This document shows, in pieces, positions 1 through 64,000 of a DNA stretch of 64,000 nucleotides. The first letter of the stretch is position 1. Each line of letters starts with the position of its first letter. The notes below the pieces were generated by a model. That model was not told the DNA's origin and made no database searches. It worked only from the letters and a program-made list of their open reading frames with translations. The position numbers and the translations under genes were made by a program. Source of the stretch: Stappia sp. WLB 29 (GTDB lineage Bacteria; Pseudomonadota; Alphaproteobacteria; Rhizobiales; Stappiaceae); NCBI RefSeq assembly GCF_023507705.1, contig NZ_JALBGD010000002.1, positions 248,001 through 312,000 on the forward strand. Direction: 5' to 3'.

Positions 1-250
1 CTTGCGGCACCAGGGCGATGCCCCGGTGCGCGCGCTGATGAGGGGTCAGTCGCGAAATGTCCTCGCCTTCCCAGCGCACCCTGCCGGACGAGATCGGCTG
101 CTGGCCGGCGATGGCCCGCAGGGTCGAGGTCTTGCCGACGCCGTTGCGGCCCATCACGCAGGTGACCTTGCCGACCTCCGCGCTCAGGCTGACGTCTTTG
201 AGCGCCTGCGCGGCGCCGTAGTGGAGGTCGATGTTCTCGACGGTCAGCAT
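1..250 (-). CDS. urtE: Urea ABC transporter ATP-binding protein UrtE (partial, 3' end outside window)
   Basis: The minus-strand frame starts at an ATG at 250-248 and is still open at the window edge, so only the first 83 codons are visible. They contain a Walker A motif (GRNGVGKTS) and the beginning of a branched-chain-amino-acid-type ABC ATPase domain. UrtE is the second ATPase (LivF-like) of the urea importer and works in the cytoplasm with UrtD. The identity rests mainly on its place as the fifth gene after urtA-B-C-D on the same strand, 24 bases beyond the urtD stop. The remainder of the protein lies to the left of the window. Confidence 0.9.
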   Translation of the reverse strand, partial: MLTVENIDLHYGAAQALKDVSLSAEVGKVTCVMGRNGVGKTSTLRAIAGQQPISSGRVRWEGEDISRLTPHQRAHRGIALVPQ

Positions 251-274
251 GGCGGCGTTTCCCTTTCGAAAGGC

Positions 275-1021
275 TCAGCGGCCCAGATAGACGTCGATGA
301 CCTTCTGGTCGGACGAGACGTGGTCGAGCGAGCCTTCCGCCAGCACCGAGCCTTCGTGCAGCACGGTGACCTTGACGCCGAGCGCGCGCACGAACGTCAT
401 GTCGTGCTCGACGACGACGACCGAATGGCTCTGGGCGATGTCGCGCAGGAGGTCGGCGGTCGCCGCCGTCTCCGCGTCGGTCATGCCGGCGGCGGGCTCG
501 TCGATCAGCAGCAGCTGCGGGTCCTGCGCCAGCAGCATGCCGATCTCCAGCCACTGCTTCTGGCCGTGGCTGAGATCGCCGGCGAGGTCCTCGCGGCGGC
601 CGATGAGCCGCACCAGCTCCAGCAGCGCGTCGATGCGGGCGCTCTCCTCGCGCTCGCGGCGGTGGAACAGCGTGGCGAAGGGCCCGCGCGGCGCCTTCAG
701 GGCCAGCGCGATATTGTCCTCCACCGTATGGCTTTCGAAGACCGTGGGCTTCTGGAACTTGCGGCCGATGCCGAAGCCGGCGATCTCCGCCTCGTCGTGG
801 CGGGTGAGGTCCAGCTTCTCGCCGAACAGCAGCGTGCCGGTGTCCGGCCGGGTCTTGCCGGTGATGACGTCCATCATCGTCGTCTTGCCGGCGCCGTGCG
901 GGCCGATGATCGCGCGCATCTCGTTGCGGCCGATGAGGAACGACAGGTTGTTCAGCGCCTTGAAGCCGTCGAAGGAGACGCTGACGCCGTCGAGATAGAG
1001 CAGGGAGCCCGTGGCGGTCAT
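275..1021 (-). CDS. urtD: Urea ABC transporter ATP-binding protein UrtD
   Basis: LivG-like ATPase of the urea importer, about 248 aa from the chosen start at 1021. The frame is open to an ATG at 1051, but that start would overlap urtC; starting at 1021 leaves a 4-base gap after the urtC stop. The Walker A motif reads GPHGAGKTT, with His where most relatives have Asn. The Q-loop region (KFQKPTVFE), the signature-like LSHGQKQWLEIG and Walker B LLLIDEPAAGM are present. Energises urea uptake through UrtB/UrtC. It sits in the tightly packed minus-strand run urtA-urtB-urtC-urtD-urtE, so it is very probably cotranscribed. Confidence 0.93.
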   Translation of the reverse strand: MTATGSLLYLDGVSVSFDGFKALNNLSFLIGRNEMRAIIGPHGAGKTTMMDVITGKTRPDTGTLLFGEKLDLTRHDEAEIAGFGIGRKFQKPTVFESHTVEDNIALALKAPRGPFATLFHRREREESARIDALLELVRLIGRREDLAGDLSHGQKQWLEIGMLLAQDPQLLLIDEPAAGMTDAETAATADLLRDIAQSHSVVVVEHDMTFVRALGVKVTVLHEGSVLAEGSLDHVSSDQKVIDVYLGR

Positions 1022-1025
1022 CGTG

Positions 1026-2210
1026 TCACTCCGCGGCCTGGTTTCGGGCAAGAGCTTGAGCAGGCGTCACCGACCCGCCGGGGGAGGCGTTGCCGGCAAG
1101 GCCCGCCTCCTTGCGCTTCGGCAGGCGGGCGCGCAGCGATGCGGCGAGGCCGAGCAGCCCCTTGGGCAGGAACAGCGTCACCGCGACGAACAGCGCGCCG
1201 AGCGCGAACAGCCAGACCTCGGGCAGGGCGGCGGTGAACCAGCTCTTGGCGAAGTTGACCAGCACCGCGCCGATGATCGGGCCGACGAGGGTGCCGCGGC
1301 CGCCGACCGCCACCCAGATCACCGCCTCGATGGAGTTGGCCGGGGCGAATTCGCCCGGATTGATGATGCCGACCTGCGGCACGTAGAGCGCGCCCGCAAG
1401 CCCCGCCATCATCGCCGAGACGGTCCACACGAACAGCTTGTAGTGCTCCACCCGGTAGCCGAGGAAGCGGGTGCGGCTTTCCGCGTCGCGCACCGCGACC
1501 AGCACCTTACCGAGCTTGGAGCCGGTGATGGCGATGGCGAGCACCAGGCTTGCTGCCAGCGCCAGCGCCGAGGCGGCGAAAAGGCCGGCGCGGGTGGTGT
1601 CGGCCTGCACCGGATAGCCGAGGATGTCCTTGAAATCGGTCAGGCCGTTGTTGCCGCCGAAGCCCATGTCGTTGCGGAAGAAGGCGAGCAGCAGCGCATA
1701 GGTCATCGCCTGGGTGATGATCGACAGATAGACGCCGGTGACGCGCGAGCGGAAGGCGAACCAGCCGAAGACGAAGGCGAGCAGCCCGGGCACGGCCAGC
1801 GCCATCACAATCGCGAAGGGGAAGGCGTCGAAGCCGCTCCAGTACCAGGGCAGTTCCTTCCAGTTGAGGAACACCATGAAGTCCGGCAGCAGCGGATCGC
1901 CATAGACGCCGCGCGTGCCGATCTGCCGCATCAGGTACATGCCCATGGCATAGCCGCCGAGGGCGAAGAAGGCCGCGTGGCCGAGCGAGAGGATGCCGCA
2001 ATAGCCCCACACCAGGTCGAGCGCCAGCGCCAGCAGCGCATAGGTGAGGTACTTGCCCATCAGCGTCACGGCGTAGGTGGGCACATGCAGCGGGTGGCTC
2101 GGCGGCAGGGAAAGATTGAGCACGGGCACCAGCACCGCGGCGGCGAGAAGCAGCGCCAGCATGACAAGGCGGGTGCCGGTCAACCCGCCGGCGAGGAAAC
2201 GGACCATCAT
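1026..2210 (-). CDS. urtC: Urea ABC transporter permease UrtC
   Basis: LivM-type inner-membrane permease of 394 aa with many hydrophobic helices, starting with a long one at about residues 12-35. The conserved segment LSLGHAAFFALGGYAMGMY follows the second helix, as in branched-chain amino acid/urea permeases. Forms the transmembrane channel with UrtB and receives urea from UrtA. It lies 37 bases after the urtB stop and directly before urtD. Two adjacent ATG codons (2210 and 2207) are possible starts, which changes the product by one residue. Confidence 0.93.
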   Translation of the reverse strand: MMVRFLAGGLTGTRLVMLALLLAAAVLVPVLNLSLPPSHPLHVPTYAVTLMGKYLTYALLALALDLVWGYCGILSLGHAAFFALGGYAMGMYLMRQIGTRGVYGDPLLPDFMVFLNWKELPWYWSGFDAFPFAIVMALAVPGLLAFVFGWFAFRSRVTGVYLSIITQAMTYALLLAFFRNDMGFGGNNGLTDFKDILGYPVQADTTRAGLFAASALALAASLVLAIAITGSKLGKVLVAVRDAESRTRFLGYRVEHYKLFVWTVSAMMAGLAGALYVPQVGIINPGEFAPANSIEAVIWVAVGGRGTLVGPIIGAVLVNFAKSWFTAALPEVWLFALGALFVAVTLFLPKGLLGLAASLRARLPKRKEAGLAGNASPGGSVTPAQALARNQAAE

Positions 2211-2247
2211 GACGGGCGGCTCCGCGGGATGCGGGCGGGACGGGGGC

Positions 2248-3921
2248 TCATGCCTCCACCGCCCGGCCCTTCAGCGCGAACAGGCCGCGCGGACGCTTCT
2301 GGATGAACAGGATGATGAAGACGAGCACCAGGATCTTGGCCAGCACGGCGCCGGCGAAGGGCTCCAGGAACTTGTTGGCAACGCCGAGGCTCATGGCCGC
2401 GACCAGCGTGCCCCACAGGTTGCCGACGCCGCCGAACACCACGACCATGAAACTGTCGATGATGTAGGACTGGCCGAGATTGGGCGAGACGTTGTCGATC
2501 TGCGACAGGGCCACGCCGGCGATGCCGGCGATCCCCGAGCCGAGGCCGAAGGTCGGCGCGTCGACCAGCGGCGTGCGGATGCCCATGGAGGCGGCCATGC
2601 GCCGGTTCTGGGTGACGGCGCGCACGTTCAGCCCGAAGCGGGTGAATTTCATGGCGATCAAGAGCGCGGCGAAGACCGTCAGCGCGAAGACGAGAATCCA
2701 CAGCCGGTTGTAGGTGATCGTCAGCTGGCCGATCTCGAAGGCGCCCGACATGAAGGCCGGATTGCCGACCTCCTGGTTGGTGGGGCCGAAGATCGAGCGC
2801 ACCGCCTGCTGCAGGATCAGCGAGACGCCCCAGGTGGCGAGCAGCGTCTCCAGCGGGCGGTTGTGCAGGAAGCGGATGATGCCGCGCTCGATGCCGACGC
2901 CGACGAGGCCGGCGACGAGGAAGGCGGCCGGCAGGGCCACCAGCAGCGAATAGTCGAAGAGGTCGGGCGCGTGGGCGCGGAACAGGTTCTGCACCACGAA
3001 GGTGGTGTAGGCGCCCAGCATCACCATCTCGCCATGCGCCATGTTGATGACGCCCATGACGCCGAAGGTGATGGCAAGGCCGATGGCGGCGAGCAGCAGC
3101 ACCGAGCCGAGCGACAGGCCGAACCAGACGTTGCGGGCCGTGTCCCAGGCCGCCTGCAGCTTCTGGATCCGGGCAAGGGCGGCGCCTGCCGCCTCCTGCA
3201 ACTCGGCCGCATCGCTGTTCTGCACCGCCGTGATCATCGACAGGGCGTCGCGGTCGCCGCGTTCGGCCAGCGTGTCGATGGCGGCGATCTTATCCTCGGT
3301 GGAAAGGTCGGAGGCGAGCACGGCGGCGGCGCGCGCCTCGCGCATCAGCTTCGCAACGCCCGGATCGGTCTCGGCGGCAATCGCCGCGTCCAGCGCCTCG
3401 ATGCCCTCCGCGTCCTGCGCCTTGAAGATCGCCTCGGCCGCCTGCCGGCGGGTGTTTGCATCCGCGGCGCGCAGGGTCAGCCCGCCGAGTGCTGCGCGGA
3501 TCGTCCGGCGCAGGCGGTTGTTGACGCGGATCTTGTCGAGCGCGCTGGAGGCCGTGCTTCCCAGCGCCTCGCCGGTCAGCGGATCGGTGAGCGCAAGGCT
3601 TCCGCCCGCCCGCTTGCCGATGACCACGGCCTTGTCGGCCTTGCGGACATAGAGATCGCCGTTGGTCAGCGCTTCCAGCGCCGGCACCACGGCCGGGTCT
3701 CCGGTGGCGGCGAGCGCGGCGACCTGCTTTTCCGTGTCGCTGAACGAACCTTTCCCGAGCGCATCGACGAGCGGGCGCAGGGTGGCATGGTCCTGCGCGC
3801 CCGCTGCCGAGGACAGCAGCGCCAAGGGCAGCAGGGTCAGCAGCAGAGCCAGCAGCAGGGCCGGGAGGGGGCGCTGTGCGCCGGCGGGGCTCGGGGCGTT
3901 TGCGTTCACGGATGCGTTCAC
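2248..3921 (-). CDS. urtB: Urea ABC transporter permease UrtB (long form)
   Basis: LivH-type permease of 557 aa. The N-terminus has a hydrophobic signal-like segment (about 20-42) followed by a roughly 230-residue Ala-rich helical domain (about 43-265), rich in repeated acidic/alanine helices that resemble HEAT-type repeats. The membrane domain then begins, with the typical GVINMAHGEMVMLGAY segment near residues 290-305. This extended form, longer than a bare LivH-type permease, is usual for UrtB. Translocates urea with UrtC. The gene follows urtA after 106 bases that hold a strong hairpin, consistent with uneven expression of binding protein and permease. Confidence 0.93.
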   Translation of the reverse strand: MNASVNANAPSPAGAQRPLPALLLALLLTLLPLALLSSAAGAQDHATLRPLVDALGKGSFSDTEKQVAALAATGDPAVVPALEALTNGDLYVRKADKAVVIGKRAGGSLALTDPLTGEALGSTASSALDKIRVNNRLRRTIRAALGGLTLRAADANTRRQAAEAIFKAQDAEGIEALDAAIAAETDPGVAKLMREARAAAVLASDLSTEDKIAAIDTLAERGDRDALSMITAVQNSDAAELQEAAGAALARIQKLQAAWDTARNVWFGLSLGSVLLLAAIGLAITFGVMGVINMAHGEMVMLGAYTTFVVQNLFRAHAPDLFDYSLLVALPAAFLVAGLVGVGIERGIIRFLHNRPLETLLATWGVSLILQQAVRSIFGPTNQEVGNPAFMSGAFEIGQLTITYNRLWILVFALTVFAALLIAMKFTRFGLNVRAVTQNRRMAASMGIRTPLVDAPTFGLGSGIAGIAGVALSQIDNVSPNLGQSYIIDSFMVVVFGGVGNLWGTLVAAMSLGVANKFLEPFAGAVLAKILVLVFIILFIQKRPRGLFALKGRAVEA

Positions 3922-3975
3922 GGGGGACCGTCCGGGCTGGGGTGCGGAAAGGGGGAAGGAGAGGAGGGATAAGGA

Positions 3976-3999
3976 GGAGGCGGATCTGCGCCCGCCTCC
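3976..3999 (-). promoter_or_regulatory. Intercistronic hairpin between urtA and urtB
   Basis: Perfect 8-bp inverted repeat GGAGGCGG/CCGCCTCC with an 8-base loop, lying just after the urtA stop on the transcribed (minus) strand. It has no U-run, so it is more likely a 3'-end-stabilising or partial-attenuation hairpin than a full terminator. Such hairpins are common between a binding-protein gene and its permease genes. Confidence 0.5.
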
Positions 4000-4027
4000 C
4001 TCCCCCTCTGGTTGCGGAAGGCGAGCG

Positions 4028-5326
4028 TTAGCTGCCCGACCCGCCGCACTTGCCCGTGGCCGTGTTGAAGTTTCCGCAGTTCAAGGGCTTGCGCCAGTCG
4101 GCGATCAGGTCCTTGGAACCTTCCAGGTAATCGGACCAGGCGTCGCCGACGACGAGGCCGGAGGTCTCCCACACGGTCTCGAACTGGCCGTCTTCCTGGA
4201 TCTCGCCGATCAGCACCGGCTTGGTGATGTGGTGGTTCGGCATCATCGCCGAGTAGCCGCCGGTCAGGTTCGGCACGGACACGCCGACGATGGCGTCGAT
4301 CACCGCGTCCGGATCGGTGGTGCCGGCCTTCTCGACCGCCTTCACCCACATGTTGAAGCCGATGTAATGGGCCTCCATCGGATCGTTGGTGACGCGCTTG
4401 TCGTCGCCGATATAGGCCTTCCACGCCTTGATGAACTCGCCGTTGACCGGCGTGTCGACGGACTGGAAATAGTTCCAGGCGGCCAGGTGCCCGACCAGCG
4501 GTCCGGTGTCGAGGCCGGCCAGTTCCTCCTCGCCGACCGAGAAGGCGACGACCGGGATGTCCTCGGCCTTGATGCCGGCATTGCCCAGTTCCTTGTAGAA
4601 GGGAACGTTGGCATCGCCGTTGATGGTGGAGACCACGGCGGTCTTCTTGCCGGCCGAGCCGAAGGCCTTGATGTCGGACACGATCGTCTGCCAGTCGGAA
4701 TGGCCGAACGGCGTGTAGTTGATCATGATGTCTTCCTCGGCGACTCCCTTCGCCTTGAGGTAGGCCTCGAGGATCTTGTTGGTCGTGCGCGGGTAGACAT
4801 AGTCGGTGCCGGCCAGCACCCAGCGCTCGACGCCTTCCTCGTTCATCAGGTAGTCGACGGCGGGAATGGCCTGCTGGTTCGGCGCGGCGCCCGTGTAGAA
4901 GACGTTGCGTTGGCTTTCCTCGCCCTCGTACTGGACGGGGTAGAACAGCAGCGAGTTCAGCTCCTCGAAGACCGGCAGCACGGACTTGCGCGACACCGAG
5001 GTCCAGCAGCCGAACACGGCCGACACGCCGTTCACCTGGATCAGCTCGCGGGCCTTCTCGGCGAACAGCGGCCAGTCGGAGGCCGGGTCGACGACGACCG
5101 CCTCCAGCTTCTTGCCGAGCAGGCCGCCCTTCTTGTTCTGCTCCTCGATGAGCATCAGCATGACGTCCTTGAGGGTCGTCTCGGAAATCGCCATGGTGCC
5201 GGACAGCGAGTGGAGGATGCCGACCTTGATGGTCTCCTCCTGGGCGAAGGCGCCGGTGACGGCGGTGGAGGCCATCAGGCCCGAAAGCGCCATTCCGGCG
5301 AAGAATTTCTTGCTGAACATTGTCAT
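4028..5326 (-). CDS. urtA: Urea ABC transporter substrate-binding protein UrtA
   Basis: Periplasmic binding protein of 432 aa. A Sec signal peptide occupies about residues 1-28 (cleavage after AFA). The mature part opens with KVGILHSLSGTMAISE, the typical start of the Peripla_BP_5 urea/amide family, and contains the characteristic DPASDWPLFAEKAREL and FYPVQYEGEE segments. Binds urea (or short-chain amides) and delivers it to UrtBC. It is the promoter-proximal gene of the minus-strand urt operon; the upstream non-coding region carries a 14-bp palindrome. Urease genes, often nearby in relatives, are not in this window. Confidence 0.95.
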   Translation of the reverse strand: MTMFSKKFFAGMALSGLMASTAVTGAFAQEETIKVGILHSLSGTMAISETTLKDVMLMLIEEQNKKGGLLGKKLEAVVVDPASDWPLFAEKARELIQVNGVSAVFGCWTSVSRKSVLPVFEELNSLLFYPVQYEGEESQRNVFYTGAAPNQQAIPAVDYLMNEEGVERWVLAGTDYVYPRTTNKILEAYLKAKGVAEEDIMINYTPFGHSDWQTIVSDIKAFGSAGKKTAVVSTINGDANVPFYKELGNAGIKAEDIPVVAFSVGEEELAGLDTGPLVGHLAAWNYFQSVDTPVNGEFIKAWKAYIGDDKRVTNDPMEAHYIGFNMWVKAVEKAGTTDPDAVIDAIVGVSVPNLTGGYSAMMPNHHITKPVLIGEIQEDGQFETVWETSGLVVGDAWSDYLEGSKDLIADWRKPLNCGNFNTATGKCGGSGS

Positions 5327-5505
5327 CTGTTTCCCCTCTGTCGCGTCTCCCCGGGAGGAAGAGCCACGACAAGGAAGATCAAGATGCGTGCCAGTTTCGC
5401 GCCGCGGCCGTTATCGGCGCAAAAGTGCCGGATTCGTCGCATCTTGCGGGGAACGCAGCGTCAGCCGCGCCGCGCGATGCCCGATTTCGCAGCGCACAAT
5501 GAAAT

Positions 5506-5519
5506 TGCACAATTGTGCA
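5506..5519. promoter_or_regulatory. Palindrome upstream of urtA (possible operator)
   Basis: TGCACAATTGTGCA is a perfect 14-bp palindrome about 180 bases upstream of the urtA start, within 239 bases of non-coding DNA. A further partial match (GCGCACAAT) lies immediately to its left. The half sites resemble nitrogen-control sites (GCAC...GTGC), but the spacing is 4 rather than the usual 7 bases, so the binding factor is unknown. Confidence 0.35.
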
Positions 5520-5565
5520 TCGCGGCGAAAATGTGCTCAAAATTTGTTCAAGTCTTGGGCGCCCA

Positions 5566-6801
5566 TCAGCCCCTGCGCGACTGCACGGCCCCGCCCGCCT
5601 CCAGCGCGTCGAGCTCGGCCTCGTCCAGGCCGAGAACGCGGGCCAGCACCTCGCGCGTGTGTTCGCCCAGCATCGGCGGGGCGACCTTGTCGTTGACCGG
5701 CGTCTTGGAAAACCGCAAGGGGCTGGCGACGCCCGGCACGGCGCCGCCGCTGCCGTGGGGCAGGGCCGGATTCATCAGCCCGCGGGCCTTGGCCTGCGGT
5801 TCCTCGAACACTTCGGCGATGGTGTTGATCGGGCCGCAGGGCACGGCGGCGGCCTCCAGGTCGGCGATCCATTCGCGGGTCGTGCGCGTCTTGATGATCT
5901 TCGCGACCATCGGCGCCAGGATCTCCCGGTGGGCGACCCGGTCGCGGTTGACGGCAAAGCGCGGATCGGCGGCCAGCTCCGGCCGGCCGGCGACCTCGCA
6001 AAAGCGGACGAACTGGCCGTCGTTGCCGACGGCGAGGATCAGGTGGCCGTCGGAGCTGGCGAAGACCTCGTAAGGCACGATGGCGGTGTGGGCGTTGCCC
6101 ATGCGCACGGGCGAGGTACCGGAGACGAGGTAGCTCAGCGCCTGGTTGGCCAGCGAGGCGACTTGCACGTCGAACAGGGCGATGTCGAGATGCTGGCCCT
6201 CGCCGGTGCGCTCGCGGTGGGCGAGGGCGCCGAGAATGGCGATGGTGGCGTTCAGCCCGGTCAGGATGTCGGCGAGCGCCACGCCCGCCTTCTGCGGCCC
6301 GCCGCCCGGCAGCGCGTCGCGCTCGCCGGTCACCGACATCAGCCCGCCCATGCCCTGGATCATGAAATCGTAGCCGGCGCGCTGGGCATAGGGCCCGGTC
6401 TGGCCGAAGCCGGTGATCGAGCAGTAGATCAGGCCCGGATTGATCTTCGACAGGCTCTCGTAGTCGAGGCCGTATTTCTTCAGGCCGCCGACCTTGTAGT
6501 TCTCGACCAGGATGTCGGACTTCTTCGCCAGCTCGACGATGAGCGCGCGCCCCCTCTCGCTGGCGATGTCGACGGCGACGGACTTCTTGCCCCGGTTGGC
6601 GGCCATGAAATAGGCGCTCTCGCCGGCCGCCGCCCCGTCCGCGACGAAGGGCGGGCCCCAGCCGCGTGTGTCGTCGCCGCTGCCGGGCCGCTCGATCTTG
6701 ATGACGTCGGCGCCCATGTCGGCCAGCGCCTGCGTCGACCAGGGGCCGGCCAGGACGCGGGAGAGATCGAGCACGCGCAGATGCGACAGCGGGGCGGTCA
6801 T
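5566..6801 (-). CDS. CaiB/BaiF family (class III) CoA-transferase
   Basis: Predicted 411-aa class III CoA-transferase, which moves CoA between carboxylic acids through an aspartyl-CoA anhydride. The N-terminus has the family hallmark SHLRVLDLSRVLAGPW...LADMGADVIKIERPG, and the catalytic Asp lies in the segment GYDFMIQGMGGLMSVTG. GRPELAADPRF and the C-terminal LGEHTREVL are also typical. The open frame extends to 6879, but the ATG at 6801 gives the family's standard N-terminus, so I chose it. The gene is alone between the urt operon and the restriction-modification gene. Formyl-CoA or glutarate:succinyl-CoA transferases are possible, but the substrate cannot be read from sequence. Confidence 0.9.
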   Translation of the reverse strand: MTAPLSHLRVLDLSRVLAGPWSTQALADMGADVIKIERPGSGDDTRGWGPPFVADGAAAGESAYFMAANRGKKSVAVDIASERGRALIVELAKKSDILVENYKVGGLKKYGLDYESLSKINPGLIYCSITGFGQTGPYAQRAGYDFMIQGMGGLMSVTGERDALPGGGPQKAGVALADILTGLNATIAILGALAHRERTGEGQHLDIALFDVQVASLANQALSYLVSGTSPVRMGNAHTAIVPYEVFASSDGHLILAVGNDGQFVRFCEVAGRPELAADPRFAVNRDRVAHREILAPMVAKIIKTRTTREWIADLEAAAVPCGPINTIAEVFEEPQAKARGLMNPALPHGSGGAVPGVASPLRFSKTPVNDKVAPPMLGEHTREVLARVLGLDEAELDALEAGGAVQSRRG

Positions 6802-6945
6802 GATCGGGAAACGCCTTCTTTCCTGAACGTCTGTCCTGCCTTCCTTCATCACGAAGAGCAGCAAGCTTCCTCCGGTCATAGCCCCGGCATCGCCATGCGT
6901 CCAATGACTTGGCGTGAGAACGTCATTCCGGGGCGGCAGGACCGG

Positions 6946-9900
6946 TCAGGCGGCAAGGCGCAGCGCGTAGCGCCCGTCCTGCGGCGAGACACGGCCCATG
7001 CGGTGGAGCGAGGCCAGCACCGCGGCGATGGAGGGGCGCAGGGTCTTGCTCTTGCGGAACCGGGCGGCGATGTCGTCGGCGCTGAGCGGGCCGTCGGCAT
7101 CCATGAGCGCCCAGACCACTGCCAGCGTCTGGTCGGCATCCGACTTGGGGAAGGCGGGCTTCGGTCCGCTTGCCGCCGCTGCCGCCGGCGCCGGCCCGAG
7201 GTCCAGCTCCATCTCGGCCTTCTCCGCCTCGGTGCCGAAGCGCGGGATCTGGTAGTCGGGCCGCAGCCAGCGCACATGGCCGCGCGCTTCCTCGCGGGCG
7301 CGCTCCTTGTTGAGCGCGACGAGGCGTTCCAGCACGTCTTCCTCGGGCAGGTCCGCCGGCCAGCCATAGGCCTCGGCGACGGCGACATCGAGCCGCTCGT
7401 GCAGCTCCTTCAGGATCAGCACCAGCCCGTCGTCGTAAGTCACGCGCTCCTTGTCGGTCAGCTCGTCCGGCCGCGCCCCAGCCTTCAGCCGCTCCAGCAC
7501 GTTGTAAAGGCCGGTCAGGGTCAGATGCGCATGCTCGGCCAGCACCCGCTTGCGATGGGCGTCCAGCTCCTCGGCGATTGCGCCGATCGTCTGCTTCTGC
7601 GTCTCGGAGGCGTCCGGGAAGGGGAAGGGGTCAAAGCAGCGCGATTTGGAGTAGCGCGGATCGTTGCCGATCCCCAGCCAGCCGCCTGCCCGCAGCGCCC
7701 AGATCCCGTGAAAGCGGGAAGACAGGACACCGAGCGGATATCCGTCGCTGAGGCCGATGGCGACAAGCATGTTGTCCGCCAGAATTTCGGCATCGAGGAA
7801 CTGGAACACTCGGTGTTTTGTAGTTTCCGGAGTTACTATAACTCGAGGAATTGTGGCCGAAAACGAGCGATACATTTCATGTGTTGCTCCAAACCAATGC
7901 CAATTTACGCGACGAAACTCCATGTTATTATGCTCGCGCTCCGGCTTAACTTTCATTGCGACATGTTGGTAGACTTCTGGATAACTCGCGCGAAGTTCTT
8001 CTTGGCTCATGGGATAGTTATCGATAACCATTACCCCTCGAGCGCGTGCGGTCATGTCCTTCCCATTACGGTATTTGCGGATGTGTTTCTCAAGGCCCAC
8101 GCGGGTGCCTAGACCGAGGTGTTTTGCTTCGTTTGGCGTTACGATAAATCCCGAACCATGCAATTTCACGCCCGGCGAGCAAACTCCTTCGTTCGCCCGA
8201 AGCTTAAGCGCTCCCGTCACATCCACACCAACCGTCAGATCCGAATGGATCTTGCCGCTTTTCGCGTCGAACAGGATCACCGGGCTGTCCGTGTCGATGG
8301 CGCGCTCGCTGACCGTTTCCAGCAGCAGCCCGTCCCGCGTGCCGGCTTCCGCCACCGTCATGGCGATGCGCACGGCGGCGCTGTCGCGCGTCACCCGCGT
8401 CCAGGGGTGGTCGGGGATCGCCATCACCAGCGACAGCGGCTTCTTGGCGCTCAGGTGGCGCTCCATCACCCGGCGCTGGAACACCTGGCTGATCGAATTG
8501 GTGGTGACGAGGCCGAAGCGCTTGAGGCCGCTTTTCGGCCGTAGCAGCATCTCCGCCGCCCGGTCCCACCAATACATGACGAAATCGGCGCTTTCGTTCA
8601 TGTGGGCATGCGCCTTCCACAGCGCTTCGGCATAAGGCGAGCCCATGCGCGCGCGGATGTCTTTGCCGCCGACGAAGGGCGGGTTGCCGACGATATAGTC
8701 GGCCTTGGGCCAGTCCGGCCGGCGCGGATTGGGATAGGTCTCCTTGCCGTCCACCACTTGCGGCAGCGGATAGCCGTCCCAGGTCAGCACCGCATCCATC
8801 TGGCGGATGTTGCGGAACTGCTTGAGGATCGGTTCGGTCGGCGCGACGCCCTGGTTCTTGAAGTGCCATTGCAGATGGCCGATCCACAGCACCAGTTCGG
8901 CAATCGCCGCCGCGCGCGGGTTGATCTCCAACCCCAGGAACTGGTGCGGGTCGACCGTGTGCCGGTCGAGCGCCAGCGACACCTGGCCGCCGAGGTCGGC
9001 GATCACTTCCAGCACCTTGCCTTCCAGCTTCTTCATCAGCTCCAGCGAGACATAGAGGAAGTTGCCGGTGCCGCAGGCCGGGTCGAGCACCAGCGTCTCG
9101 CACAGCCGGTCGTGGAACGCCTGCGCCGTCTTCACCGCCGCGTCGTTGCGCCCTTCCGCCTTCTGCCGCTCGATGGTGGCCAGCGCATTGTCCCAGTCGG
9201 CCTGCAGCGGGTCGATCACCGTCGCCACCACCAGCCGCTCCACATAGGCGCGCGGGGTGTAATGGGCGCCGAGCTTGCGCCGCTCGCCGGGATCGAGCGC
9301 CTGTTCCAGGAAGGTGCCGAAGATCGCCGGCTCCACGTCCTTCCAGTCGTAGGCGGCGGCTGCCGCCAGCTCGCCGATCTCCTCGCGGGCGAGCTTCAGC
9401 GCGCGGCGGTCCTTGAAGAAGGCGCCGTTGAACTGCTTGACCTTCTCGCGGATCGTTGCGGTGAAGCCGCCTTCATCCATCGCCCGCCACAGGTCTTCCA
9501 TCATGCCGGGGAAGATCTCGGGCTTTTCCCGACATTCGTTCAAAAGGGCGCGGAAGCTCTCGGGCGGCAGCAGGCCGACATCTTCGGCGAACATGGTGAA
9601 GAGCACGCGCATGAGGAACATGGCGACGTCTTCCGGCGGGTGGCCGGCCTTTTCCAGCGCCTGGCTGACCTTGGCGATGCGCTCGGCGATCTCGCGGGTG
9701 ACGCGGGCGGCGTGGCGCGAGGGGTCGAGCGCCATCGGGTCCGACCAGATCGTCTTCAGCCGGGCGCGCACGCTCTCCTCGCGCAGGTCCTCCAGGTAGA
9801 TTCGGAAGGAGCGGCGGTCGGGGAACTGGTCGTAGGCCTTTCCGTCGCGGCGGAAATTCGCATAGATCTCGATGCAGTGGCCGACGTCGCAGACCATGAC

Positions 9901-10350
9901 GAAGGGCGGCGGCTCGTGCGCGGCCGGCAGCAGGCGCACATAGTTCTCCGCCTGGGCGCGGGCGTTCATCATAAGCACGTCCCAGGCGCGGTTGGCGCTC
10001 ACCCTGCGCCCTCGCAGCGGCTCGTTCGCGGCTCCGTCGAGGCCGGGAAGCGGCGGCGCGTCGCTGAGCTTCTTGTCGCCCACCTGGCGGCTTTGCTTGG
10101 CCTCCAGCACGAAGCAGTCGCGCTTGTACAGGTCGATGCGCTTGTCCGAGACGCGGCCGTCGCGCGTCTCCTCGCGGACCACACGCTCGAACACGTAGTC
10201 GTTGCCCGAATGGGTCGCGCTGGCGCCGTCCGGGTGCGGTTCGCCCAGCACGTCGCACAGCTCGGTCAGGAACAGGGCGTAGTTGGCCCGTTCCTGGCCG
10301 CCTTCGACGCCTTGCCATTTCGCGATGAACGCCTCGACCGTGGATTGCAT
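6946..10350 (-). CDS. MmeI-like type IIL restriction-modification protein (nuclease, N6-adenine methyltransferase and specificity domain in one chain)
   Basis: Single 1134-aa polypeptide. The N-terminus carries a PD-(D/E)XK-type nuclease site: D73, nine residues, then E83-A-K85, the same D-X9-EXK spacing known for MmeI. GAHYT lies at 361-365, the SAM-binding motif DPACGTGNF at 423-431 and the catalytic NPPF at 556-559, together marking a gamma-type N6-adenine methyltransferase. A target-recognition segment follows (about 700-860), containing GKDMTARARGVMVID and TPETTKHRVFQFLD. The C-terminus has an extra Ala/Pro-rich linker and about 80 residues resembling a winged helix, making it longer than MmeI (about 920 aa). 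Type IIL enzymes cut at a fixed distance from an asymmetric site and need no partner genes, which fits its solitary position. The specificity segment is clearly AT-rich against the rest. An orphan methylase is possible if the nuclease is inactive. Confidence 0.85.
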   Translation of the reverse strand: MQSTVEAFIAKWQGVEGGQERANYALFLTELCDVLGEPHPDGASATHSGNDYVFERVVREETRDGRVSDKRIDLYKRDCFVLEAKQSRQVGDKKLSDAPPLPGLDGAANEPLRGRRVSANRAWDVLMMNARAQAENYVRLLPAAHEPPPFVMVCDVGHCIEIYANFRRDGKAYDQFPDRRSFRIYLEDLREESVRARLKTIWSDPMALDPSRHAARVTREIAERIAKVSQALEKAGHPPEDVAMFLMRVLFTMFAEDVGLLPPESFRALLNECREKPEIFPGMMEDLWRAMDEGGFTATIREKVKQFNGAFFKDRRALKLAREEIGELAAAAAYDWKDVEPAIFGTFLEQALDPGERRKLGAHYTPRAYVERLVVATVIDPLQADWDNALATIERQKAEGRNDAAVKTAQAFHDRLCETLVLDPACGTGNFLYVSLELMKKLEGKVLEVIADLGGQVSLALDRHTVDPHQFLGLEINPRAAAIAELVLWIGHLQWHFKNQGVAPTEPILKQFRNIRQMDAVLTWDGYPLPQVVDGKETYPNPRRPDWPKADYIVGNPPFVGGKDIRARMGSPYAEALWKAHAHMNESADFVMYWWDRAAEMLLRPKSGLKRFGLVTTNSISQVFQRRVMERHLSAKKPLSLVMAIPDHPWTRVTRDSAAVRIAMTVAEAGTRDGLLLETVSERAIDTDSPVILFDAKSGKIHSDLTVGVDVTGALKLRANEGVCSPGVKLHGSGFIVTPNEAKHLGLGTRVGLEKHIRKYRNGKDMTARARGVMVIDNYPMSQEELRASYPEVYQHVAMKVKPEREHNNMEFRRVNWHWFGATHEMYRSFSATIPRVIVTPETTKHRVFQFLDAEILADNMLVAIGLSDGYPLGVLSSRFHGIWALRAGGWLGIGNDPRYSKSRCFDPFPFPDASETQKQTIGAIAEELDAHRKRVLAEHAHLTLTGLYNVLERLKAGARPDELTDKERVTYDDGLVLILKELHERLDVAVAEAYGWPADLPEEDVLERLVALNKERAREEARGHVRWLRPDYQIPRFGTEAEKAEMELDLGPAPAAAAASGPKPAFPKSDADQTLAVVWALMDADGPLSADDIAARFRKSKTLRPSIAAVLASLHRMGRVSPQDGRYALRLAA

Positions 10351-10534
10351 GCGTGCTCGCCTCTCCCTGTCCTTATCGTTTTACCCGGCCCGCCCCGTCG
10401 CGCAAGCCGGCAGGTAGAGGCTTGCCCCATCGCCGCGCCGCTTTTCATCCTTGCTGTTGGCCGGTACCAATGGGCGGAGAGATGAAGGGCAGGTCCCAGG
10501 ACAGGTCCAGGACAGGTTCAAGGGGAGGAAAGCC

Positions 10535-11527
10535 ATGAGCTTCAACGCGCTGGTCGTCGACAAGGACGAGGCGGGGGCCGTATCGGCCGGGGTCGAGGCC
10601 GTGACGGAAGACCGTCTGCCGGAGGGCGACGTCACCGTTGCGGTCGAGTATTCGACGCTGAACTACAAGGACGGGCTGTGCCTCGGCTCCGGCGGCGGGC
10701 TGGTGCGCGCCTGGCCGCATGTGCCGGGCATCGATTTTGCCGGCACGGTCGAGGCCTCCTCCGATCCGCGCTATGCGCCCGGCGACAAGGTGGTGCTGAC
10801 CGGCTGGCGCGTCGGCGAGGTGCGCTGGGGCGGCTATGCGCAGAAGGCGCGGGTGATGGCCGACTGGCTGGTGCCCTTGCCGCAGGGCCTCACCACCCGC
10901 GACGCCATGGCGGTCGGCACGGCCGGCTTCACCGCCATGCTCGCCGTGATGGCGCTGGAGGATCACGGGCTGAAGGTGGGAGGCGGCCCGGTGCTGGTCA
11001 CGGGGGCTGCCGGCGGCGTCGGTTCGGTCGCGACCGCGATCCTTGCGAAACTCGGCCACGAGGTCGCGGCGGTGACGGGCCGGCCGGAGACGGAAGCCTA
11101 TCTCAAGGGGCTGGGCGCCACGCGTATCGTCGCGCGCGAGGACATCGCGGAAACGGTCAAGCGGCCGCTGGAGAGCGAGACCTGGGCGGGCTGCGTCGAT
11201 GCGGTCGGCGGGGCGATGCTGGCGCGGGTGCTGGGGCAGATGAAATACGGTTCCTCGGTCGCCGCCGTCGGGCTGGCCGGCGGTGCTGCCTTGCCTGCGA
11301 CCGTCGTTCCCTTCCTGCTGCGGGCGGTCAACCTGCTCGGCATCGATTCCGTCATGCGTCCCTATGAGGACCGGGTGCGGGCCTGGTCGCGGATCGCGGC
11401 GGACCTGCCGATGGACAAGCTGAACGGGATGGTGGTGCCGGCGCGCCTTGCCGACCTCCCGGAACTCGGCAAGGCGATCCTTGCCGGCCATGTGCGCGGG
11501 CGCGTCGTCGTCGACGTCAACGCCTGA
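10535..11527 (+). CDS. acuI: Acrylyl-CoA reductase (AcuI/YhdH family, NADPH)
   Basis: Medium-chain dehydrogenase/reductase of 330 aa without the zinc-binding residues of alcohol dehydrogenases. Family features include VEYSTLNYKDGLCL, PGIDFAGTV, the nucleotide-binding VLVTGAAGGVGSVATAIL and the C-terminal GIDSVM segment. AcuI reduces acrylyl-CoA to propionyl-CoA with NADPH, either in 3-hydroxypropionate/DMSP use or as detoxification of acrylyl-CoA. The ATG at 10535 follows a strong ribosome-binding site (AGGGGAGGAA, 10520s); the frame is open further upstream without such support. Monocistronic: divergent from the RM gene and closed by a rho-independent terminator. Confidence 0.9.
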   Translation: MSFNALVVDKDEAGAVSAGVEAVTEDRLPEGDVTVAVEYSTLNYKDGLCLGSGGGLVRAWPHVPGIDFAGTVEASSDPRYAPGDKVVLTGWRVGEVRWGGYAQKARVMADWLVPLPQGLTTRDAMAVGTAGFTAMLAVMALEDHGLKVGGGPVLVTGAAGGVGSVATAILAKLGHEVAAVTGRPETEAYLKGLGATRIVAREDIAETVKRPLESETWAGCVDAVGGAMLARVLGQMKYGSSVAAVGLAGGAALPATVVPFLLRAVNLLGIDSVMRPYEDRVRAWSRIAADLPMDKLNGMVVPARLADLPELGKAILAGHVRGRVVVDVNA

Positions 11528-11563
11528 GGCGTCTCCCCCGCCAGACGGTCCGGTGCAGAAACG

Positions 11564-11594
11564 GACGGGGCGCTGCGGCCCCGTCTTTTCTTTT
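11564..11594 (+). terminator. Rho-independent terminator after acuI
   Basis: Perfect 7-bp stem GACGGGG/CCCCGTC with an 8-base loop, immediately followed by TTTTCTTTT. It separates acuI from the phosphonate genes, so those need their own promoter in the short stretch 11595-11663. Confidence 0.85.
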
Positions 11595-11663
11595 GGCGGG
11601 CGCTTCGCTACCAATGAGCCGCCTCACGAACGGGCGCCGGCAGGCCGGCCGAAAGGAGTTGTT

Positions 11664-13283
11664 TTGCAAAAGCACGTCGCACTCGACCGCGCATCGGCGC
11701 CGGTCTCCAGGTTCACCCGGTTGCGCGAGCTGTTGCAGCGTCCGGATCTCGCCTTCCTGATGGAGGCGCATAGCGGCCTGTCCGCCAAGATCGTCGAGGA
11801 AGCCGGCTTCGAGGGCATCTGGGCCTCGGGCCTGTCCATGTCGGCGGCGCTCGGCGTGCGCGACAACAACGAGCTGTCCTGGACCCAGGTGCTCGACATG
11901 CTGGAATACATGTCGGACGCCTCCAGCCTGCCGATCCTCGTCGACGGCGACACCGGCTACGGCAATTTCAACAATTTCCGCCGTTTCGTCGCCAAGCTGT
12001 GCGAGCGCGGCATCGCCGGCGTGTGCATCGAGGACAAGATCTTCCCCAAGACCAACTCGTTCCTGGGCGAGAACCAGCCGCTCGCCGACATCGACGAGTT
12101 CTGCGGCAAGATCAAGGCCGGCAAGGACACCCAGAGCCATCCGGACTTCCAGATCGTCGCCCGGGTCGAGGCGCTGATCGCCGGGCGCGGCCTCGACGAG
12201 GCCCTGAAGCGCGCCCATGCCTATGCGGATGCGGGGGCGGATGCCATCGTCATCCATTCCAAGAAGAGCACGGCCGACGAGATCGTCGAGTTCTGCCGGG
12301 AGTTCGGCGACCGGGCGCCGGTGATCCTGATCCCGACCAAGTATTACCGCACGCCGACCGAGAAGCTGCGCGAGGCCGGCGCCTCGATGATCATCTGGGC
12401 CAACCACAACCTGCGCGCCTCGATCCGCGCCATGCGCGACACCTGCGCGGCCCTGCGCGAGCACCAGACCCTCTTGGAGGTGGAAAGCGACGTGGCGCCG
12501 CTCGGCGACGTGTTCTCGCTCGCCGGCTCGCAGGAGCTGGAAGAGGCGGAGAAGCGCTATCTTGCCGCCACCGCGCCGCGCCGCGCCATCGTTCTGGCCG
12601 CAACCCGCGGCGAGGAGCTCGGCGACCTGACGATCGACCGGCCGAAATGCATGCTGCCCGTGCGCGGCACCTCGCTGCTCGGCCGCCAGGTCGAGGCGCT
12701 GTCGCGCCACGGCGTTGCCGATATCCGCGTCGTCGTCGGCTACAAGGCCGAGGCGGTCGAGGCGCCGGGCATCTCGCTCATCGAGAACGCGGAGTACCAG
12801 ACCAGCGGCGAGGCGCAGTCCCTGTCGCTGGCGCTCGGCGAGGGCGACACCATCGTCTCCTATGGCGACATTCTCTACCGTCCGTTCTTCCTGGCGATGC
12901 TGGAGGACCGGGAGGAGGACATCGTGCTTGCGGTCGATCCGCGCGTCTCGGGCCGCGCGGGCCGCGACGCCGTCGCCTGCACGCTTCCCTTCTCCGACGA
13001 TCTCGACCCGGACGCCGAGACGCCGCAGCTGAAGGGCTTCGTCGCGGAAGGCGGCGACGGCGAGTGGGTCGGCCTCATGCGGGCGAGCGCCGCGGGCGCT
13101 GCCCGGCTGCGCCGCACGCTGGACGAGATGGCGGCCGAGGGCAGCCTTGCGGGCGCCGATCTCGGCGCGGTGCTGACCCGCATGGCGGCGGCCGGCGAGC
13201 GCATCGGCGTCGTCTATGTCACCGGCTTCTGGCGCAATGTGAACGACCTGATGGACCTGGCGCAGGCGCGCGATGCGGTCTGA
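11664..13283 (+). CDS. Phosphoenolpyruvate mutase fused to a CTP:phosphonate cytidylyltransferase
   Basis: A 539-aa two-domain enzyme. Residues 1 to about 300 are a PEP mutase: the diagnostic active-site loop EDKIFPKTNS is at 123-132 and the Mg-binding VDGDTGYG at 93-100. PEP mutase makes the C-P bond, turning PEP into phosphonopyruvate. From about 315 a nucleotidyltransferase domain follows, with LAATRGEELGDLTIDRPKCMLPV, a typical NTP-transferase signature; in similar fusions (PntC type) it activates 2-aminoethylphosphonate to CMP-AEP. The start is a TTG at 11664 preceded by AAAGGAG with a 5-base gap; no ATG gives a better N-terminus. It is the first gene of a block with ppd (24 bases on) and an AEP aminotransferase. 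The specific alcohol or phosphonate used by the second domain is inferred. Confidence 0.92.
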   Translation: MQKHVALDRASAPVSRFTRLRELLQRPDLAFLMEAHSGLSAKIVEEAGFEGIWASGLSMSAALGVRDNNELSWTQVLDMLEYMSDASSLPILVDGDTGYGNFNNFRRFVAKLCERGIAGVCIEDKIFPKTNSFLGENQPLADIDEFCGKIKAGKDTQSHPDFQIVARVEALIAGRGLDEALKRAHAYADAGADAIVIHSKKSTADEIVEFCREFGDRAPVILIPTKYYRTPTEKLREAGASMIIWANHNLRASIRAMRDTCAALREHQTLLEVESDVAPLGDVFSLAGSQELEEAEKRYLAATAPRRAIVLAATRGEELGDLTIDRPKCMLPVRGTSLLGRQVEALSRHGVADIRVVVGYKAEAVEAPGISLIENAEYQTSGEAQSLSLALGEGDTIVSYGDILYRPFFLAMLEDREEDIVLAVDPRVSGRAGRDAVACTLPFSDDLDPDAETPQLKGFVAEGGDGEWVGLMRASAAGAARLRRTLDEMAAEGSLAGADLGAVLTRMAAAGERIGVVYVTGFWRNVNDLMDLAQARDAV

Positions 13284-13307
13284 CCGGAGAGCCTGGAGGC
13301 ACGGGCG

Positions 13308-14447
13308 ATGATCGAGGCGGGCGACTTTCTTTCCGCGGCCAAGCGCCAGGGCATCGACTTCTTCACCGGCGTGCCCTGCAGCTTCCTGACGCCCTTGATG
13401 AATGCGGTGATCTCCGACCGGACGGCGCGCTATGTCGGAGCGACCAGCGAGGGCGAGGCGGTGGCGATTGCTGCCGGCGCCTGGTGCGCGGGCCGCCAGA
13501 CGGTGGTGATGTTCCAGAATTCCGGGCTCGGCAACGCGGTCAATCCGCTGACCTCGCTCAACCATCCCTTCGCCATTCCGACGCTGGTGATCGCCACCTG
13601 GCGCGGCGAGCCGGGGGTGAAGGACGAGCCGCAGCACGAGCTGATGGGGCAGATCACCTCGCAGCTCCTTGCGCTCGCCGGAGTCCATGGCGAGCCGTTC
13701 CCGCTTGCAGCCGCCGACATCGAGCCGGTGCTGGCGCGGGCCGTCGCGCACATGCGCAAGACCGGCCAGCCGGTCGGGCTGGTGCAGCCCAAGGGCGCGA
13801 TCGCGCCGCGGCCGCTGGATGAGGCCCGCGCAGAGCCGGCCCCGCGCGTTGCGCCGGTCGACTTCGGCGGGGCGAGCCTGCCGCGCCGCATGGATGTGCT
13901 GGCGCTGTTGCGCGAGAAGCTGCCCGAAAGCGCCGGTCTCGTCGCCACCACCGGCCATACGGGCCGTGAGCTCTTCACCCTGCAGGACCATGCCGGTCAT
14001 CTTTACTGCGTCGGCTCCATGGGCGGGGCCAGCGCCATCGGCCTCGGTGCCGCGCTCAACTGCGAGCGCGAGATTGCGGTGCTCGACGGCGACGGCGCGG
14101 CATTGATGAAGCTCGGCAACATGGCGACCATCGGCGCCGAGGCGCCGGCCCGCTTCACCCATGTCCTGCTCGACAACGGCCGGCACCTGTCGACCGGCGG
14201 CCAGGCGACCGTCTCCGCGCATGTGGACTTCGCTTCCGTTGCGGCCGCCTGCGGCTACCGTTTCGCCGCGCGCGCCGGCGGCCTTGCCGAGGCGGGAGCG
14301 GCGCTCGATGCGGCGCTCGCCGTGCCGGGGCCGCGCTTCGTGCATGTGAAGGTCGCGGCCGAGGAGGTCGCCGGCCTCGGCCGTCCGACCATTGCACCGC
14401 GCGATGTCGCCCGCCGCTTCCGCGCCCATCTCACCGGTGCCGCATGA
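13308..14447 (+). CDS. ppd: Phosphonopyruvate decarboxylase
   Basis: Thiamine-diphosphate enzyme of 379 aa that decarboxylates phosphonopyruvate to phosphonoacetaldehyde and so drives the unfavourable PEP mutase reaction forward. The N-terminal PYR domain has GIDFFTGVPCSFLTPL and the conserved acidic residue in ATSEGEAVAIAAG (about 45-57). The C-terminal PP domain has VLDGDGAALMKLGNMATIG near 261-279, the ThDP/Mg motif. GGAGG precedes the ATG by nine bases. It lies 24 bases after the mutase gene and overlaps the next gene by ATGA, indicating one operon for AEP synthesis. Confidence 0.92.
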   Translation: MIEAGDFLSAAKRQGIDFFTGVPCSFLTPLMNAVISDRTARYVGATSEGEAVAIAAGAWCAGRQTVVMFQNSGLGNAVNPLTSLNHPFAIPTLVIATWRGEPGVKDEPQHELMGQITSQLLALAGVHGEPFPLAAADIEPVLARAVAHMRKTGQPVGLVQPKGAIAPRPLDEARAEPAPRVAPVDFGGASLPRRMDVLALLREKLPESAGLVATTGHTGRELFTLQDHAGHLYCVGSMGGASAIGLGAALNCEREIAVLDGDGAALMKLGNMATIGAEAPARFTHVLLDNGRHLSTGGQATVSAHVDFASVAAACGYRFAARAGGLAEAGAALDAALAVPGPRFVHVKVAAEEVAGLGRPTIAPRDVARRFRAHLTGAA

Positions 14448-15562
14448 GCGTATCTTCTGGTCTCGTCCTGCTGACGCCCGGCCCGCTGACCACCAGCGAC
14501 CGGGTCAAGGCGGCGATGCTGCGCGACTGGGGCTCACGCGATCCCGCCTTCACCCGCCTTGCCGGCGAGGTTCTGTCGCGGGTCCGCGATCTTGCCGGCG
14601 GCAGGCCGGGCGAGCATATCTGCGTGCCCGTGCAGGGCAGCGGCACCTTCGCGGTCGAGGCGATGCTCGGCAGCCTGCTGCGTCCCGACGAGCGGCTGCT
14701 GCTGCTGGTCAATGGCGCCTACGGCCGGCGCATGGCGGAGATCTGCCGCCGGCTCGGCCGCCCGTTCGAGGTGGTGGAGGTCGCGGAGACGCAGGCGCAT
14801 GACCCCGCCGCACTTGCCGACAGGCTTGCGGCCGATCCCGGCATTGCCGCTGTCGCCATCGTCCATTGCGAGACGACCTCGGGCCTCGTCAATCCGCTCG
14901 AGGCAATCGCCGCCGTGACGAGGGCCGCCGGCCGGCGGCTGCTGGTCGATGCGATGAGCAGCTTCGGCGCGCTCGCCGTCGACATGAGCGGTTGGGGCAT
15001 TTCCGCGCTGGCGGCCAGCTCCAACAAATGCCTGCAAGGCGTTCCCGGCCTTGCCTTCGTGGTCTGCCGGACGGACGAGCTTGCCGCCCGGGCCGGCGTC
15101 TCGCCCTCGCTGGCGCTCGATCTCGAAGACCAGGCGCGGGCGCTTGCCGGCGACGGCCAGTGGCGCTTCACGCCGCCGACCCATGTGGTCGCGGCCCTCC
15201 ACGAGGCCTTGCGGGAGCTTGCCGAGGAGGGCGGCCCGGCCGCCCGGCTCAATCGCTACACCGCCAACCGCGACACGCTGATCGCCGGCATGGCGCGGCT
15301 CGGCTTCGTCCTGGCGCTCGATCCCGCGCTGCAGGCGCCGGTGATCGTCTCCTTCCTGGAGCCGCAGGAGGATTGGTACGACTTCTCCGCCTTTTACGAT
15401 GCGCTTGAGGCGCGCGGCTTCGCCATCTACGCGGGCAAGATGAAGGCGCTCGGCACCTTCCGCGTCGGCACGATCGGGGCCATCGATTCTCTGGTGATCG
15501 AGCGCTTCCTCGCGGCGGTGCAGGCGGTTGTGACAGATCTGAAACAGAAATTGATCCGCTGA
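14444..15562 (+). CDS. 2-aminoethylphosphonate aminotransferase (PhnW-like, biosynthetic direction)
   Basis: Class V PLP-dependent aminotransferase of 372 aa. It begins with LLTPGPLTTSDRVKAAM, typical of AEP:pyruvate transaminases, and carries the PLP-lysine K195 in SSNKCLQGVPGLAFV, D169 in LLVDAMSSFGA, and HCETTSGLVNP at 141-151. In this operon it should aminate phosphonoacetaldehyde to 2-aminoethylphosphonate. No phosphonatase (PhnX) or AEP transport gene is nearby, which favours synthesis over degradation. The start overlaps the ppd stop (ATGA). About 600 non-coding bases follow it. Confidence 0.9.
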   Translation: MSVSSGLVLLTPGPLTTSDRVKAAMLRDWGSRDPAFTRLAGEVLSRVRDLAGGRPGEHICVPVQGSGTFAVEAMLGSLLRPDERLLLLVNGAYGRRMAEICRRLGRPFEVVEVAETQAHDPAALADRLAADPGIAAVAIVHCETTSGLVNPLEAIAAVTRAAGRRLLVDAMSSFGALAVDMSGWGISALAASSNKCLQGVPGLAFVVCRTDELAARAGVSPSLALDLEDQARALAGDGQWRFTPPTHVVAALHEALRELAEEGGPAARLNRYTANRDTLIAGMARLGFVLALDPALQAPVIVSFLEPQEDWYDFSAFYDALEARGFAIYAGKMKALGTFRVGTIGAIDSLVIERFLAAVQAVVTDLKQKLIR

Positions 15563-16165
15563 CCCCGGGGTAGAGCGAACCGGTTGTGCTGCCACGGGTT
15601 ATCGACCTCCGGCGGTGCCGGCGCGCGCGCGGGTCGCGGCGGCCGGCCGCGCTCTGCTCGCGGACGCGGCCGGCGCATTTGCGAGGGAAACCGGTGGAGA
15701 TGCGCGCTTCGGCGTTCGTTTGCGGTGCGGTCGGGCCGGCGATGTTCCGTAGGGTGACCTCTTGGGCCGTGCGGATGCTTCGGGGAGGGCCTGTCGCATC
15801 CTTGGCGCGGGGCACGCGGGGCGGGGAGGGCCGGCCGCCTCCGGATTACCCCTCTCCCTTCGTCGGCTTACTCGACAGTTTCCAACCTTTCGGTTATTTA
15901 GCGATTTCCGTCTGAGTGGGGGCTTGGCGGCAGACTGCTTCATGCAAGGGGGCTTGCAGGGCAAGCAGGGGGTCGCCGCTTTTGTACCACCCGTGCCGGA
16001 ACGCTGATGGCTTCGACGACTGCCCGGAAATATGGGAGCCGGGCTCGCCACGTCCTGCAGGTCGCCAGCCGAGGCGCGCCGACCGTACTGCAGGTGTCGG
16101 CTCCTGATAAATTGAGACAGCTCGAACGGTCTTCGATCCGGGTTCGGGTTTGGGGGTAAGCAAGA
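15563..16165 (+). other. 603-base non-coding interval
   Basis: No convincing gene on either strand. Its left part is extremely G+C rich with runs of alternating GC (15620-15680); its right part (15850-16000) is less so. It contains no clear stem plus U-run. It probably carries the 3' end of the phosphonate operon and the promoter of the sphingoid-base/inositol operon that starts at 16166. A small RNA cannot be excluded. Confidence 0.5.
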
Positions 16166-17407
16166 ATGAAGCCTGATCGGCCGAGCTTTTCCGTTGTCGC
16201 TGAGCGCCGCTTTCGCCTGGCCGGCAAGGCGATCATCGAACAGCACAATCCGTATTTCCTCCCCGTCGACCAGCAGCGCGAGATCTGCGAGCGCAACGGC
16301 ATCCCGTTCATCAGTTTCGCCCATTACGACTATCTGGGCCTGAGCAACCATCCGGACGTGATCGAGGCGGCGAGCACCGAGCTGCACCGGCTCGGCACCG
16401 GCGTCGGCGCCTCGCGCCTCGTCGGCGGCGAGCGTGCCGGCCACCGCGCCTTCGAGCGCGAGCTGGCGGACTTCCTCGGCGTCGGCGACGTGATGTCGCT
16501 GGTCAGCGGCTATCTGGTCAACGTCTCCTTGATCAACTTCCTGATGGGCCCGCGCGATCTCGTTCTGATCGACGAACTGGCCCACAACTCGATCTTCGTC
16601 GGCGCCAAGAACGGCCGCTACGATCACCGGGTCTTCAACCACAACGACCTCGATGATCTGGAGCGCCAGCTGGAAGAGGTGCGCGGCCAGTACCGCAACG
16701 TGCTGATCGTCGTCGAAGGCCTCTATTCGATGGACGGCGACATTCCCGACCTGCCGCGGCTGGTCGAGATGAAGGAGGCGCACGACGCCTGGCTGCTCGT
16801 CGACGAGGCGCATTCCTACGGTGTTCTCGGCGCCACTGGGCGGGGCTTGTGCGAGCATTTCGACATCGACCCGCGCCGCATCGAACTGACCGTCGGCACC
16901 TTGTCCAAGTCCTTCGTCTCCTCCGGCGGCTTCATCTGCGCCGAGCAGGGCGTGATCGACTGGCTGCGCTTCACTCTGCCCGGCTTCGTCTACAGCGTCG
17001 GCCTGTCGCCGGCGACGCTCGGCAGCGCCCATGGCGCGCTGACGCAGCTCAAGGCCGAGCCGCAGCGCGTCACCCGCCTGCACGAGAATTCGCTGTATTT
17101 CCGCGACCGCGCCCGCTCCATGGGGCTGAACACCGGTCCGGCGATCGGTTGCGGCGTCGTGCCGATCCTGTTCTCCAGCCCGATGCAGACGATGATCGCC
17201 TCGCAGGCGCTGCTGGAACAGGGCGTCTATGCCCCGCCCATCGTCCAGATCGGCGTGCCGAAGGACCAGCCGCGCATCCGCTTCTTCCTGTCGGCCGCCC
17301 ATACGCACGAGCAGATGGACAAGGCCATCGCCATTGCCGCCGCTGTGGCGCATGGCGAGGGCTCGGCGCAGGCGGAGCTGCTGCAACAGGCCGTGGTCGG
17401 CGCCTGA
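16166..17407 (+). CDS. Alpha-oxoamine synthase, serine palmitoyltransferase-like
   Basis: PLP enzyme of 413 aa in the family that condenses an amino acid with an acyl thioester. Features: NYLGL-like HYDYLGLSNHPDV (53-65), GASRLVGGER (81-90), the PLP-stacking His in DELAHNS (136-142), DEAHSYGVLGATGRGLCEHF (213-232) and the PLP-lysine K248 in GTLSKSFVSSGGF. This pattern is closer to serine palmitoyltransferase than to BioF or Kbl. Would make 3-ketosphinganine from serine and a fatty acyl-CoA or acyl-ACP. Support comes from a ketosphinganine-reductase-like gene three genes downstream. No biotin genes are near. The substrate remains inferred; an AONS-like role on another acyl group is the alternative. 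Confidence 0.8.
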   Translation: MKPDRPSFSVVAERRFRLAGKAIIEQHNPYFLPVDQQREICERNGIPFISFAHYDYLGLSNHPDVIEAASTELHRLGTGVGASRLVGGERAGHRAFERELADFLGVGDVMSLVSGYLVNVSLINFLMGPRDLVLIDELAHNSIFVGAKNGRYDHRVFNHNDLDDLERQLEEVRGQYRNVLIVVEGLYSMDGDIPDLPRLVEMKEAHDAWLLVDEAHSYGVLGATGRGLCEHFDIDPRRIELTVGTLSKSFVSSGGFICAEQGVIDWLRFTLPGFVYSVGLSPATLGSAHGALTQLKAEPQRVTRLHENSLYFRDRARSMGLNTGPAIGCGVVPILFSSPMQTMIASQALLEQGVYAPPIVQIGVPKDQPRIRFFLSAAHTHEQMDKAIAIAAAVAHGEGSAQAELLQQAVVGA

Positions 17408-17467
17408 CGCCGACCGGGCCGGAACAATCGGGGCACGGGGCGCGCACCGAGCGGAGTTGGCATCGCC

Positions 17468-18148
17468 ATGACAGCTGACGAAAGGGCCGGCATCGAGCCG
17501 GGTCACTCGCGGACGACCCATGCCGGGCGTCCGCTTCGCCTCACGGGTATCCTGCTGGCGGCGCTGGTCGCCCTGTCGCCGGCGGCGGCCATGGCCATCG
17601 AGGGAACCCGCATCACACCGGGCAACGCGCAGAAGGCGCGGGACTCCGTGGTCACCGAGGTCGCGACCCTGCCGGTCGTGCGCCCGGAATTTCCGGTGCC
17701 CAGCGACCCGGGCCAGGTCTTCTATCTCCAGCGGTCCAGCAATTCCAACACCGTGGTCTATGCCGCCCGCTTCACGCAGGACGGCAGGCTCGACCCGCGC
17801 GAGCCGATCGTCGCCTATTGGCGGCGGTTCAACACGACCGGCGAGCAGCTGCCGCTGAAGATGATCGAGGACAGCTTCGCCTTCGGCGTCAGGGCGCGTG
17901 CGACCGATGATCCGGATGTCTTCCGCATCCACATCGTGTCCTATTCCGAGCGGCCGGCGACCTTGCGCCTGGTCGAGCCGGGCCGGGCCGAGCTTCTGCT
18001 TCCCGTCGGCGGGCGGACCATGCGCATGGCCTATGCCTATGCGGAGGTGGACGAGAGCGGGATGATGCCGAGCGTGCGCGAGGTGCTGGTGATGGGGCAC
18101 GACGCGGAGACCGGCAAGCCGCTGGTCGAACGGATCGAGATCGAGTAA
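17468..18148 (+). CDS. DUF4833-like exported protein of unknown function
   Basis: Protein of 226 aa with an N-terminal hydrophobic segment (about 25-45, ending ALSPAAAMA), a likely Sec signal or anchor. The body has QVFYLQRSSNSNTVVYAARF, PIVAYWRRFNTTGEQLPL and IEDSFAFGVRAR. I recognise these as DUF4833-type features, a family without known function that combines conserved aromatic and charged residues in beta strands. It sits 60 bases after the SPT-like gene and 121 bases before the inositol-phosphate synthase, so it probably belongs to the lipid system, perhaps as a periplasmic lipid-binding or assembly factor. The function is not known. Confidence 0.6.
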   Translation: MTADERAGIEPGHSRTTHAGRPLRLTGILLAALVALSPAAAMAIEGTRITPGNAQKARDSVVTEVATLPVVRPEFPVPSDPGQVFYLQRSSNSNTVVYAARFTQDGRLDPREPIVAYWRRFNTTGEQLPLKMIEDSFAFGVRARATDDPDVFRIHIVSYSERPATLRLVEPGRAELLLPVGGRTMRMAYAYAEVDESGMMPSVREVLVMGHDAETGKPLVERIEIE

Positions 18149-18269
18149 CGCTTGCCGCGCCGGCGATGCCGGCGGCAGGCATCAGGCGCGCGGGACTGCC
18201 GCGCGCGACAACAGCCAGAGAAGCGGACGGTCGACCCCGTCCGGGCAGGTTCGGGGGTAACCAGACAGT

Positions 18270-19382
18270 ATGAGCGCTTCTTCCGCGAAAACGATCCGCA
18301 CCGCGATTGTCGGTGCCGGCAATTGCGCAAGCTCGCTGGTCCAGGGCGTGGCCTATTGCCGGGCGCTGGGCGAGGAGGCGGTGGGCGTGCCGTTCCCGGT
18401 GCTCGGCGGTTACCGGCCGGAAGACATCGACATCGTGCTCGCCTTCGAGGTCGATGCGCGCAAGGTCGGACGCACGGTGGGTGAGGCGGCGGTTGCCCTG
18501 CCGAACTGCACCGAGATCTTCCACAAGGATCTTTCCGGCATGACCGCGCCGGTGCTGCGCGGTCCCGATCTCGACGGCGTTTCCGCCTTCATGCGCAACC
18601 AGGCGCCCGACCGCAGCTTCGTCGTCTCCAGCGCGCCGGCGCTCGACAAGGCCGGCATCGTCGCGGCCCTGCGCGAGGCCAAGGCCGACGTGATGATCAA
18701 CTTCCTGCCCGTCGGCTCGGTGGAGGCGACGCAGTTCTACGCCGAATGCGCGCTGGAAGCCGGCTGCGCCTTCGTCAACGGCATTCCGGTCTTCATCGCC
18801 TCCGATCCGGTCTGGGCCGCCCGCTTCCGCGATGCCGGCGTGCCGATCGTCGGCGACGACTTCAAGGCGCAGTTCGGCGCGACGATCACCCACCGGGCGC
18901 TGGCGCGGCTCGCCGACATGCGCGGCGTCAAGGTCGACCGCACCTATCAGCTCAATGTCGGCGGCAACACCGACTTCCTCAACATGATGGACATGGACCG
19001 CCTGGCGATGAAGCGGGAGTCCAAGACCGAGGCCGTGCAGACCGCGATGAACGCGCGGCTCTCCGACAGCGAGATCCGCATCGGCCCCTCGGACTACGTG
19101 CCGTGGCTCAACGACCGCAAGGTCGCCTATGTCCGCCTCGAGGGCCGGCTGTTCGGCGGCGTGCGCACCCATGTCGAGATGCGCCTGGAAGTCGAGGATT
19201 CTCCCAACGCCGCGGCCATGGCGCTGATCGCCATCCGCTGCGCCAAGATCGCCGCCGACCGCGGCCTTGCCGGTCCGGTCGAGGATGCGAGCGCGTTCCT
19301 GTTCAAGCACCCGCCGCTGCAGATCGAGGATGCGGAAGGCTACGACCGCCTGCTCGCCTTCGCCGACGGCGAGGCGGCCTGA
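18270..19382 (+). CDS. ino1: myo-Inositol-1-phosphate synthase
   Basis: Enzyme of 370 aa that converts glucose-6-phosphate to L-myo-inositol-1-phosphate using bound NAD. The N-terminal Rossmann motif is AIVGAGNCASSLVQG. The catalytic core has GDDFKAQFGATITHRALARL and, further on, RTYQLNVGGNTDFLNMMD, with the lysines of the KRESKTEAV segment typical of the actinobacterial/archaeal type. Its presence implies de novo inositol phosphate, normally made for inositol lipids or solutes. It is followed two bases later by the SDR gene, so translation is probably coupled. A GGGGGTAA stretch stands just before the start. Confidence 0.93.
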   Translation: MSASSAKTIRTAIVGAGNCASSLVQGVAYCRALGEEAVGVPFPVLGGYRPEDIDIVLAFEVDARKVGRTVGEAAVALPNCTEIFHKDLSGMTAPVLRGPDLDGVSAFMRNQAPDRSFVVSSAPALDKAGIVAALREAKADVMINFLPVGSVEATQFYAECALEAGCAFVNGIPVFIASDPVWAARFRDAGVPIVGDDFKAQFGATITHRALARLADMRGVKVDRTYQLNVGGNTDFLNMMDMDRLAMKRESKTEAVQTAMNARLSDSEIRIGPSDYVPWLNDRKVAYVRLEGRLFGGVRTHVEMRLEVEDSPNAAAMALIAIRCAKIAADRGLAGPVEDASAFLFKHPPLQIEDAEGYDRLLAFADGEAA

Positions 19383-19384
19383 CC

Positions 19385-20224
19385 ATGGCGGCCGCGGCGA
19401 CGGGCGCAGGACTGCTCGGCGCCGCCGGGCGTCCCGTCGCCCTGATCACCGGCGGCAGCAGCGGCATCGGCCGGGCCATGGCCCTGTCGCTGGCGCGCAA
19501 GGGCTTCGACCTTGCCCTCGTCTCGCGCGGGGCCGAGCGGCTGGAAAGCGCCCGCGCCGCAATCTCCGCCGCCGTGCCGCAGGCGCGCATCGCGGTGCGC
19601 ACTGCGGATGTCGGCGATGCCGACCAGGCGCGCGAGGCCGTTGCCGGCATCACCGCCGAGCTCGGCGTGCCGCGCTGGGCGGTGATGAATGCCGGCGTTG
19701 CCCGACCGGGCCGCTTTCTCGAACAGCCGCTCGAGGATCACCTCATGCAGATGCGCACGAACTATCTCGGCGCGCTGCATGTCGCCCACGCGCTCGCTCC
19801 GGCAATGGCGGATGCGGGCGGCGGGCGGATGGTCTTCGTCTCCTCGGGTGCTGCCTTCTTCGGCATCTACGGCTATGGCGCCTACGCGCCCTCGAAATTC
19901 GCGATGCGCGGCCTTGCCGAGGTCCTGCGGGTGGAGCTCGCCGACCGCAACATCTCGGTGACCCTCGCCTATCCGCCGGACACCGACACGCCGCAGCTCG
20001 TCGCCGAGAACGAGACCAAGCCGGCGGCCACCCGGGCGATCACCGCCGGCGGCGGCCTCTGGCCGGCCGAGCGGGTGGCGGAAAAGATCATCCTCGCCGC
20101 CGAGAAGGGCCGCTTCACCGTGGCGCCCGGCCTGCAGATGCAGCTGCTCGCCCACGGCCACAGCCTGCTGTCGCCCGCGCTCCGGCTCTGGCAGGCGCGC
20201 GTTGCCCGCTCGCACCGGGATTGA
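19385..20224 (+). CDS. Short-chain dehydrogenase, 3-ketosphinganine reductase-like
   Basis: SDR of 279 aa: cofactor motif TGGSSGIG (22-29), NAG (102-104), a catalytic serine in FVSSGAAFFG and Y167-X3-K171. After the active site comes AYPPDTDTP (195-203) followed by ENETKP (209-213). This stretch is characteristic of eukaryotic 3-ketodihydrosphingosine reductases (KDSR/Tsc10), which reduce the SPT product to sphinganine with NADPH. With an SPT-like synthase in the same gene run, sphingoid-base formation is the best reading. Substrate identity is inferred; many SDRs act on other ketones. It lies between the inositol-phosphate synthase and a CdsA-like gene. Confidence 0.78.
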   Translation: MAAAATGAGLLGAAGRPVALITGGSSGIGRAMALSLARKGFDLALVSRGAERLESARAAISAAVPQARIAVRTADVGDADQAREAVAGITAELGVPRWAVMNAGVARPGRFLEQPLEDHLMQMRTNYLGALHVAHALAPAMADAGGGRMVFVSSGAAFFGIYGYGAYAPSKFAMRGLAEVLRVELADRNISVTLAYPPDTDTPQLVAENETKPAATRAITAGGGLWPAERVAEKIILAAEKGRFTVAPGLQMQLLAHGHSLLSPALRLWQARVARSHRD

Positions 20225-20235
20225 GCGCAGTTTCG

Positions 20236-21021
20236 ATGGTGCCTCTCGCCATGCCGGCCCTCGTTCCCCTCGACATCGCGGCGCTCGCCGTTCTCGTCTG
20301 CCTCGCCATCGGCGCCGTGCTGCTGGCGCTCGGCAGCCTCGTGCCGGCGACGGCGCCGCAGGCGCGCCCGCTCTGGCCGGTCTACGGCACGGAGCTGGTG
20401 ATCGTCGGCGGCGGGCTCGGGCCCTTCGTTGCCGGCGGCCTCGTTCTCTCCCTGGCGCTGGCCGGTCTGGCGACGCGCGTTGCCTATGAGGCGGTGAGCG
20501 TTGCCTGGCGGCGGCACCTCAGCGCCGGCGGGACGGCCGGCACCGCGCGCCTTGCCGGCGAGGTGCTGCTTTTTCCCGGCCTGCCGCTTGCGCTCTTCGT
20601 TGCCGCCGGCGTCGAGCCGGCCAATGCCGGCGTGCTGGTGCTCGCCTTCCTGCTGGTCGAGACCTACGACAGCTATGCCCTGTTCGGCGGCAAGCTGTTC
20701 GGCCGGCATCCGGCCTTTCCCCGTCTCAGCCCGCGCAAGACCGTCGAGGGCCTTGCCATCGGCGCGGCGATGCTGGCGCTGACGGCGGCGATCTCCGGTC
20801 CCTTGCTGCTCGGCTGGTCGCTCGGCCTGTCGCTGGCGGCCGCCGGCGTCATTGCGGTTGCGGCGGTGGTCGGGGATCTCGCCGGCTCGCGGCTGAAGCG
20901 CGCCTCCGGCGTCAAGGACTACCCGCAGGTGCTGCCGCGCCAGGGCGGGCTGCTCGACATCGTCGACGCCTGGCTGATCGCCGGTCCCGCGCTGGTCGCC
21001 TTGCTGCGCCTTGCGTCCTGA
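20236..21021 (+). CDS. CdsA-like phosphatidate cytidylyltransferase (variant signature)
   Basis: Integral membrane protein of 261 aa with about seven hydrophobic segments. It contains LSPRKTVEG (164-172, compare SPKKTxEG of CdsA), DSYALFGGKLFGRH and the C-terminal signature GSRLKRxxxVKDYPQVLPRQGGLLDIVD (218-244). In ordinary CdsA the end of this signature reads HGGxxDR; here the His is Gln236 and the Arg is Ile242. CdsA makes CDP-diacylglycerol from phosphatidic acid and CTP. In this operon it could serve inositol-lipid synthesis or act on another lipid phosphate. The ATG at 20236 was chosen 11 bases after the SDR stop; the precise start is uncertain. Confidence 0.78.
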   Translation: MVPLAMPALVPLDIAALAVLVCLAIGAVLLALGSLVPATAPQARPLWPVYGTELVIVGGGLGPFVAGGLVLSLALAGLATRVAYEAVSVAWRRHLSAGGTAGTARLAGEVLLFPGLPLALFVAAGVEPANAGVLVLAFLLVETYDSYALFGGKLFGRHPAFPRLSPRKTVEGLAIGAAMLALTAAISGPLLLGWSLGLSLAAAGVIAVAAVVGDLAGSRLKRASGVKDYPQVLPRQGGLLDIVDAWLIAGPALVALLRLAS

Positions 21022-21028
21022 AGCGGCG

Positions 21029-21508
21029 TCAGCTCGCGAGAAACCAGGCGATGGGCGCAAGGACCAGGATCGCGTAGAGCGCCGCGGCGGCATCGTCCAG
21101 CATGATGCCCATCCCGCCGGTCACCTTGTCATGCGCCCAGTTCACCGGGAAGGGCTTGAGGATGTCGAAGGCGCGGAAGGCGATGAAGCCCGCGATCCAC
21201 CACAGCGGCTCGGCCGGCAGCGCCAGAACCACGGCGGCGGCGCCGAAGCTCTCGTCGATCACCACGATCTGCGGGTCGTCCGTGCCGGTCGCCGTCGCGA
21301 CGACGCCGGAGGCCCACACGCCGACGAAGAACAGGGCGGCAAGGCCGGCGATCTGCAGCGGCACCGACAGCATGGCGAGGCCGGCGGCCAGGACGAGGCC
21401 GACGACGGCGCCCACCGTTCCCGGCCAGACCGGCGACAGGCCGGCGCCGAAGGACAGGGCCAGGACATGGCCGAGCCGCTGGCTCGGCTTATGGACAAGA
21501 CGGGACAT
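21029..21508 (-). CDS. pgpA: Phosphatidylglycerophosphatase A family protein
   Basis: Small membrane phosphatase of 159 aa. Motifs match PgpA: GLSPVWPGTVG near the start, VIDESFG, FRAFDILKPFPV and GGMGIMLDDAAAALYA. Normally removes phosphate from phosphatidylglycerophosphate. It is convergent with the CdsA-like gene and lies inside the lipid block, so it might instead, or also, dephosphorylate phosphatidylinositol phosphate. The start at 21508 gives the family's usual N-terminus; the open frame continues upstream to 21559 without support. Confidence 0.88.
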   Translation of the reverse strand: MSRLVHKPSQRLGHVLALSFGAGLSPVWPGTVGAVVGLVLAAGLAMLSVPLQIAGLAALFFVGVWASGVVATATGTDDPQIVVIDESFGAAAVVLALPAEPLWWIAGFIAFRAFDILKPFPVNWAHDKVTGGMGIMLDDAAAALYAILVLAPIAWFLAS

Positions 21509-21630
21509 TGCGGCCGGCCTATGATGAGGATCGGAATCGGAACCGCCGGGCCATAGCATGAAATACGACGGGGAGCGATGCAGGACGAGATGCGGAACGG
21601 GGCGATCTGCCGGACGGAGTGCGGGGTAAG

Positions 21631-22854
21631 GTGAGACCGCTTGCCTCTCTCGCCGCGCGGTCCCTGTTCGCGCGCGTGCTCGGCCGGGTGGTGCTCGTCG
21701 TCGCCATCATCGAGGTCGTGTTTCTCGCCGAGAAGCTGACCGGCATCCTGGAAGAGGTGCTGGGCAATGGCGGCAACCTGCTCTACGCGCTCGCGGTTCT
21801 CGGCCTCACCTCGCCGGAGATCTTCGATTTCGCGCTGGCGCTGGCCTGCGTCATCGGCGGTTATTTCGCCTTCGTCGCCGCGCGCGAGGAGCGCGAGCTG
21901 GTCGCGCTGTCGGCGGCCGGCGTCTCCTGGGGCCTGCCGGTGCGCGTCGCGCTGGCCCTGGGTGCGCTCGCCTTCGTCGCCAGCCTCGCGGTTTCCGGCG
22001 TCGTCGATCCGCTTGCTCGCCACGCCACCCGCACGGTGATCTTCCAGCTGAAGAGCGAGCTGCTGTTTTCCCGCATCACCGGGCCGAGCGAGGGCACCCT
22101 GGTCGAGACCATTCGCGGGCGGACCTTCGCCGCCCTCTCCGACAACTCCGTCACCCCGCCGCACGAAAGCCTTTTCGTCCACCAGCCGGGCGAGGCGGGC
22201 CGCTGGCGCGTCACCCAGGCCGCCGACTGGAAGCTGGCCGGACCGGACGAGGAAGGCAATTACAGCCTCGGGCTCGGCCGGGTGATCGCCTACGACTTCA
22301 TCCGGGTCGAGGCGCGCGAGGGCGCCGGCATGCTGCGCCAGGGGCGCGGGCCGAACCTTTTCGCCGTCGGCCGGCCGGACGTCGCCAACATTCCCGCGCT
22401 CCCCCAGGTCAAGGTCGAGAACGTGTCGCTGCCGGTCAGCCTCGACAACATCCTCAACCACGCCCTGCGCACCGACGTTGCCGGAGAGTGGACCGTGTTC
22501 GAGGCCCTGAGCGAGGGGCAGGCCGCCGGCGAGACCGGGCGCGAGGCGCTGAAGATCGCCGGCGAGCGCGTCTCGCGCGCCATCGCCGTCTTCGTCGCAC
22601 CGCTGCTGGCGCTGCTGGCCTGCGTCTTCGCCGGACGCGGGGTCTTCGGTTTCCTGTCGCTGCCGCTCGCCTGCGGCGCGCTGCTCGCCTTCGACATCGT
22701 GCTGCGCGGCGTTCTCGGACGGCTGGCGGCGGACCAGCCGCAGGCGCTGGCGACGGTCGGCCTCGCCGCGGCCCTGCTGGTGCTGCTGGTCGCGGTCGCC
22801 GGCATTCGCACCCGCGCCGCCGTGCTGCTGCGCCCCGTCAGTTCGCGGGCCTGA
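21631..22854 (+). CDS. LptF/LptG (YjgP/YjgQ) family permease, first of a pair
   Basis: Membrane protein of about 407 aa with the family architecture: three helices in the first 120 residues, a periplasmic beta-rich domain (about 125-300), then three C-terminal helices (about 310-400). The segment FVAAREERELVALSAAGVSW matches the conserved cytoplasmic coupling loop of LptF/LptG. In LPS export these proteins form the channel of the LptB2FG extractor. Here no lptD, lptA or lptB is adjacent and the neighbours are lipid-synthesis genes, so a dedicated exporter for a different lipid is plausible. The start is a GTG, either 21631 or 21619. Confidence 0.85.
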   Translation: MRPLASLAARSLFARVLGRVVLVVAIIEVVFLAEKLTGILEEVLGNGGNLLYALAVLGLTSPEIFDFALALACVIGGYFAFVAAREERELVALSAAGVSWGLPVRVALALGALAFVASLAVSGVVDPLARHATRTVIFQLKSELLFSRITGPSEGTLVETIRGRTFAALSDNSVTPPHESLFVHQPGEAGRWRVTQAADWKLAGPDEEGNYSLGLGRVIAYDFIRVEAREGAGMLRQGRGPNLFAVGRPDVANIPALPQVKVENVSLPVSLDNILNHALRTDVAGEWTVFEALSEGQAAGETGREALKIAGERVSRAIAVFVAPLLALLACVFAGRGVFGFLSLPLACGALLAFDIVLRGVLGRLAADQPQALATVGLAAALLVLLVAVAGIRTRAAVLLRPVSSRA

Positions 22855-22857
22855 CCC

Positions 22858-24081
22858 ATGCGCGCGCCCGGCTCCTCCCTTCCGCTTTTCACCGCCGGCG
22901 GCCTGCCGCTCGCCCGGCGGCGCACGCCCGTCTTCGGCCTGATCGGCCGGCGGATCCTGGCGACGCACCTGAAGGCGGCGGCGCTGGTCATGACCATGTT
23001 CCTGATCGTCGCCTTCGCCATCGATCTGGCGCAAACGCTCGACGGTGTGCTGGCACGGGCCGACGAGCTGGGGCGCTCGCGTGGGGCTTTGGTCGCCACC
23101 TATCTCGGCTACCGCGCCGTCGACATCGCGACGCGCCTGTTCCCCGTCGCCTGCTTCATCGGCGTCTTCGCGGCCGAGCTGATGCGCCTGTTCAACCGCG
23201 AGACCACGGTGATCGCCGCCGCCGGCTGGTCGCCGCGCCAGACGCTGCTGGTGGTCTGCCTCTTCGCGGCTCTGACCGGCGCGCTGCAATTCTCGCTGGA
23301 GCGCTGGTGGCGGCCGGCGGCGGTCTTCGCCCAGGCCGAGCTGCAGCTCGGCGGCTACGGCCGGCGCTTTGCTGACGGCGATCTCGGTGAGCCGAGCTGG
23401 TTTGTCGTCAACGGCGCGGTGCTGAAGGCGCGGGTCATCCGCAGCGCCAAGCCCGAGCTCGTCGACGTCGAGCTCTATCGCGGCGTGGTCGCCGGCGACC
23501 TGCGCGACGTGATCGTAGCCCGCCACGGTGTGCCGACCGACCGGCCCGGCTTCTGGCGCTTCACCGATGTCGACCTGTGGGCGCGGCTGCCGGGCGAGGA
23601 CCAGTCGCGCCGCGACGGCGCGCCGCCTGCCTACGCCCAGACCTCGCTCTATCTCATCAGCCAGTATCCGAGCCTGGAACTGCGGCTCGACATCGTGCCC
23701 GAGGCGCTCTCCTATTACGACATCGCCGCCTTCTACCTGCCGCAGGCCCCGCTCGAGGTGCTGGCGCGCGACAGCAACCCGCTGAAGGGGCCGGATGTCG
23801 ACGCGGCGCTGTGGCGACGCTGGGCGGCGTTCTTCCTTCCCGGCGCCTACGCGCTGCTGGGCGCGAGCCTTGCCCCGGTCGCGGGGGCAGGGCGTGTCGT
23901 CGCGCCGCTGCGTATCCTCGTCCTGGCGCTTGCGGGATATCTCGCCCTCGTCGCGACCAAGGTCTCCTGGGCGATGGGCGAGATCGGCGTCCTGTCCGGC
24001 TTCACCAGCAGCTGGCTGTCGATCTTCCTGGCGCTTGTCGGGGTGCTCGTGGCGCAGCGGATGCTGTCGCGGCCGCATTGA
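22858..24081 (+). CDS. LptF/LptG (YjgP/YjgQ) family permease, second of a pair
   Basis: Membrane protein of 407 aa, four bases after the preceding permease gene, with the same layout: N-terminal helices (about 20-125), a periplasmic domain (about 130-310) and C-terminal helices. The loop AELMRLFNRETTVIAAAGWSP corresponds to the conserved coupling region. The two proteins would form an F/G heterodimer driven by a cytoplasmic LptB-like ATPase, which is not encoded here and might be shared with LPS export. Whether this is the cell's only LptFG pair cannot be seen from this window. Confidence 0.85.
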   Translation: MRAPGSSLPLFTAGGLPLARRRTPVFGLIGRRILATHLKAAALVMTMFLIVAFAIDLAQTLDGVLARADELGRSRGALVATYLGYRAVDIATRLFPVACFIGVFAAELMRLFNRETTVIAAAGWSPRQTLLVVCLFAALTGALQFSLERWWRPAAVFAQAELQLGGYGRRFADGDLGEPSWFVVNGAVLKARVIRSAKPELVDVELYRGVVAGDLRDVIVARHGVPTDRPGFWRFTDVDLWARLPGEDQSRRDGAPPAYAQTSLYLISQYPSLELRLDIVPEALSYYDIAAFYLPQAPLEVLARDSNPLKGPDVDAALWRRWAAFFLPGAYALLGASLAPVAGAGRVVAPLRILVLALAGYLALVATKVSWAMGEIGVLSGFTSSWLSIFLALVGVLVAQRMLSRPH

Positions 24082-24095
24082 GCGGTTTGCGCAGG

Positions 24096-24125
24096 CCGTC
24101 TCGAAATTTCGCGATTTCGAGACGG
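24096..24125. terminator. Bidirectional hairpin between convergent lptG-like and cytidylyltransferase genes
   Basis: Perfect 12-bp inverted repeat CCGTCTCGAAAT/ATTTCGAGACGG with a TTCGCG loop, between two genes that converge. A second, AT-rich 12-bp palindrome (ATTTTGCAAAAT, 24127-24138) follows. The stability and position suggest transcription termination for both strands, although no long U-run is present. Confidence 0.7.
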
Positions 24126-24162
24126 AATTTTGCAAAATCCGTCGCAAAATTTCTCGCGGGGA

Positions 24163-24918
24163 TCAGGCCTGCCGGCGGGCGGCCTCGATACGGGGATAAA
24201 CCAGCTCGGCGGCCCGGGCGAGCATCGCCTCGTTGTCGACCTCGGCCCAGGCCAGATCGTCGATCCGCGGCACGATGACGGGCTGGTGCTGTGCCAGCTC
24301 GACGACGCCGCTCTCGTAGTCCGCCATCGGGTCGAGCGCGATCAGCTCAGGCCCGATGTCCTGCATCCGCGCTACCGCTTCACCCGTCAGGTAGGTCAGG
24401 CCGACCAGCTCGCCATAGGGCGCATCGTGCCAGCGGTCGACCAGCTTGGACATGTCGCGCAGGCAGGGCCGCCCTTCGCGGTCGTCGATCCACACATGCA
24501 CTTCGTCGCCCGCCCCGGTCTTGCCGGAGGTGAGCAGGGCCGGCGTCTGCGGTTCGGCGATGGCGGCAGCGACCGCACGCGGCTCGAACACCAGGTCGGA
24601 TTCGAGGACAAGGCAAGGTCCGTCCAGCCCGTCCAGCCCGACCATCAGGCTGTGCAGCGAGCCCTTGCTTGCGAAACTGTCATTGTGCTGCAGGTCGAGC
24701 GAGGGGCGGCGGTGTGCCGCCAGCTCGCGGTAATGCTCGGCAAGATGGCCGGTGACCACGCGGATATCCGTGATGCCGTGCATGGCCAGCGTGTCGATCG
24801 CGTCTTCCAGGAAGCTCTGGGTCCCGAGCGAGATCAGACCCTTGGGGGTCATCAGGCCGCGCTCGCCCATTCGCACGCCGCGACCGGCGGCCAGGAAAAC
24901 TGCTTTGATAGTGGGCAT
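24163..24918 (-). CDS. Nucleotidyltransferase (LicC/PntC-like cytidylyltransferase)
   Basis: Protein of 251 aa with the nucleotidyltransferase signature AVFLAAGRGVRMG followed by MTPKGLISLG, and the acidic metal-binding segment LVLESDLVF. NDSFASKGSLHSLMVGL resembles phosphocholine or phosphonate cytidylyltransferases more than hexose-phosphate enzymes. It would make a CDP- or CMP-activated headgroup. It stands divergently 115 bases from a CDP-alcohol phosphatidyltransferase gene, the enzyme class that uses such products. The start at 24918 places the signature at residue 5; the longer open frame has no support. Substrate candidates are inositol phosphate, AEP or a phospho-polyol. Confidence 0.75.
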   Translation of the reverse strand: MPTIKAVFLAAGRGVRMGERGLMTPKGLISLGTQSFLEDAIDTLAMHGITDIRVVTGHLAEHYRELAAHRRPSLDLQHNDSFASKGSLHSLMVGLDGLDGPCLVLESDLVFEPRAVAAAIAEPQTPALLTSGKTGAGDEVHVWIDDREGRPCLRDMSKLVDRWHDAPYGELVGLTYLTGEAVARMQDIGPELIALDPMADYESGVVELAQHQPVIVPRIDDLAWAEVDNEAMLARAAELVYPRIEAARRQA

Positions 24919-25033
24919 GGATCGACCGGAATGTGATAAAGGCGGTCCACTAATAGGGGAGCGCCGGGCCGCGGGCAATAGCCGGCTGGCTGGAGGGCCG
25001 AGGGCGCAGACAGGCAGGGACTATCTAGACATC

Positions 25034-25774
25034 ATGCAGCCGGATCCGACGTTTCGTACCCTCTGGCGGGAGTACCGCCGGGAGAGGTTCCGCAGCGAGC
25101 TCGCCAGCGACTGGGCGGTGGCCGTGCTCTACCGCCTGCCGAGCCTGTGGCTGGTGGCGCGGCTGGTGCCGACGGGGATTTCTCCGACCGCGGTGACGCT
25201 GGCCGCCCTGCCGGTGGCGCTGGCGATGCCGCTCGCCGCCTTGCTGCTGCCGCCGGGGTTTGCCGTCCTTGGCACGGTGCTGCTCGCCGTCGCCTTCCAG
25301 ATCCTCGATTGCGCCGATGGCGGGCTGGCGCGGGCGACGGGGCGCAGTTCCTCGAAAGGCGCGGCGCTCGACTTCGTCATCGACATGGCGCAGTGGGGGC
25401 TCTTCTACGCCAGCATCGGCATCCTCGCCGACCGGATGGCCGGGGCCGGGGAGGCCACAGGCCTGTTCTGGACCGTTCTTGCGCTCGTTGCGGCGTGGCT
25501 GCGCCTCTATGCCAGGGTGGTGCGGGACGCCCGTCCGCCTGCTGCCGCTCCCGGCACGGCGGCCCCTCTCGGGCAGACGGCGCAAGGGGGATTTCTCATC
25601 CTCACTGAGCGCATGGTGGCGGGGATGAGCGGTGCCCTGCCGATTTTTCTTGGAATCGCAGCTCTCGCAGGCGCTCTGCCGGCGATGGTGGTCTTCGTTC
25701 TGGTCTATGCCCTGCTCGATGTCGGGGATGCGGTGTGGACAAGTTTCCGCAACTGGCCGGGCGAGGGCACATGA
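25034..25774 (+). CDS. CDP-alcohol phosphatidyltransferase family protein
   Basis: Membrane enzyme of 246 aa with the complete family motif D92-X2-D95-G96-X2-A99-R100-X8-G109-X3-D113-X3-D117. The motif lies at the end of the second or third helix, with further helices to about residue 230. The family joins a CDP-activated group to an alcohol, for example CDP-DAG with inositol phosphate, or CDP-ethanolamine with a lipid. Here it overlaps the PimA-like glycosyltransferase gene (ATGA) and is divergent from a cytidylyltransferase. It may therefore attach a CDP/CMP-activated headgroup such as aminoethylphosphonate; the substrate is not readable from sequence. Confidence 0.85.
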   Translation: MQPDPTFRTLWREYRRERFRSELASDWAVAVLYRLPSLWLVARLVPTGISPTAVTLAALPVALAMPLAALLLPPGFAVLGTVLLAVAFQILDCADGGLARATGRSSSKGAALDFVIDMAQWGLFYASIGILADRMAGAGEATGLFWTVLALVAAWLRLYARVVRDARPPAAAPGTAAPLGQTAQGGFLILTERMVAGMSGALPIFLGIAALAGALPAMVVFVLVYALLDVGDAVWTSFRNWPGEGT

Positions 25775-26889
25775 GGATCGTCCAGATCCTCCCTTACGCG
25801 ATGGCCCGGCCCGGCGGCGTCCAGTCGCATGTGCGCGACCTTTCGCAGTGGCTGCGGGGCGAGGGGCACGAGGTGCGCATCGTCGCGCCGCCGACGCCCG
25901 ATGGAATTTGCGCTGACGGAACAGAGTGTTGCGGACGATCCCGGATGGTGTCGATGTTCGGCACCCGCTTCGAGGTGAGCTATGCCTTGCGGGCCGAGCG
26001 GCGGCGCCTGATCGCCGAGTTGCGCGATTGGGGCGCCGATCTCGTCCACCTGCACACGCCCTGGACGCCTTTCGTCGCCTGGCAGGTCTGGCGGGAACTG
26101 CATCTGCCGACGGTGACGACCTTCCATGCGACGCTTCCGGCGGCGGATGCCTCGGGACTTGCCGCAAGGGTGCTGCGTATCACCGCCCGCCACTTCCTCT
26201 CGCACTCACGGATCGTTGTCGTTCCCTCGCCGACGCCGCTGCCGCATCTGGGCGAGGCTGCGCGCGATGCGCGGGTGGAGGTGGTGCCCCCGTCGGTCGA
26301 TCTCGGCCCCTGGCGTCAGGCGCGAAAGGCCAAGCAGAACCAAGGCCTTGAGATCGTCTTTCTGGGGCGGTTCGAGGCACGCAAGGGGCTCGATGTGCTG
26401 CTGGCCGCGTGGCCGCAGATCGCCGCCGCGCTGCCGGAGGCCCGTCTTACTGTCGCCGGCGGCGGCGAGTTGCGGCCCCTCGTCGAGCAGGCGCTTGTCC
26501 TCCCTCATGGCGAGCGGATCCGCCTCGTCGACCGGCCGGACGATGTCACCGCCCGTGCCCTGGTCGGGGGGGCGGATATCTTCGCAGCGCCGGCCCCTTA
26601 CGGCGAGAGCTTCGGCCTCGTACTGGTCGAGGCGATGGCGGCGGGCGCGCTGCCGGTCGCAGCGGCGAATGCCGGCTATGCCAGCGTCATGAGCGGGGAG
26701 GGCGCGGAGCTCCTGGTGCCGCCGGGCGATGCCGGCGCGCTGGCGCAGCGCATCGTCTCCCTTGCCGGGGACCGGCCGGCCCGCGAGCGCCTCGCCGCCT
26801 GGGCCGATGCCCGCGCTCAAGATGCCGACATCCGCGGCACGGGTCCCGTCCTTGCAAGGCTTTACCGCGAGGCGCTGGGCCTCCCGTGA
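25771..26889 (+). CDS. Family GT4 glycosyltransferase, PimA-like
   Basis: GT-B fold glycosyltransferase of 372 aa. The N-terminus ILPYAMARPGGVQSHVRDLS closely resembles the acceptor-side loop of mycobacterial PimA (phosphatidylinositol mannosyltransferase), and VHLHTPWTPFVAW follows. The C-terminal donor-binding half has FLGRFEARKGLDVLL and the E-X7-E region GESFGLVLVEAMAAGALPV. GT4 enzymes are retaining and usually use GDP- or UDP-sugars at the cytoplasmic face. With inositol-phosphate synthase and CDP-alcohol transferases nearby, glycosylation of an inositol lipid is a reasonable guess. Start overlaps the previous gene by four bases. Confidence 0.82.
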   Translation: MRIVQILPYAMARPGGVQSHVRDLSQWLRGEGHEVRIVAPPTPDGICADGTECCGRSRMVSMFGTRFEVSYALRAERRRLIAELRDWGADLVHLHTPWTPFVAWQVWRELHLPTVTTFHATLPAADASGLAARVLRITARHFLSHSRIVVVPSPTPLPHLGEAARDARVEVVPPSVDLGPWRQARKAKQNQGLEIVFLGRFEARKGLDVLLAAWPQIAAALPEARLTVAGGGELRPLVEQALVLPHGERIRLVDRPDDVTARALVGGADIFAAPAPYGESFGLVLVEAMAAGALPVAAANAGYASVMSGEGAELLVPPGDAGALAQRIVSLAGDRPARERLAAWADARAQDADIRGTGPVLARLYREALGLP

Positions 26890-26893
26890 GCCC

Positions 26894-27883
26894 CTATCCC
26901 CGTTTCTCGAAGCGGGAGGGGACGGGGAACCAGCGCTCCAGCACGGCGCGCATATGGGCGACGACACGCGGGTTCGGCGCCTTGCCGAAGCTGTCGTTCA
27001 GCGTCACCGCCAGCGGCTTTGCCCATTCCAGATAGCGAAGCTGCGCGAAGGTCCAGGGCAGGAAATTCTCAAGCGAGGCATAGCCCATCACGCGCCGCGT
27101 TTCGCGAGACGAGACGGCAACCGCGCGGCCGCTTTCCGCGGCAAAGTGCGGATAGAGGTATTCCGGCGGGACGTTGTGGCCGGCGCGGAAGCGGCTTGCC
27201 CGTGTCGCCTCGATCGCCTCGCGGAATTCCTCGCACATTTCCTCGAAAAGCGCGGCGTCGATCAGCTGCGGCCCATGGGCGAGATAGCGCCGTCGTCCGG
27301 GGCCGAAACGCTGTTCCAGCAAGCGGTTGGCGTTGGCCATGGCCAGGTTCCAGGGGCTTGCGTGCTCAGGATCGAGGCCTGCCAGCACCGGTGAGGCCTT
27401 CCCGGTCAGGAACGCTTTCGCCCGCCCGTCCGGTCCGCGGAAGTCGGCGAGCTTCAGCGGGGAAAAGGCGAGCATATCGTCTTCGAAGTAGAGGAAAGTC
27501 CTCGACAGGCCCGGCAGCTTCGCCAGATGGCTGACGATGGCGAAGGAGTTGAAGGTCGGCAGGATCTCCGGCGCCATGATGTCATCGTGATGTACCACCA
27601 CGAGGTCGGGATGATCCGTGTCCAGCCAGGCGGGGATCTGCGGCCGGCAGCTCAGCAGGTAGATCTTGCGGGCGAAGGGGACATGTGCGTCGAGCGAGCG
27701 CAGCGAGTAGCGCAAAAGCTCGAGATTGTCGCGGGTGCGGTTGGGATTGCTGTCATGCGCAGTGCCCGCATGGGCGGCCAGCAGCTCGCGATAACCGGGG
27801 AAACTGTCGTCCACCCAGGTGTAGACGATGTCGACCGCCTCGCTGTTGTCCGCGCCCTGTCCCCGCCCCGTTGCTGCGATCAT
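26894..27883 (-). CDS. Stealth family protein (sugar-phosphate transferase)
   Basis: Protein of about 329 aa. Stealth region 1 is IDIVYTWVDDSFPGY at the N-terminus. Region 2 follows with RDNLELLRYSLRSLD and KIYLLSCRPQIPAWL, then the segment around FLYFEDDMLAFSPL, and a late region with LNDSFGKAPNPRVV. Stealth proteins resemble GlcNAc-1-phosphotransferases and transfer hexose-1-phosphate from UDP-sugars to make phosphodiester-linked surface glycans. It is convergent with the PimA-like gene (stop codons 4 bases apart). The start is uncertain: 27883 has GAGGG upstream, while 27940 would add 19 residues. Its acceptor could be the glycolipid built by the neighbours. Confidence 0.83.
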   Translation of the reverse strand: MIAATGRGQGADNSEAVDIVYTWVDDSFPGYRELLAAHAGTAHDSNPNRTRDNLELLRYSLRSLDAHVPFARKIYLLSCRPQIPAWLDTDHPDLVVVHHDDIMAPEILPTFNSFAIVSHLAKLPGLSRTFLYFEDDMLAFSPLKLADFRGPDGRAKAFLTGKASPVLAGLDPEHASPWNLAMANANRLLEQRFGPGRRRYLAHGPQLIDAALFEEMCEEFREAIEATRASRFRAGHNVPPEYLYPHFAAESGRAVAVSSRETRRVMGYASLENFLPWTFAQLRYLEWAKPLAVTLNDSFGKAPNPRVVAHMRAVLERWFPVPSRFEKRG

Positions 27884-28010
27884 CCGGCCCTCGAGGCACG
27901 CGGTTGCGGGAGCGCACTGCGCGCGTTTCCCGGTTCTCATTTGGTCCCGGACTCTATAAACCCGTTGCCGGCGAAGGGGCAATTCCCCGCATCAGGCTTG
28001 GGGCAGACAG

Positions 28011-29606
28011 GTGATCGGCGACAGCGCAGCAGGGGGACAAGGTCCGGGCTCCAATGAGCGCGGCCTGATCATTTCCGCCGATTTCGGCACGTCGGGTGTC
28101 AAGATCGCGGCGCTCGACCGCAGCCTTTCCGCCATTGCGACGGCAACGCGCGCCTATCCCTTGAGCCTGCCGGGCCCCGACCGGGCCGAGCAGGAGCCCG
28201 AGGATTGGTGGTCGGCGCTGCGCGAGGGGATCGCCGATCTCGGCGCGCAGGTCCCCGATTTATCCGCGCGCGCCTCGGCCCTCGTCTTCTGTGCGCAGAT
28301 GTGCGGCGTCATTCCGGTCGAGCAATCGGGCCGCCCCTTGCGCCCGGCCATCGTCTGGCTGGACAAGCGGGCCGGCTCCCTGTCGCGCGCCATGAACGGG
28401 GGATTTCCCTCGCTCGCGGGCTACCGGCTCGACAAGTTGTACACCTGGACGCGCATCGCCAACGGCGCGCCCTCGCACAACGGCATGGACCCGCCGGCCA
28501 AGATGCTCTGGCTGAAACAGCACGAGCCGCAGGTGTGGGACAGTTCGGCTCGGCTGCTCGACGTCAAGGACTGGCTTTTGCACCGGGCGACAGGGCGTTT
28601 CGTCACCACGGCGGACAGCGCCAACCTGACCTGGATGATGGATACGCGGCCCGGCCGCGAGGGTTGGTCGCCGCTTCTTGCCGGCCGGCTCGGCATTCCG
28701 CTCGACCGGCTGCCGGAGATCGTCGACGGAACTTGTACCGTTGGCGGCCTGTTGCCGCAGGCGGGGACAGAGCTCGGCCTTGCCGCCGGCCTGCCGGTGA
28801 TCGCCGGGGCAGGCGACGTGGTGGCGACGGCCATCGGCTCGGGCGCGACGGGCGAGGGGGAACTCCACGCCTATGCCGGCACCAGCGCCTGGCTCAGCGG
28901 CTTTTTCCCCTCCAGAAGGATCGATATTTTCCACTCTTACGCCACGATATCCTCCAGCGTGAATTACCGGCCTTTGCTGATCGCGACGCAGGAGAGCGCC
29001 GGGTCCGCCTTCGCCTGGGCCGCGCGGCTGTTCGGCGGCGGGGAGAGCGGCGCGGCGCGCGACGACGACGCCTCGCTGGAGGCGCTCTACGCCGGCATCG
29101 GCCCCTTGCGCGACAGCGATCCGCTCTTCGTGCCCTGGCTTTCCGGCGAGCGTGTGCCGGTCGACGACGACCGCTTGCGCGCTGTTTTTACAGGGCTTTC
29201 TGTCGGACATGACCGCAACGCGCTGCTGCGTTCGGTGCTGGAGGGCGTCGCGCTGAACATGCGCTGGGCTCTCAGCAAGGTGGCCCGGCAGAAGGGGCTG
29301 AAGGCCGGATTGCCCTTGCCTTTGGTCGGGGGCGGTGCGGTCAACCCGCATTTCGCGCAGATGCTGGCCGATGCCTTGAAGCTGCAGGTCGTGGTGCGCC
29401 AGCCGCGCCTTGCCGGCGTGCGCGGGGCAGGGGCCATCGCCGCGGCCGGCCTCGGCTGGTATCCGAGCGTCGAGGCGGCCGCAGCAAGCCTGGCTGAGGG
29501 CGAGGCGCTGACCTACGACCCGCAGGACGAAGGCATGGCGCGGGCCGACCGGCGGGCCGCGCTGCTCGACCGGCACCGGCCGAAGCTGATTTCCCTATAT
29601 CGCTGA
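28011..29606 (+). CDS. FGGY family carbohydrate kinase
   Basis: Kinase of 531 aa with the actin-like phosphate-binding start IISADFGTSGVKIAALD and the second-domain features VIAGAGDVVATAIGSG and LPLVGGGAVNPHFAQMLADAL. It resembles xylulose/glycerol kinases and should phosphorylate a sugar or polyol with ATP. The start is a GTG at 28011; the ATG at 28054 is out of frame. No sugar isomerase or sugar transporter is adjacent. It is followed 28 bases later by a CDP-alcohol phosphatidyltransferase, so a role in making a phospho-polyol headgroup precursor is more likely here than sugar catabolism. The substrate is unknown. Confidence 0.82.
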   Translation: MIGDSAAGGQGPGSNERGLIISADFGTSGVKIAALDRSLSAIATATRAYPLSLPGPDRAEQEPEDWWSALREGIADLGAQVPDLSARASALVFCAQMCGVIPVEQSGRPLRPAIVWLDKRAGSLSRAMNGGFPSLAGYRLDKLYTWTRIANGAPSHNGMDPPAKMLWLKQHEPQVWDSSARLLDVKDWLLHRATGRFVTTADSANLTWMMDTRPGREGWSPLLAGRLGIPLDRLPEIVDGTCTVGGLLPQAGTELGLAAGLPVIAGAGDVVATAIGSGATGEGELHAYAGTSAWLSGFFPSRRIDIFHSYATISSSVNYRPLLIATQESAGSAFAWAARLFGGGESGAARDDDASLEALYAGIGPLRDSDPLFVPWLSGERVPVDDDRLRAVFTGLSVGHDRNALLRSVLEGVALNMRWALSKVARQKGLKAGLPLPLVGGGAVNPHFAQMLADALKLQVVVRQPRLAGVRGAGAIAAAGLGWYPSVEAAAASLAEGEALTYDPQDEGMARADRRAALLDRHRPKLISLYR

Positions 29607-29634
29607 TTATTCTGACGAAAATGGAACCACGCCA

Positions 29635-30264
29635 ATGATCGACGGCTTGTTCAAGCGCCATATCGACCCGCTCTGGGAGAGCATGGCGACCCCGCTGGTG
29701 CGCATGGGGATGACGCCGAACCAGGTCACGGCGACGGGTCTCGTCCTGATCTGCCTGACCTCGGCGCTCTACCTGTGGCACGGCAATTCGGCCGTCTTCG
29801 GCCTGACACTGGCCTTTGCCTTCGCCTTCGATGCGCTGGACGGGGCAGTGGCGCGGCGACGCTCGATGTGCACCAAGTCCGGCGGCTATTTCGATGCGAT
29901 GGTGGACCGCTACCAGGAGCTGGCGGTTCTCGCCGCGCTTGCGGCGGTCAACGACCTTTGGGCCTTGGCGTTGCTCGCCTTTTCCGGCGGCGTGCTGACC
30001 AGCTATGCCAAGGCGCGCACGGCCATCGAGATCCCGATCCGCAACGAGGCGTGGCCGGACTTCTTCGAGCGGCTGGAGCGGATCATCTTCCTCAGCGCGA
30101 TGCTGCTGGTCGCCGGAGGGCTATCGCTTGCCGGCATCGCGCCGGCATCGACGATTGCCGTCGGGCTCGGCATCTACGCGCTGCTGGCGCATCTGACGTC
30201 GGTGCAGCGGATGCGGCGGGCGGTTGCCCTGCTGCGAGCTGCAGATGGTGCCGGAAAAGACTGA
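29635..30264 (+). CDS. CDP-alcohol phosphatidyltransferase, phosphatidylinositol-phosphate-synthase-like
   Basis: Membrane enzyme of 209 aa with the full motif D66-X2-D69-G70-X2-A73-R74-X8-G83-X3-D87-X3-D91. The later stretch SYAKARTAIE...ERLERIIFL resembles the archaetidylinositol/phosphatidylinositol phosphate synthase subgroup, where the corresponding segment reads SYxxARAE...ERxERL. Those enzymes join CDP-lipid to inositol-1-phosphate, the product of the ino1 gene in this block. This specific assignment is an inference from memory of family patterns. It is in an apparent operon with the FGGY kinase gene. Confidence 0.8.
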   Translation: MIDGLFKRHIDPLWESMATPLVRMGMTPNQVTATGLVLICLTSALYLWHGNSAVFGLTLAFAFAFDALDGAVARRRSMCTKSGGYFDAMVDRYQELAVLAALAAVNDLWALALLAFSGGVLTSYAKARTAIEIPIRNEAWPDFFERLERIIFLSAMLLVAGGLSLAGIAPASTIAVGLGIYALLAHLTSVQRMRRAVALLRAADGAGKD

Positions 30265-30302
30265 TGTAAAACGATAATCCTGAAAAGCCGCACCGGCGGA
30301 TG

Positions 30303-30332
30303 TCGACCGGCACCGCTCCGGATGCCGGTCGA
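30303..30332. terminator. Hairpin between convergent phosphatidyltransferase and FKBP genes
   Basis: Perfect 10-bp inverted repeat TCGACCGGCA/TGCCGGTCGA with a 10-base loop, centred between two converging genes. No strong U-run follows, so it is a likely rather than certain bidirectional terminator. Confidence 0.6.
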
Positions 30333-30338
30333 ACTTCT

Positions 30339-30764
30339 TCAGCCACGGGCTGTCGGCGTGCCGAGCGCGCCGAAATTCGCCTTGGACACGCGCAGCAGTT
30401 CCACCTCGAAGCGCAGGGTCGAGTTGGGCGGAATGACGCCGCCGGCCCCGCGGGCGCCATAGCCGAGCTCCGGCGGGATGATGAGTTCGCGCTTGCCGCC
30501 GACGCGCATGCCTTCCACGCCCTGGTCCCAGCCGCGGATGACGCGGCTCGCGCCGAGCGGGAAGGAGAAGGGCTCGCCGCGGTCGAGGCTGGAATCGAAC
30601 TTGGTGCCGTCCATCAGCCAGCCGGTGTAGTGCACGGTGACGGTGGCGCCGGGCACGGCTTCCTCGCCGGTGCCGGTGACGATGTCGCGGATCTGGAGTT
30701 CTTCCGCATGCGCCGCAAAGGTCAGCGGCAGCAGCAGGAGGAATGCCTGGAGAAGTCGCAGCAT
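30339..30764 (-). CDS. Periplasmic FKBP-type peptidyl-prolyl cis-trans isomerase
   Basis: Protein of 141 aa: a signal peptide of about 20 residues ([20 protein letters not shown]) and one FKBP domain. Conserved features are [18 protein letters not shown], the buried Trp in [20 protein letters not shown], and [21 protein letters not shown]. Catalyses proline isomerisation and probably assists folding of exported proteins. The frame is open to 31046, but only the start at 30764 places the signal peptide at the N-terminus. It shares no obvious operon and converges on the lipid block. Confidence 0.9.
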
Positions 30765-30963
30765 GAAGGGGCCTTTCGCTAGCGGGTCTGGATTTTTGTC
30801 ACGACAACGCGTGTCCGTGGCGGCGAAGATAGCGCGGGGACAGCCATGCGGAAAGGCGGGCACTGTGCGGACCGACGAGACCCCTTGCCACGCCACTTGC
30901 CACGGGGGCGGCGCGCAGCCATCGTGTCGGCCGACCAATGGGGGATAACAGGGAGGAGCGGCC

Positions 30964-31791
30964 TTGCAGATTTCGGACGGCGACAGGAGCCACGCGGCAG
31001 CATTGTTGAAGATTGCCGGCGAGGCGGGGTCCTGCGCACCGATCACCGACGGGGATAAAGCTTTCGGCCTTGCGCGCGCCTATCAGGTCTCGGCCGAAAT
31101 CCGCGCAGCCCGCATCGCCCGCGGCGAGACCCCGCGCGGCTGGAAGATCGGTTTCACCAATCGGACCATCTGGGACGAGTACGACGTGCACGCGCCGATC
31201 TGGGGGCCGGTCTACGACACGACGCTGGCCGAGGCGCCGGCGCAGGGCGCGGCGGAGACGTCCATCGGCCATCTGGTCGAGCCGAGAATCGAGCCGGAAA
31301 TCGTCTTCCGGATCGCCGCGCCGCTCGAGGCGAACCTTTCGGAAGCGCAGTTGCTGGAGCGGATCGACGGAGTGGCGCTCGGCTTCGAGATCGTGCAGTC
31401 GATCTACCCGGAGTGGCGGTTCCAGGCGGCCGATACGGTCGCCGCCTTCGCCCTGCACGGCCTGTTGCGCCACCGCCCCTTCGCGCCGGTCACCGCAGCG
31501 AACCGGGCCGAATGGCTGGGTCTGCTCTCCTCCTTCACGCTGGATCTCCACCGCAACGGCGAGCGGGCCGACAGCGGCCGCGCCGAAAACGTGCTCGGCG
31601 GGCCGCTGAGCGCGCTCAAGGCCATGGTCGACGGACTGCCTGCTACCGCGCTGGCGAGCACGGTCTCCGCGGGCGACGTGGTGACGACGGGGACGCTGAC
31701 GCGCGCCTTTCCGGTGGCGCCCGGCGAGACCTGGGAGACGCGCGTCGCCGGGCTGCCGCTTGCCGACATGGCGATCTCCTTCACGCGGTGA
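30964..31791 (+). CDS. 2-keto-4-pentenoate hydratase-like protein (FAH superfamily)
   Basis: Protein of 275 aa in the MhpD/fumarylacetoacetate-hydrolase fold. [12 protein letters not shown] near residues 60-71 and the metal-binding [10 protein letters not shown] near 102-111 with a second acidic residue in LGFEIVQS are typical of hydratases and decarboxylases of meta-cleavage pathways. The start is a TTG at 30964 behind GGGAGGAG; no in-frame ATG gives a full domain. No aromatic-cleavage genes are near, so the true substrate is unknown. It is followed after 130 bases by a beta-oxidation-type gene. Confidence 0.82.
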
Positions 31792-31838
31792 GGTGCGCGT
31801 GGCGACGTCCGTGCGCAGATATTTTAGGATTGAAACAG

Positions 31839-31892
31839 TTGGGCCGCTCCCTACACTGCGGCCCAAATCCGGAGCCTGAAAAGAGGCTTCGG
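31839..31892 (+). promoter_or_regulatory. Two tandem hairpins in the leader of the FadJ-like gene
   Basis: First inverted repeat: TTGGGCCGC (31839-31847) with GCGGCCCAA (31858-31866). Second: CCGGAGCCT with AGGCTTCGG (31869-31892, one G-U pair). They lie between the FAH-type gene and the GTG start at 31922. They could end the upstream transcript or regulate the downstream one; there is no U-run. Confidence 0.4.
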
Positions 31893-31921
31893 GCCCTCGC
31901 CACATGCCAAGGAGTTGCCCT

Positions 31922-34021
31922 GTGACCGATCCCGTACGCTATTCCGTTCAGGACGGCATTGCCGTGATCGCGGTCGACAATCCGCCGGTCAATGCCCTGT
32001 CGCAGGCGGTGCGGGCCGGCCTTGCGCAGGCCGTCGTGCGGCTGGCCGGCGACGATCAGGCGCGCGCGGGCGTGATCTACGGCGCCGGGCGCACCTTCAT
32101 CGCCGGCGCGGATATTCGCGAGTTCGGCAAGCCGATGGCCGAGCCCTTCCTGCCGGATGTGATCGCGGCCATCGAGGCCTGCGAGAAGCCGGTGGTGGCG
32201 GCGCTGCACGGCACCGCGCTCGGCGGCGGGCTCGAAGTCGCCCTCGGCTGTCATGCCCGCGTGGCGCTGGCCTCGGCCAAGGTCGGCTTGCCGGAAGTGA
32301 CGCTCGGCATCCTGCCCGGCGCGGGCGGAACGCAGCGCCTGCCGCGCATTGCGGGCGCTGCCGCCGCACTCGACCTGATCACCAGCGGCCGCCATGTGGC
32401 CGCGATGGAGGCCCTGAAGCTCGGCATTATCGATGCTGTCGTCGACGGGGACGACCCGCTGGCGGCCGGCCTTGCCCATGCCCGCCGCCTTGCCGAGGGG
32501 GATGCGACCGGCCGGCGCTCCGACGAGATCGATCCGGGCGCGAAGGACGAGGCACTGTTCGCCGACTGGCGCGCGAAGACGAAAAAGTCGGCGCGCGGGC
32601 AGATGTCGCCGCTGGTGGCCATCGACGCCATCGAAGCGGCCTACGACCTGCCGTTCGCCGAGGGAATGGCGCGCGAACGCGAGCTCTTCAAGGAGCTGAT
32701 GACTTCCGACCAGCGGGCCGGCCTGATCCATGCCTTCTTCGCCGAGCGGGCGGTCGCCAAGATCCCGGAAGCGAAGGCGGCGAGCCCGCGCGAGGTCGCC
32801 TCGATCGGTGTCATCGGCGGCGGCACGATGGGGTCCGGCATTGCGGTCGCGGCGCTGAATGCGGGCCTCCCGGTGACGCTGGTGGAGCGGGACGAGGCGA
32901 GCGTGGAGCGCGCCCGCGGCATCGTTTCCAAGCTGCTGGACGACGGCGTGCGGCGCGGCAAGCTGAGCGAGGCGCGGCGCGACCAGATCCTGTCGCGTGA
33001 CTTCTCCACCGCGACGGATTATTCGGCGCTCGCCGAGCCCGATCTCGTTATCGAGGCGGTGTTCGAGGACATGGACGTCAAGAAGGACGTGTTTAGGCGG
33101 CTCGACGGCATCGCCAAGGTAGGGGCGATCCTTGCCACCAACACGTCCTATCTCGACGTCAACGAGATTGCAGCGGTGACCTCGCGGCCGCAGGACGTGA
33201 TCGGCTTCCACTTCTTCTCGCCGGCCCATGTCATGCGCCTGCTCGAGGTGGTGGTCGCGGACAAGACGGCAGCGGATGTGGTCGCCACCGGCTTCGCGCT
33301 GGCGAAGAAGCTGCGCAAGGTGGCGGTGCGCGCCGGCGTGTGCGACGGCTTCATCGGCAACCGGCTGCTCAACACCTATCGCAAGGCGGCCGACTACATG
33401 GTCGAGGACGGGGCGAGCCCCTACCAGATCGATGCCGCGCTGGTTGCCTTCGGTTTCCCGATGGGCCCCTTCGCCGTCAGCGATCTTGCCGGCCTCGATA
33501 TCGCCTGGGCAGGGCGCAAGCGGCGGGCGGCGACACGCGATCCGCGCGAGCGCACAGTGGGGATCGCGGACCGGATCTGCGAGCGCGGCTGGTTCGGCCA
33601 GAAGACCGGCCGGGGCTACTATCTCTACGAGCCGGGTGTCCGGCGCGGCAGTCCGGACCCGGAGGTGGAGGCGATCATCGCAGCCGAGCGCGAGGCCAAG
33701 GGCATCGTGCCGCGCAGCTTCACCGACGAGGAGATCGTCTCGCGCTACATGGCGGCGATGATCAACGAGGCGGCGAAGATCGTCGAGGAAGGCATCGCGC
33801 TGCGCCCGCTCGATGTCGACGTGACCATGCTCGCCGGCTACGGCTTCCCGCGCTGGCGCGGCGGGCCGATGCACTATGCCGACAGGCTCGGTCTCGACAC
33901 CGTGCTTGCCGAGTTACGCCGCCTGAGCACGGAAGACGCGTTCTTCTGGGAGCCGGCACCGCTCCTGCTTCGCCTTGCGGAAGACGGAAAGACCTTCGCC
34001 CGGCTCAACGAGCGCGATTGA
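31922..34021 (+). CDS. Bifunctional enoyl-CoA hydratase/3-hydroxyacyl-CoA dehydrogenase (FadJ/FadB-like)
   Basis: Two-domain enzyme of 699 aa. The N-terminal crotonase domain has AGADIREFG and GLPEVTLGILPGAGGTQRL with the catalytic glutamate. The central Rossmann motif is GVIGGGTMGSGIA (about 300-312), followed by HFFSPAHVMRLLEVV and the C-terminal dehydrogenase domains. Catalyses two consecutive steps of fatty acid beta-oxidation. The frame also has an ATG at 31904, but AAGGAG sits nine bases before the GTG at 31922, which I prefer. A clear terminator follows. No thiolase gene is adjacent. Confidence 0.9.
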   Translation: MTDPVRYSVQDGIAVIAVDNPPVNALSQAVRAGLAQAVVRLAGDDQARAGVIYGAGRTFIAGADIREFGKPMAEPFLPDVIAAIEACEKPVVAALHGTALGGGLEVALGCHARVALASAKVGLPEVTLGILPGAGGTQRLPRIAGAAAALDLITSGRHVAAMEALKLGIIDAVVDGDDPLAAGLAHARRLAEGDATGRRSDEIDPGAKDEALFADWRAKTKKSARGQMSPLVAIDAIEAAYDLPFAEGMARERELFKELMTSDQRAGLIHAFFAERAVAKIPEAKAASPREVASIGVIGGGTMGSGIAVAALNAGLPVTLVERDEASVERARGIVSKLLDDGVRRGKLSEARRDQILSRDFSTATDYSALAEPDLVIEAVFEDMDVKKDVFRRLDGIAKVGAILATNTSYLDVNEIAAVTSRPQDVIGFHFFSPAHVMRLLEVVVADKTAADVVATGFALAKKLRKVAVRAGVCDGFIGNRLLNTYRKAADYMVEDGASPYQIDAALVAFGFPMGPFAVSDLAGLDIAWAGRKRRAATRDPRERTVGIADRICERGWFGQKTGRGYYLYEPGVRRGSPDPEVEAIIAAEREAKGIVPRSFTDEEIVSRYMAAMINEAAKIVEEGIALRPLDVDVTMLAGYGFPRWRGGPMHYADRLGLDTVLAELRRLSTEDAFFWEPAPLLLRLAEDGKTFARLNERD

Positions 34022-34077
34022 GCCTTCCCTTCCTGGTGCCGGCTTGCTGCGCTGCCAGATCGATTGCCGTCTTTGCC

Positions 34078-34111
34078 GAAGCCGGGTCTCCATGAGGCCC
34101 GGCTTTTTTTC
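34078..34111 (+). terminator. Rho-independent terminator after the FadJ-like gene
   Basis: Stem GCCGGG/CCCGGC (34081-34086 with 34098-34103) followed at once by seven T residues. A classical intrinsic terminator, 60 bases past the stop codon. Confidence 0.88.
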
Positions 34112-34442
34112 GGGCGCGGCGCGCGATCTCCCGGAAAATGTTTATTATCATATGGCTGTTTATTTCGGGCAGCGAAGGATTGATCCTGTCGAGTTGATAA
34201 AGAATTGCGAAGCAAGGCGGTGTTTTACGCCCCCTTCGCGCGTATTCAGTGCTGCAATGCAAGGAATGCATGTGGCTTTGCAGCAACGAATTGTCTTGCT
34301 TTGTTTAGTTATAGTTCTCCTACTAAACACTGCGGTAAACATCCGGACAACGGATGTCGCTCTCGCGGGAGGCGGGTGCGGCCGGCGGCCGTCTGGAGGG
34401 GCGGTTCCGACAAAAGTGCCGCGTGAAGTTTGGGAGGATCAC
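34112..34442 (+). promoter_or_regulatory. AT-rich non-coding leader of the ABC/Dha operon
   Basis: Unlike its surroundings this stretch is AT-rich; I counted 23 and 24 G+C in the 60-base lines at 34141 and 34261. It holds no supported gene. Visible structure: a near-consensus -10 box TATAGT at 34310-34315 without a good -35, inverted repeats GCTGCAA/TTGCAGC (34251-34284) and ACATCCG/CGGATGT (34339-34357), and GTTTAG/CTAAAC around the -10 box. These may be operators for substrate-dependent control of the long downstream operon. Confidence 0.5.
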
Positions 34443-35768
34443 GTGAACGGATATCGGAAGACATGGGCTGCCGTTTTGTGCGGGACGATGCTTGGCGGGT
34501 TCGCCTCGACATCGGCGCAGGCGGAAGACATCACCCTGTGCTGGGCCGCCTGGGACCCGGCCAACGCGCTGGTCGAGCTGTCCAAGGACTTCACCGCCGA
34601 GACAGGTATCGGCATGAAGTTCGAGTTCGTGCCCTGGCCGAATTTCGCCGACCGTATGCTCAACGAGTTGAACTCGGGCGGCAAGCTCTGCGATCTCCTG
34701 ATCGGCGACAGCCAGTGGATCGGCGGCGGTGCGGAGAATGGCCATTACGTCAAGCTGAACGACTTCTTCGAGGCCGAAGGCATCAGCATGGACGATTTCG
34801 CTCCGGCGACCGTCTATGCCTACTCGACCTGGCCGAAGGGCACCCCGAACTACTGGGCGCTGCCGGCGATGGGCGATGCCAATGCCTGGTTCTATCGCAA
34901 GGACTGGTTCTCCAAGCCGGAGATCCAGGAAGCGTTCAAGGCGGAGTACGGACGGGATCTCGCCCCGCCGCAGACGCAGCGCGAGCTGATGGAGATCGCC
35001 AAGTTCTTCCAGGGCCGCGAGATCGACGGGCAGACGCGCTACGGTATCAACATCTTCACCGAGCGCGGTTCCGAAGGCATCACCATGGGTGCGACCGGCG
35101 CGCTCTATGCTTGGGGTTTCAAGTACGAGAACACGCCGGGCAAGTACGACATGGAAGGCGCGGTGAACTCGCCCGAGGCAGTGGAGGCGCTGGAGTTCTA
35201 CAAGGAGCTCTACAAGTGCTGCACGGCGCCGGGCTATACCGACAGCTACATGCAGGAGAGCCTCGACAGCTTCAAGTCCGGCCAGGTGGCGATGGCGATG
35301 AACTGGTTCGCCTTCTTCCCCGGCCTTTATAAGGACGAGCAGGTCGGTGGCGACAAGATCGGCTTCTTCGTCAATCCGAAGCAGAACGTGGAGGCCTCGA
35401 CGCTGGGCGGCCAGGGCATCTCGGTGATCTCCTATTCGGAGAAGAAGGACGAGGCGCTCAAGTACATCAAGTGGTTCGCCCAGCCTGCGGTGCAGGCCAA
35501 GTGGTGGTCGCTCGGCGGCTACTCCGCCCACAATTCGGTGCTGAACGATCCCGGCTTCAAGGACAGCCAGCCCTTTGCGGCCGACTTCCTGAAGGCGATG
35601 GGCGCGGTACAGGACTTCTGGCAGGAGCCGGCCTATGCCGAATTGCTGCTGGCCATGCAGAAGCGCCTGCACGACTACATCGTTGCCGATCAGGGCACGG
35701 CCCAGGAAGCGCTGGACAAGCTGATCGAGGACTGGACCGAGACCTTCGAGGACGAAGGCAAGCTCTAG
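34443..35768 (+). CDS. ABC sugar/polyol transporter substrate-binding protein
   Basis: Periplasmic binding protein of 441 aa with a signal peptide (about 1-27, ending SAQA) and a cluster 1-type fold: TGIGMKFEFVPWPNFADRML, ALPAMGDANAWFYRKDWF, FKSGQVAMAMNWFAFFPGL and LGGQGISVISYSEKKDEALKYIKWF. Such proteins capture sugars or sugar alcohols for ABC importers. The start is a GTG at 34443 behind GGGAGG. It is the first gene of a run of thirteen genes on one strand, and strong hairpins follow its stop codon. The ligand is unknown; a C3-C5 polyol or ketose fits the downstream Dha kinase. Confidence 0.87.
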   Translation: MNGYRKTWAAVLCGTMLGGFASTSAQAEDITLCWAAWDPANALVELSKDFTAETGIGMKFEFVPWPNFADRMLNELNSGGKLCDLLIGDSQWIGGGAENGHYVKLNDFFEAEGISMDDFAPATVYAYSTWPKGTPNYWALPAMGDANAWFYRKDWFSKPEIQEAFKAEYGRDLAPPQTQRELMEIAKFFQGREIDGQTRYGINIFTERGSEGITMGATGALYAWGFKYENTPGKYDMEGAVNSPEAVEALEFYKELYKCCTAPGYTDSYMQESLDSFKSGQVAMAMNWFAFFPGLYKDEQVGGDKIGFFVNPKQNVEASTLGGQGISVISYSEKKDEALKYIKWFAQPAVQAKWWSLGGYSAHNSVLNDPGFKDSQPFAADFLKAMGAVQDFWQEPAYAELLLAMQKRLHDYIVADQGTAQEALDKLIEDWTETFEDEGKL

Positions 35769-35782
35769 ACCTTTCGGAAGCA

Positions 35783-35860
35783 CCTTCCCGCAGCACGCCG
35801 CGGCGGGAAGGCCGGACGGCGGACGGATCCGCCCGGATCCGCATCCGCCGCCCGGTCCGG
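35783..35860 (+). promoter_or_regulatory. Double hairpin downstream of the binding-protein gene
   Basis: First stem CCTTCCCGC/GCGGGAAGG (35783-35791 with 35803-35811), immediately followed by a longer nested repeat from CCGGAC (35812) to GTCCGG (35855-35860) with internal pairing. There is no U-run. The location, just after a periplasmic binding-protein gene and before its permeases, suggests 3'-end protection or partial read-through control. Confidence 0.55.
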
Positions 35861-35968
35861 CAGGAGGCCAGGCGGCACACCGCCTCGCGTGCCTGTCGCG
35901 CCCGTCACGTCCTGCAAGCCCAGTCCGGCAAGCCAAGGCGCCTGCCGCCGACCATGCGGAACCCGACC

Positions 35969-36931
35969 ATGTCTCAAACGCAGATCAGCCAGCGTGCCGC
36001 CGACCGGCTCGCCCGCAGCACGCCGCCCGGCATTGCCCGCAAGGTGCGCGGCCTGTCGGACAAGGCGATTGCCTGGCTCTTCATCGCACCGACCATCGTG
36101 CTGCTGCTGGCGATCAACGTCTTCCCGCTGATCTGGACGGTCTACCTGTCCTTCACAGACTATCGCGCCAACCGGCTCAACCGCGCGGTGGAGTGGGTAG
36201 GTCTGCGCAATTACGAGCGGGTGCTGACGGATGCGGACATCTGGCACAACATGCTGGTGACCGCGCATTTCCTGTTCTGGACGATGTTCTTCCAGGTGCT
36301 GATCGGCTTCGCGCTGGCCTGGCTGATCAACAAGAATTTCCGCGGTCACGGCGTGTGGACGACGATCATCCTGTTGCCGATGATGCTGTCGCCGGCCGTC
36401 GTCGGCAACTTCTGGACCTTCCTGTACCAGCCGCAGATCGGCCTGTTCAACTACGTCATCAGTTTCTTCACCGGAGCCGACCCCTCGTCCTTCCAGATGA
36501 TCGGCAGCGTCAATCTGGCGCCCTGGGCCATCGTCATCGTCGATACCTGGATGTGGACGCCCTACACGATGCTGATCTGCCTCGCCGGCCTGCGCTCGAT
36601 CCCCGACTACATCTACGAGGCGGCCGAGGTCGACAGGGCCGGACCCTTCCGCACCTTCTGGTCTATCACCCTGCCGATGGTGATGCCGTTCCTGATGCTC
36701 GCGGTGCTGTTCCGATCGATCGAGAACTTCAAGATGTTCGATCTGGTCGTCGAGCTGACTTCCGGCGGTCCCGGTTCGGTCACTGAACTCGCCTCGATCA
36801 ATCTCAAGCGCGAGGCGTTCGAGAAGTGGCGGACAGGCCTGTCCTCCGCCTTCGCGATTATTCTCTTCGTCACGGTGTTCGGCGCGGCCAACATCTACGT
36901 CAAGGCTCTCAACACGGTGAAGAGCAGATGA
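35969..36931 (+). CDS. ABC sugar transporter permease (MalF-like)
   Basis: Inner-membrane permease of 320 aa with six predicted helices. The cytoplasmic EAA loop reads YEAAEVDRAGPFRTFWSITLPMVMP (about 220-244). The N-terminus has a short cytoplasmic tail before the first helix (IAWLFIAPTIVLLLAINVFPL). Pairs with the next permease to form the channel. Two possible starts, 35954 and 35969, both lack a good ribosome-binding site. The gene overlaps the next one by four bases. Confidence 0.9.
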   Translation: MSQTQISQRAADRLARSTPPGIARKVRGLSDKAIAWLFIAPTIVLLLAINVFPLIWTVYLSFTDYRANRLNRAVEWVGLRNYERVLTDADIWHNMLVTAHFLFWTMFFQVLIGFALAWLINKNFRGHGVWTTIILLPMMLSPAVVGNFWTFLYQPQIGLFNYVISFFTGADPSSFQMIGSVNLAPWAIVIVDTWMWTPYTMLICLAGLRSIPDYIYEAAEVDRAGPFRTFWSITLPMVMPFLMLAVLFRSIENFKMFDLVVELTSGGPGSVTELASINLKREAFEKWRTGLSSAFAIILFVTVFGAANIYVKALNTVKSR

Positions 36932-37878
36932 GCACCTCTACCGCCCATTCGGTCGTGGAGCCGAGCCGCCTGACGCGGACCGTCGCCGGAACGCTGGTGA
37001 TCGTCTACGCGCTGGTGACGATGGTGCCGCTGGCCTGGATCTTCCTGACCGGCTTCAAGACGCCGCCGGACTCGATCTCCTATCCGCCGAAGGTCGTCTT
37101 CGAGCCCTCGCTGGAAGGCTATGTGAACCTGTTCACGACCCGCACGCGCCAGACTCCGGAATACATGGAGAGCCTGCCGCCGCCGCAGACCTGGTACGAG
37201 GAACTTGTGCGCTCGCGGCAGATGGTGATTGCCGGCCCGTCCAAATTCGGCGAGCGGTTCCTCAACTCGGTGATCATCGGCTTCGGCTCGACCTTCCTGT
37301 CGGTCTTCCTCGGGACGCTCGCCGCCTATGCCTTCTCGCGGTTCCGCGTGCCGCTGGCCGATGATCTGCTTTTCTTCATCCTGTCGACGCGGATGATGCC
37401 GCCGATCGCGGTCGCAATCCCGATCTTCCTCATGTACCGGACGCTGGGCCTGTCCGACACGCATCTGGGCATGATCATCCTCTACACGGCGGTCAACGTG
37501 TCGCTCTCCGTCTGGCTGCTGAAGGGTTTCGTCGACGAGATCCCGCGCGAATACGAGGAGGCGGCGCTGATCGACGGCTATACGCGCCTCCAGGCCTTCG
37601 TGAAGGTGGTGCTGCCGCAGATGTCGACAGGTATCGCTGCGACGGCGATCTTCTGCCTGATCTTCGCCTGGAACGAATATGCCTTCGCGCTGTTGCTGAC
37701 TTCCGGCACCGCGCAGACGGCGCCGCCCTTCATCCCGACGATCATCGGCGAGGGCGGGCTCGACTGGCCGGCCATCGGCGCGGGCGTCACCCTGTTCCTG
37801 CTTCCCGTGCTCGTTTTCACCATCCTCCTGCGCAAGCATCTGCTCAGGGGCATCACCTTCGGAGCGGTGCGCAAATGA
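36928..37878 (+). CDS. ABC sugar transporter permease (MalG-like)
   Basis: Second permease, 316 aa. First helix at about 18-40, a long periplasmic segment (about 45-105) as usual for this type, then five helices. The EAA loop is YEEAALIDGYTRLQAFVKVVLPQM. It starts at the ATGA overlapping the previous gene and ends with another ATGA overlap, so the transporter genes are translationally coupled. Confidence 0.9.
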   Translation: MSTSTAHSVVEPSRLTRTVAGTLVIVYALVTMVPLAWIFLTGFKTPPDSISYPPKVVFEPSLEGYVNLFTTRTRQTPEYMESLPPPQTWYEELVRSRQMVIAGPSKFGERFLNSVIIGFGSTFLSVFLGTLAAYAFSRFRVPLADDLLFFILSTRMMPPIAVAIPIFLMYRTLGLSDTHLGMIILYTAVNVSLSVWLLKGFVDEIPREYEEAALIDGYTRLQAFVKVVLPQMSTGIAATAIFCLIFAWNEYAFALLLTSGTAQTAPPFIPTIIGEGGLDWPAIGAGVTLFLLPVLVFTILLRKHLLRGITFGAVRK

Positions 37879-38174
37879 CCGGGTCACAGCCAACCAAGCC
37901 GGCGGCCGAAAGCGGCCTGGAGGCGGCGCGCGCTCGCATCGCCCACCAGCGGGCACATCCGCCGGGGCGCGAAAGGGCGGGAACTGCGACGGCCGGGTCG
38001 TCCGGGCCGCGGATTTTCCGTCGGGGGCCGTGGGAGCTGCTGGCGACGGTGCTGATCGGCCTCGGCGTGGTGATGCTGATGCAGCCCTTCGCCCTAGCGC
38101 TTTTCACCTATTCCTTCGTCACGATCCTGACCGGCACCGTGATGTTCATCGTCGTCAGCCACTTTCCGGAATAG
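37875..38174 (+). CDS. Small two-helix membrane protein of the ABC transporter operon
   Basis: Protein of 99 aa that I do not recognise. The first 50 residues are polar and rich in Ala, Arg and Gly; two hydrophobic helices follow (about 53-71 and 74-93), separated by a short turn. It overlaps the MalG-like permease gene by four bases and stands 6 bases before the first ATPase gene, so it is part of the transporter operon. Small membrane subunits also occur in other polyol/glycerol ABC operons (for example near GlpPQ), but I see no sequence match. It might be an accessory subunit or regulator. Confidence 0.65.
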   Translation: MTGSQPTKPAAESGLEAARARIAHQRAHPPGRERAGTATAGSSGPRIFRRGPWELLATVLIGLGVVMLMQPFALALFTYSFVTILTGTVMFIVVSHFPE

Positions 38175-38180
38175 TCAGCC

Positions 38181-39296
38181 ATGGCGGAGATCAGGGTCGA
38201 AGCCCTCAGGAAAAATTTCGGCGACTTCACCGCGGTGAAGAATTCCGATTTCACCGTGGCGGACGGCGAGTTCTTCGTCATGCTCGGCCCGTCGGGCTGC
38301 GGCAAGACGACGACGCTGCGGATGATCGCGGGGCTGGAGCTGCCGACCTCCGGGCGGATCTTCCTCGGCGGCGAGGATGTCACGTTCAACCGCGCCTCGC
38401 ATCGCGACATCGCCTTCGTGTTTCAGCTTTTCGCGCTCTATCCGCACATGAACGTGCGGCGGAACATGGCATTTCCGCTGATCTGCCAGGGCATGCCGCG
38501 ACAGGAGATCCGCACTCGGGTGGACGAGACGGCGCGGTTGCTGCGCATCGACCACATCCTCGACCGGCCGGTCTCGGGACTTGCCGGAGGCGACCGCCAG
38601 CGGGTGGCGCTGGGCCGGGCCATCGTGCGCCGGCCCAAGGCTTTCATGATGGACGAGCCGCTCGGTACGCTGGACAGCGAATTTCGAGACCTGATGGTGC
38701 GCGAGTTGCGCGAGCTCCACAATTCGATCGGGGCGACGACGGTCTATGTCACCCACGACCAGGTGGAAGCGATGGCCATGGCCGACAAGATCGCGGTGAT
38801 GAACCACGGCGTCATCGAGCAGTTCGGCCACCCGCAGGAAATCTACGACCGCCCGGCCACCATGTTCGTCGCCGACTTCATCGGCTCGCCGCCGATGAAC
38901 TTTCTCAATGTGGAGGGCGGGCATGCGGCCGGCGATGCCCGGGTCCGCCTCAGCGGGGTAGAGGTCGCCATTCCCGAGCTGCGGGAAGAAGTCGAGGCCG
39001 GTGCCCTGGTCGTCGGCATGCGACCCGAGCACGTGCGGTTCGACGATGCCTCGGCGCTGCGGGGCGAGGTGATCGGTGCGGAATATCTCGGCACCACGCA
39101 GATCGTTACGCTCCTGCTCGGCACGGCGCGGTTGAAAGCGCGGGTCGCGGCCGACGTGCCGGTGCGCGAGGGGGAGTCTGTCGGCTTGACCTTCGACACT
39201 GCACGCCTGTCGCTGTTCGACCGCTCGAGCGGCCGGGCACTGGCGAGCGCGCGCGACGATGCGGGAGCGGTCCTGCGCAACGGGACGGGAGGCTGA
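38181..39296 (+). CDS. ABC transporter ATP-binding protein 1 (unusual signature motif)
   Basis: UgpC/MalK-type ATPase of 371 aa with a C-terminal TOBE-like regulatory domain (about 240-360). Walker A GPSGCGKT (36-43), the Q-loop VFQLFALYPHM and Walker B FMMDEP (155-160) are intact, and the H-loop VYVTHDQVEAMAMADK is present. The signature motif is LAGGD (134-138) instead of LSGGQ, and the D-loop is GTLDSEF rather than the usual SNLDAKL. The next gene encodes a second, more regular ATPase, so a heterodimeric motor with one weaker site is likely. Confidence 0.9.
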   Translation: MAEIRVEALRKNFGDFTAVKNSDFTVADGEFFVMLGPSGCGKTTTLRMIAGLELPTSGRIFLGGEDVTFNRASHRDIAFVFQLFALYPHMNVRRNMAFPLICQGMPRQEIRTRVDETARLLRIDHILDRPVSGLAGGDRQRVALGRAIVRRPKAFMMDEPLGTLDSEFRDLMVRELRELHNSIGATTVYVTHDQVEAMAMADKIAVMNHGVIEQFGHPQEIYDRPATMFVADFIGSPPMNFLNVEGGHAAGDARVRLSGVEVAIPELREEVEAGALVVGMRPEHVRFDDASALRGEVIGAEYLGTTQIVTLLLGTARLKARVAADVPVREGESVGLTFDTARLSLFDRSSGRALASARDDAGAVLRNGTGG

Positions 39297-39300
39297 GACC

Positions 39301-40314
39301 ATGGCAAGCGTTGCCCTTTCGGGAATTGCCAAGCAGTTCGGTCGCACCCGGGCGGTCGACGATCTCTCGCTCACCATTGCCAGCGGCGAATTCGTGGTCC
39401 TGCTCGGGCCGACGGGGGCGGGCAAGACGACGACGCTGCGGCTGATCGCCGGGCTGGAGACGCCGGATCGCGGCTCCATCCATATCGATGGGCAAGACAT
39501 CACCCGCGTGCCGCCGGCCGGACGGGACGTCGCTTTCGTCTTCCAGCAATATTCGCTCTATCCTCATCTCAGCGTCTTCGACAATCTGGCGTTCCCGCTG
39601 CGCTCGCCGGCGCGGCGCGTGCCGGAGGACGAGATCCGGCGCACGGTCGAGACGGTGGCAAGCATGCTGCGCATCGGCCACAAGCTCGGCAACCGCTCCA
39701 CCCAGCTGTCGGGCGGCGAAATGCAGCGCGTCGCCATCGGCCGGGCCTTGGTGCGCCAGCCCTCGATCTTCCTGATGGACGAGCCGCTCTCCTCGCTGGA
39801 TGCCAAGCTGCGGGCCGACCTGCGGCTGGAGCTGAAGCGGATCCAGCGCGAGCTCGCAGCAACGATCCTCTATGTCACCCATGACCAGATCGAGGCGATG
39901 ACCATGGCGGATCGGATCGGCCTCCTGTCGGAGGGGCGGCTGGTGCAGATCGGCACGCCGCGCCAGATCTACGAGGATCCGGACAATGTGTATGTCGCCG
40001 CCCGTCTCGGCCAGCCGGCGATCAACGTGCTGCCGATGGGCGTGATCCCGGTAGTGAATGCGCCGGGCGCCGCTTTTTCGCTGGGCGCACGGACCGAGCA
40101 CTTGCGGATCGAGGTCGCGGATGGGGCAAGCGCCAACGCCCGGCTCGACTGGGTCGAGCATCTGGGCGACCAGAACCATCTCCATATCAGGATCGGCGAC
40201 TTCCGGCTGACGACGCTGGCGGATCCTGCAAGCCGCCTTGTCGCCGGCGAGGCGATCCGCGTCGAGGCGGTCTCGCCACTCTACTTCGATGAAGACGGAA
40301 ACCGGATCAGATAG
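39301..40314 (+). CDS. ABC transporter ATP-binding protein 2
   Basis: MalK-type ATPase of 337 aa: Walker A GPTGAGKTT, VFQQYSLYPHLSVFDN, signature LSGGEMQRVAIGRA, Walker B IFLMDEPLSSLDAKLR and H-loop YVTHDQIEAMTMADRIG, then a TOBE-like C-terminal part. It pairs with the preceding ATPase. The start at 39301 is four bases after the previous stop, and the last codon abuts the ATG of dhaL without a gap, which ties transporter and kinase expression together. Confidence 0.92.
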   Translation: MASVALSGIAKQFGRTRAVDDLSLTIASGEFVVLLGPTGAGKTTTLRLIAGLETPDRGSIHIDGQDITRVPPAGRDVAFVFQQYSLYPHLSVFDNLAFPLRSPARRVPEDEIRRTVETVASMLRIGHKLGNRSTQLSGGEMQRVAIGRALVRQPSIFLMDEPLSSLDAKLRADLRLELKRIQRELAATILYVTHDQIEAMTMADRIGLLSEGRLVQIGTPRQIYEDPDNVYVAARLGQPAINVLPMGVIPVVNAPGAAFSLGARTEHLRIEVADGASANARLDWVEHLGDQNHLHIRIGDFRLTTLADPASRLVAGEAIRVEAVSPLYFDEDGNRIR

Positions 40315-40923
40315 ATGAGCGATACGGATCCCCGTTTGCGGGAGATTTTCGAGGCGGTGGCGCAGGCGATCATCGCCCATGCCGACGAGTTGACCGAGCT
40401 GGATGCCGCCGTCGGCGACGGCGATCACGGTCACAACATGAAGCGCGGCATGCAGGCCGTGCTGGGTGAGCTGGATGCGTTGAGTGCCAAGCCATGGAAC
40501 GATGCGCTGAAGGCGGCCGGTATGCAGCTGGTGCTGAAGGTGGGCGGCGCCTCGGGGCCGCTCTACGGCACGTTGTTCATGACGCTCGGCAAGTCGCTGG
40601 ACATGCCGCCGACGCGCGAGGGCGTTGCCGCCGCGCTGCAGACGGCCATCGAGGCGGTGATGGCGCGCGGCAAGGCGAGCACCGGGCAGAAGACCATGCT
40701 CGACGTGCTGGTGCCCGTGTCGGAGGCGCTGGCCGCCGGCCGCTCGCCGGCCGAGGTCGCGGAGGTCGCGCGCAAGGCCTGTGCGGCGACGAAGGACATG
40801 CTCGCCACCAAGGGGCGCGCCTCGTTCCTGGGGGAGCGGTCGATCGGTCACATCGATCCCGGCGCCCGGTCGAGCCTGATCATCATCGAGGCGGTTGCTG
40901 CACAGCTTGGAGACGTAAAATGA
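40315..40923 (+). CDS. dhaL: Dihydroxyacetone kinase ADP-binding subunit DhaL
   Basis: All-alpha protein of 202 aa. The Mg-ADP ligands are the aspartates D30, D35 and D37 in ELDAAVGDGDHGHNM, at the same positions as in E. coli DhaL. GGASGPLYGTLF and GQKTMLDVLVP are also conserved. In PEP-dependent Dha kinases, DhaL keeps ADP as a cofactor that is rephosphorylated by DhaM and passes phosphate to the substrate bound to DhaK. The ATG follows the upstream TAG directly and the stop overlaps dhaM, so the order is dhaL-dhaM. Confidence 0.93.
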   Translation: MSDTDPRLREIFEAVAQAIIAHADELTELDAAVGDGDHGHNMKRGMQAVLGELDALSAKPWNDALKAAGMQLVLKVGGASGPLYGTLFMTLGKSLDMPPTREGVAAALQTAIEAVMARGKASTGQKTMLDVLVPVSEALAAGRSPAEVAEVARKACAATKDMLATKGRASFLGERSIGHIDPGARSSLIIIEAVAAQLGDVK

Positions 40924-41309
40924 GCAATGTCGGCATCGTCATCGTGTCGCATTCGCCCCTGGTTGCGGAAGGCACCGCCGACATGGTGCGCCAGATGGTC
41001 GGCGACGAGGTGCCGCTCGCCTGGTGCGGCGGCGATCCGGACGGAGGCCTCGGCACCAGCGTCGAGGCGATCCTGGCGGCCATCGACAAGGCGTGGTCGG
41101 AGGCGGGCGTCGCGATGCTCGTCGATCTCGGCGGGGCCGAGACCAATTCCGAGATGGCTGTCGAGATGCTGCCGCCCGAACGCGGCGGCAAGGTGGTGGT
41201 GTGCAACGCGCCGATCGTCGAGGGCGCGGTGATCGCCGCGACCGAGGCTTCGGGCGGTGCGTCGCTGCAGGAGGTTCGCCGGACCGCGGAAGAGCTTTCG
41301 GCGCTGTGA
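40920..41309 (+). CDS. dhaM: Dihydroxyacetone kinase phosphotransfer subunit DhaM (EIIA-Man domain only)
   Basis: Protein of 129 aa with a single EIIA-mannose-type domain; the phosphorylatable His is H11 in IVSHSPLVAEG, and VDLGGAETNSEMAVEML is typical. E. coli DhaM carries extra HPr and EI domains in one chain. Here those functions are the next two genes. DhaM takes phosphate from HPr and rephosphorylates ADP on DhaL. It overlaps dhaL by ATGA. Confidence 0.9.
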   Translation: MSNVGIVIVSHSPLVAEGTADMVRQMVGDEVPLAWCGGDPDGGLGTSVEAILAAIDKAWSEAGVAMLVDLGGAETNSEMAVEMLPPERGGKVVVCNAPIVEGAVIAATEASGGASLQEVRRTAEELSAL

Positions 41310-41314
41310 GGACA

Positions 41315-41623
41315 ATGGAAATGAGCGAAGTGGCGCTGACCGCCGAGGTCCTGCTGGAACACGAAGTCGGGCTGCATGCCCGTCCGTCGGTGAAGCTGAC
41401 CAAGCTGGCCAAGACCTTTCAGTCGCGCATCGAGGTGAGCTCGGGGCCGGACGGTCCTTGGATCGATGCCAAGAGCATCGTCAAGGTGATGGCGGCGCGG
41501 GCGCCGAAGGGTACCGTCCTGCATTTTCGCGCTGCCGGCGAGGATGCGCGCACCGCGCTCGACGCGCTGGTGGCGCTGGTGCGCAACGACTTCGAGACCG
41601 GAGCCGCGGGCGAGGCGGAGTGA
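41315..41623 (+). CDS. HPr-type phosphocarrier protein
   Basis: Protein of 102 aa with the active-site GLHARPSVK (His21) and the region DAKSIVKVMA corresponding to the Ser46 area of HPr. Accepts phosphate from the EI-type enzyme encoded directly downstream and hands it to DhaM. It begins five bases after the dhaM stop; an ATG at 41321 is a second possible start. Its location inside the Dha operon suggests a dedicated rather than a general PTS carrier. Confidence 0.9.
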   Translation: MEMSEVALTAEVLLEHEVGLHARPSVKLTKLAKTFQSRIEVSSGPDGPWIDAKSIVKVMAARAPKGTVLHFRAAGEDARTALDALVALVRNDFETGAAGEAE

Positions 41624-41627
41624 GGGT

Positions 41628-43247
41628 ATGACAGGAGCGCCAGCACCGGGACCGGAGCTTGTCGGCAGAGCGGCCTCTCCCGGCCTTGCGGCCGGTCCCG
41701 TCGTGGTGGTCGACAGAGTCGTGGCGGGGACGCGTCCGGCAGGCGATCCGGACGCGGAAGCCGCGCGCCTGTTACAGGCGCTGGAGACGGCCTCGGCGCA
41801 GATCGCAGGCCTGATGGAGACGGTCGACGCGGAAGCGGCGGAAATGCTCGAGTTCCAGCTGGCGATGCTGGAAGACGAGGAACTGACCGCGCCGGCCCGC
41901 GCGGCGATTGCCGGCGGGGCCTCGGCAGCTGCCGCCTTTGCTGGGGCTCTCGATGCCGCAATTGCCGATTATCGAGCCTCGGACGACGAGTATTTCCGCG
42001 CCCGCTCCGCCGACCTTGCCGATATCCGCGAGCGGGTGCTGAGGGCGCTGTCGGGCGAGGAGGGCGCGGCCGTAGCCGCAGCGGGCGCGGTTCTTGTGGG
42101 CACCGATCTCACGCCGACGCGCTTCCTGGAGACGGACTGGTCCGCCGGTGGCGGCATCGTCCTTGCGGAAGGCAGCCCCTCCAGCCATGTGGCGATGCTG
42201 GCGCGGGCACGCGGTGTGCCGATGGTGACGGGGCTCGGCGCCTTCGACACGAGCGACCTCAAGGAGGCGCTGGTCGACGGCGACAGCGGCCGCGTCCGCT
42301 TCAATCCGGACGAGGTGGCGCGCCGGCAGCATGCCTCGCTGGCACAGGCGCTTGCCCGGGAGGCGGAGGCAGCGAAAACCTATCTTGGCAGGCCGGCAGT
42401 GACGGCCTGCGGCGTGCCGGTCTCGGTGATGATCAACGTTGCGGCGCCAGCGGAGATCGACACGCTCGATCCCGCCCATTGCGACGGCATCGGCCTGATG
42501 CGGACCGAGTTTCTCTTTCACGGCCCCGGCGGTCTGCCGGACGAGGACAGCCAGTACCGCGCCTATCGCAAGGTGCTGGAATGGGCCGGCGGGCGCAGCG
42601 TCACCATCCGCACGCTGGACGCCGGCGGCGACAAGCCGGTGCCCGGCCTGACGGTCGAGGAGAGCAACCCGTTCCTCGGATGCCGGGGAATCCGGCTGTC
42701 TCTGCGGCGGCCGGATGTCTTTCGCGTCCAGTTGCGGGCGCTGGCGCGCGCGGGGTGCCACGGCAATCTGCAGGTGATGCTGCCGATGGTCTCCGTGCCG
42801 GAGGAGATCGCGGAGGCGGCGCGGCTGCTGGACGGGTGCGTCGCCGAGCTTCGTTCCGAGGGATACGAGGCGGTACGACCGCCGCTCGGCATCATGGTCG
42901 AGGTGCCGGCCGTCGCGGTGACGCCCGAGCGCTTCGCTGCGGCTGCGTTCTTCTCCATCGGCTCCAACGATCTGACGCAATACGTGCTGGCCGCGGGGCG
43001 GGATTCGCCGGACGTGGCGGCGCTCGGACGGGCCGACGACCCGGCGGTGCTGGCGCTTGTCGCCTCGACCTTGCGAGGCGGCGCGACGGCGGGCTTGCCG
43101 GTCGGCCTGTGCGGCGACGCGGGCAGCGACCTCGCCGTTTTGCCCAAGCTGCTCGCCTGCGGGCTGCGGCGGGTGTCGGTCGCCCCGGCGGCCCTTGCCA
43201 GGGTCAAGGCGGCGATTGCCGGAATGCGGCTTGGCGACGATGGCTAG
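41628..43247 (+). CDS. Phosphoenolpyruvate-protein phosphotransferase (enzyme I)
   Basis: EI of 539 aa. The swivel-domain histidine is H187 in EGSPSSHVAMLARA. The C-terminal PEP-binding barrel has GIGLMRTEFLF, TIRTLDAGGDKPVPGL, NPFLGCRGIRLSL, MLPMVSV and FFSIGSNDLTQYVLAAGR, and the end has PVGLCGDAGSD with the active-site Cys. Transfers phosphate from PEP to HPr. It is slightly shorter than E. coli EI (575 aa). It overlaps the next gene by 8 bases. Together with HPr, DhaM, DhaL and DhaK it forms a complete phosphorelay in one operon. Confidence 0.92.
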   Translation: MTGAPAPGPELVGRAASPGLAAGPVVVVDRVVAGTRPAGDPDAEAARLLQALETASAQIAGLMETVDAEAAEMLEFQLAMLEDEELTAPARAAIAGGASAAAAFAGALDAAIADYRASDDEYFRARSADLADIRERVLRALSGEEGAAVAAAGAVLVGTDLTPTRFLETDWSAGGGIVLAEGSPSSHVAMLARARGVPMVTGLGAFDTSDLKEALVDGDSGRVRFNPDEVARRQHASLAQALAREAEAAKTYLGRPAVTACGVPVSVMINVAAPAEIDTLDPAHCDGIGLMRTEFLFHGPGGLPDEDSQYRAYRKVLEWAGGRSVTIRTLDAGGDKPVPGLTVEESNPFLGCRGIRLSLRRPDVFRVQLRALARAGCHGNLQVMLPMVSVPEEIAEAARLLDGCVAELRSEGYEAVRPPLGIMVEVPAVAVTPERFAAAAFFSIGSNDLTQYVLAAGRDSPDVAALGRADDPAVLALVASTLRGGATAGLPVGLCGDAGSDLAVLPKLLACGLRRVSVAPAALARVKAAIAGMRLGDDG

Positions 43248-43686
43248 ACCGCCCGAGACCCCGGCGCCCGAGAGCGCGCAACTGGTAGCCGTCTACAAAG
43301 CGGTACTGCAGAAGGTGCTGGACAAGCGCCCCTCGGGGACGCGGCAGCGGATCGCCGCCGTGCTGGGCAAGAACCGGAGCTTCGTCTCGCAGATCACCAA
43401 CCCGGCCTATTCGACGCCGATCCCGGCGGCGCATATCGAGCCGATCCTCGAGGTCTGCCACTTCTCGCCGCGCGAGCGCGAGGCTTTCCTGGAAGCCTAT
43501 GCGGTGGCGCACCCCCGACGCCAGTCGCTGGCCGACCGGGGGCCGAAGCTGAGGGCGCGAACGCTGCTGCTGCCCGATCTCGGCGACCCGGAACGCAACC
43601 GGCGGCTGGACGTCCTGCTCGACAACGTCATTCGCGACCTCGCCGACCTGCTGGAGGAGGATGGCGACGAGGCCGCGACCCAATAA
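43240..43686 (+). CDS. Small helix-turn-helix-like protein of the Dha operon, unknown function
   Basis: Protein of 148 aa. Residues 28-60 (GTRQRIAAVLGKNRSFVSQITN) look like an XRE-type helix-turn-helix, followed by helices ending in a charged C-terminus with LDVLLDNVIRDLADLLEEDGDE. I do not know a named family for it. It overlaps the EI gene and stands 18 bases before dhaK, so it is produced with the kinase. It could be a transcriptional regulator that senses the phosphorelay, or a scaffold; the HTH reading is from sequence pattern only. Confidence 0.6.
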   Translation: MARPPETPAPESAQLVAVYKAVLQKVLDKRPSGTRQRIAAVLGKNRSFVSQITNPAYSTPIPAAHIEPILEVCHFSPREREAFLEAYAVAHPRRQSLADRGPKLRARTLLLPDLGDPERNRRLDVLLDNVIRDLADLLEEDGDEAATQ

Positions 43687-43704
43687 GCCTTTCGGGAGGA
43701 AGCG

Positions 43705-44694
43705 ATGAAGAAGCTGATCAATTCCGTCGACACCGTGCTTACCGACAGCCTCAACGGGTTCTGCCGGGCGCATCGCGACATTCTCGTTGCCGGCGAAGAG
43801 CTGAAATTCGTCCGCCGCAAGGACCTTAAAGCCGGCAAGGTGGCGCTGGTCTCCGGCGGCGGATCGGGCCACGAGCCGCTGCATGGCGGGTTGGTGGGCC
43901 ATGGCATGCTGGATGCGGCCTGTCCGGGCCAGGTGTTCACCTCGCCGACGCCGGACCAGATGCTGGCGGCGGTCGAGGCGGTGGATACCGGTGCCGGTGC
44001 CCTCTTTATCGTGAAGAACTACGAGGGCGACGTCATGAACTTCGAGATGGCGGCCGAGATGGCTTCCGGTGAGGTCGCCACCGTTCTGACCAATGATGAC
44101 GTTGCCGTCGAGGACTCGCTCTACACGACCGGCCGGCGCGGCGTCGCCGGCACGCTGGTGGTGGAGAAGATCGTCGGGGCCGCGGCCGAGGAGGGGCGCG
44201 ATCTCGCGGCGCTGAAGGCCTTGGGCGACAAGGTCAATGCCCGCACCCGGTCCATGGGCGTGGCGTTGACAAGCTGCACGGTGCCGGCCGCTGGCAAGCC
44301 GATGTTCGAGATCGGCGAGGACGAGATGGAGATGGGCGTCGGCATTCACGGGGAGCCGGGGCGTCGCCGCGTCAAGCTGGCCAGCGCAGACGACATCGCC
44401 GCCGAGATGATCGGTGCCATCCTCAAGGATCTCGGCGATGCGGCGCGCGGCGAGGTGCTGCTCTTCGTCAACGGCTTCGGCGCGACACCGGCGATGGAGC
44501 TCTACGTCATGTACGACGCGGCGGCGGGCAAGGTGGAGGCCGCGGGCCTGTCCATCGCCCGCTCGCTGGTCGGCAATTACGTGACGTCGCTGGACATGGC
44601 GGGCTGTTCGCTGACGGTCACGGTGTTGGACGAGGAGTTGAAGGCACTCTGGGACGCACCGGTTCATACGGCCGCGCTGCGCTGGGGGATGTGA
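43705..44694 (+). CDS. dhaK: Dihydroxyacetone-type kinase substrate-binding subunit DhaK
   Basis: Subunit of 329 aa that binds the ketose or aldose through a hemiaminal to histidine H215 in MGVGIHGEPGRRR. GGGSGHEPLHGGLVGHGMLDAACPG (about 52-76) and VKNYEGDVMNFEMA are conserved. Receives phosphate from DhaL-ADP. The natural substrate may be dihydroxyacetone, but close relatives act on erythrulose or other short ketoses, which fits the neighbouring importer, isomerase and dehydrogenase. Ribosome-binding site CGGGAGGAAG lies just before the ATG. Confidence 0.92.
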   Translation: MKKLINSVDTVLTDSLNGFCRAHRDILVAGEELKFVRRKDLKAGKVALVSGGGSGHEPLHGGLVGHGMLDAACPGQVFTSPTPDQMLAAVEAVDTGAGALFIVKNYEGDVMNFEMAAEMASGEVATVLTNDDVAVEDSLYTTGRRGVAGTLVVEKIVGAAAEEGRDLAALKALGDKVNARTRSMGVALTSCTVPAAGKPMFEIGEDEMEMGVGIHGEPGRRRVKLASADDIAAEMIGAILKDLGDAARGEVLLFVNGFGATPAMELYVMYDAAAGKVEAAGLSIARSLVGNYVTSLDMAGCSLTVTVLDEELKALWDAPVHTAALRWGM

Positions 44695-44773
44695 GGCGCA
44701 AGAGCTGCGAGAGCGGGTTTCGGGCGGGCACGATCACAAGCGACAAGGCCACAAGACGGGAGGAGACGAGACG

Positions 44774-45829
44774 ATGAAGACGATGAAAGGACCGGGGATT
44801 TTCCTGGCACAGTTCGCCGGTGACACGGCGCCCTTCAACTCATTGGGCGAGATTGCCGGCTGGGCCGCCTCGCTCGGCTACAAGGGCGTGCAGATGCCCA
44901 CTTGGGACGGGCGGTTGTTCGATCTCGACAAGGCGGCCGACAGCCAGGACTATTGCGATGAGGTCGCCGGCATCTGCCGGGAGGCGGGCGTCGAGATCAC
45001 CGAGCTTTCCACCCACCTGCAGGGCCAGCTGGTTGCCGTGAACCCCGCCTATGACGCGGCCTTCGACGGTTTTGCCGCGCCGCATGTGCGCGGCAATCCG
45101 AAGGCGCGGCAGGAATGGGCGACCGACCAGATGCACAAGGCGGCCAAAGCCTCTCGCCGGCTCGGCCTCGGCGCGAGCGTCTCGTTCCCCGGTGCGCTGG
45201 CCTGGCCCTATGTCTATCCGTGGCCGCAGCGCCCGGCGGGGCTGGTCGAGACCGCCTTTGCCGAACTGGCCCGCCGCTGGCGCCCGATCCTGGATGCCTA
45301 TGACGAGGCCGGCGTCGATCTTTGCTACGAGATCCACCCAGGTGAGGACATTTTCGACGGGGCGACTTTCGAAATGTTCCTGGAGGCGGTGGGCGACCAT
45401 CCGCGCTGCTGCATCAACTACGACCCCTCGCATTTCGTGCTGCAGCAGCTCGACTATCTCGCCTTCATCGACATCTATCATGAGCGGATCAAGGCGTTTC
45501 ACGTCAAGGATGCGGAGTTCAATCCGGACGGCCGGCAGGGTGTCTATTCCGGCTACCAGTCGTGGGTGAACCGGGCCGCGCGATTCCGGTCGCTCGGCGA
45601 CGGGCAGGTCGATTTCGCCGGCATCTTCTCCAAGCTTGCGGCCTACGACTACGATTCCTGGGCCGTTCTGGAATGGGAATGCTGCCTCAAGCACCCCGAG
45701 GACGGTGCGGCGGAAGGCGCTCCCTTTATCGCCGGTCATATCATTCGGGTGACCGAGAAGGCATTCGACGACTTCGCGGCCGGCGGGGCGGACGAGGCGG
45801 CGAACCGGCGCATGCTGGGGATCGACTGA
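44774..45829 (+). CDS. Sugar phosphate isomerase/epimerase family protein (TIM barrel)
   Basis: AP-endonuclease-2-type TIM barrel of 351 aa. Metal-binding residues are visible in YEIHPGEDI (Glu), NYDPSHF (Asp/His), FHVKDAEF (His/Asp) and AVLEWEC (Glu). Family members isomerise or epimerise sugars such as tagatose, psicose, erythrulose or inosose. It lies 79 bases after dhaK and 39 bases before the dehydrogenase gene and begins with a good GGGAGGAG site. It probably converts the imported or oxidised compound into the Dha-kinase substrate, or works on its product. Confidence 0.87.
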   Translation: MKTMKGPGIFLAQFAGDTAPFNSLGEIAGWAASLGYKGVQMPTWDGRLFDLDKAADSQDYCDEVAGICREAGVEITELSTHLQGQLVAVNPAYDAAFDGFAAPHVRGNPKARQEWATDQMHKAAKASRRLGLGASVSFPGALAWPYVYPWPQRPAGLVETAFAELARRWRPILDAYDEAGVDLCYEIHPGEDIFDGATFEMFLEAVGDHPRCCINYDPSHFVLQQLDYLAFIDIYHERIKAFHVKDAEFNPDGRQGVYSGYQSWVNRAARFRSLGDGQVDFAGIFSKLAAYDYDSWAVLEWECCLKHPEDGAAEGAPFIAGHIIRVTEKAFDDFAAGGADEAANRRMLGID

Positions 45830-45868
45830 CGGCGCTGCGAGAGCGCCAGCAACGGGAGGAAGGCAGCG

Positions 45869-47041
45869 ATGGCGATCGAGGCAGGACAGGAAACACGGGG
45901 CGGAGGACGGATCCGCCTCGGCATGGTGGGCGGCGGCGAGGGCGCTTTTATCGGCGGCGTGCACCGCATGGCGGCGCGGCTGGACGGTCAGTTCGAGCTG
46001 GTGGCAGGTGCGCTGTCGTCCGACCCGGAGCGGGCAAAGGCGTCGGCTGCTGCGCTCGGCCTGGCGCCCGACCGCAGCTACGGCTCGTTCGCGGAGATGG
46101 CCAAGCGCGAGGCGCGGCTGAAGGACGGCATCGAGGCGGTGGCCATCGTCACACCGAACCACATGCACTACCCGGCAGCGCGCGAGTTCCTGAAGCGCGG
46201 CATCCACGTCATCTGCGACAAGCCGCTGACCTCAACGATGGCCGATGCGAAGAAGCTTGCGGCGCTCGCCCAGGCCTCCGGCGCTCTCTTCGTGCTCACC
46301 CACAACTACACCGGCTACCCGATGATCCGGCAGGCGCGCGAGATGATCGCCGCCGGGGAGCTCGGCACAATCCGTGTGGTGCAGGCGGAATATCCGCAGG
46401 ACTGGCTGACCGAGCGGCTCGAGGCGAGCGGGCAGAAGCAGGCGGACTGGCGCACCGATCCGCAGCGCTCGGGGGCCGGCGGGTGTGTGGGCGACATCGG
46501 CACCCATGCCTACAATCTCGCCTGCTTCGTCTCCGGCCTCGAACTCGCGGAACTGTCCGCCGAGCTGACCACCTTCGTGGAGGGGCGGCGTCTCGACGAC
46601 AACGTCCAGGTGATGCTGCGCTTCAGGGGCGGTGCGCGCGGCATGCTGTGGGCGAGCCAGGTGGCGCCGGGCAACGAGAACGGTCTGCGCCTGCGCATCT
46701 ATGGCGAGAAGGGCGGGCTGGAGTGGGAGCAGGAGCAGCCTAACCATCTGTGGTTCACGCCCTTCGGCGAGCCCAAGCGGCTGATCACTCGCGGCGGGGC
46801 GGGGGCCGGTGCGGCGGCCGGCCGGATTACCCGCGTGCCGGCCGGCCATCCGGAGGGCTATCTGGAAGGCTTTGCGACGATCTACCAGGAAGCCGCGCAT
46901 GCGATCCGTGCGGCACGGACCGGCAAGCCGGCGGGGCCTGAGGTGCTCTATCCCGGTATTTCGGACGGGCTTGCCGGCATGGCCTTCATCGATGCCTGTG
47001 TGCGGTCCTCGCGCGCGAACGGCCGGTGGATTTCGCTGTAG
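45869..47041 (+). CDS. Gfo/Idh/MocA family oxidoreductase
   Basis: NAD(P)-dependent dehydrogenase of 390 aa: Rossmann motif RLGMVGGGEGAFIGGVHRMAA, the catalytic-lysine segment ICDKPLTSTMADAK and a C-terminal substrate domain with GGCVGDIGTHAYNLACF. Members oxidise or reduce cyclic and open-chain sugars, polyols or inositols. As the last gene of the ABC/Dha run it probably oxidises a polyol to a ketose. An inositol-dehydrogenase role cannot be excluded, but the adjacent genes do not form an iol operon. Confidence 0.88.
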   Translation: MAIEAGQETRGGGRIRLGMVGGGEGAFIGGVHRMAARLDGQFELVAGALSSDPERAKASAAALGLAPDRSYGSFAEMAKREARLKDGIEAVAIVTPNHMHYPAAREFLKRGIHVICDKPLTSTMADAKKLAALAQASGALFVLTHNYTGYPMIRQAREMIAAGELGTIRVVQAEYPQDWLTERLEASGQKQADWRTDPQRSGAGGCVGDIGTHAYNLACFVSGLELAELSAELTTFVEGRRLDDNVQVMLRFRGGARGMLWASQVAPGNENGLRLRIYGEKGGLEWEQEQPNHLWFTPFGEPKRLITRGGAGAGAAAGRITRVPAGHPEGYLEGFATIYQEAAHAIRAARTGKPAGPEVLYPGISDGLAGMAFIDACVRSSRANGRWISL

Positions 47042-47194
47042 GGCTGGCCTCGCCCTGGCGGGCCGTCATTCACACTGGCGGCTGATGCGCGCCGGCCCTA
47101 TGTGAGGACGCAACGCTGCCGAATGGCGCGGGCGGTGCGGTGGAGATCGCCTCTGCCGCGCCGCTCTCGTGCCTGCCCTGGACAAGACCCACCC

Positions 47195-48283
47195 ATGGAT
47201 TCCCTTACTCAGTTTGTGCTCGGTGCCGCCGTCTCGACCGCCTGCCTCGGCAAGACCCTCGGCCCGCGCAAGGCGGCACTGGTCGGCGGCGTGCTCGGCA
47301 CATTGCCGGATCTCGATGTCCTGCTGCCCTTTGCCGATCCGGTCGACAGCTTTGTCCTGCATCGCGGGGCGACGCATTCGCTGTTCATCCAGGCACTGGC
47401 CGCGCCGGTCTTCGGCGAGGTGCTGGTGCGGCTGTTCCGCTCGTTGCGCCAGCAGCGCCTGCTCGTCTGGCTGACGGTCTATCTCTGCTTTGCCACCCAT
47501 GCCCTGATCGACGCGATGACGGTCTACGGGACGCGGCTGTTCTGGCCGATCTTCCCGGACCCGGTCGGCGTCGGCTCAATCTTCATCATCGATCCACTCT
47601 ACACCCTGCCGCTGCTCGTCGTCGCTATCTGGGCCTTGGCCCGGCGCGAGTGGTCGCCTCGGTTCGGACGCGCCAACACCGCTGCGCTGGTGCTCAGCAC
47701 GGCGTACATGGCGCTGACAGTCGGATTGCAGGCGCATATGGAGGCGCGCGCAAGCCGCCTCTTCGCGGAAGCCGGGATCGTGCCGGACCGGGTCTTCGCC
47801 ATCGCCGCCCCCTTCAACACGGTGGTGTGGAAGGTGATCGGCATGGAGGACGAACGCTACCACAATCTCTACCTGTCGCTGCTCGATGCGGACGGGCCGC
47901 CGACGATCTACACCCACGACCGGGGCGGCAGGTTTGCCGAATGCCTTGCGGCCAATCCCGCCTTTGCCAAGCTCGACTGGTTCAGCCGCGGCTATCTGCG
48001 CATCGAGGAACTGGGGAACCGGCTTGTCGTCTCCGACCTGCGCATGGGCCTGACGCCGGCCTATGTCTTCCGCTTTGCCATCGCCGAGCGGGGCGGGGCC
48101 GGATATATGCCTATCGTTCCGGAGCGGGACATGTCCCACCGGCGCTCCAGCGAGGGCGATGGCGACTGGCTGCTGGCACGGCTGTGGGGCCGGCCGTTCC
48201 TGCGCCCGGCGGAGGCGCAGGCCGCCGAAGCGGTGCTTGCGGAGAAGGAGGCTGCCGACCCTCGCCAGGCCCGCGCCTGCTAA
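47195..48283 (+). CDS. YdjM-like inner-membrane metal-dependent hydrolase
   Basis: Protein of 362 aa with several membrane helices in its first 200 residues. The start MDSLTQFVLGAAVSTACLG and the motif GTLPDLDVLLPF...VLHRGATHSLFIQ, with conserved Asp, His and Arg, are typical of the PF04307 family (LexA-binding, inner-membrane-associated putative hydrolase). The C-terminal half is soluble, probably periplasmic. The function of the family is unproven. The start at 47195 begins the conserved motif; upstream codons show no conservation. Confidence 0.82.
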   Translation: MDSLTQFVLGAAVSTACLGKTLGPRKAALVGGVLGTLPDLDVLLPFADPVDSFVLHRGATHSLFIQALAAPVFGEVLVRLFRSLRQQRLLVWLTVYLCFATHALIDAMTVYGTRLFWPIFPDPVGVGSIFIIDPLYTLPLLVVAIWALARREWSPRFGRANTAALVLSTAYMALTVGLQAHMEARASRLFAEAGIVPDRVFAIAAPFNTVVWKVIGMEDERYHNLYLSLLDADGPPTIYTHDRGGRFAECLAANPAFAKLDWFSRGYLRIEELGNRLVVSDLRMGLTPAYVFRFAIAERGGAGYMPIVPERDMSHRRSSEGDGDWLLARLWGRPFLRPAEAQAAEAVLAEKEAADPRQARAC

Positions 48284-48412
48284 CGACTTCGTGCCGCGAC
48301 GTCACTCTGGGGCGACGCGGATAGGCGTTGAAAGCCCCCTCATAGGGTAGTAACCGGTTGAAAAAGTCTGCATGCGGGAGACATGCGGGCAGCCGGGAAG
48401 GACGCTCACGCC

Positions 48413-49651
48413 ATGCAGGGAAGCGAGACCCACGACACGGGCGGTGTCGACAGCAGCTATGCCTGGGCACGGCTGGGGCTTTCCATGTTCCTCGCCACCA
48501 TCGGCGGGGCTGGCATGTGGTCCGTGGTCGTTGTGCTGCCGGCGGTGGAGCGCGAGTTCGGCGTCGACCGGGCGGATGCCTCGCTGCCCTATACGGCGAC
48601 CATGATCGGCTTCGCACTCGGCAATCTGTTCATCGGCCGCTTCGTCGACCGCCTCGGCGTCATGGTGCCGCTGGCGCTGGCATCCGTGTTGCTCGGGTCC
48701 GGCTTCCTGCTGGCCTCGCAGGCGAGTTCGATCTGGATCTTCACCGTGCTGCAAGGGGCGATGATCGGCTTCGGCTCTGCGGCGACCTTCGGACCCCTGT
48801 TGGCGGATGTCTCTCACTGGTTCGCCAAACGGCGTGGCCTCGCCGTCTCCGCGACCGCCTCGGGCAACTATTTTGCCGGAGCGATCTGGCCGCTGGTGCT
48901 ACAGGCGGCAATGACCGAATACGGCTGGCGTGGGGCCTATATTCTCGCAGGTTGCGTCTGCCTTGCCGTGCTGGTGCCGCTGACCTTCCTGCTGCGGCGA
49001 CCGGCGCCGCATATGGCCACTGGTGCCCGACATGTCGAGCCGCCGCCGCCGGTGCGCACGACGCCGCTGTCTCCGGGTGCGCTGCAATTCCTGCTGATCC
49101 TTGCCGGGCTCGGCTGCTGCGTCGCCATGTCGATGCCGCAGGTGCATATCGTCGCTTACTGTGTCGATCTCGGCTACGGGGTGGCGCGCGGGGCGGAGAT
49201 GCTCTCCCTGATGCTGGCCGGCGGCATCGCCAGTCGGCTGATCTCCGGCGTGCTGGCCGACAAGATCGGCGGCTTGCGGACATTGCTGATCGGGGCCGTC
49301 CTGCAGTGTCTCGCGCTGTTCCTCTACATCCCCTATGACGGGCTCGCCTCGCTCTACCTGGTGTCGCTGATCTTCGGCCTGTCGCAGGGCGGCATCGTCT
49401 CCAGCTACGCCATAGTGGTACGTGAATACCTGCCCGCCCGCGAAGCCGGGCGCCGGGTCGGCGCGGTGATCACCGCGACCATCGTCGGCATGGCGCTGGG
49501 CGGCTGGATGTCGGGCTGGATCTACGACCTGACGGCGTCCTACCAGGCGGCGTTCCTCAACGGCATTGCCTGGAATATGCTCAACATCGCGGTGATCGTT
49601 CTGATCCTGCTGAAGAGCGGGCGTCCACGTCGGTTGGCCGCCGCCGCCTGA
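48413..49651 (+). CDS. MFS transporter, oxalate/formate or monocarboxylate antiporter-like
   Basis: Twelve-helix major facilitator of 412 aa. The loop GRFVDRLGV corresponds to the MFS signature between helices 2 and 3, and ADKIGGLRTLL is the second repeat. The overall pattern (FGPLLADVSHWFAKRRGLAVSATASGNYFAGA) matches the MCT/OFA-like group that carries small organic acids. The start at 48413 has an AAGGA site at good distance; 48383 is also in frame but too close to its GGGAG. Substrate unknown. Confidence 0.85.
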   Translation: MQGSETHDTGGVDSSYAWARLGLSMFLATIGGAGMWSVVVVLPAVEREFGVDRADASLPYTATMIGFALGNLFIGRFVDRLGVMVPLALASVLLGSGFLLASQASSIWIFTVLQGAMIGFGSAATFGPLLADVSHWFAKRRGLAVSATASGNYFAGAIWPLVLQAAMTEYGWRGAYILAGCVCLAVLVPLTFLLRRPAPHMATGARHVEPPPPVRTTPLSPGALQFLLILAGLGCCVAMSMPQVHIVAYCVDLGYGVARGAEMLSLMLAGGIASRLISGVLADKIGGLRTLLIGAVLQCLALFLYIPYDGLASLYLVSLIFGLSQGGIVSSYAIVVREYLPAREAGRRVGAVITATIVGMALGGWMSGWIYDLTASYQAAFLNGIAWNMLNIAVIVLILLKSGRPRRLAAAA

Positions 49652-49666
49652 GCCGCTGCTATTCCG

Positions 49667-50407
49667 TCAGTCGGCGGTCTCGCCGGCATGCAGACGCGCG
49701 ATCAAGGCGAGCGCCTGGCGACGGCAGTTGTGTTCGGCGAGCCAGCCAAGCAATTGTCCTCCCGGAGCCCCGGCAAGCGTCTCGGGCATCACCGAAAGCT
49801 CAAAATCCCGAAGCTCGCCGGCAACGGAGACGACTATGCGGCCGTCCTCCATCGCCATGCCTTCGGGCAGGGCGAGCCGATGTTCGCCCTCCTTCCAGAC
49901 GATGCCGTCGTGACGGCCGGCGGCGCTTCTCGCCGAGACCTTCTCGCTCTCGTTCGCCTGCTTTCGCCAGAGCGTCAACTGGCCCTTGCGGACGCACCGG
50001 GGTCCTGAGCTGTCGGTGCTGAGGTCCCATACGCCGGGCGGCGGGGGGATGTCGCCGGCGCCGGCGCGAGCCGCGCCGAGCACCGTGGAACTGGCTTCGG
50101 CCGAGCCCACCAGCCGTTTCAGGGCATCCCATCCGGTGGAGGGAGTCTCGCTTTCGCCTGTCTCGCCCGGCGCGGGAACCGTGCCGGAAAACAGCCCCTC
50201 CAGCGTGACCATGCGGCCACTGCGCTCGATCAGGGTCAGCCTTGCGCCTTGGGGCAGGTCGATCTGCTGGTCGTCGGCGATTTCGGTCCCGGCGGAATAG
50301 CCGCCGGACGCCCCGCTGGCGGCGATGACGACATAGTCGGCCAGTGCTGCGGCCGGGCCGAGGCCGGCGAGCAGGCCGAAGCCGAGGCAAAGGGTGGTCT
50401 GGCGCAT
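49667..50407 (-). CDS. Secreted protein of unknown function linked to the cyclase/caspase genes
   Basis: Protein of 246 aa with a signal peptide (about 1-24, ending AALA). The start of the mature part, DYVVIAASGASGGYSAGTEI...LPQGARLTLIERSGRMVTLEG, recalls the beta-rich start of FecR-like periplasmic domains, although I cannot confirm this. The remainder is rich in charged and aromatic residues with no recognised motif and two cysteines. It follows the CHASE2 cyclase gene on the same strand by 77 bases and is the third gene of that group, so it may be an accessory or ligand protein for the same system. Confidence 0.6.
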   Translation of the reverse strand: MRQTTLCLGFGLLAGLGPAAALADYVVIAASGASGGYSAGTEIADDQQIDLPQGARLTLIERSGRMVTLEGLFSGTVPAPGETGESETPSTGWDALKRLVGSAEASSTVLGAARAGAGDIPPPPGVWDLSTDSSGPRCVRKGQLTLWRKQANESEKVSARSAAGRHDGIVWKEGEHRLALPEGMAMEDGRIVVSVAGELRDFELSVMPETLAGAPGGQLLGWLAEHNCRRQALALIARLHAGETAD

Positions 50408-50484
50408 GGCAGTCCCGGGTCTTGTGTTCGTCCAGTCCTTGCGCCGGCGATCCTTGCGGTGGCGCGCGGTTTTTCTCGTCTGCC

Positions 50485-52446
50485 TCATTTGCCCTCGAGA
50501 ACCAGTGTGGCCCCGGTTTCGCCGGCCTGCAAGCGACGAAGGTGCAGCAGCGCTAGCGGATCGTCCGGCCGCAGCCGCAACGAGGCTTCGAAAAGGCTGG
50601 CGGCCTCGGCATTGCCGGCGCGCATGGCCGCAAAAGCCTTGCGATAGGCGGATTGCCATGCCGGGTCCCGCTGGCGGGCAGCAAGAGGCTCGAAACAGGG
50701 CAGCGGGGTGGTGCGGCCCTTGAGGACGAGATCGGCCGCCGGGCGGCACTCGCTCACCGGGCAGCGGACAGCGACGGTTTCGCTCATCAGGATGCGGGTG
50801 CCGAGGAACCGGTTGGCGCCTTCCAGCCGCGCGGCCGTGTTCACCGTGTCGCCGATGCCGGTGTAGTCGAAGAAACGGCTGCCGCCGAAATTGCCGATCA
50901 CCGCTTCTCCTGTGTGCAAGCCGATCCGGGTCGCGCCGAGATGGATGCCGCGAGCGGTGATCTTGAGGCGGTAACCTTGTGCGAAATCGTCGAGAGCAAT
51001 GGCAAGGGCGACGGCGTGAACCTCCTGCTCCGGGTCGTCGTCGGGCGCACCGAAAAAGCCGACCACGGCATCGCCGATGATCTTGTCGATGGTTGCCCCG
51101 TGCTCGGTCATCAGTCGGCACATCTCGTCGAGATAAGGGTTGAGGATGTCGGTCAGGGCGGAGGGTTCGAGGTGCTCCGACAGACTGGTGAAGCCTTCCA
51201 GATCCGTAAAGAGGTAGGTGACCTTGCGCTTCTCGCCGCCGAGTTCCAGCGCCAGCCGCCCGCTGGCGATGCGCTCCACCACTGAGGGGCTGACATAGCG
51301 GGAGAAGGCAAGACGCAGGAACGCCCGCTCCGAACGCTCGGTCTGCCATCGCCGCCAGGCGAGCAGGCCGGCGGTGGCAAGCGCTGCAAGAGGAGGGGCG
51401 ACGAGCGGCGGCAGCCATGTGCCGCTCGAGACGAGCCAGGCGGCAAGGCCCGCATAGGCGGCAAGGCCGACGCCCAGCAGCAGGACCAGCCGGCGCGGGG
51501 GGAAGGGCAGCGAGAGCGCCAAGGCGGCAAGGCCGGCAAGCGCCAGGCTCGCCGCGATCCGCAGCCAGGGCGGCGAGGCGGGCAGTGAGAGTCCCGCAAG
51601 GCGCTGGGCAAGGATATGTGCGTGAATGATGACGCCGGGAATGGTCCCGGCGGCGCTGCCGCGGCCTGCGACCATCGGCGTCGGGTGCCGGTCGATGGTC
51701 GGCAGGTCCGTGCCGACAAGGACGATCTTGCCGGCGAACCAGGCGTCCGGGAGCAGCGGTATGAGGTGCGCGGGATAGAGCGCGAAGGGACCGGGCACGC
51801 CGTTCTCCGGTACCTGCGCGCCATTGCCGTAAAGGATGCGGGATCGCGTCCCGCCCCCGTTGCTGCGGTTCGCTGCGACTGCCTCCACCAGAGCCTGCGT
51901 GAAGGTGCGTGTGGTCTCGCCGTGTTCGGCCCGCTCTAGCGGCAGGTGGCGGACGACGCCGTCGATTTCGTCGCGCGGCAGGGCGATCAGGCCGTGCCCA
52001 CGGCTGGCAACGTTCTTGGCGGCGAATGCGGCCTGCCTGTCGGTCAGGCCGTCGGCGCCGGTGGCATAGGCCAGAACGACAGGCACTGAGGCCTCGTCGA
52101 TAGCGGAGAACAGCGCCTTGTCCTTGTGCGGGAGGCTCGGCTGATCGAGCAGGATGTCGATGCCGACAGCGGCAGCTCCCGCTCCGTCCAGACGCCTCAC
52201 GAGGCTTGCAAGGAACTCACGGTCGATGGGCGAGCGGTAGGGGAAGGTGGCGAGCGTGTCCTCCGTCACCACGGCGACGACGATCTGAGACAGGGTCTCG
52301 CCCGGCGGCGAGGGTGCGAAGGAAACGGCGATGTCGCCGGCAAGCGGGTCGAGCCGGGAGGCCGCGAGCAGGGCGAGCAGCGAGGCAAGGACGACGGCCG
52401 CGACCTCCAGCTGCCATCCGCCCCGACGTTCGGGCCGCATCGTCAC
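50485..52446 (-). CDS. CHASE2 domain adenylate/guanylate cyclase
   Basis: Protein of 653 aa: an N-terminal helix, a periplasmic CHASE2 sensor (about 35-295, with VGIDILLDQPSLP and VLVGTDLPTIDRHPTP), three membrane helices (about 297-370) and a class III cyclase domain (about 405-590). Catalytic features are the first metal Asp in FTDLEGFTSLSE (about D415), TIDKIIGDAVVGFFG with the second Asp, and YTGIGDTVNTAARLE with the transition-state region. The last 60 residues resemble a helical repeat. It would make cAMP (or cGMP) in response to an external signal. Genes for a secreted protein and a caspase-like protein flank it on the same strand. Confidence 0.9.
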   Translation of the reverse strand: MTMRPERRGGWQLEVAAVVLASLLALLAASRLDPLAGDIAVSFAPSPPGETLSQIVVAVVTEDTLATFPYRSPIDREFLASLVRRLDGAGAAAVGIDILLDQPSLPHKDKALFSAIDEASVPVVLAYATGADGLTDRQAAFAAKNVASRGHGLIALPRDEIDGVVRHLPLERAEHGETTRTFTQALVEAVAANRSNGGGTRSRILYGNGAQVPENGVPGPFALYPAHLIPLLPDAWFAGKIVLVGTDLPTIDRHPTPMVAGRGSAAGTIPGVIIHAHILAQRLAGLSLPASPPWLRIAASLALAGLAALALSLPFPPRRLVLLLGVGLAAYAGLAAWLVSSGTWLPPLVAPPLAALATAGLLAWRRWQTERSERAFLRLAFSRYVSPSVVERIASGRLALELGGEKRKVTYLFTDLEGFTSLSEHLEPSALTDILNPYLDEMCRLMTEHGATIDKIIGDAVVGFFGAPDDDPEQEVHAVALAIALDDFAQGYRLKITARGIHLGATRIGLHTGEAVIGNFGGSRFFDYTGIGDTVNTAARLEGANRFLGTRILMSETVAVRCPVSECRPAADLVLKGRTTPLPCFEPLAARQRDPAWQSAYRKAFAAMRAGNAEAASLFEASLRLRPDDPLALLHLRRLQAGETGATLVLEGK

Positions 52447-52486
52447 CTGGGTCTCCCGTGATCTGGCCTGCGGTAGGGTAGTTGCA

Positions 52487-54649
52487 TCATTGGTCGGCGT
52501 CGAAGCGCTTCACGCCCGACCGGGTGCCGTCGCGATAGAACAGCTCCACCGAGACGAAGGAGGTGGCGGCGGGAATGTCGATATGGACGGTGGAGCCGGG
52601 GCCGGCCTCCGGGATGGCGTGCGGGTTGTCCGGATCGCAGGGACCAGTATCGAAAACCTCGTTCGGGGTGTCGCTGTCGAGGGCATAGCGGACTTCCTGG
52701 ATCGCGCAGCGATAGCTGATTAGGTGGGTGAAATAGAGCAGCTTGCGCCCGTCCCAGTCGCGGAAGGCAAGCCATCCGGTGCTCAGCCGCTCGAGAATGT
52801 CCTTCTGGCCGGCAACGAGCGCATCGCCCGGCATGAAGCTGACAGAGAAGGGCCCCTGCATCTCGCCATGGATGTCGAGATAGCTCACCTCGATGGCGGT
52901 GTCGCCGGCATTGCCGGGAAGCTCGAAGGCCGGATAGGGGATCGGCGCGCCGGTCGAGGGGTCGACCGCGCCGTTGACGAAGCCGGTGGAGCGCGGTTCG
53001 CCGCCTGGCAGTTTCACGAAGATCTCGCGGGTTCGGTCGGCGATGGCGAGGGTCAGCATCCATCCCTGGTTGGAACGCATGGCGTTGAGGCGCACCGGGT
53101 TGGCAAGCGCGGCCGGATTGATGAAGGAGAGGGCGGCAAGGCGGGTCCTGGCGTCCTCTACCTGCTCGGCGGCCATCTGCTGGTCGAGATAGTAGCCAAG
53201 GAAGCGGCCGTCCTCGACGGCGGCCATGAAGCGATCGAGGAGATCGCGCTCGCGCGCCTTGTCGGTCGCCGACTGCTGGCCGAGCCGCGTCTGGCTGAAG
53301 TCCTGCGACTGGGCATAGAGCGCCGGCGAGAAGTCCGGATAGGCATCCAGGAACGCACTGAGCCGGCGGACGCGCTCGTCGCGCTCCTCCAGCAGGATCT
53401 CGGCGAACAGCGTGGTGGGATCGTTCCGTCCCTGCGACAGGGAGCGGTAGATCTCCAGCGCGCCGGTGCGTCCTTCCTGCACCCTCAGCACCGACTGGAA
53501 GCGCAGGTGCGGGTCGACCTGCGGCATGCCGAAGGCGAAATATTTGAGGTAGTCCTGCCGCGCACCGGGATAGTCGCCGCGGATCTCCTTGAGCCGGGCG
53601 TTGGAGTAGAACTCGTGCGGCTGGGTGGGGGTGTCGACGATCAGCGAACGGCTGGCGAGCTGGGCGAAGAGCTGCCCGATCTTGTCGTCGCCATTACCGG
53701 TCTCGGCCTCCTCCAGGCGGGTTTTCGCCAGGGCGGCGAAGGCTCCGTTTGGGAAGCGCTCGAGATAGCTGCGGATCTGGTCGGCCGATCCGCTGTCCTT
53801 CACGTCGTTCCACAGTTGCAGCTCGAGCTGGACGTTGGAGCCAAGTGTCGAGCTCGCGACCGCCGCGGACCCGTCGGCCGCCGCATCGGGCACGAAAACG
53901 ATCTCCGAGGTCAGCGAGGAGTGGTCCCAAGGCACCTGGTCGCCGCCGGTCGCCTCCACCACCCGCAGGCGCACCGCCTTGAAGACGGCCTCGATGCTGC
54001 GGCCGGGCACCAGCAGTTCCGCGGCGATGGCCGAGGTATAGGGGCTGTTGAGGCCGGTGCCGTCGGCGGCGGTGCTGCCGGGGGCGGTGGCGAAGGAAAT
54101 GAAGCTGCCGCGCGGCGTGCTGTTCAGCAGGGCGAGCCCGCCGGCGCCGACGGAGCGGCTGAGCGCGGTGTTTCGGCAGGCGTCGAGAATGACGATATTG
54201 GCGCCCTTGTGTGCGTCCTCGACCGCCGACAGAACCCAGTCCACGGCAAGGGCCTCGAATTCCGCATCCACCTCGTCCCGCAGGTCCGCGCCGATGGGGG
54301 CCAGATAGTTGCGCCCTCCTGCCTGGAAGCCGTGCCCGGAATAGTAGACCGCCGCGACCGATCCTTCCCCGGCCTCTCCGAGGCGCTGCGTAAAGGCGCG
54401 AACGGCCTGTTTCATGGTGCGCAGATCCGCATCGAGCACCGTCTCGACAGCAAAGCCGGCCCGGCGCAAGGTATCGGCGATCAGCGCCGCGTCGTTGACA
54501 GGGTTCTTCAGCGGCGTCATTGCATCGCCGGAATAGCTGCCATTGCCGATGACCAGAGCCAGCCGCTCCGCGGCAAGGGCGGATGCAGCGCCGAGCACCT
54601 GTGCGATGCCGAGACATGCGATGAGGGCGATGCCCTGCAGGAGGCGCAT
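52487..54649 (-). CDS. Secreted caspase-like (C14/metacaspase family) peptidase
   Basis: Protein of 720 aa with a signal peptide (about 1-27). The caspase fold follows: RLALVIGNGSYS at 29-40, the catalytic His H106 in VYYSGHGFQ and the catalytic Cys C158 in VILDACRNTAL. After about residue 290 comes a long helical region with repeat-like segments (about 300-520) and a C-terminal beta-rich part. Bacterial caspase homologues cleave after basic residues and are linked to stress response or cell death. It is the first gene of a three-gene minus-strand run with the CHASE2 cyclase (40-base gap). The frame is open upstream to 55021, but only 54649 gives the signal peptide. Confidence 0.88.
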   Translation of the reverse strand: MRLLQGIALIACLGIAQVLGAASALAAERLALVIGNGSYSGDAMTPLKNPVNDAALIADTLRRAGFAVETVLDADLRTMKQAVRAFTQRLGEAGEGSVAAVYYSGHGFQAGGRNYLAPIGADLRDEVDAEFEALAVDWVLSAVEDAHKGANIVILDACRNTALSRSVGAGGLALLNSTPRGSFISFATAPGSTAADGTGLNSPYTSAIAAELLVPGRSIEAVFKAVRLRVVEATGGDQVPWDHSSLTSEIVFVPDAAADGSAAVASSTLGSNVQLELQLWNDVKDSGSADQIRSYLERFPNGAFAALAKTRLEEAETGNGDDKIGQLFAQLASRSLIVDTPTQPHEFYSNARLKEIRGDYPGARQDYLKYFAFGMPQVDPHLRFQSVLRVQEGRTGALEIYRSLSQGRNDPTTLFAEILLEERDERVRRLSAFLDAYPDFSPALYAQSQDFSQTRLGQQSATDKARERDLLDRFMAAVEDGRFLGYYLDQQMAAEQVEDARTRLAALSFINPAALANPVRLNAMRSNQGWMLTLAIADRTREIFVKLPGGEPRSTGFVNGAVDPSTGAPIPYPAFELPGNAGDTAIEVSYLDIHGEMQGPFSVSFMPGDALVAGQKDILERLSTGWLAFRDWDGRKLLYFTHLISYRCAIQEVRYALDSDTPNEVFDTGPCDPDNPHAIPEAGPGSTVHIDIPAATSFVSVELFYRDGTRSGVKRFDADQ

Positions 54650-54855
54650 GAACAGGTTCCTTCTACGGTCGGACGGTGTGAAGTAGCCGCGGGCGCGCTG
54701 CCCGTCCAGCCGATAGTGCCTGTCCTTCACCGCCCTGCGATTGCAGCCCAATCCGTCATCGAGGTCAATCAGCACGGCAAAACCCTGCTGATGGGTTGCC
54801 CTTGGCGGTGCTTTTTCCCAAGATCCCGGCCGAGGCGAGACGGGAGTGGAACGAC

Positions 54856-55902
54856 ATGGGGCTGCGGGTCGGCTTTTCTGGGTATGGAGCGGCGGGACGG
54901 TATCTGCATGCACCGCTCGTTGCAGCTGCCGGCATGGAGGTCGCCGCGGTGGCGACTTCTCGCGGCGAGGAGGTGGCGGCAGACTTCCCGCAGGCTGCCG
55001 TTGTTCCCGATCTTGCGGCACTGCTGGCCCGGTCCGATATTGATCTGGTCGTCATCGTAACGCCGAACGTGCTGCATGTGCCGCAGGTGCGGGCCGCGCT
55101 GGAGGCCGGCCGCCATGTGGTCGTCGACAAGCCGGCGACGCCGACCCGCGCCGAGGCGGAGCAGCTGGCAGCGCTCGCGAGCGAGAAGGGCCTCAAGCTC
55201 GCCGTCTATCACAACCGCCGCTGGGACAGCGATTTCCTGACCGCGCGGCGTCTGCTGGAAAGCGGCGAGCTGGGCGAGATCGCGGCGCTGCGCCTGGTGT
55301 GGGATCGGTTCCGGCCGCAGGTTGCGGATCGCTGGCGCGACCGGCCGGCGCCCGCCTCCGGCAATCTCTACGATCTCGGCTCCCACCTCATCGACCAGGC
55401 GCTGCAGCTGGTCGGCATGCCCGACTGGCTGCAGGCGGATGTCTTCACCCAGCGACAGGGCGGGACGACGGACGACGGCTTCGAGCTGCTGATGGGGCTG
55501 GGCCGCATGCGGCTGTCGCTCGGCGTTTCGCTGATTGCTGCCGCACCGCGCGACCGGTTCCGTATCGAGGGAACGGCCGGCCTGTTCCGCAAGCAGGGTC
55601 TCGACGTGCAGGAGGACCAGCTGAAGGCCGGCATGACACCTCGCGATCCGCAGTTCGGCCGCGAGCCGGACGTACAGCAGGGCGAGATCGTCGGCCCGGA
55701 CGGAAGCCGCCGCGCGGTTCCGTGCGAGCGCGGACGCTGGCTGACCTTCTACGAGCGCATGCGGCAGGCCATCGAGACCGACGGGGAAGTCCCGGTGACC
55801 ATGGCCTCGGCGGCCAAGGTGATCGGCCTGATCGAGGCGGCGCATGCCTCCTCGCGGCTCGGGCGCCGGATCGCGCTCGATCCGGACGGGCGCTGGGCAT
55901 GA
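54856..55902 (+). CDS. Gfo/Idh/MocA family oxidoreductase
   Basis: NAD(P)-dependent oxidoreductase of 348 aa: Rossmann start LRVGFSGYGAAGRYLHAPL, cofactor segment VTPNVLHVPQV and the active-site lysine in VVVDKPATPTRAEA; the C-terminal domain has NLYDLGSHLIDQALQL. It resembles YdgJ/MviM-type scyllo-inositol or sugar dehydrogenases. ATGA overlap with a glycerophosphodiesterase gene indicates an operon. The start at 54856 was chosen because it begins the Rossmann fold; the frame extends upstream to 54796. Confidence 0.87.
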   Translation: MGLRVGFSGYGAAGRYLHAPLVAAAGMEVAAVATSRGEEVAADFPQAAVVPDLAALLARSDIDLVVIVTPNVLHVPQVRAALEAGRHVVVDKPATPTRAEAEQLAALASEKGLKLAVYHNRRWDSDFLTARRLLESGELGEIAALRLVWDRFRPQVADRWRDRPAPASGNLYDLGSHLIDQALQLVGMPDWLQADVFTQRQGGTTDDGFELLMGLGRMRLSLGVSLIAAAPRDRFRIEGTAGLFRKQGLDVQEDQLKAGMTPRDPQFGREPDVQQGEIVGPDGSRRAVPCERGRWLTFYERMRQAIETDGEVPVTMASAAKVIGLIEAAHASSRLGRRIALDPDGRWA

Positions 55903-56726
55903 GCGCGGCGCGGCCACCAGGGTTCGTGCATTCCTATCTCGCGGAGCCGGGTTTTCATGCACTCGCCCATCGCGGCGGCGGGCTGGAGAACCCGGAAAAC
56001 AGCCGGCAGGCCTTTTCCGCCGCAGCCGAACTCGGCTACCGCTATATCGAGATCGATGTCCAAGCCTCGCGCGACGAACGGGTGGTGGTCTTTCACGACG
56101 ATACTCTGGAGCGGACGACGGACGGGCAAGGGGTTGTCTCCTCGCTGGTCATGTCGGATCTCGCCGGCGTGCGCATGCAGGGCGGCGAGCCGCTGCTGAC
56201 GCTTGCCGAAGCGCTGGAGAGCTTTCCGGACATGCGCTTCAACATCGACATCAAGACCGACCAAGCCTTGCAGCCGACACTCGACCTGCTGGAGCGCATG
56301 GATTGCCTGGAGCGCGTCTGTGTCGCCTCGTTCTCAGATGCGCGGCTGCGGGCGGCCCGCGCCCGTTTCGGCGACAGGGTCTGCCTCAGCAGCGGGCCGC
56401 GCGCGGTGACCGCCCTGCGTTTCGGTGCGTGGGGCATGCCGGTGGCCGTGCCCGATGTCGCCTGCGCCCAGATCCCGCTGGCGCAGTACGGCGTTCCGCT
56501 GGCAACGCCCGGTTTCGTGAGCCATTGCAACGCCAAGGGCATTGCCGTGCATGTGTGGACCATCGACGAGGAAGCGGAGATGCGCCGGCTGATCCGGATG
56601 GGTGTCAACGGCATCGTCACCGACCGGCCGTCGCTGCTCAAACGGGTGGCGGAGGAGGAAGGCGTGTGGCCCGGATCGTCGCCTCTCGATCCCTCGGCCG
56701 GGCCCTCCAGCGGCCCGGGTGCTTGA
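55899..56726 (+). CDS. Glycerophosphodiester phosphodiesterase
   Basis: Cytoplasmic TIM-barrel hydrolase of 275 aa, no signal peptide. Catalytic residues are in ALAHRGGGLENPENS (His, Arg, Glu-Asn) and YIEIDVQASRDERVVVFHDDTLERTTDG (Glu, Asp, His), and VHVWTIDEEAEMRRL closes the barrel. Splits glycerophosphodiesters from phospholipid turnover into glycerol-3-phosphate and an alcohol. Its start overlaps the preceding oxidoreductase stop. Given the many lipid-headgroup genes in this window, it may recycle headgroups, but they are far away. Confidence 0.92.
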   Translation: MSAARPPGFVHSYLAEPGFHALAHRGGGLENPENSRQAFSAAAELGYRYIEIDVQASRDERVVVFHDDTLERTTDGQGVVSSLVMSDLAGVRMQGGEPLLTLAEALESFPDMRFNIDIKTDQALQPTLDLLERMDCLERVCVASFSDARLRAARARFGDRVCLSSGPRAVTALRFGAWGMPVAVPDVACAQIPLAQYGVPLATPGFVSHCNAKGIAVHVWTIDEEAEMRRLIRMGVNGIVTDRPSLLKRVAEEEGVWPGSSPLDPSAGPSSGPGA

Positions 56727-56838
56727 TTTCGCCGCATCGCAAGCCGATATCTCAGCCGCCTTAGCATCTGCCGGTCCGGTCCGGCGCGACGGCGTTTCAC
56801 CCTCAGACATTTACGAGCGTACGGGGCAGTCAGAACCA

Positions 56839-58773
56839 ATGAGTACCGAGCCGAACACGACAGGGGCAGGCACCGAGGCGCCGCAGAGCCACGCCTTCCA
56901 GGCGGAGGTCGCGCGGTTGCTCCATCTCATGGTGCACTCGGTCTACTCCAACAAGGACATCTTCCTTCGCGAGCTGATTTCCAACGCGGCCGATGCGTGC
57001 GAGCGATTGCGGCACGCAGCCCTCACCGATCCTGCGCTGCTGGGTGAGGACACGGAGTTCGGCATTCGCCTTGAGGCGGACGAAGCGGGCCGCAAGCTGG
57101 TGGTGTCCGACAACGGTTCGGGCATGACCCGGCAGGAGCTGATCGACAATCTCGGCACCATCGCCCGCTCCGGCACCAAGGCGTTCATGGACCGGCTGGG
57201 CGAGGGCAAGGACGGAACGGCGCTGATCGGCCAGTTCGGCGTCGGCTTCTACTCCGCCTTCATGGTGGCGGAGAAGGTGGACGTGGTGAGCCGCGCCGCC
57301 GGCAGCAGCGAGGCCTGGCAGTGGAGCTCGGACGGGCTCGGCGCCTTCACGGTGGAGCCGGCTCCTGCCGACGCGGACGTGCCTGTGCGCGGAACCCGGG
57401 TGATCCTGCATCTGAAGGACGATGCCGCATCCTATGCGCGGCCTGCCACCATCGAGCGGATCGTCCGCGCCTATTCCGCGCATGTACCGGTACCGATCAC
57501 GCTGGTCACCCAGCCCGAAGACGATGGCAAGGTGAGCGAGCCTCGTCGCCTTGCCGACGGCACCGCGCTGTGGACGCGTTCGAAGTCCGAGATCGGCGAG
57601 GAGGAATATCGCGAGTTCTACGGCCATGTGTCGGGACAGTTCGACGAGCCGGCGATGACCGTCCACTACCGGGCGGAAGGGCGGCACGAATATTCCGTGC
57701 TGCTGTTCGTGCCGTCGATGAAGCCGTTCGACCTGTTCGACCCCGACCGCAAGGGACGGGTGAAGCTCTATGTCCGCCGGGTGTTCATCGCCGATGACGT
57801 GGACCTGCTGCCGGCGTGGCTGCGCTTCGTGCGCGGCGTCATCGATTCCTCCGACCTGCCGCTCAACCTGTCGCGCGAGATGCTGCAGCACAATCCGGTG
57901 CTGGATGCTATCCGCAAGGGCGTGACCAACCGGCTGCTCGGAGATCTGCAGAAGCTGTCGGAAAGCGATGCGGCGGCCTACGAGAAGGTCTGGGAGACCT
58001 TCGGCCCGGTGCTGAAGGAAGGCATCTACGAGGACTTCGAGCGCAAGGAAAAGCTCCTCGGCCTCGCCCGGTTCCGCAGCAGCCGCGACAACGGGCAGAG
58101 CTGGCGGTCGCTGTCCGACTATGTGGCGGACCTGAAGGAAAACCAGACCCAGATCTATTACGCGACCGGCGCGAGCCAGGAGGCGATTGCCGCCAGCCCG
58201 CACCTGGAGGGCTTCCGTGCCCGCGGCGTCGAGGTGCTGTACCTCGCCGATCCGGTCGATGCGTTCTGGGTGCAGATGGTGGAAGGCTTCGAGGGCAAGC
58301 CGTTCCGCTCGATCACGCAAGGCGCTGCGGAGCTCGATAGCATCCCGGTCAGCGAGACGGAGGCCGATGCCGACAAGAAGGCCGAGGCCGGCGATACCGA
58401 TATCGGTCTGGTCACGGCCTTCCTGAAGGAGACGCTCGGCGAGCGGGTGTCGGACGTGCGCAGTTCCTCGCGTCTCGCCGAGAGCCCCGTCTGTCTCGTC
58501 GCGCCCGAGCATGGGCCCGACCGGCAGTTCGAGAAGCTGATGTCGCGGCAGGGCGACGGGCGGGCGCGCCTTGCGCCGGTGCTGGAATTCAACCCTTCGC
58601 ACGAATTGCTGGCTCGTCTTTCCTCGGCTTTGGCCGGCAGCGGCGACAAGGGCAAGCTTGAAGATACCGCCTGGCTGCTGCTCGACCAGGCGCTGATCCT
58701 CGACGGCGAGGTGCCGGCGGACCCGGTCGCCTTCGCCCGCCGGCTGTCCGCGGTGATGGGGCGCGGGCTCTGA
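56839..58773 (+). CDS. htpG: Molecular chaperone HtpG (Hsp90)
   Basis: Hsp90 of 644 aa. The N-terminal ATPase has YSNKDIFLRELISNAADACERLR, DNGSGMTRQELIDNLGTIARSGTKAF and GQFGVGFYSAFMVAEKV. The middle domain has LYVRRVFIADDVDLLPAWLRF and GVIDSSDLPLNLSREMLQ, and the C-terminal dimer domain closes at the stop. ATP-dependent folding and remodelling of client proteins under stress. The start at 56839 follows a weak site about 110 bases after the preceding gene. No heat-shock promoter element is obvious. Confidence 0.96.
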   Translation: MSTEPNTTGAGTEAPQSHAFQAEVARLLHLMVHSVYSNKDIFLRELISNAADACERLRHAALTDPALLGEDTEFGIRLEADEAGRKLVVSDNGSGMTRQELIDNLGTIARSGTKAFMDRLGEGKDGTALIGQFGVGFYSAFMVAEKVDVVSRAAGSSEAWQWSSDGLGAFTVEPAPADADVPVRGTRVILHLKDDAASYARPATIERIVRAYSAHVPVPITLVTQPEDDGKVSEPRRLADGTALWTRSKSEIGEEEYREFYGHVSGQFDEPAMTVHYRAEGRHEYSVLLFVPSMKPFDLFDPDRKGRVKLYVRRVFIADDVDLLPAWLRFVRGVIDSSDLPLNLSREMLQHNPVLDAIRKGVTNRLLGDLQKLSESDAAAYEKVWETFGPVLKEGIYEDFERKEKLLGLARFRSSRDNGQSWRSLSDYVADLKENQTQIYYATGASQEAIAASPHLEGFRARGVEVLYLADPVDAFWVQMVEGFEGKPFRSITQGAAELDSIPVSETEADADKKAEAGDTDIGLVTAFLKETLGERVSDVRSSSRLAESPVCLVAPEHGPDRQFEKLMSRQGDGRARLAPVLEFNPSHELLARLSSALAGSGDKGKLEDTAWLLLDQALILDGEVPADPVAFARRLSAVMGRGL

Positions 58774-58784
58774 TCCGAGGTGAC

Positions 58785-58806
58785 GGGGAGGCGGTCTCGC
58801 CTCCCC
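58785..58806. terminator. Hairpin between convergent htpG and lysE-type genes
   Basis: Perfect 8-bp stem GGGGAGGC/GCCTCCCC with a 6-base loop, flanked by an outer TGATCC/GGATCA repeat. It lies between two converging genes and probably ends both transcripts. U-run absent. Confidence 0.65.
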
Positions 58807-58809
58807 GGA

Positions 58810-59439
58810 TCACCCAGCGTCGAGAACGACCGGGATCATCGAGGCGACGAGCAGCACTGCCATCGCGATATTGAAGAGGCGAGCCGCGCGCGGCTGCTTG
58901 AGAAGCTCGCCGACGGCCGCGCCGAACGCGAGCCAGGGCAGGCAGCCGAGGGCAGCGGCAACGATGAAGACGCCGGCGAGAATCCCGGCCTGCTGCAGCA
59001 CGCCGCCGCTGCCGGGATGCATGTAGGTGCCGATGGCGCCGGCGGCGATCAGCCAGGCTTTGGGATTGACCCACTGAAACAGGGCGGCGCCGACGAAGCT
59101 GCCGCGCCGTTCCGCCGGCTTGTCCTTTGCTGCTGTTGTCTCGTCCGTCCTGCCGACCGGGGCCGAGCCGATCTTCCAGGCAAGCCATAGGAGCACGACG
59201 AGGCCGACGATGCGGATCGCGTCCATCACATGCGGCAGGGTGAAGACCGTGCCTCCGAGGCCGACGGCGAGGGCGAAGATCATCGCGGCGAAGCCGAAGA
59301 CGATGCCCCACAGGGTCGGCATGCCCTTGCGAAAGCCGGCGGATCCGCCGATGGCGGTCAGCAGCACGTTGTTGGGGCCGGGCGTCACCGAGGCGACGAA
59401 GGCGAAGGTGGCGAAGGCGACGAGCTGGTCGGATGTCAT
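58810..59439 (-). CDS. LysE/RhtB family exporter
   Basis: Membrane protein of 209 aa with about six helices and the family signature TPGPNNVLL near the N-terminus (about 19-27). FQWVNPKAWLIAAGAI in the middle is also typical. Exports amino acids or related small metabolites. It is divergent from a LysR regulator 187 bases away, a usual arrangement in which the regulator controls the exporter. The start at 59439 begins directly with the first helix; the longer open frame upstream has no support. Confidence 0.9.
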   Translation of the reverse strand: MTSDQLVAFATFAFVASVTPGPNNVLLTAIGGSAGFRKGMPTLWGIVFGFAAMIFALAVGLGGTVFTLPHVMDAIRIVGLVVLLWLAWKIGSAPVGRTDETTAAKDKPAERRGSFVGAALFQWVNPKAWLIAAGAIGTYMHPGSGGVLQQAGILAGVFIVAAALGCLPWLAFGAAVGELLKQPRAARLFNIAMAVLLVASMIPVVLDAG

Positions 59440-59626
59440 GAGTGCCGATCTCGCGGTGGAGCGCCCGGTGACCGGGTGCGGCAGGGCAGGTTGCGGCACG
59501 ATATGCAGTTCATGACGGCATTGCCAGAGGCGGGTTTGCAGTGCTTGCGCGGAGCGCTTGAATCCGTTCCACCGTTCCACGAGGATGCGCCGTCCGCGCA
59601 TCGGGCGCGGCAAGGGAGGGACTGAC

Positions 59627-60547
59627 GTGTTCGAGCTGAAGGACGTGGAGATCCTCCAGGATATCGTCCGGGCAGGCGGGTTTCGCGCTGCCGCCGCGAA
59701 ATACGGGCTCTCGCAGTCGGCGATCTCGAACCGGGTTCTGGCGCTGGAAAAGCGCCTCGGCATCCAGCTGTTCGACCGTGGCCGCCGCCAGGTCCGCCTG
59801 ACGCCGGTCGGGCGCCGCTTCCTGGAGGAGGCGCAGCGGTTGAGCGCAGCACGGGACCGATTGATCCAGGAGATCACGCGGCCCGGTGGGCTGAGCGGTA
59901 CGATCCGCATTGGCGTTGCCGAGACCATCGTCCATACGATCTTGAGCGAATTGCTCAACCAGCTGAAAAGCGCCCATCAGCGGGTGCGCTTCGAACTGTC
60001 GGTCGATACTTCGCGCGAGCTCGGCCTGGCGCTGGCCGACGACGGGCTGGACGTCGCCATCATGCTGCGCGAGAGCGTGCCGAGCGGGGCGGCCGTGGTG
60101 CCGTTGCAGCGCCAGCCGCTCGGCTGGTACGGGGCTGCCTCCGACAAGGAAGGCGAGGATGCGGAGGCGGGCGAGCCGTTGACGCTGACCGACCTGGCCC
60201 GGCAGACCATCGTTTCCTTTCCCAAGGGCACGCCCCCGTTCCGCGAGCTGGAGGGGCTGCTGGCAGCCCCCGACCTGCCGCCGCCGGACCTGCACGGGTC
60301 GGCCAGCCTGTCCACCGTTCTGCATCTGGTGGCCGACGGGTTCGGGATCGGTGTGCTGCCGGTCCGTATTGCCGAGGCAGACCTTTTTCGCTCGCGGATC
60401 CGGCCGTTGAAGGTCGTGGACGGCGCCCGGCTAAGCGCCTTGCGGTTCGTCGTCGCCTACATGCCGGACCGGAATCGGGAGGTGGGAGAAGAGGTTGCGG
60501 CCGTCGCGCGTGCATGTGATCAAAATGATCTTGAAAGAAGATCGTAA
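59627..60547 (+). CDS. LysR family transcriptional regulator
   Basis: Regulator of 306 aa: N-terminal winged helix-turn-helix (FELKDVEILQDIVRAGGFRAAAAKYGLSQSAISNRVLALE) and a periplasmic-binding-like effector domain (about 90-295). The start is a GTG at 59627 behind AAGGGAGGG with six bases spacing; the ATG at 59558 lacks such a site. It stands between the divergent LysE-type exporter and, on its own strand, the D-glutamate cyclase/TRAP genes, so it may control either or both. The effector is unknown. Confidence 0.9.
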   Translation: MFELKDVEILQDIVRAGGFRAAAAKYGLSQSAISNRVLALEKRLGIQLFDRGRRQVRLTPVGRRFLEEAQRLSAARDRLIQEITRPGGLSGTIRIGVAETIVHTILSELLNQLKSAHQRVRFELSVDTSRELGLALADDGLDVAIMLRESVPSGAAVVPLQRQPLGWYGAASDKEGEDAEAGEPLTLTDLARQTIVSFPKGTPPFRELEGLLAAPDLPPPDLHGSASLSTVLHLVADGFGIGVLPVRIAEADLFRSRIRPLKVVDGARLSALRFVVAYMPDRNREVGEEVAAVARACDQNDLERRS

Positions 60548-60559
60548 AAATCTTATATC
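60531..60559 (+). promoter_or_regulatory. Putative sigma70-type promoter of the cyclase/TRAP operon
   Basis: TTGAAA at 60531-60536, a 17-base spacer and TATATC at 60554-60559 inside and just after the end of the LysR gene. Transcription would start near 60566, before the 60584-60621 hairpin. A second possible -35 box TTGACA lies at 60566-60571 but has no good -10. Confidence 0.35.
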
Positions 60560-60583
60560 GATAACTTGACAAGATCATAACGA

Positions 60584-60621
60584 CTGGCAATCCTCACGAG
60601 GTAACGTGAGGAGGTTGCCAG
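60584..60621 (+). promoter_or_regulatory. Hairpin sequestering the ribosome-binding site of the D-glutamate cyclase-like gene
   Basis: Near-perfect dyad CTGGCAATCCTCACG / CGTGAGGA-GG-TTGCCAG with a 6-base loop AGGTAA: 15 base pairs interrupted only by a two-base GG bulge in the right arm. The right arm contains the ribosome-binding site GAGGAGG (60608-60614), and the stem ends one base before the GTG start at 60623. As RNA it would hide the site; as DNA it could be an operator. Either way it is a strong candidate control element. Confidence 0.7.
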
Positions 60622-60622
60622 C

Positions 60623-61483
60623 GTGCCTGCATCTGTCGCCCTTGACCGCACCGTATCCGAACAGGATGCCTTCCGTGGTCTGTCTCCCGCCGATCTTCGC
60701 GTGAGCATCAGACAGGGCCGGTTCCGCGGCCCCACCGCCGGTTACGGCCAGGGCTGCCTCCAGGGGAACCTGGCGATCCTTCCGGCGGAGCTTGCCGGCG
60801 ACTTCCTGCGCTTCTGCACACTCAATCCCAAGCCCTGTCCGCTGATCGGCATGTCCGAGCCAGGCAATCCGGGCATTCCCTCGCTCGGGCGCGATCTGGA
60901 CATCCGTACCGACGTGTCCGGCTATCGCGTGTTCCGCGCGGACCAGGAGGGCTATACCCCGGTGCCGGACCTTGCAGAGGTCTGGCGCGAGGATCTCGTT
61001 GCTTTCGTGCTGGGCTGTTCGTTCTCTTTCGAGGCCGCCATCGTGCGGGCCGGCATTCCCCTGCCGCATTTCGAGGGCGGCAAGAACGTGCCGATGTACA
61101 TCACCAACCTGCAGACGGCGCCGAGCGGCCCGTTCGGCGGGCCGCTGGTGGTGTCGATGCGCTCCTTCCATCCTTCCGACGCGATCCAGGCGGTGCTGCT
61201 CTCCGACCGCTACCGACTGGCCCATGGCGCGCCGGTGCATATCGGCGATCCGGCCGGCATCGGCATTGCCGACCTGATGAAACCCGATTTCGGCGATGTT
61301 CCGGAGCTTGCTCCCGGTGCAATCCCCGTGTTCTGGGCCTGCGGTGTGACCCCGCAGATGGCGATCCGCCAGGCCCGTCCGGAGATCGCCATCACCCATG
61401 AGCCCGGCCACATGTTGGTGACCGATCTCTCTGCCGATGCCGCCGAATTCACGCTCGGCGGTGTCTGGCCCGCTTCGAAGTGA
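60623..61483 (+). CDS. D-glutamate cyclase family (DUF1445/UPF0317) putative hydro-lyase
   Basis: Protein of 286 aa matching the UPF0317 pattern: RQGRFRGPTAGYGQGCLQGNLAILP near the start, FCTLNPKPCPLIGMSEPGNP, DIRTDVSGYRVFRDxxxG-like, FVLGCSFSFEAAIVRAGIPLPH and the late VFWACGVTPQMAI...ITHEPGHMLVTDL. Some members convert D-glutamate to 5-oxo-D-proline; many remain uncharacterised hydro-lyases. It starts with GTG at 60623, its ribosome-binding site lying in the hairpin described above. A TRAP transporter operon follows 22 bases after its stop, suggesting joint use of an imported acid. Confidence 0.85.
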   Translation: MPASVALDRTVSEQDAFRGLSPADLRVSIRQGRFRGPTAGYGQGCLQGNLAILPAELAGDFLRFCTLNPKPCPLIGMSEPGNPGIPSLGRDLDIRTDVSGYRVFRADQEGYTPVPDLAEVWREDLVAFVLGCSFSFEAAIVRAGIPLPHFEGGKNVPMYITNLQTAPSGPFGGPLVVSMRSFHPSDAIQAVLLSDRYRLAHGAPVHIGDPAGIGIADLMKPDFGDVPELAPGAIPVFWACGVTPQMAIRQARPEIAITHEPGHMLVTDLSADAAEFTLGGVWPASK

Positions 61484-61505
61484 ACGAAAACCAGAGGAGT
61501 CCCAC

Positions 61506-62549
61506 ATGAAGCGCATTGCCTCCAGCCTGCTCGCGGCCACGGCCCTGTCGTTTGCCGCATTCGCTCCGGCCTCGGCCGAAACGCTGTCCGTCGTCGGCAG
61601 CTGGTCCAACCTTCCCCTGCACCAGAAGTTCGAGGCTCCGTTCTGGACGGAGACCCTGCCGGCCGCGTCGAACGGCGGTATCGAGGTGCAAATGACCACC
61701 CACAACCAGATGGGCATCCAGGGCGGCGACGTGTTCCGCATGCTGGGCGACGGCGTGTTCGACGTCGGCATGACGGTTGCCGACTATGCGGTGGGCGATG
61801 CGCCGGAACTCGAAGGCCTCGATGTTCCGCTGATCGCGACCACCGCGGATGAGGCCCGCGCCATGGTTGCGGCTGCCCGTCCGATGGTCGAGGATATCTA
61901 CGAGCAGCGCTTCAACGCCAAGGTCCTGGCGATCGCGCCGTATCCCCCGCAGGTCGTCTTCTGCAAGGGTGACGTCTCCTCGCTGGAGGATCTGAAGGGC
62001 AAGAAGATCCGCGGTTCGGGTCGCATGACCACGAAGTTCCTCGAGGCGCTGGGCGCCGAGGGCGTCAACGTCGCCTTCTCGGAAGTGCCGGGCGCGCTGG
62101 AGCGCAGCGTCATCGACTGCGCCGTCACAGGTTCGGGCTCGGGCTACAGCGCCGGCTGGTGGGAAGTCACCGACACCTTGATGAACCTGCCGCTGGGCGG
62201 TTGGGACTCGGTGGTCACCGCCGTCAACCTCGACCGCTGGAACGCCCTGCCGGAAGAGACCCGTACCCTGATCGAGACCCAGATCAAGGAGAAGTTCGAG
62301 ACCCCGGCGTGGGATTCCGTGGCGGCCTCCGTCGCCACCGACACCGCCTGCCTGACCGGCAACGGCGAGTGCCCGGCCGGCAAGCCGGCTTCCATGAAGC
62401 TGGTCGAGGCGAGCGAGGCGGATGTCGCCACCGCGCGCAAGATCCTGACCGAGACCGTTCTACCGGAGTGGGCCGAGCGGGCCGGTGCGGACTGGGTGAA
62501 GCGCTGGAACGACAGCGTCGGCCAGACCACCGGCGTCACGGTCAACTGA
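61506..62549 (+). CDS. TRAP transporter substrate-binding protein (DctP-like)
   Basis: Periplasmic protein of 347 aa with a signal peptide (about 1-24, ending SASA). It starts with LSVVGSWSNLPLHQKFEAPFW, has the family pattern GKKIRGSGRMTTKFLEALGAEGV and the conserved ligand-contact region around SVIDCAVTGSG. Binds an organic acid and delivers it to the DctQM membrane proteins. AGAGGAG precedes the ATG. Its position after a D-glutamate cyclase-like gene suggests a ligand such as glutamate, pyroglutamate or a related acid; this is inference. Confidence 0.9.
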   Translation: MKRIASSLLAATALSFAAFAPASAETLSVVGSWSNLPLHQKFEAPFWTETLPAASNGGIEVQMTTHNQMGIQGGDVFRMLGDGVFDVGMTVADYAVGDAPELEGLDVPLIATTADEARAMVAAARPMVEDIYEQRFNAKVLAIAPYPPQVVFCKGDVSSLEDLKGKKIRGSGRMTTKFLEALGAEGVNVAFSEVPGALERSVIDCAVTGSGSGYSAGWWEVTDTLMNLPLGGWDSVVTAVNLDRWNALPEETRTLIETQIKEKFETPAWDSVAASVATDTACLTGNGECPAGKPASMKLVEASEADVATARKILTETVLPEWAERAGADWVKRWNDSVGQTTGVTVN

Positions 62550-62576
62550 TAGCGTGATCCAAGAGGGGGCCGCGAC

Positions 62577-63125
62577 ATGACGGACAATCTTGCCGCGGCC
62601 CTCCGCCGCATAAATTCCGGACTTGCCCTGCTGGTCGGCATCGTCGTGCTGGCGACCGCAGGCTTCGTGATCGTTGACATCACGCTCAGACAGTTCGGCC
62701 ATTCGTTCGGCGGTTCGGACGAAATCTCCGGGTATGTGATGGCCGCGGTCGCAAGCTGGGGCCTGTCCTATGCGCTGACCGAGCTTGCCCATGTGCGCAT
62801 CGATCTCGTCCGTCAGAAGCTGCAGACGCGAGGGCGGGCCATGCTCGACATCTTCGCGATGAGCGTTGCTGCCGGCACGGTCTGCATCATCGCCTATCAG
62901 GCCTGGCCGGTTCTGGAAAAGACGCTGGTCCGGGGGTCGCGGGCCAACACGGCCCTCGAGACGCCCCTGTGGATCCCGCAGGCGGTCTGGTTCTCCGGCT
63001 GGGTGTGGTTCGCCATCTCCTCCTGCCTTCTGGTCCTGCTGGCGCTGGCGACGGTACTGCGCGGCGATTTCGAGAACGCTGATGCGATGATCGGCGCACG
63101 CGGCGAAGCGGAGGACGGCAAATGA
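62577..63125 (+). CDS. TRAP transporter small permease (DctQ-like)
   Basis: Protein of 182 aa with four predicted helices: about 13-33, 45-65 (SGYVMAAVASWGLSYAL), 85-105 and 120-145. Layout and the charged motif LAHVRIDLVRQKL are typical of the small TRAP membrane subunit, which connects DctP and DctM. It overlaps the dctM gene by ATGA. Confidence 0.9.
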   Translation: MTDNLAAALRRINSGLALLVGIVVLATAGFVIVDITLRQFGHSFGGSDEISGYVMAAVASWGLSYALTELAHVRIDLVRQKLQTRGRAMLDIFAMSVAAGTVCIIAYQAWPVLEKTLVRGSRANTALETPLWIPQAVWFSGWVWFAISSCLLVLLALATVLRGDFENADAMIGARGEAEDGK

Positions 63126-64000
63126 TCGGAAGCGTCGCCATCGCTCTGCTCGGGCTGCTTTCGCTATCCATTCCGGTCGGCATCGTCCTGTTCCTGCTCG
63201 GCTTCGGTATTTCCGAGTTTTTCTCGGTCTTTCCGCTGATCCGTGGCCTCGGGCAGGTGGTCTGGTCGGCATCCGATTCCGCCACGCTGATCGCGATTCC
63301 CTTCTTCGTGCTGCTCGGCGAGATCCTTGTGCGCGGCGGCATTGCCGAGAAGACCTACGGCTCCCTCGACAAGTGGGTGTCCTGGCTGCCGGGCGGGCTG
63401 GTCCATGCCAATATCGGCACCGCCACCATGTTCTCCGCCACCTCCGGCTCCTCCGTCGCAACGGCCGCGACGGTCGCCACCGTGGCCATGCCCCAGGCCG
63501 AGCGGCTGGGCTACGATCCCAAGCTGTTTTCCGGGGCGATTGCCGCCGGCGGCACGCTCGGCATCCTGATCCCGCCGTCGATCAACCTGATCGTCTATGG
63601 CTTCCTTACAGAGACCTCGATCCCGCGTCTGTTCCTGGCCGGTCTCCTGCCGGGCCTGTTGATGGCGGTCGCCTTCATGATCGTGACGGCGGTCCTGTGC
63701 AAGATCTGGCCCGCGCTCGGCGGTCCGAGCCGCAGCTTCGGCTGGGGCGAGCGGTTCATGGCCCTCGTCCAGCTGGTGCCGATCTTCATCCTGTTCACCG
63801 TGGTGATCGGGTCGATCTACGCGGGCTGGGCAACGCCGACGGAGTCGGCCGCCGTCGGCGTCGCGATGGCGCTGCTGATCGCGCTGTTCAACGGCGGCGT
63901 CTCCTCCAGCATGCTGCGCGAGAGCCTGCTCGGCACCGTGCGCATCACCGCGATGATCATGCTGATCATCACCGGTGCCTATTTCCTCAACTTCACGCTG
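63122..64000 (+). CDS. TRAP transporter large permease (DctM-like), partial (3' end outside window)
   Basis: The frame begins at the ATG at 63122 overlapping the dctQ stop and is open to the window end, giving about 293 residues of a roughly 430-aa protein. Helices start at once (GSVAIALLGLLSLSIPVGIVL). Conserved segments include TLIAIPFFVLLGEI, TATMFSATSGSSVATAATVA and GTLGILIPPSINLIVYG, characteristic of DctM. It is the Na+-coupled channel subunit. The last third is outside the window. Confidence 0.92.
   Translation, partial: MIGSVAIALLGLLSLSIPVGIVLFLLGFGISEFFSVFPLIRGLGQVVWSASDSATLIAIPFFVLLGEILVRGGIAEKTYGSLDKWVSWLPGGLVHANIGTATMFSATSGSSVATAATVATVAMPQAERLGYDPKLFSGAIAAGGTLGILIPPSINLIVYGFLTETSIPRLFLAGLLPGLLMAVAFMIVTAVLCKIWPALGGPSRSFGWGERFMALVQLVPIFILFTVVIGSIYAGWATPTESAAVGVAMALLIALFNGGVSSSMLRESLLGTVRITAMIMLIITGAYFLNFTL

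Follow-up and report, generated by a model that had tools for sequence, protein, structure and literature searches.

The window, the whole 64,000-nucleotide stretch of Stappia sp. WLB 29 DNA that was analysed, carries near its right end a lysR gene that is codirectional with, and immediately 5' of, an operon of the cyclase-TRAP type. The first gene of the operon belongs to the family PF07286, named 'D-glutamate cyclase' in Pfam, and is referred to here as the cyclase gene, its activity being putative. Downstream of it come dctP, dctQ and dctM, which encode a TRAP transporter. On the minus strand, from 58810 to about 59439, lies a gene divergent from lysR which we take to resemble a LysE-type exporter, and the two may share a control region. 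The cyclase gene is present in 13 of the 14 genomes of the genus, and the genome of the exception is 89% complete. Its closest named match among the best 80 of 149 related loci, in Stappia indica, is 96% identical.

The short space between lysR and the cyclase gene holds a hairpin with a stem of 15 bp and a two-base bulge (60584-60621). The hairpin begins 37 nt past the final nucleotide of the lysR stop codon, with 36 nt intervening; its right arm contains the Shine-Dalgarno (SD) sequence GAGGAGG (60608-60614), and a single base (C 60622) separates its end from the GTG start codon at 60623. The original prediction had described this stem, its bulge, the GAGGAGG in the right arm and the one-base distance to the GTG, and all of these were confirmed to the base.

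Table 1. Genes and sequence features at the lysR-cyclase-TRAP locus (positions in the window)
Feature	Position	Strand	Basis or remark
lysR	59627..60547	+	HTH_1 and LysR_substrate domains; stop codon 60545-60547
Palindrome ATGATCTT-n5-AAGATCGT	60525..60545	.	centre 60535, at -66 relative to the predicted start; overlaps the lysR end
-35 hexamer TTGACA	60566..60571	+	TTGA conserved in relatives
Second half-site CAAGATCAT	60570..60578	.	inverted repeat with 60525-60533
Left arm CTGGCAA+TCCTCACG	60584-60598	+	sequence and RNA fold; only in RNA begun upstream
-10 hexamer AATCCT	60589..60594	+	within the left arm; nAnnnT at spacer 17 in relatives
Loop AGGTAA	60599-60604	+	holds the predicted transcription start, ~60601
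Right arm CGTGAGGA, bulge GG, TTGCCAG	60605-60612, 60613-60614, 60615-60621	+	sequence and RNA fold
Cyclase gene (PF07286)	60623..61483	+	E 3.4e-60; GTG start
dctP, dctQ, dctM	61506..64000	+	TRAP transporter; dctM continues past the window end

The hairpin is genuine and rare in its genome, although it is not unique. RNA spanning 60560-60650 (91 nt) folds with -35.2 kcal/mol (z = -4.36), and none of 200 shuffled sequences was equally stable. As controls, a simple script called 300 gene starts across 464 kb of this genome (the 64-kb window plus 400 kb). Against these, the fold of the cyclase gene from -40 to -1 (-23.8) ranks fifth of 300, and second of 113 among control starts with an SD score of at least 4. 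The pairing of the 28 nt 5' of the predicted transcription start with the leader ranks second of 300; some of the controls ranked above the hairpin look like mis-called starts. Near position 13397 of L183 (plus strand), just 5' of a called start among the controls, a GGGGCGGC-TTCG-GCCGCCCC hairpin is followed by GTTTCG, and is perhaps a terminator or a sign that the start was mis-called.

Promoter geometry and the predicted transcription start

Relatives were drawn from whole genomes and genome contigs, with loci taken from up to 30 matches per search and from the best 80 of 149 related loci; 20 of the family-level places without loci were added, all but G101:C59 and G099:C662. The LysR gene lies 5' of the cyclase gene in these relatives, in either a codirectional or a divergent orientation, and merging identical leaders gave a set with 42 codirectional loci. 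Five further codirectional loci, L189, L190, L191, L195 and L197, whose dctP is 33-42% identical, stand outside the tests.

Comparison of the relatives revealed a conserved promoter, TTGACA-N17-AATCCT (60566-60594). The TTGA-anchored motif nAnnnT occurs at spacer 17 in 31 of 38 codirectional loci (counted without L047, L153, L158 and L164) and in all 22 divergent loci, numbers perhaps flattered by the choice of the -35 by eye among TTGA matches. Other spacers, which serve as the control, gave 1/38 and 0/22 at spacer 16, 2/38 and 0/22 at spacer 18, and 2/38 and 17/22 at spacer 20 (codirectional and divergent loci, respectively). The seven codirectional loci that lack the motif at spacer 17 are L020, L028, L036, L038, L039, L040 and L117. 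Among the 300 gene starts of the same genome, TTGA-N19-nAnnnT followed by a leader of 10-35 nt was found at only two, those of the cyclase gene and of lysR itself. A scan of 60300-60900 in the window returned no sigma-70 sites because its -10 rule is stricter, and the promoter was recognised solely through the comparison of relatives.

The 17-nt spacer and the usual distance from -10 to +1 predict a transcription start near 60601, inside the hairpin loop. The operon's own mRNA would therefore lack the left arm, and its SD would be free. That the start removes the 5' arm is a prediction that rests on the conserved promoter spacing and on the position of an upstream palindrome.

Recognition sites of LysR-type regulators usually lie near -65, according to the available part of PMC11602165. 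Relative to the predicted start, the centre of the best upstream inverted repeat falls at -66 for the window locus and for 48 of 60 loci (exactly -66.0 in 29/40 codirectional and 19/20 divergent loci). Its sequence varies despite the fixed centre, for example TGATC..GATCA, TTATAAA..TTTATAA and GATAA..TTATC. From the sequence we infer that the second half-site, CAAGATCAT, is a possible activation site near the -35. The layout resembles that of LysR-type regulated promoters, with a palindrome near -65, a second site near -35 and a weak -10 (available parts of PMC11602165 and PMC8407307), but differs in that the -10 and start region would double as an anti-SD arm.

Pairing across relatives and the cost of opening the SD

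The right arm shifts register among relatives, and we therefore assessed pairing with a self-versus-cross test instead of alignment columns, in which the 28 nt 5' of the predicted start were joined either to the leader from their own locus or to that of a different one. For 22 codirectional representatives, self pairs averaged -9.93 kcal/mol and cross pairs -6.23 kcal/mol (z = -6.4; 0/20000 permutations); this comparison, which also covered divergent loci, was run without three loci with long leaders (L037, L043 and L142) and two divergent ones whose start was mis-called (L023 and L139). With 27 codirectional representatives the result was z = -5.5 (0/20000), and z = -3.8 (2/20000) when permutation was confined to GC blocks. 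Within Stappia alone, the true pairing was the best of 120 for five representatives and was matched in 32 of 20000 permutations for eight; ten codirectional loci from one other genus alone gave z = -1.75 (893/20000). Ten divergent representatives gave -8.37 for self and -7.57 for cross pairs, which is not significant (z = -1.15; 2624/20000). When the left segments were taken 15, 28 and 40 nt further upstream, z was -0.54, +0.73 and -0.36 for codirectional loci and -1.79, +0.52 and +1.44 for divergent loci.

The hairpin loop and arm sequences vary among relatives, and the arm pairs differ by locus: CTGGCAA/TTGCCAG and TCCTCACG/CGTGAGGA in the window, CCGCA/TGCGG in L007 and CGCTCTT/AAGAGCG in L036. 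L187 has a long leader, and there the arm base-pairs with the region of the start codon (CTTTCCAT/ATGGAAGG; 0/100 shuffles). The original prediction had proposed looking for compensatory changes in relatives; the self-versus-cross test shows pairing that is kept while the arms change, and the original claim that the right arm hides the SD gains support from the sequence, the RNA fold and the relatives. Column covariation in a MAFFT alignment of 13 rows (A1) was modest, with 55.4% of cells paired versus 50.3% after shuffling (3/500) and a covariation score of 0.202 versus 0.153 (10/500), although a slide of -3 columns scores higher (0.228). Taken across loci, the pairing has apparently been kept by evolution where lysR, the cyclase gene and the TRAP genes are codirectional.

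The computed cost of opening the SD and start codon at the window locus is 25.6 kcal/mol in read-through RNA versus 9.3 kcal/mol in the operon's own RNA; by fold and by opening cost, the SD of the longer RNA lies in a stable helix of the kind known from T4 gene e. Across 40 codirectional loci, the mean costs were 14.34 and 7.05 kcal/mol, computed with the start of L037 one base off; this set took L037 and L043 back in, added L185, L186 and L187 and still omitted L142. The corresponding means for 20 divergent loci were 10.24 and 5.68 kcal/mol. When the 40 nt preceding the start were dinucleotide-shuffled as a null, the excess of 27 codirectional representatives was 4.41 kcal/mol (Wilcoxon 5.2e-8), with 11 of the 27 singly at 0.05 or below and no excess in L020, L037, L131 and L186. 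The excess for ten divergent representatives was 1.34 kcal/mol (p = 0.12; one of ten singly at 0.05 or below), and the two orientations differed by Mann-Whitney (0.008). This contrast is modest, supportive and not decisive, because orientation changed only twice: the divergent state requires two changes on the tree of 60 cyclase rows. Divergent genus g2 had no significant excess pairing as a group, and one of its loci, L114, has a strong hairpin (1/100 shuffles).

Genus g26 comprises 12 loci (L014, L145, L147-L149, L151, L152, L154-L157 and L161) in which the LysR gene is divergent and dctP is only 32-36% identical. Its cyclase genes have strong SD-proximal hairpins, such as CCCAAGGA/TCCTTGGG in L014. 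A separate promoter, TTGGAC-N18-TGnACT, was guessed for this genus; its start is unsure because the palindrome lies at -66 in only 3 of the 12 loci. With that guessed promoter, seven representatives yielded an excess over shuffles of +0.88 kcal/mol (Wilcoxon 0.19), and the cross-pair test gave z = +0.77 (15567/20000). The hairpins lie mostly 3' of the guessed start, seemingly within the operon's own mRNA, and could represent a different layout with true translational control.

A predicted read-through silencer and its alternatives

Given a hairpin, a conserved promoter geometry and pairing that is kept as sequence changes, we favour a model, with a probability of roughly 60%, in which the hairpin is split by the transcription start and silences read-through messages. 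Our confidence in the anatomy of the hairpin is higher than in this predicted function; the start site, the read-through itself and the translational silencing are all predictions. In the model, the left arm includes part of the LysR-type promoter and RNA would start in the loop, such that the proper operon mRNA would carry a leader of 22 nt, leave its SD free and be translated. RNA derived from upstream would contain both arms, fold and hide the SD. In Stappia, the source of such RNA would most plausibly be the codirectional lysR, and the scan of 60300-60900 found no terminator-like site between it and the operon. When lysR is transcribed and the operon promoter is not activated, read-through RNA would fold with its SD hidden, and regulator transcription alone would therefore yield no cyclase or transporter. 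When LysR activates the operon promoter, RNA begun in the loop would allow translation. Because the hairpin lies 36 nt beyond the lysR stop codon, ribosomes finishing lysR should not melt it.

The original prediction instead took the hairpin to gate translation of the operon's own mRNA, in the manner of RNA thermometers and SD-sequestering riboswitches, which place an SD within a stem, or of a protein-bound translational operator. It named a start inside the hairpin, together with a dyad that no protein binds, as refuting its reading. A start of this kind, in the loop, is what the conserved promoter predicts, and it displaces the main interpretation as probably wrong. An own-mRNA role, which we now regard as unlikely, would require a start further upstream. 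The stable SD hairpin is consistent with it, and a promoter-like pair does exist upstream (TTGAAA-N17-TATATC, 60531-60559), with the same one in L002, L004 and L005. However, the -10 of this pair lacks the final T, the pair is missing from several Stappia loci (for example, L007, L009 and L012) and it overlaps the LysR-type palindrome, whereas the constant spacing belongs to the downstream promoter. Loop and arm sequences are also unconserved. A thermometer or riboswitch is further disfavoured by the predicted absence of the left arm from the operon's own mRNA and by the lack of any Rfam family above its gathering score; the one sub-threshold match was CRISPR-DR31 (16.6 bits versus a gathering score of 35).

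It is also improbable that the hairpin chiefly serves to mark or protect the lysR mRNA at its 3' end, or to end that mRNA with Rho, with the SD overlap a consequence of the short intergenic space. The 36-nt distance from the lysR stop codon and the restriction of significant excess pairing to loci with codirectional lysR would fit this explanation, but the right arm coincides with the region of translation initiation, including the start codon region in L187. Moreover, a scan of 60300-60900 found no terminator-like site and no T-run follows the stem; an intrinsic terminator of lysR was rejected, there being no G+C-rich stem with a T-run in that interval. Chance complementarity between -10 elements ending in CCT and the AGG of the SD is a weaker candidate: cross pairs do average -6.2 kcal/mol, but self pairs beat cross pairs that share both motifs (0/20000; 2/20000 within GC blocks). 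Least probable is binding of a repressor or LysR to the hairpin sequence as a DNA dyad; the original prediction had likewise proposed a dyad for a regulator. A near-perfect dyad does span the start region of the promoter, but a DNA operator is very unlikely because the arms vary widely among Stappia species whose LysR orthologues share 70-99% identity with the LysR encoded in the window, and another palindrome further upstream holds the fixed place.

Known relatives of the proposed mechanism and its implications

The principle of an RNA helix whose presence depends on the promoter is documented in phage T4, and the chromosomal LysR-TRAP operon would be a variant of it. In the available part of PMC3014915, the longer early RNAs of T4 gene e fold into an inhibitory helix that cuts synthesis of lysozyme 100-fold; transcripts initiated at late promoters a short way upstream are missing the 5' portion of that helix. 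The leaders of gene e, soc, 49 and I-TevI resemble the present case in that the helix of an upstream-started RNA hides the SD and/or the start codon (same source). Unlike these infection-timed phage genes, the locus described here is a chromosomal LysR-TRAP metabolic operon with a predicted sigma-70 type promoter and a predicted start.

Insertion sequences offer a second parallel, with IS10 and IS50 protected in a way similar to IS200. In IS200, one stem-loop ends impinging transcripts and another occludes the ribosome-binding site (available part of PMC3196728); the likeness lies in a stem-loop over the ribosome-binding site that guards against impinging transcription. These systems protect the transposases of mobile elements, whereas here a host operon lies behind its own regulator gene. 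A literature search of partial coverage found no chromosomal operon of the start-split design, although we do not claim its absence from print, and the available parts of PMC4265352 and PMC12428005 contain nothing relevant on read-through hairpins.

More tentatively, and with considerable doubt, start-split hairpins may be a general form of insulation in bacterial chromosomes wherever transcription of a regulator gene runs on into the operon it controls. Selection would then equip the target promoter with an anti-SD arm; only RNA begun there could be translated, and expression of the target would no longer be tied to that of the regulator. One implication is a caution: without a known start site, an SD hairpin deduced purely from DNA can be misleading. 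If the insulation idea is true, such hairpins could be screened for wherever start sites have been mapped, and they would provide a compact insulator for gene circuits. The -10 region would carry a second message, the anti-SD arm, and translation would depend on the promoter from which an RNA originates, which would explain how codirectional regulator-target pairs escape leaky expression.
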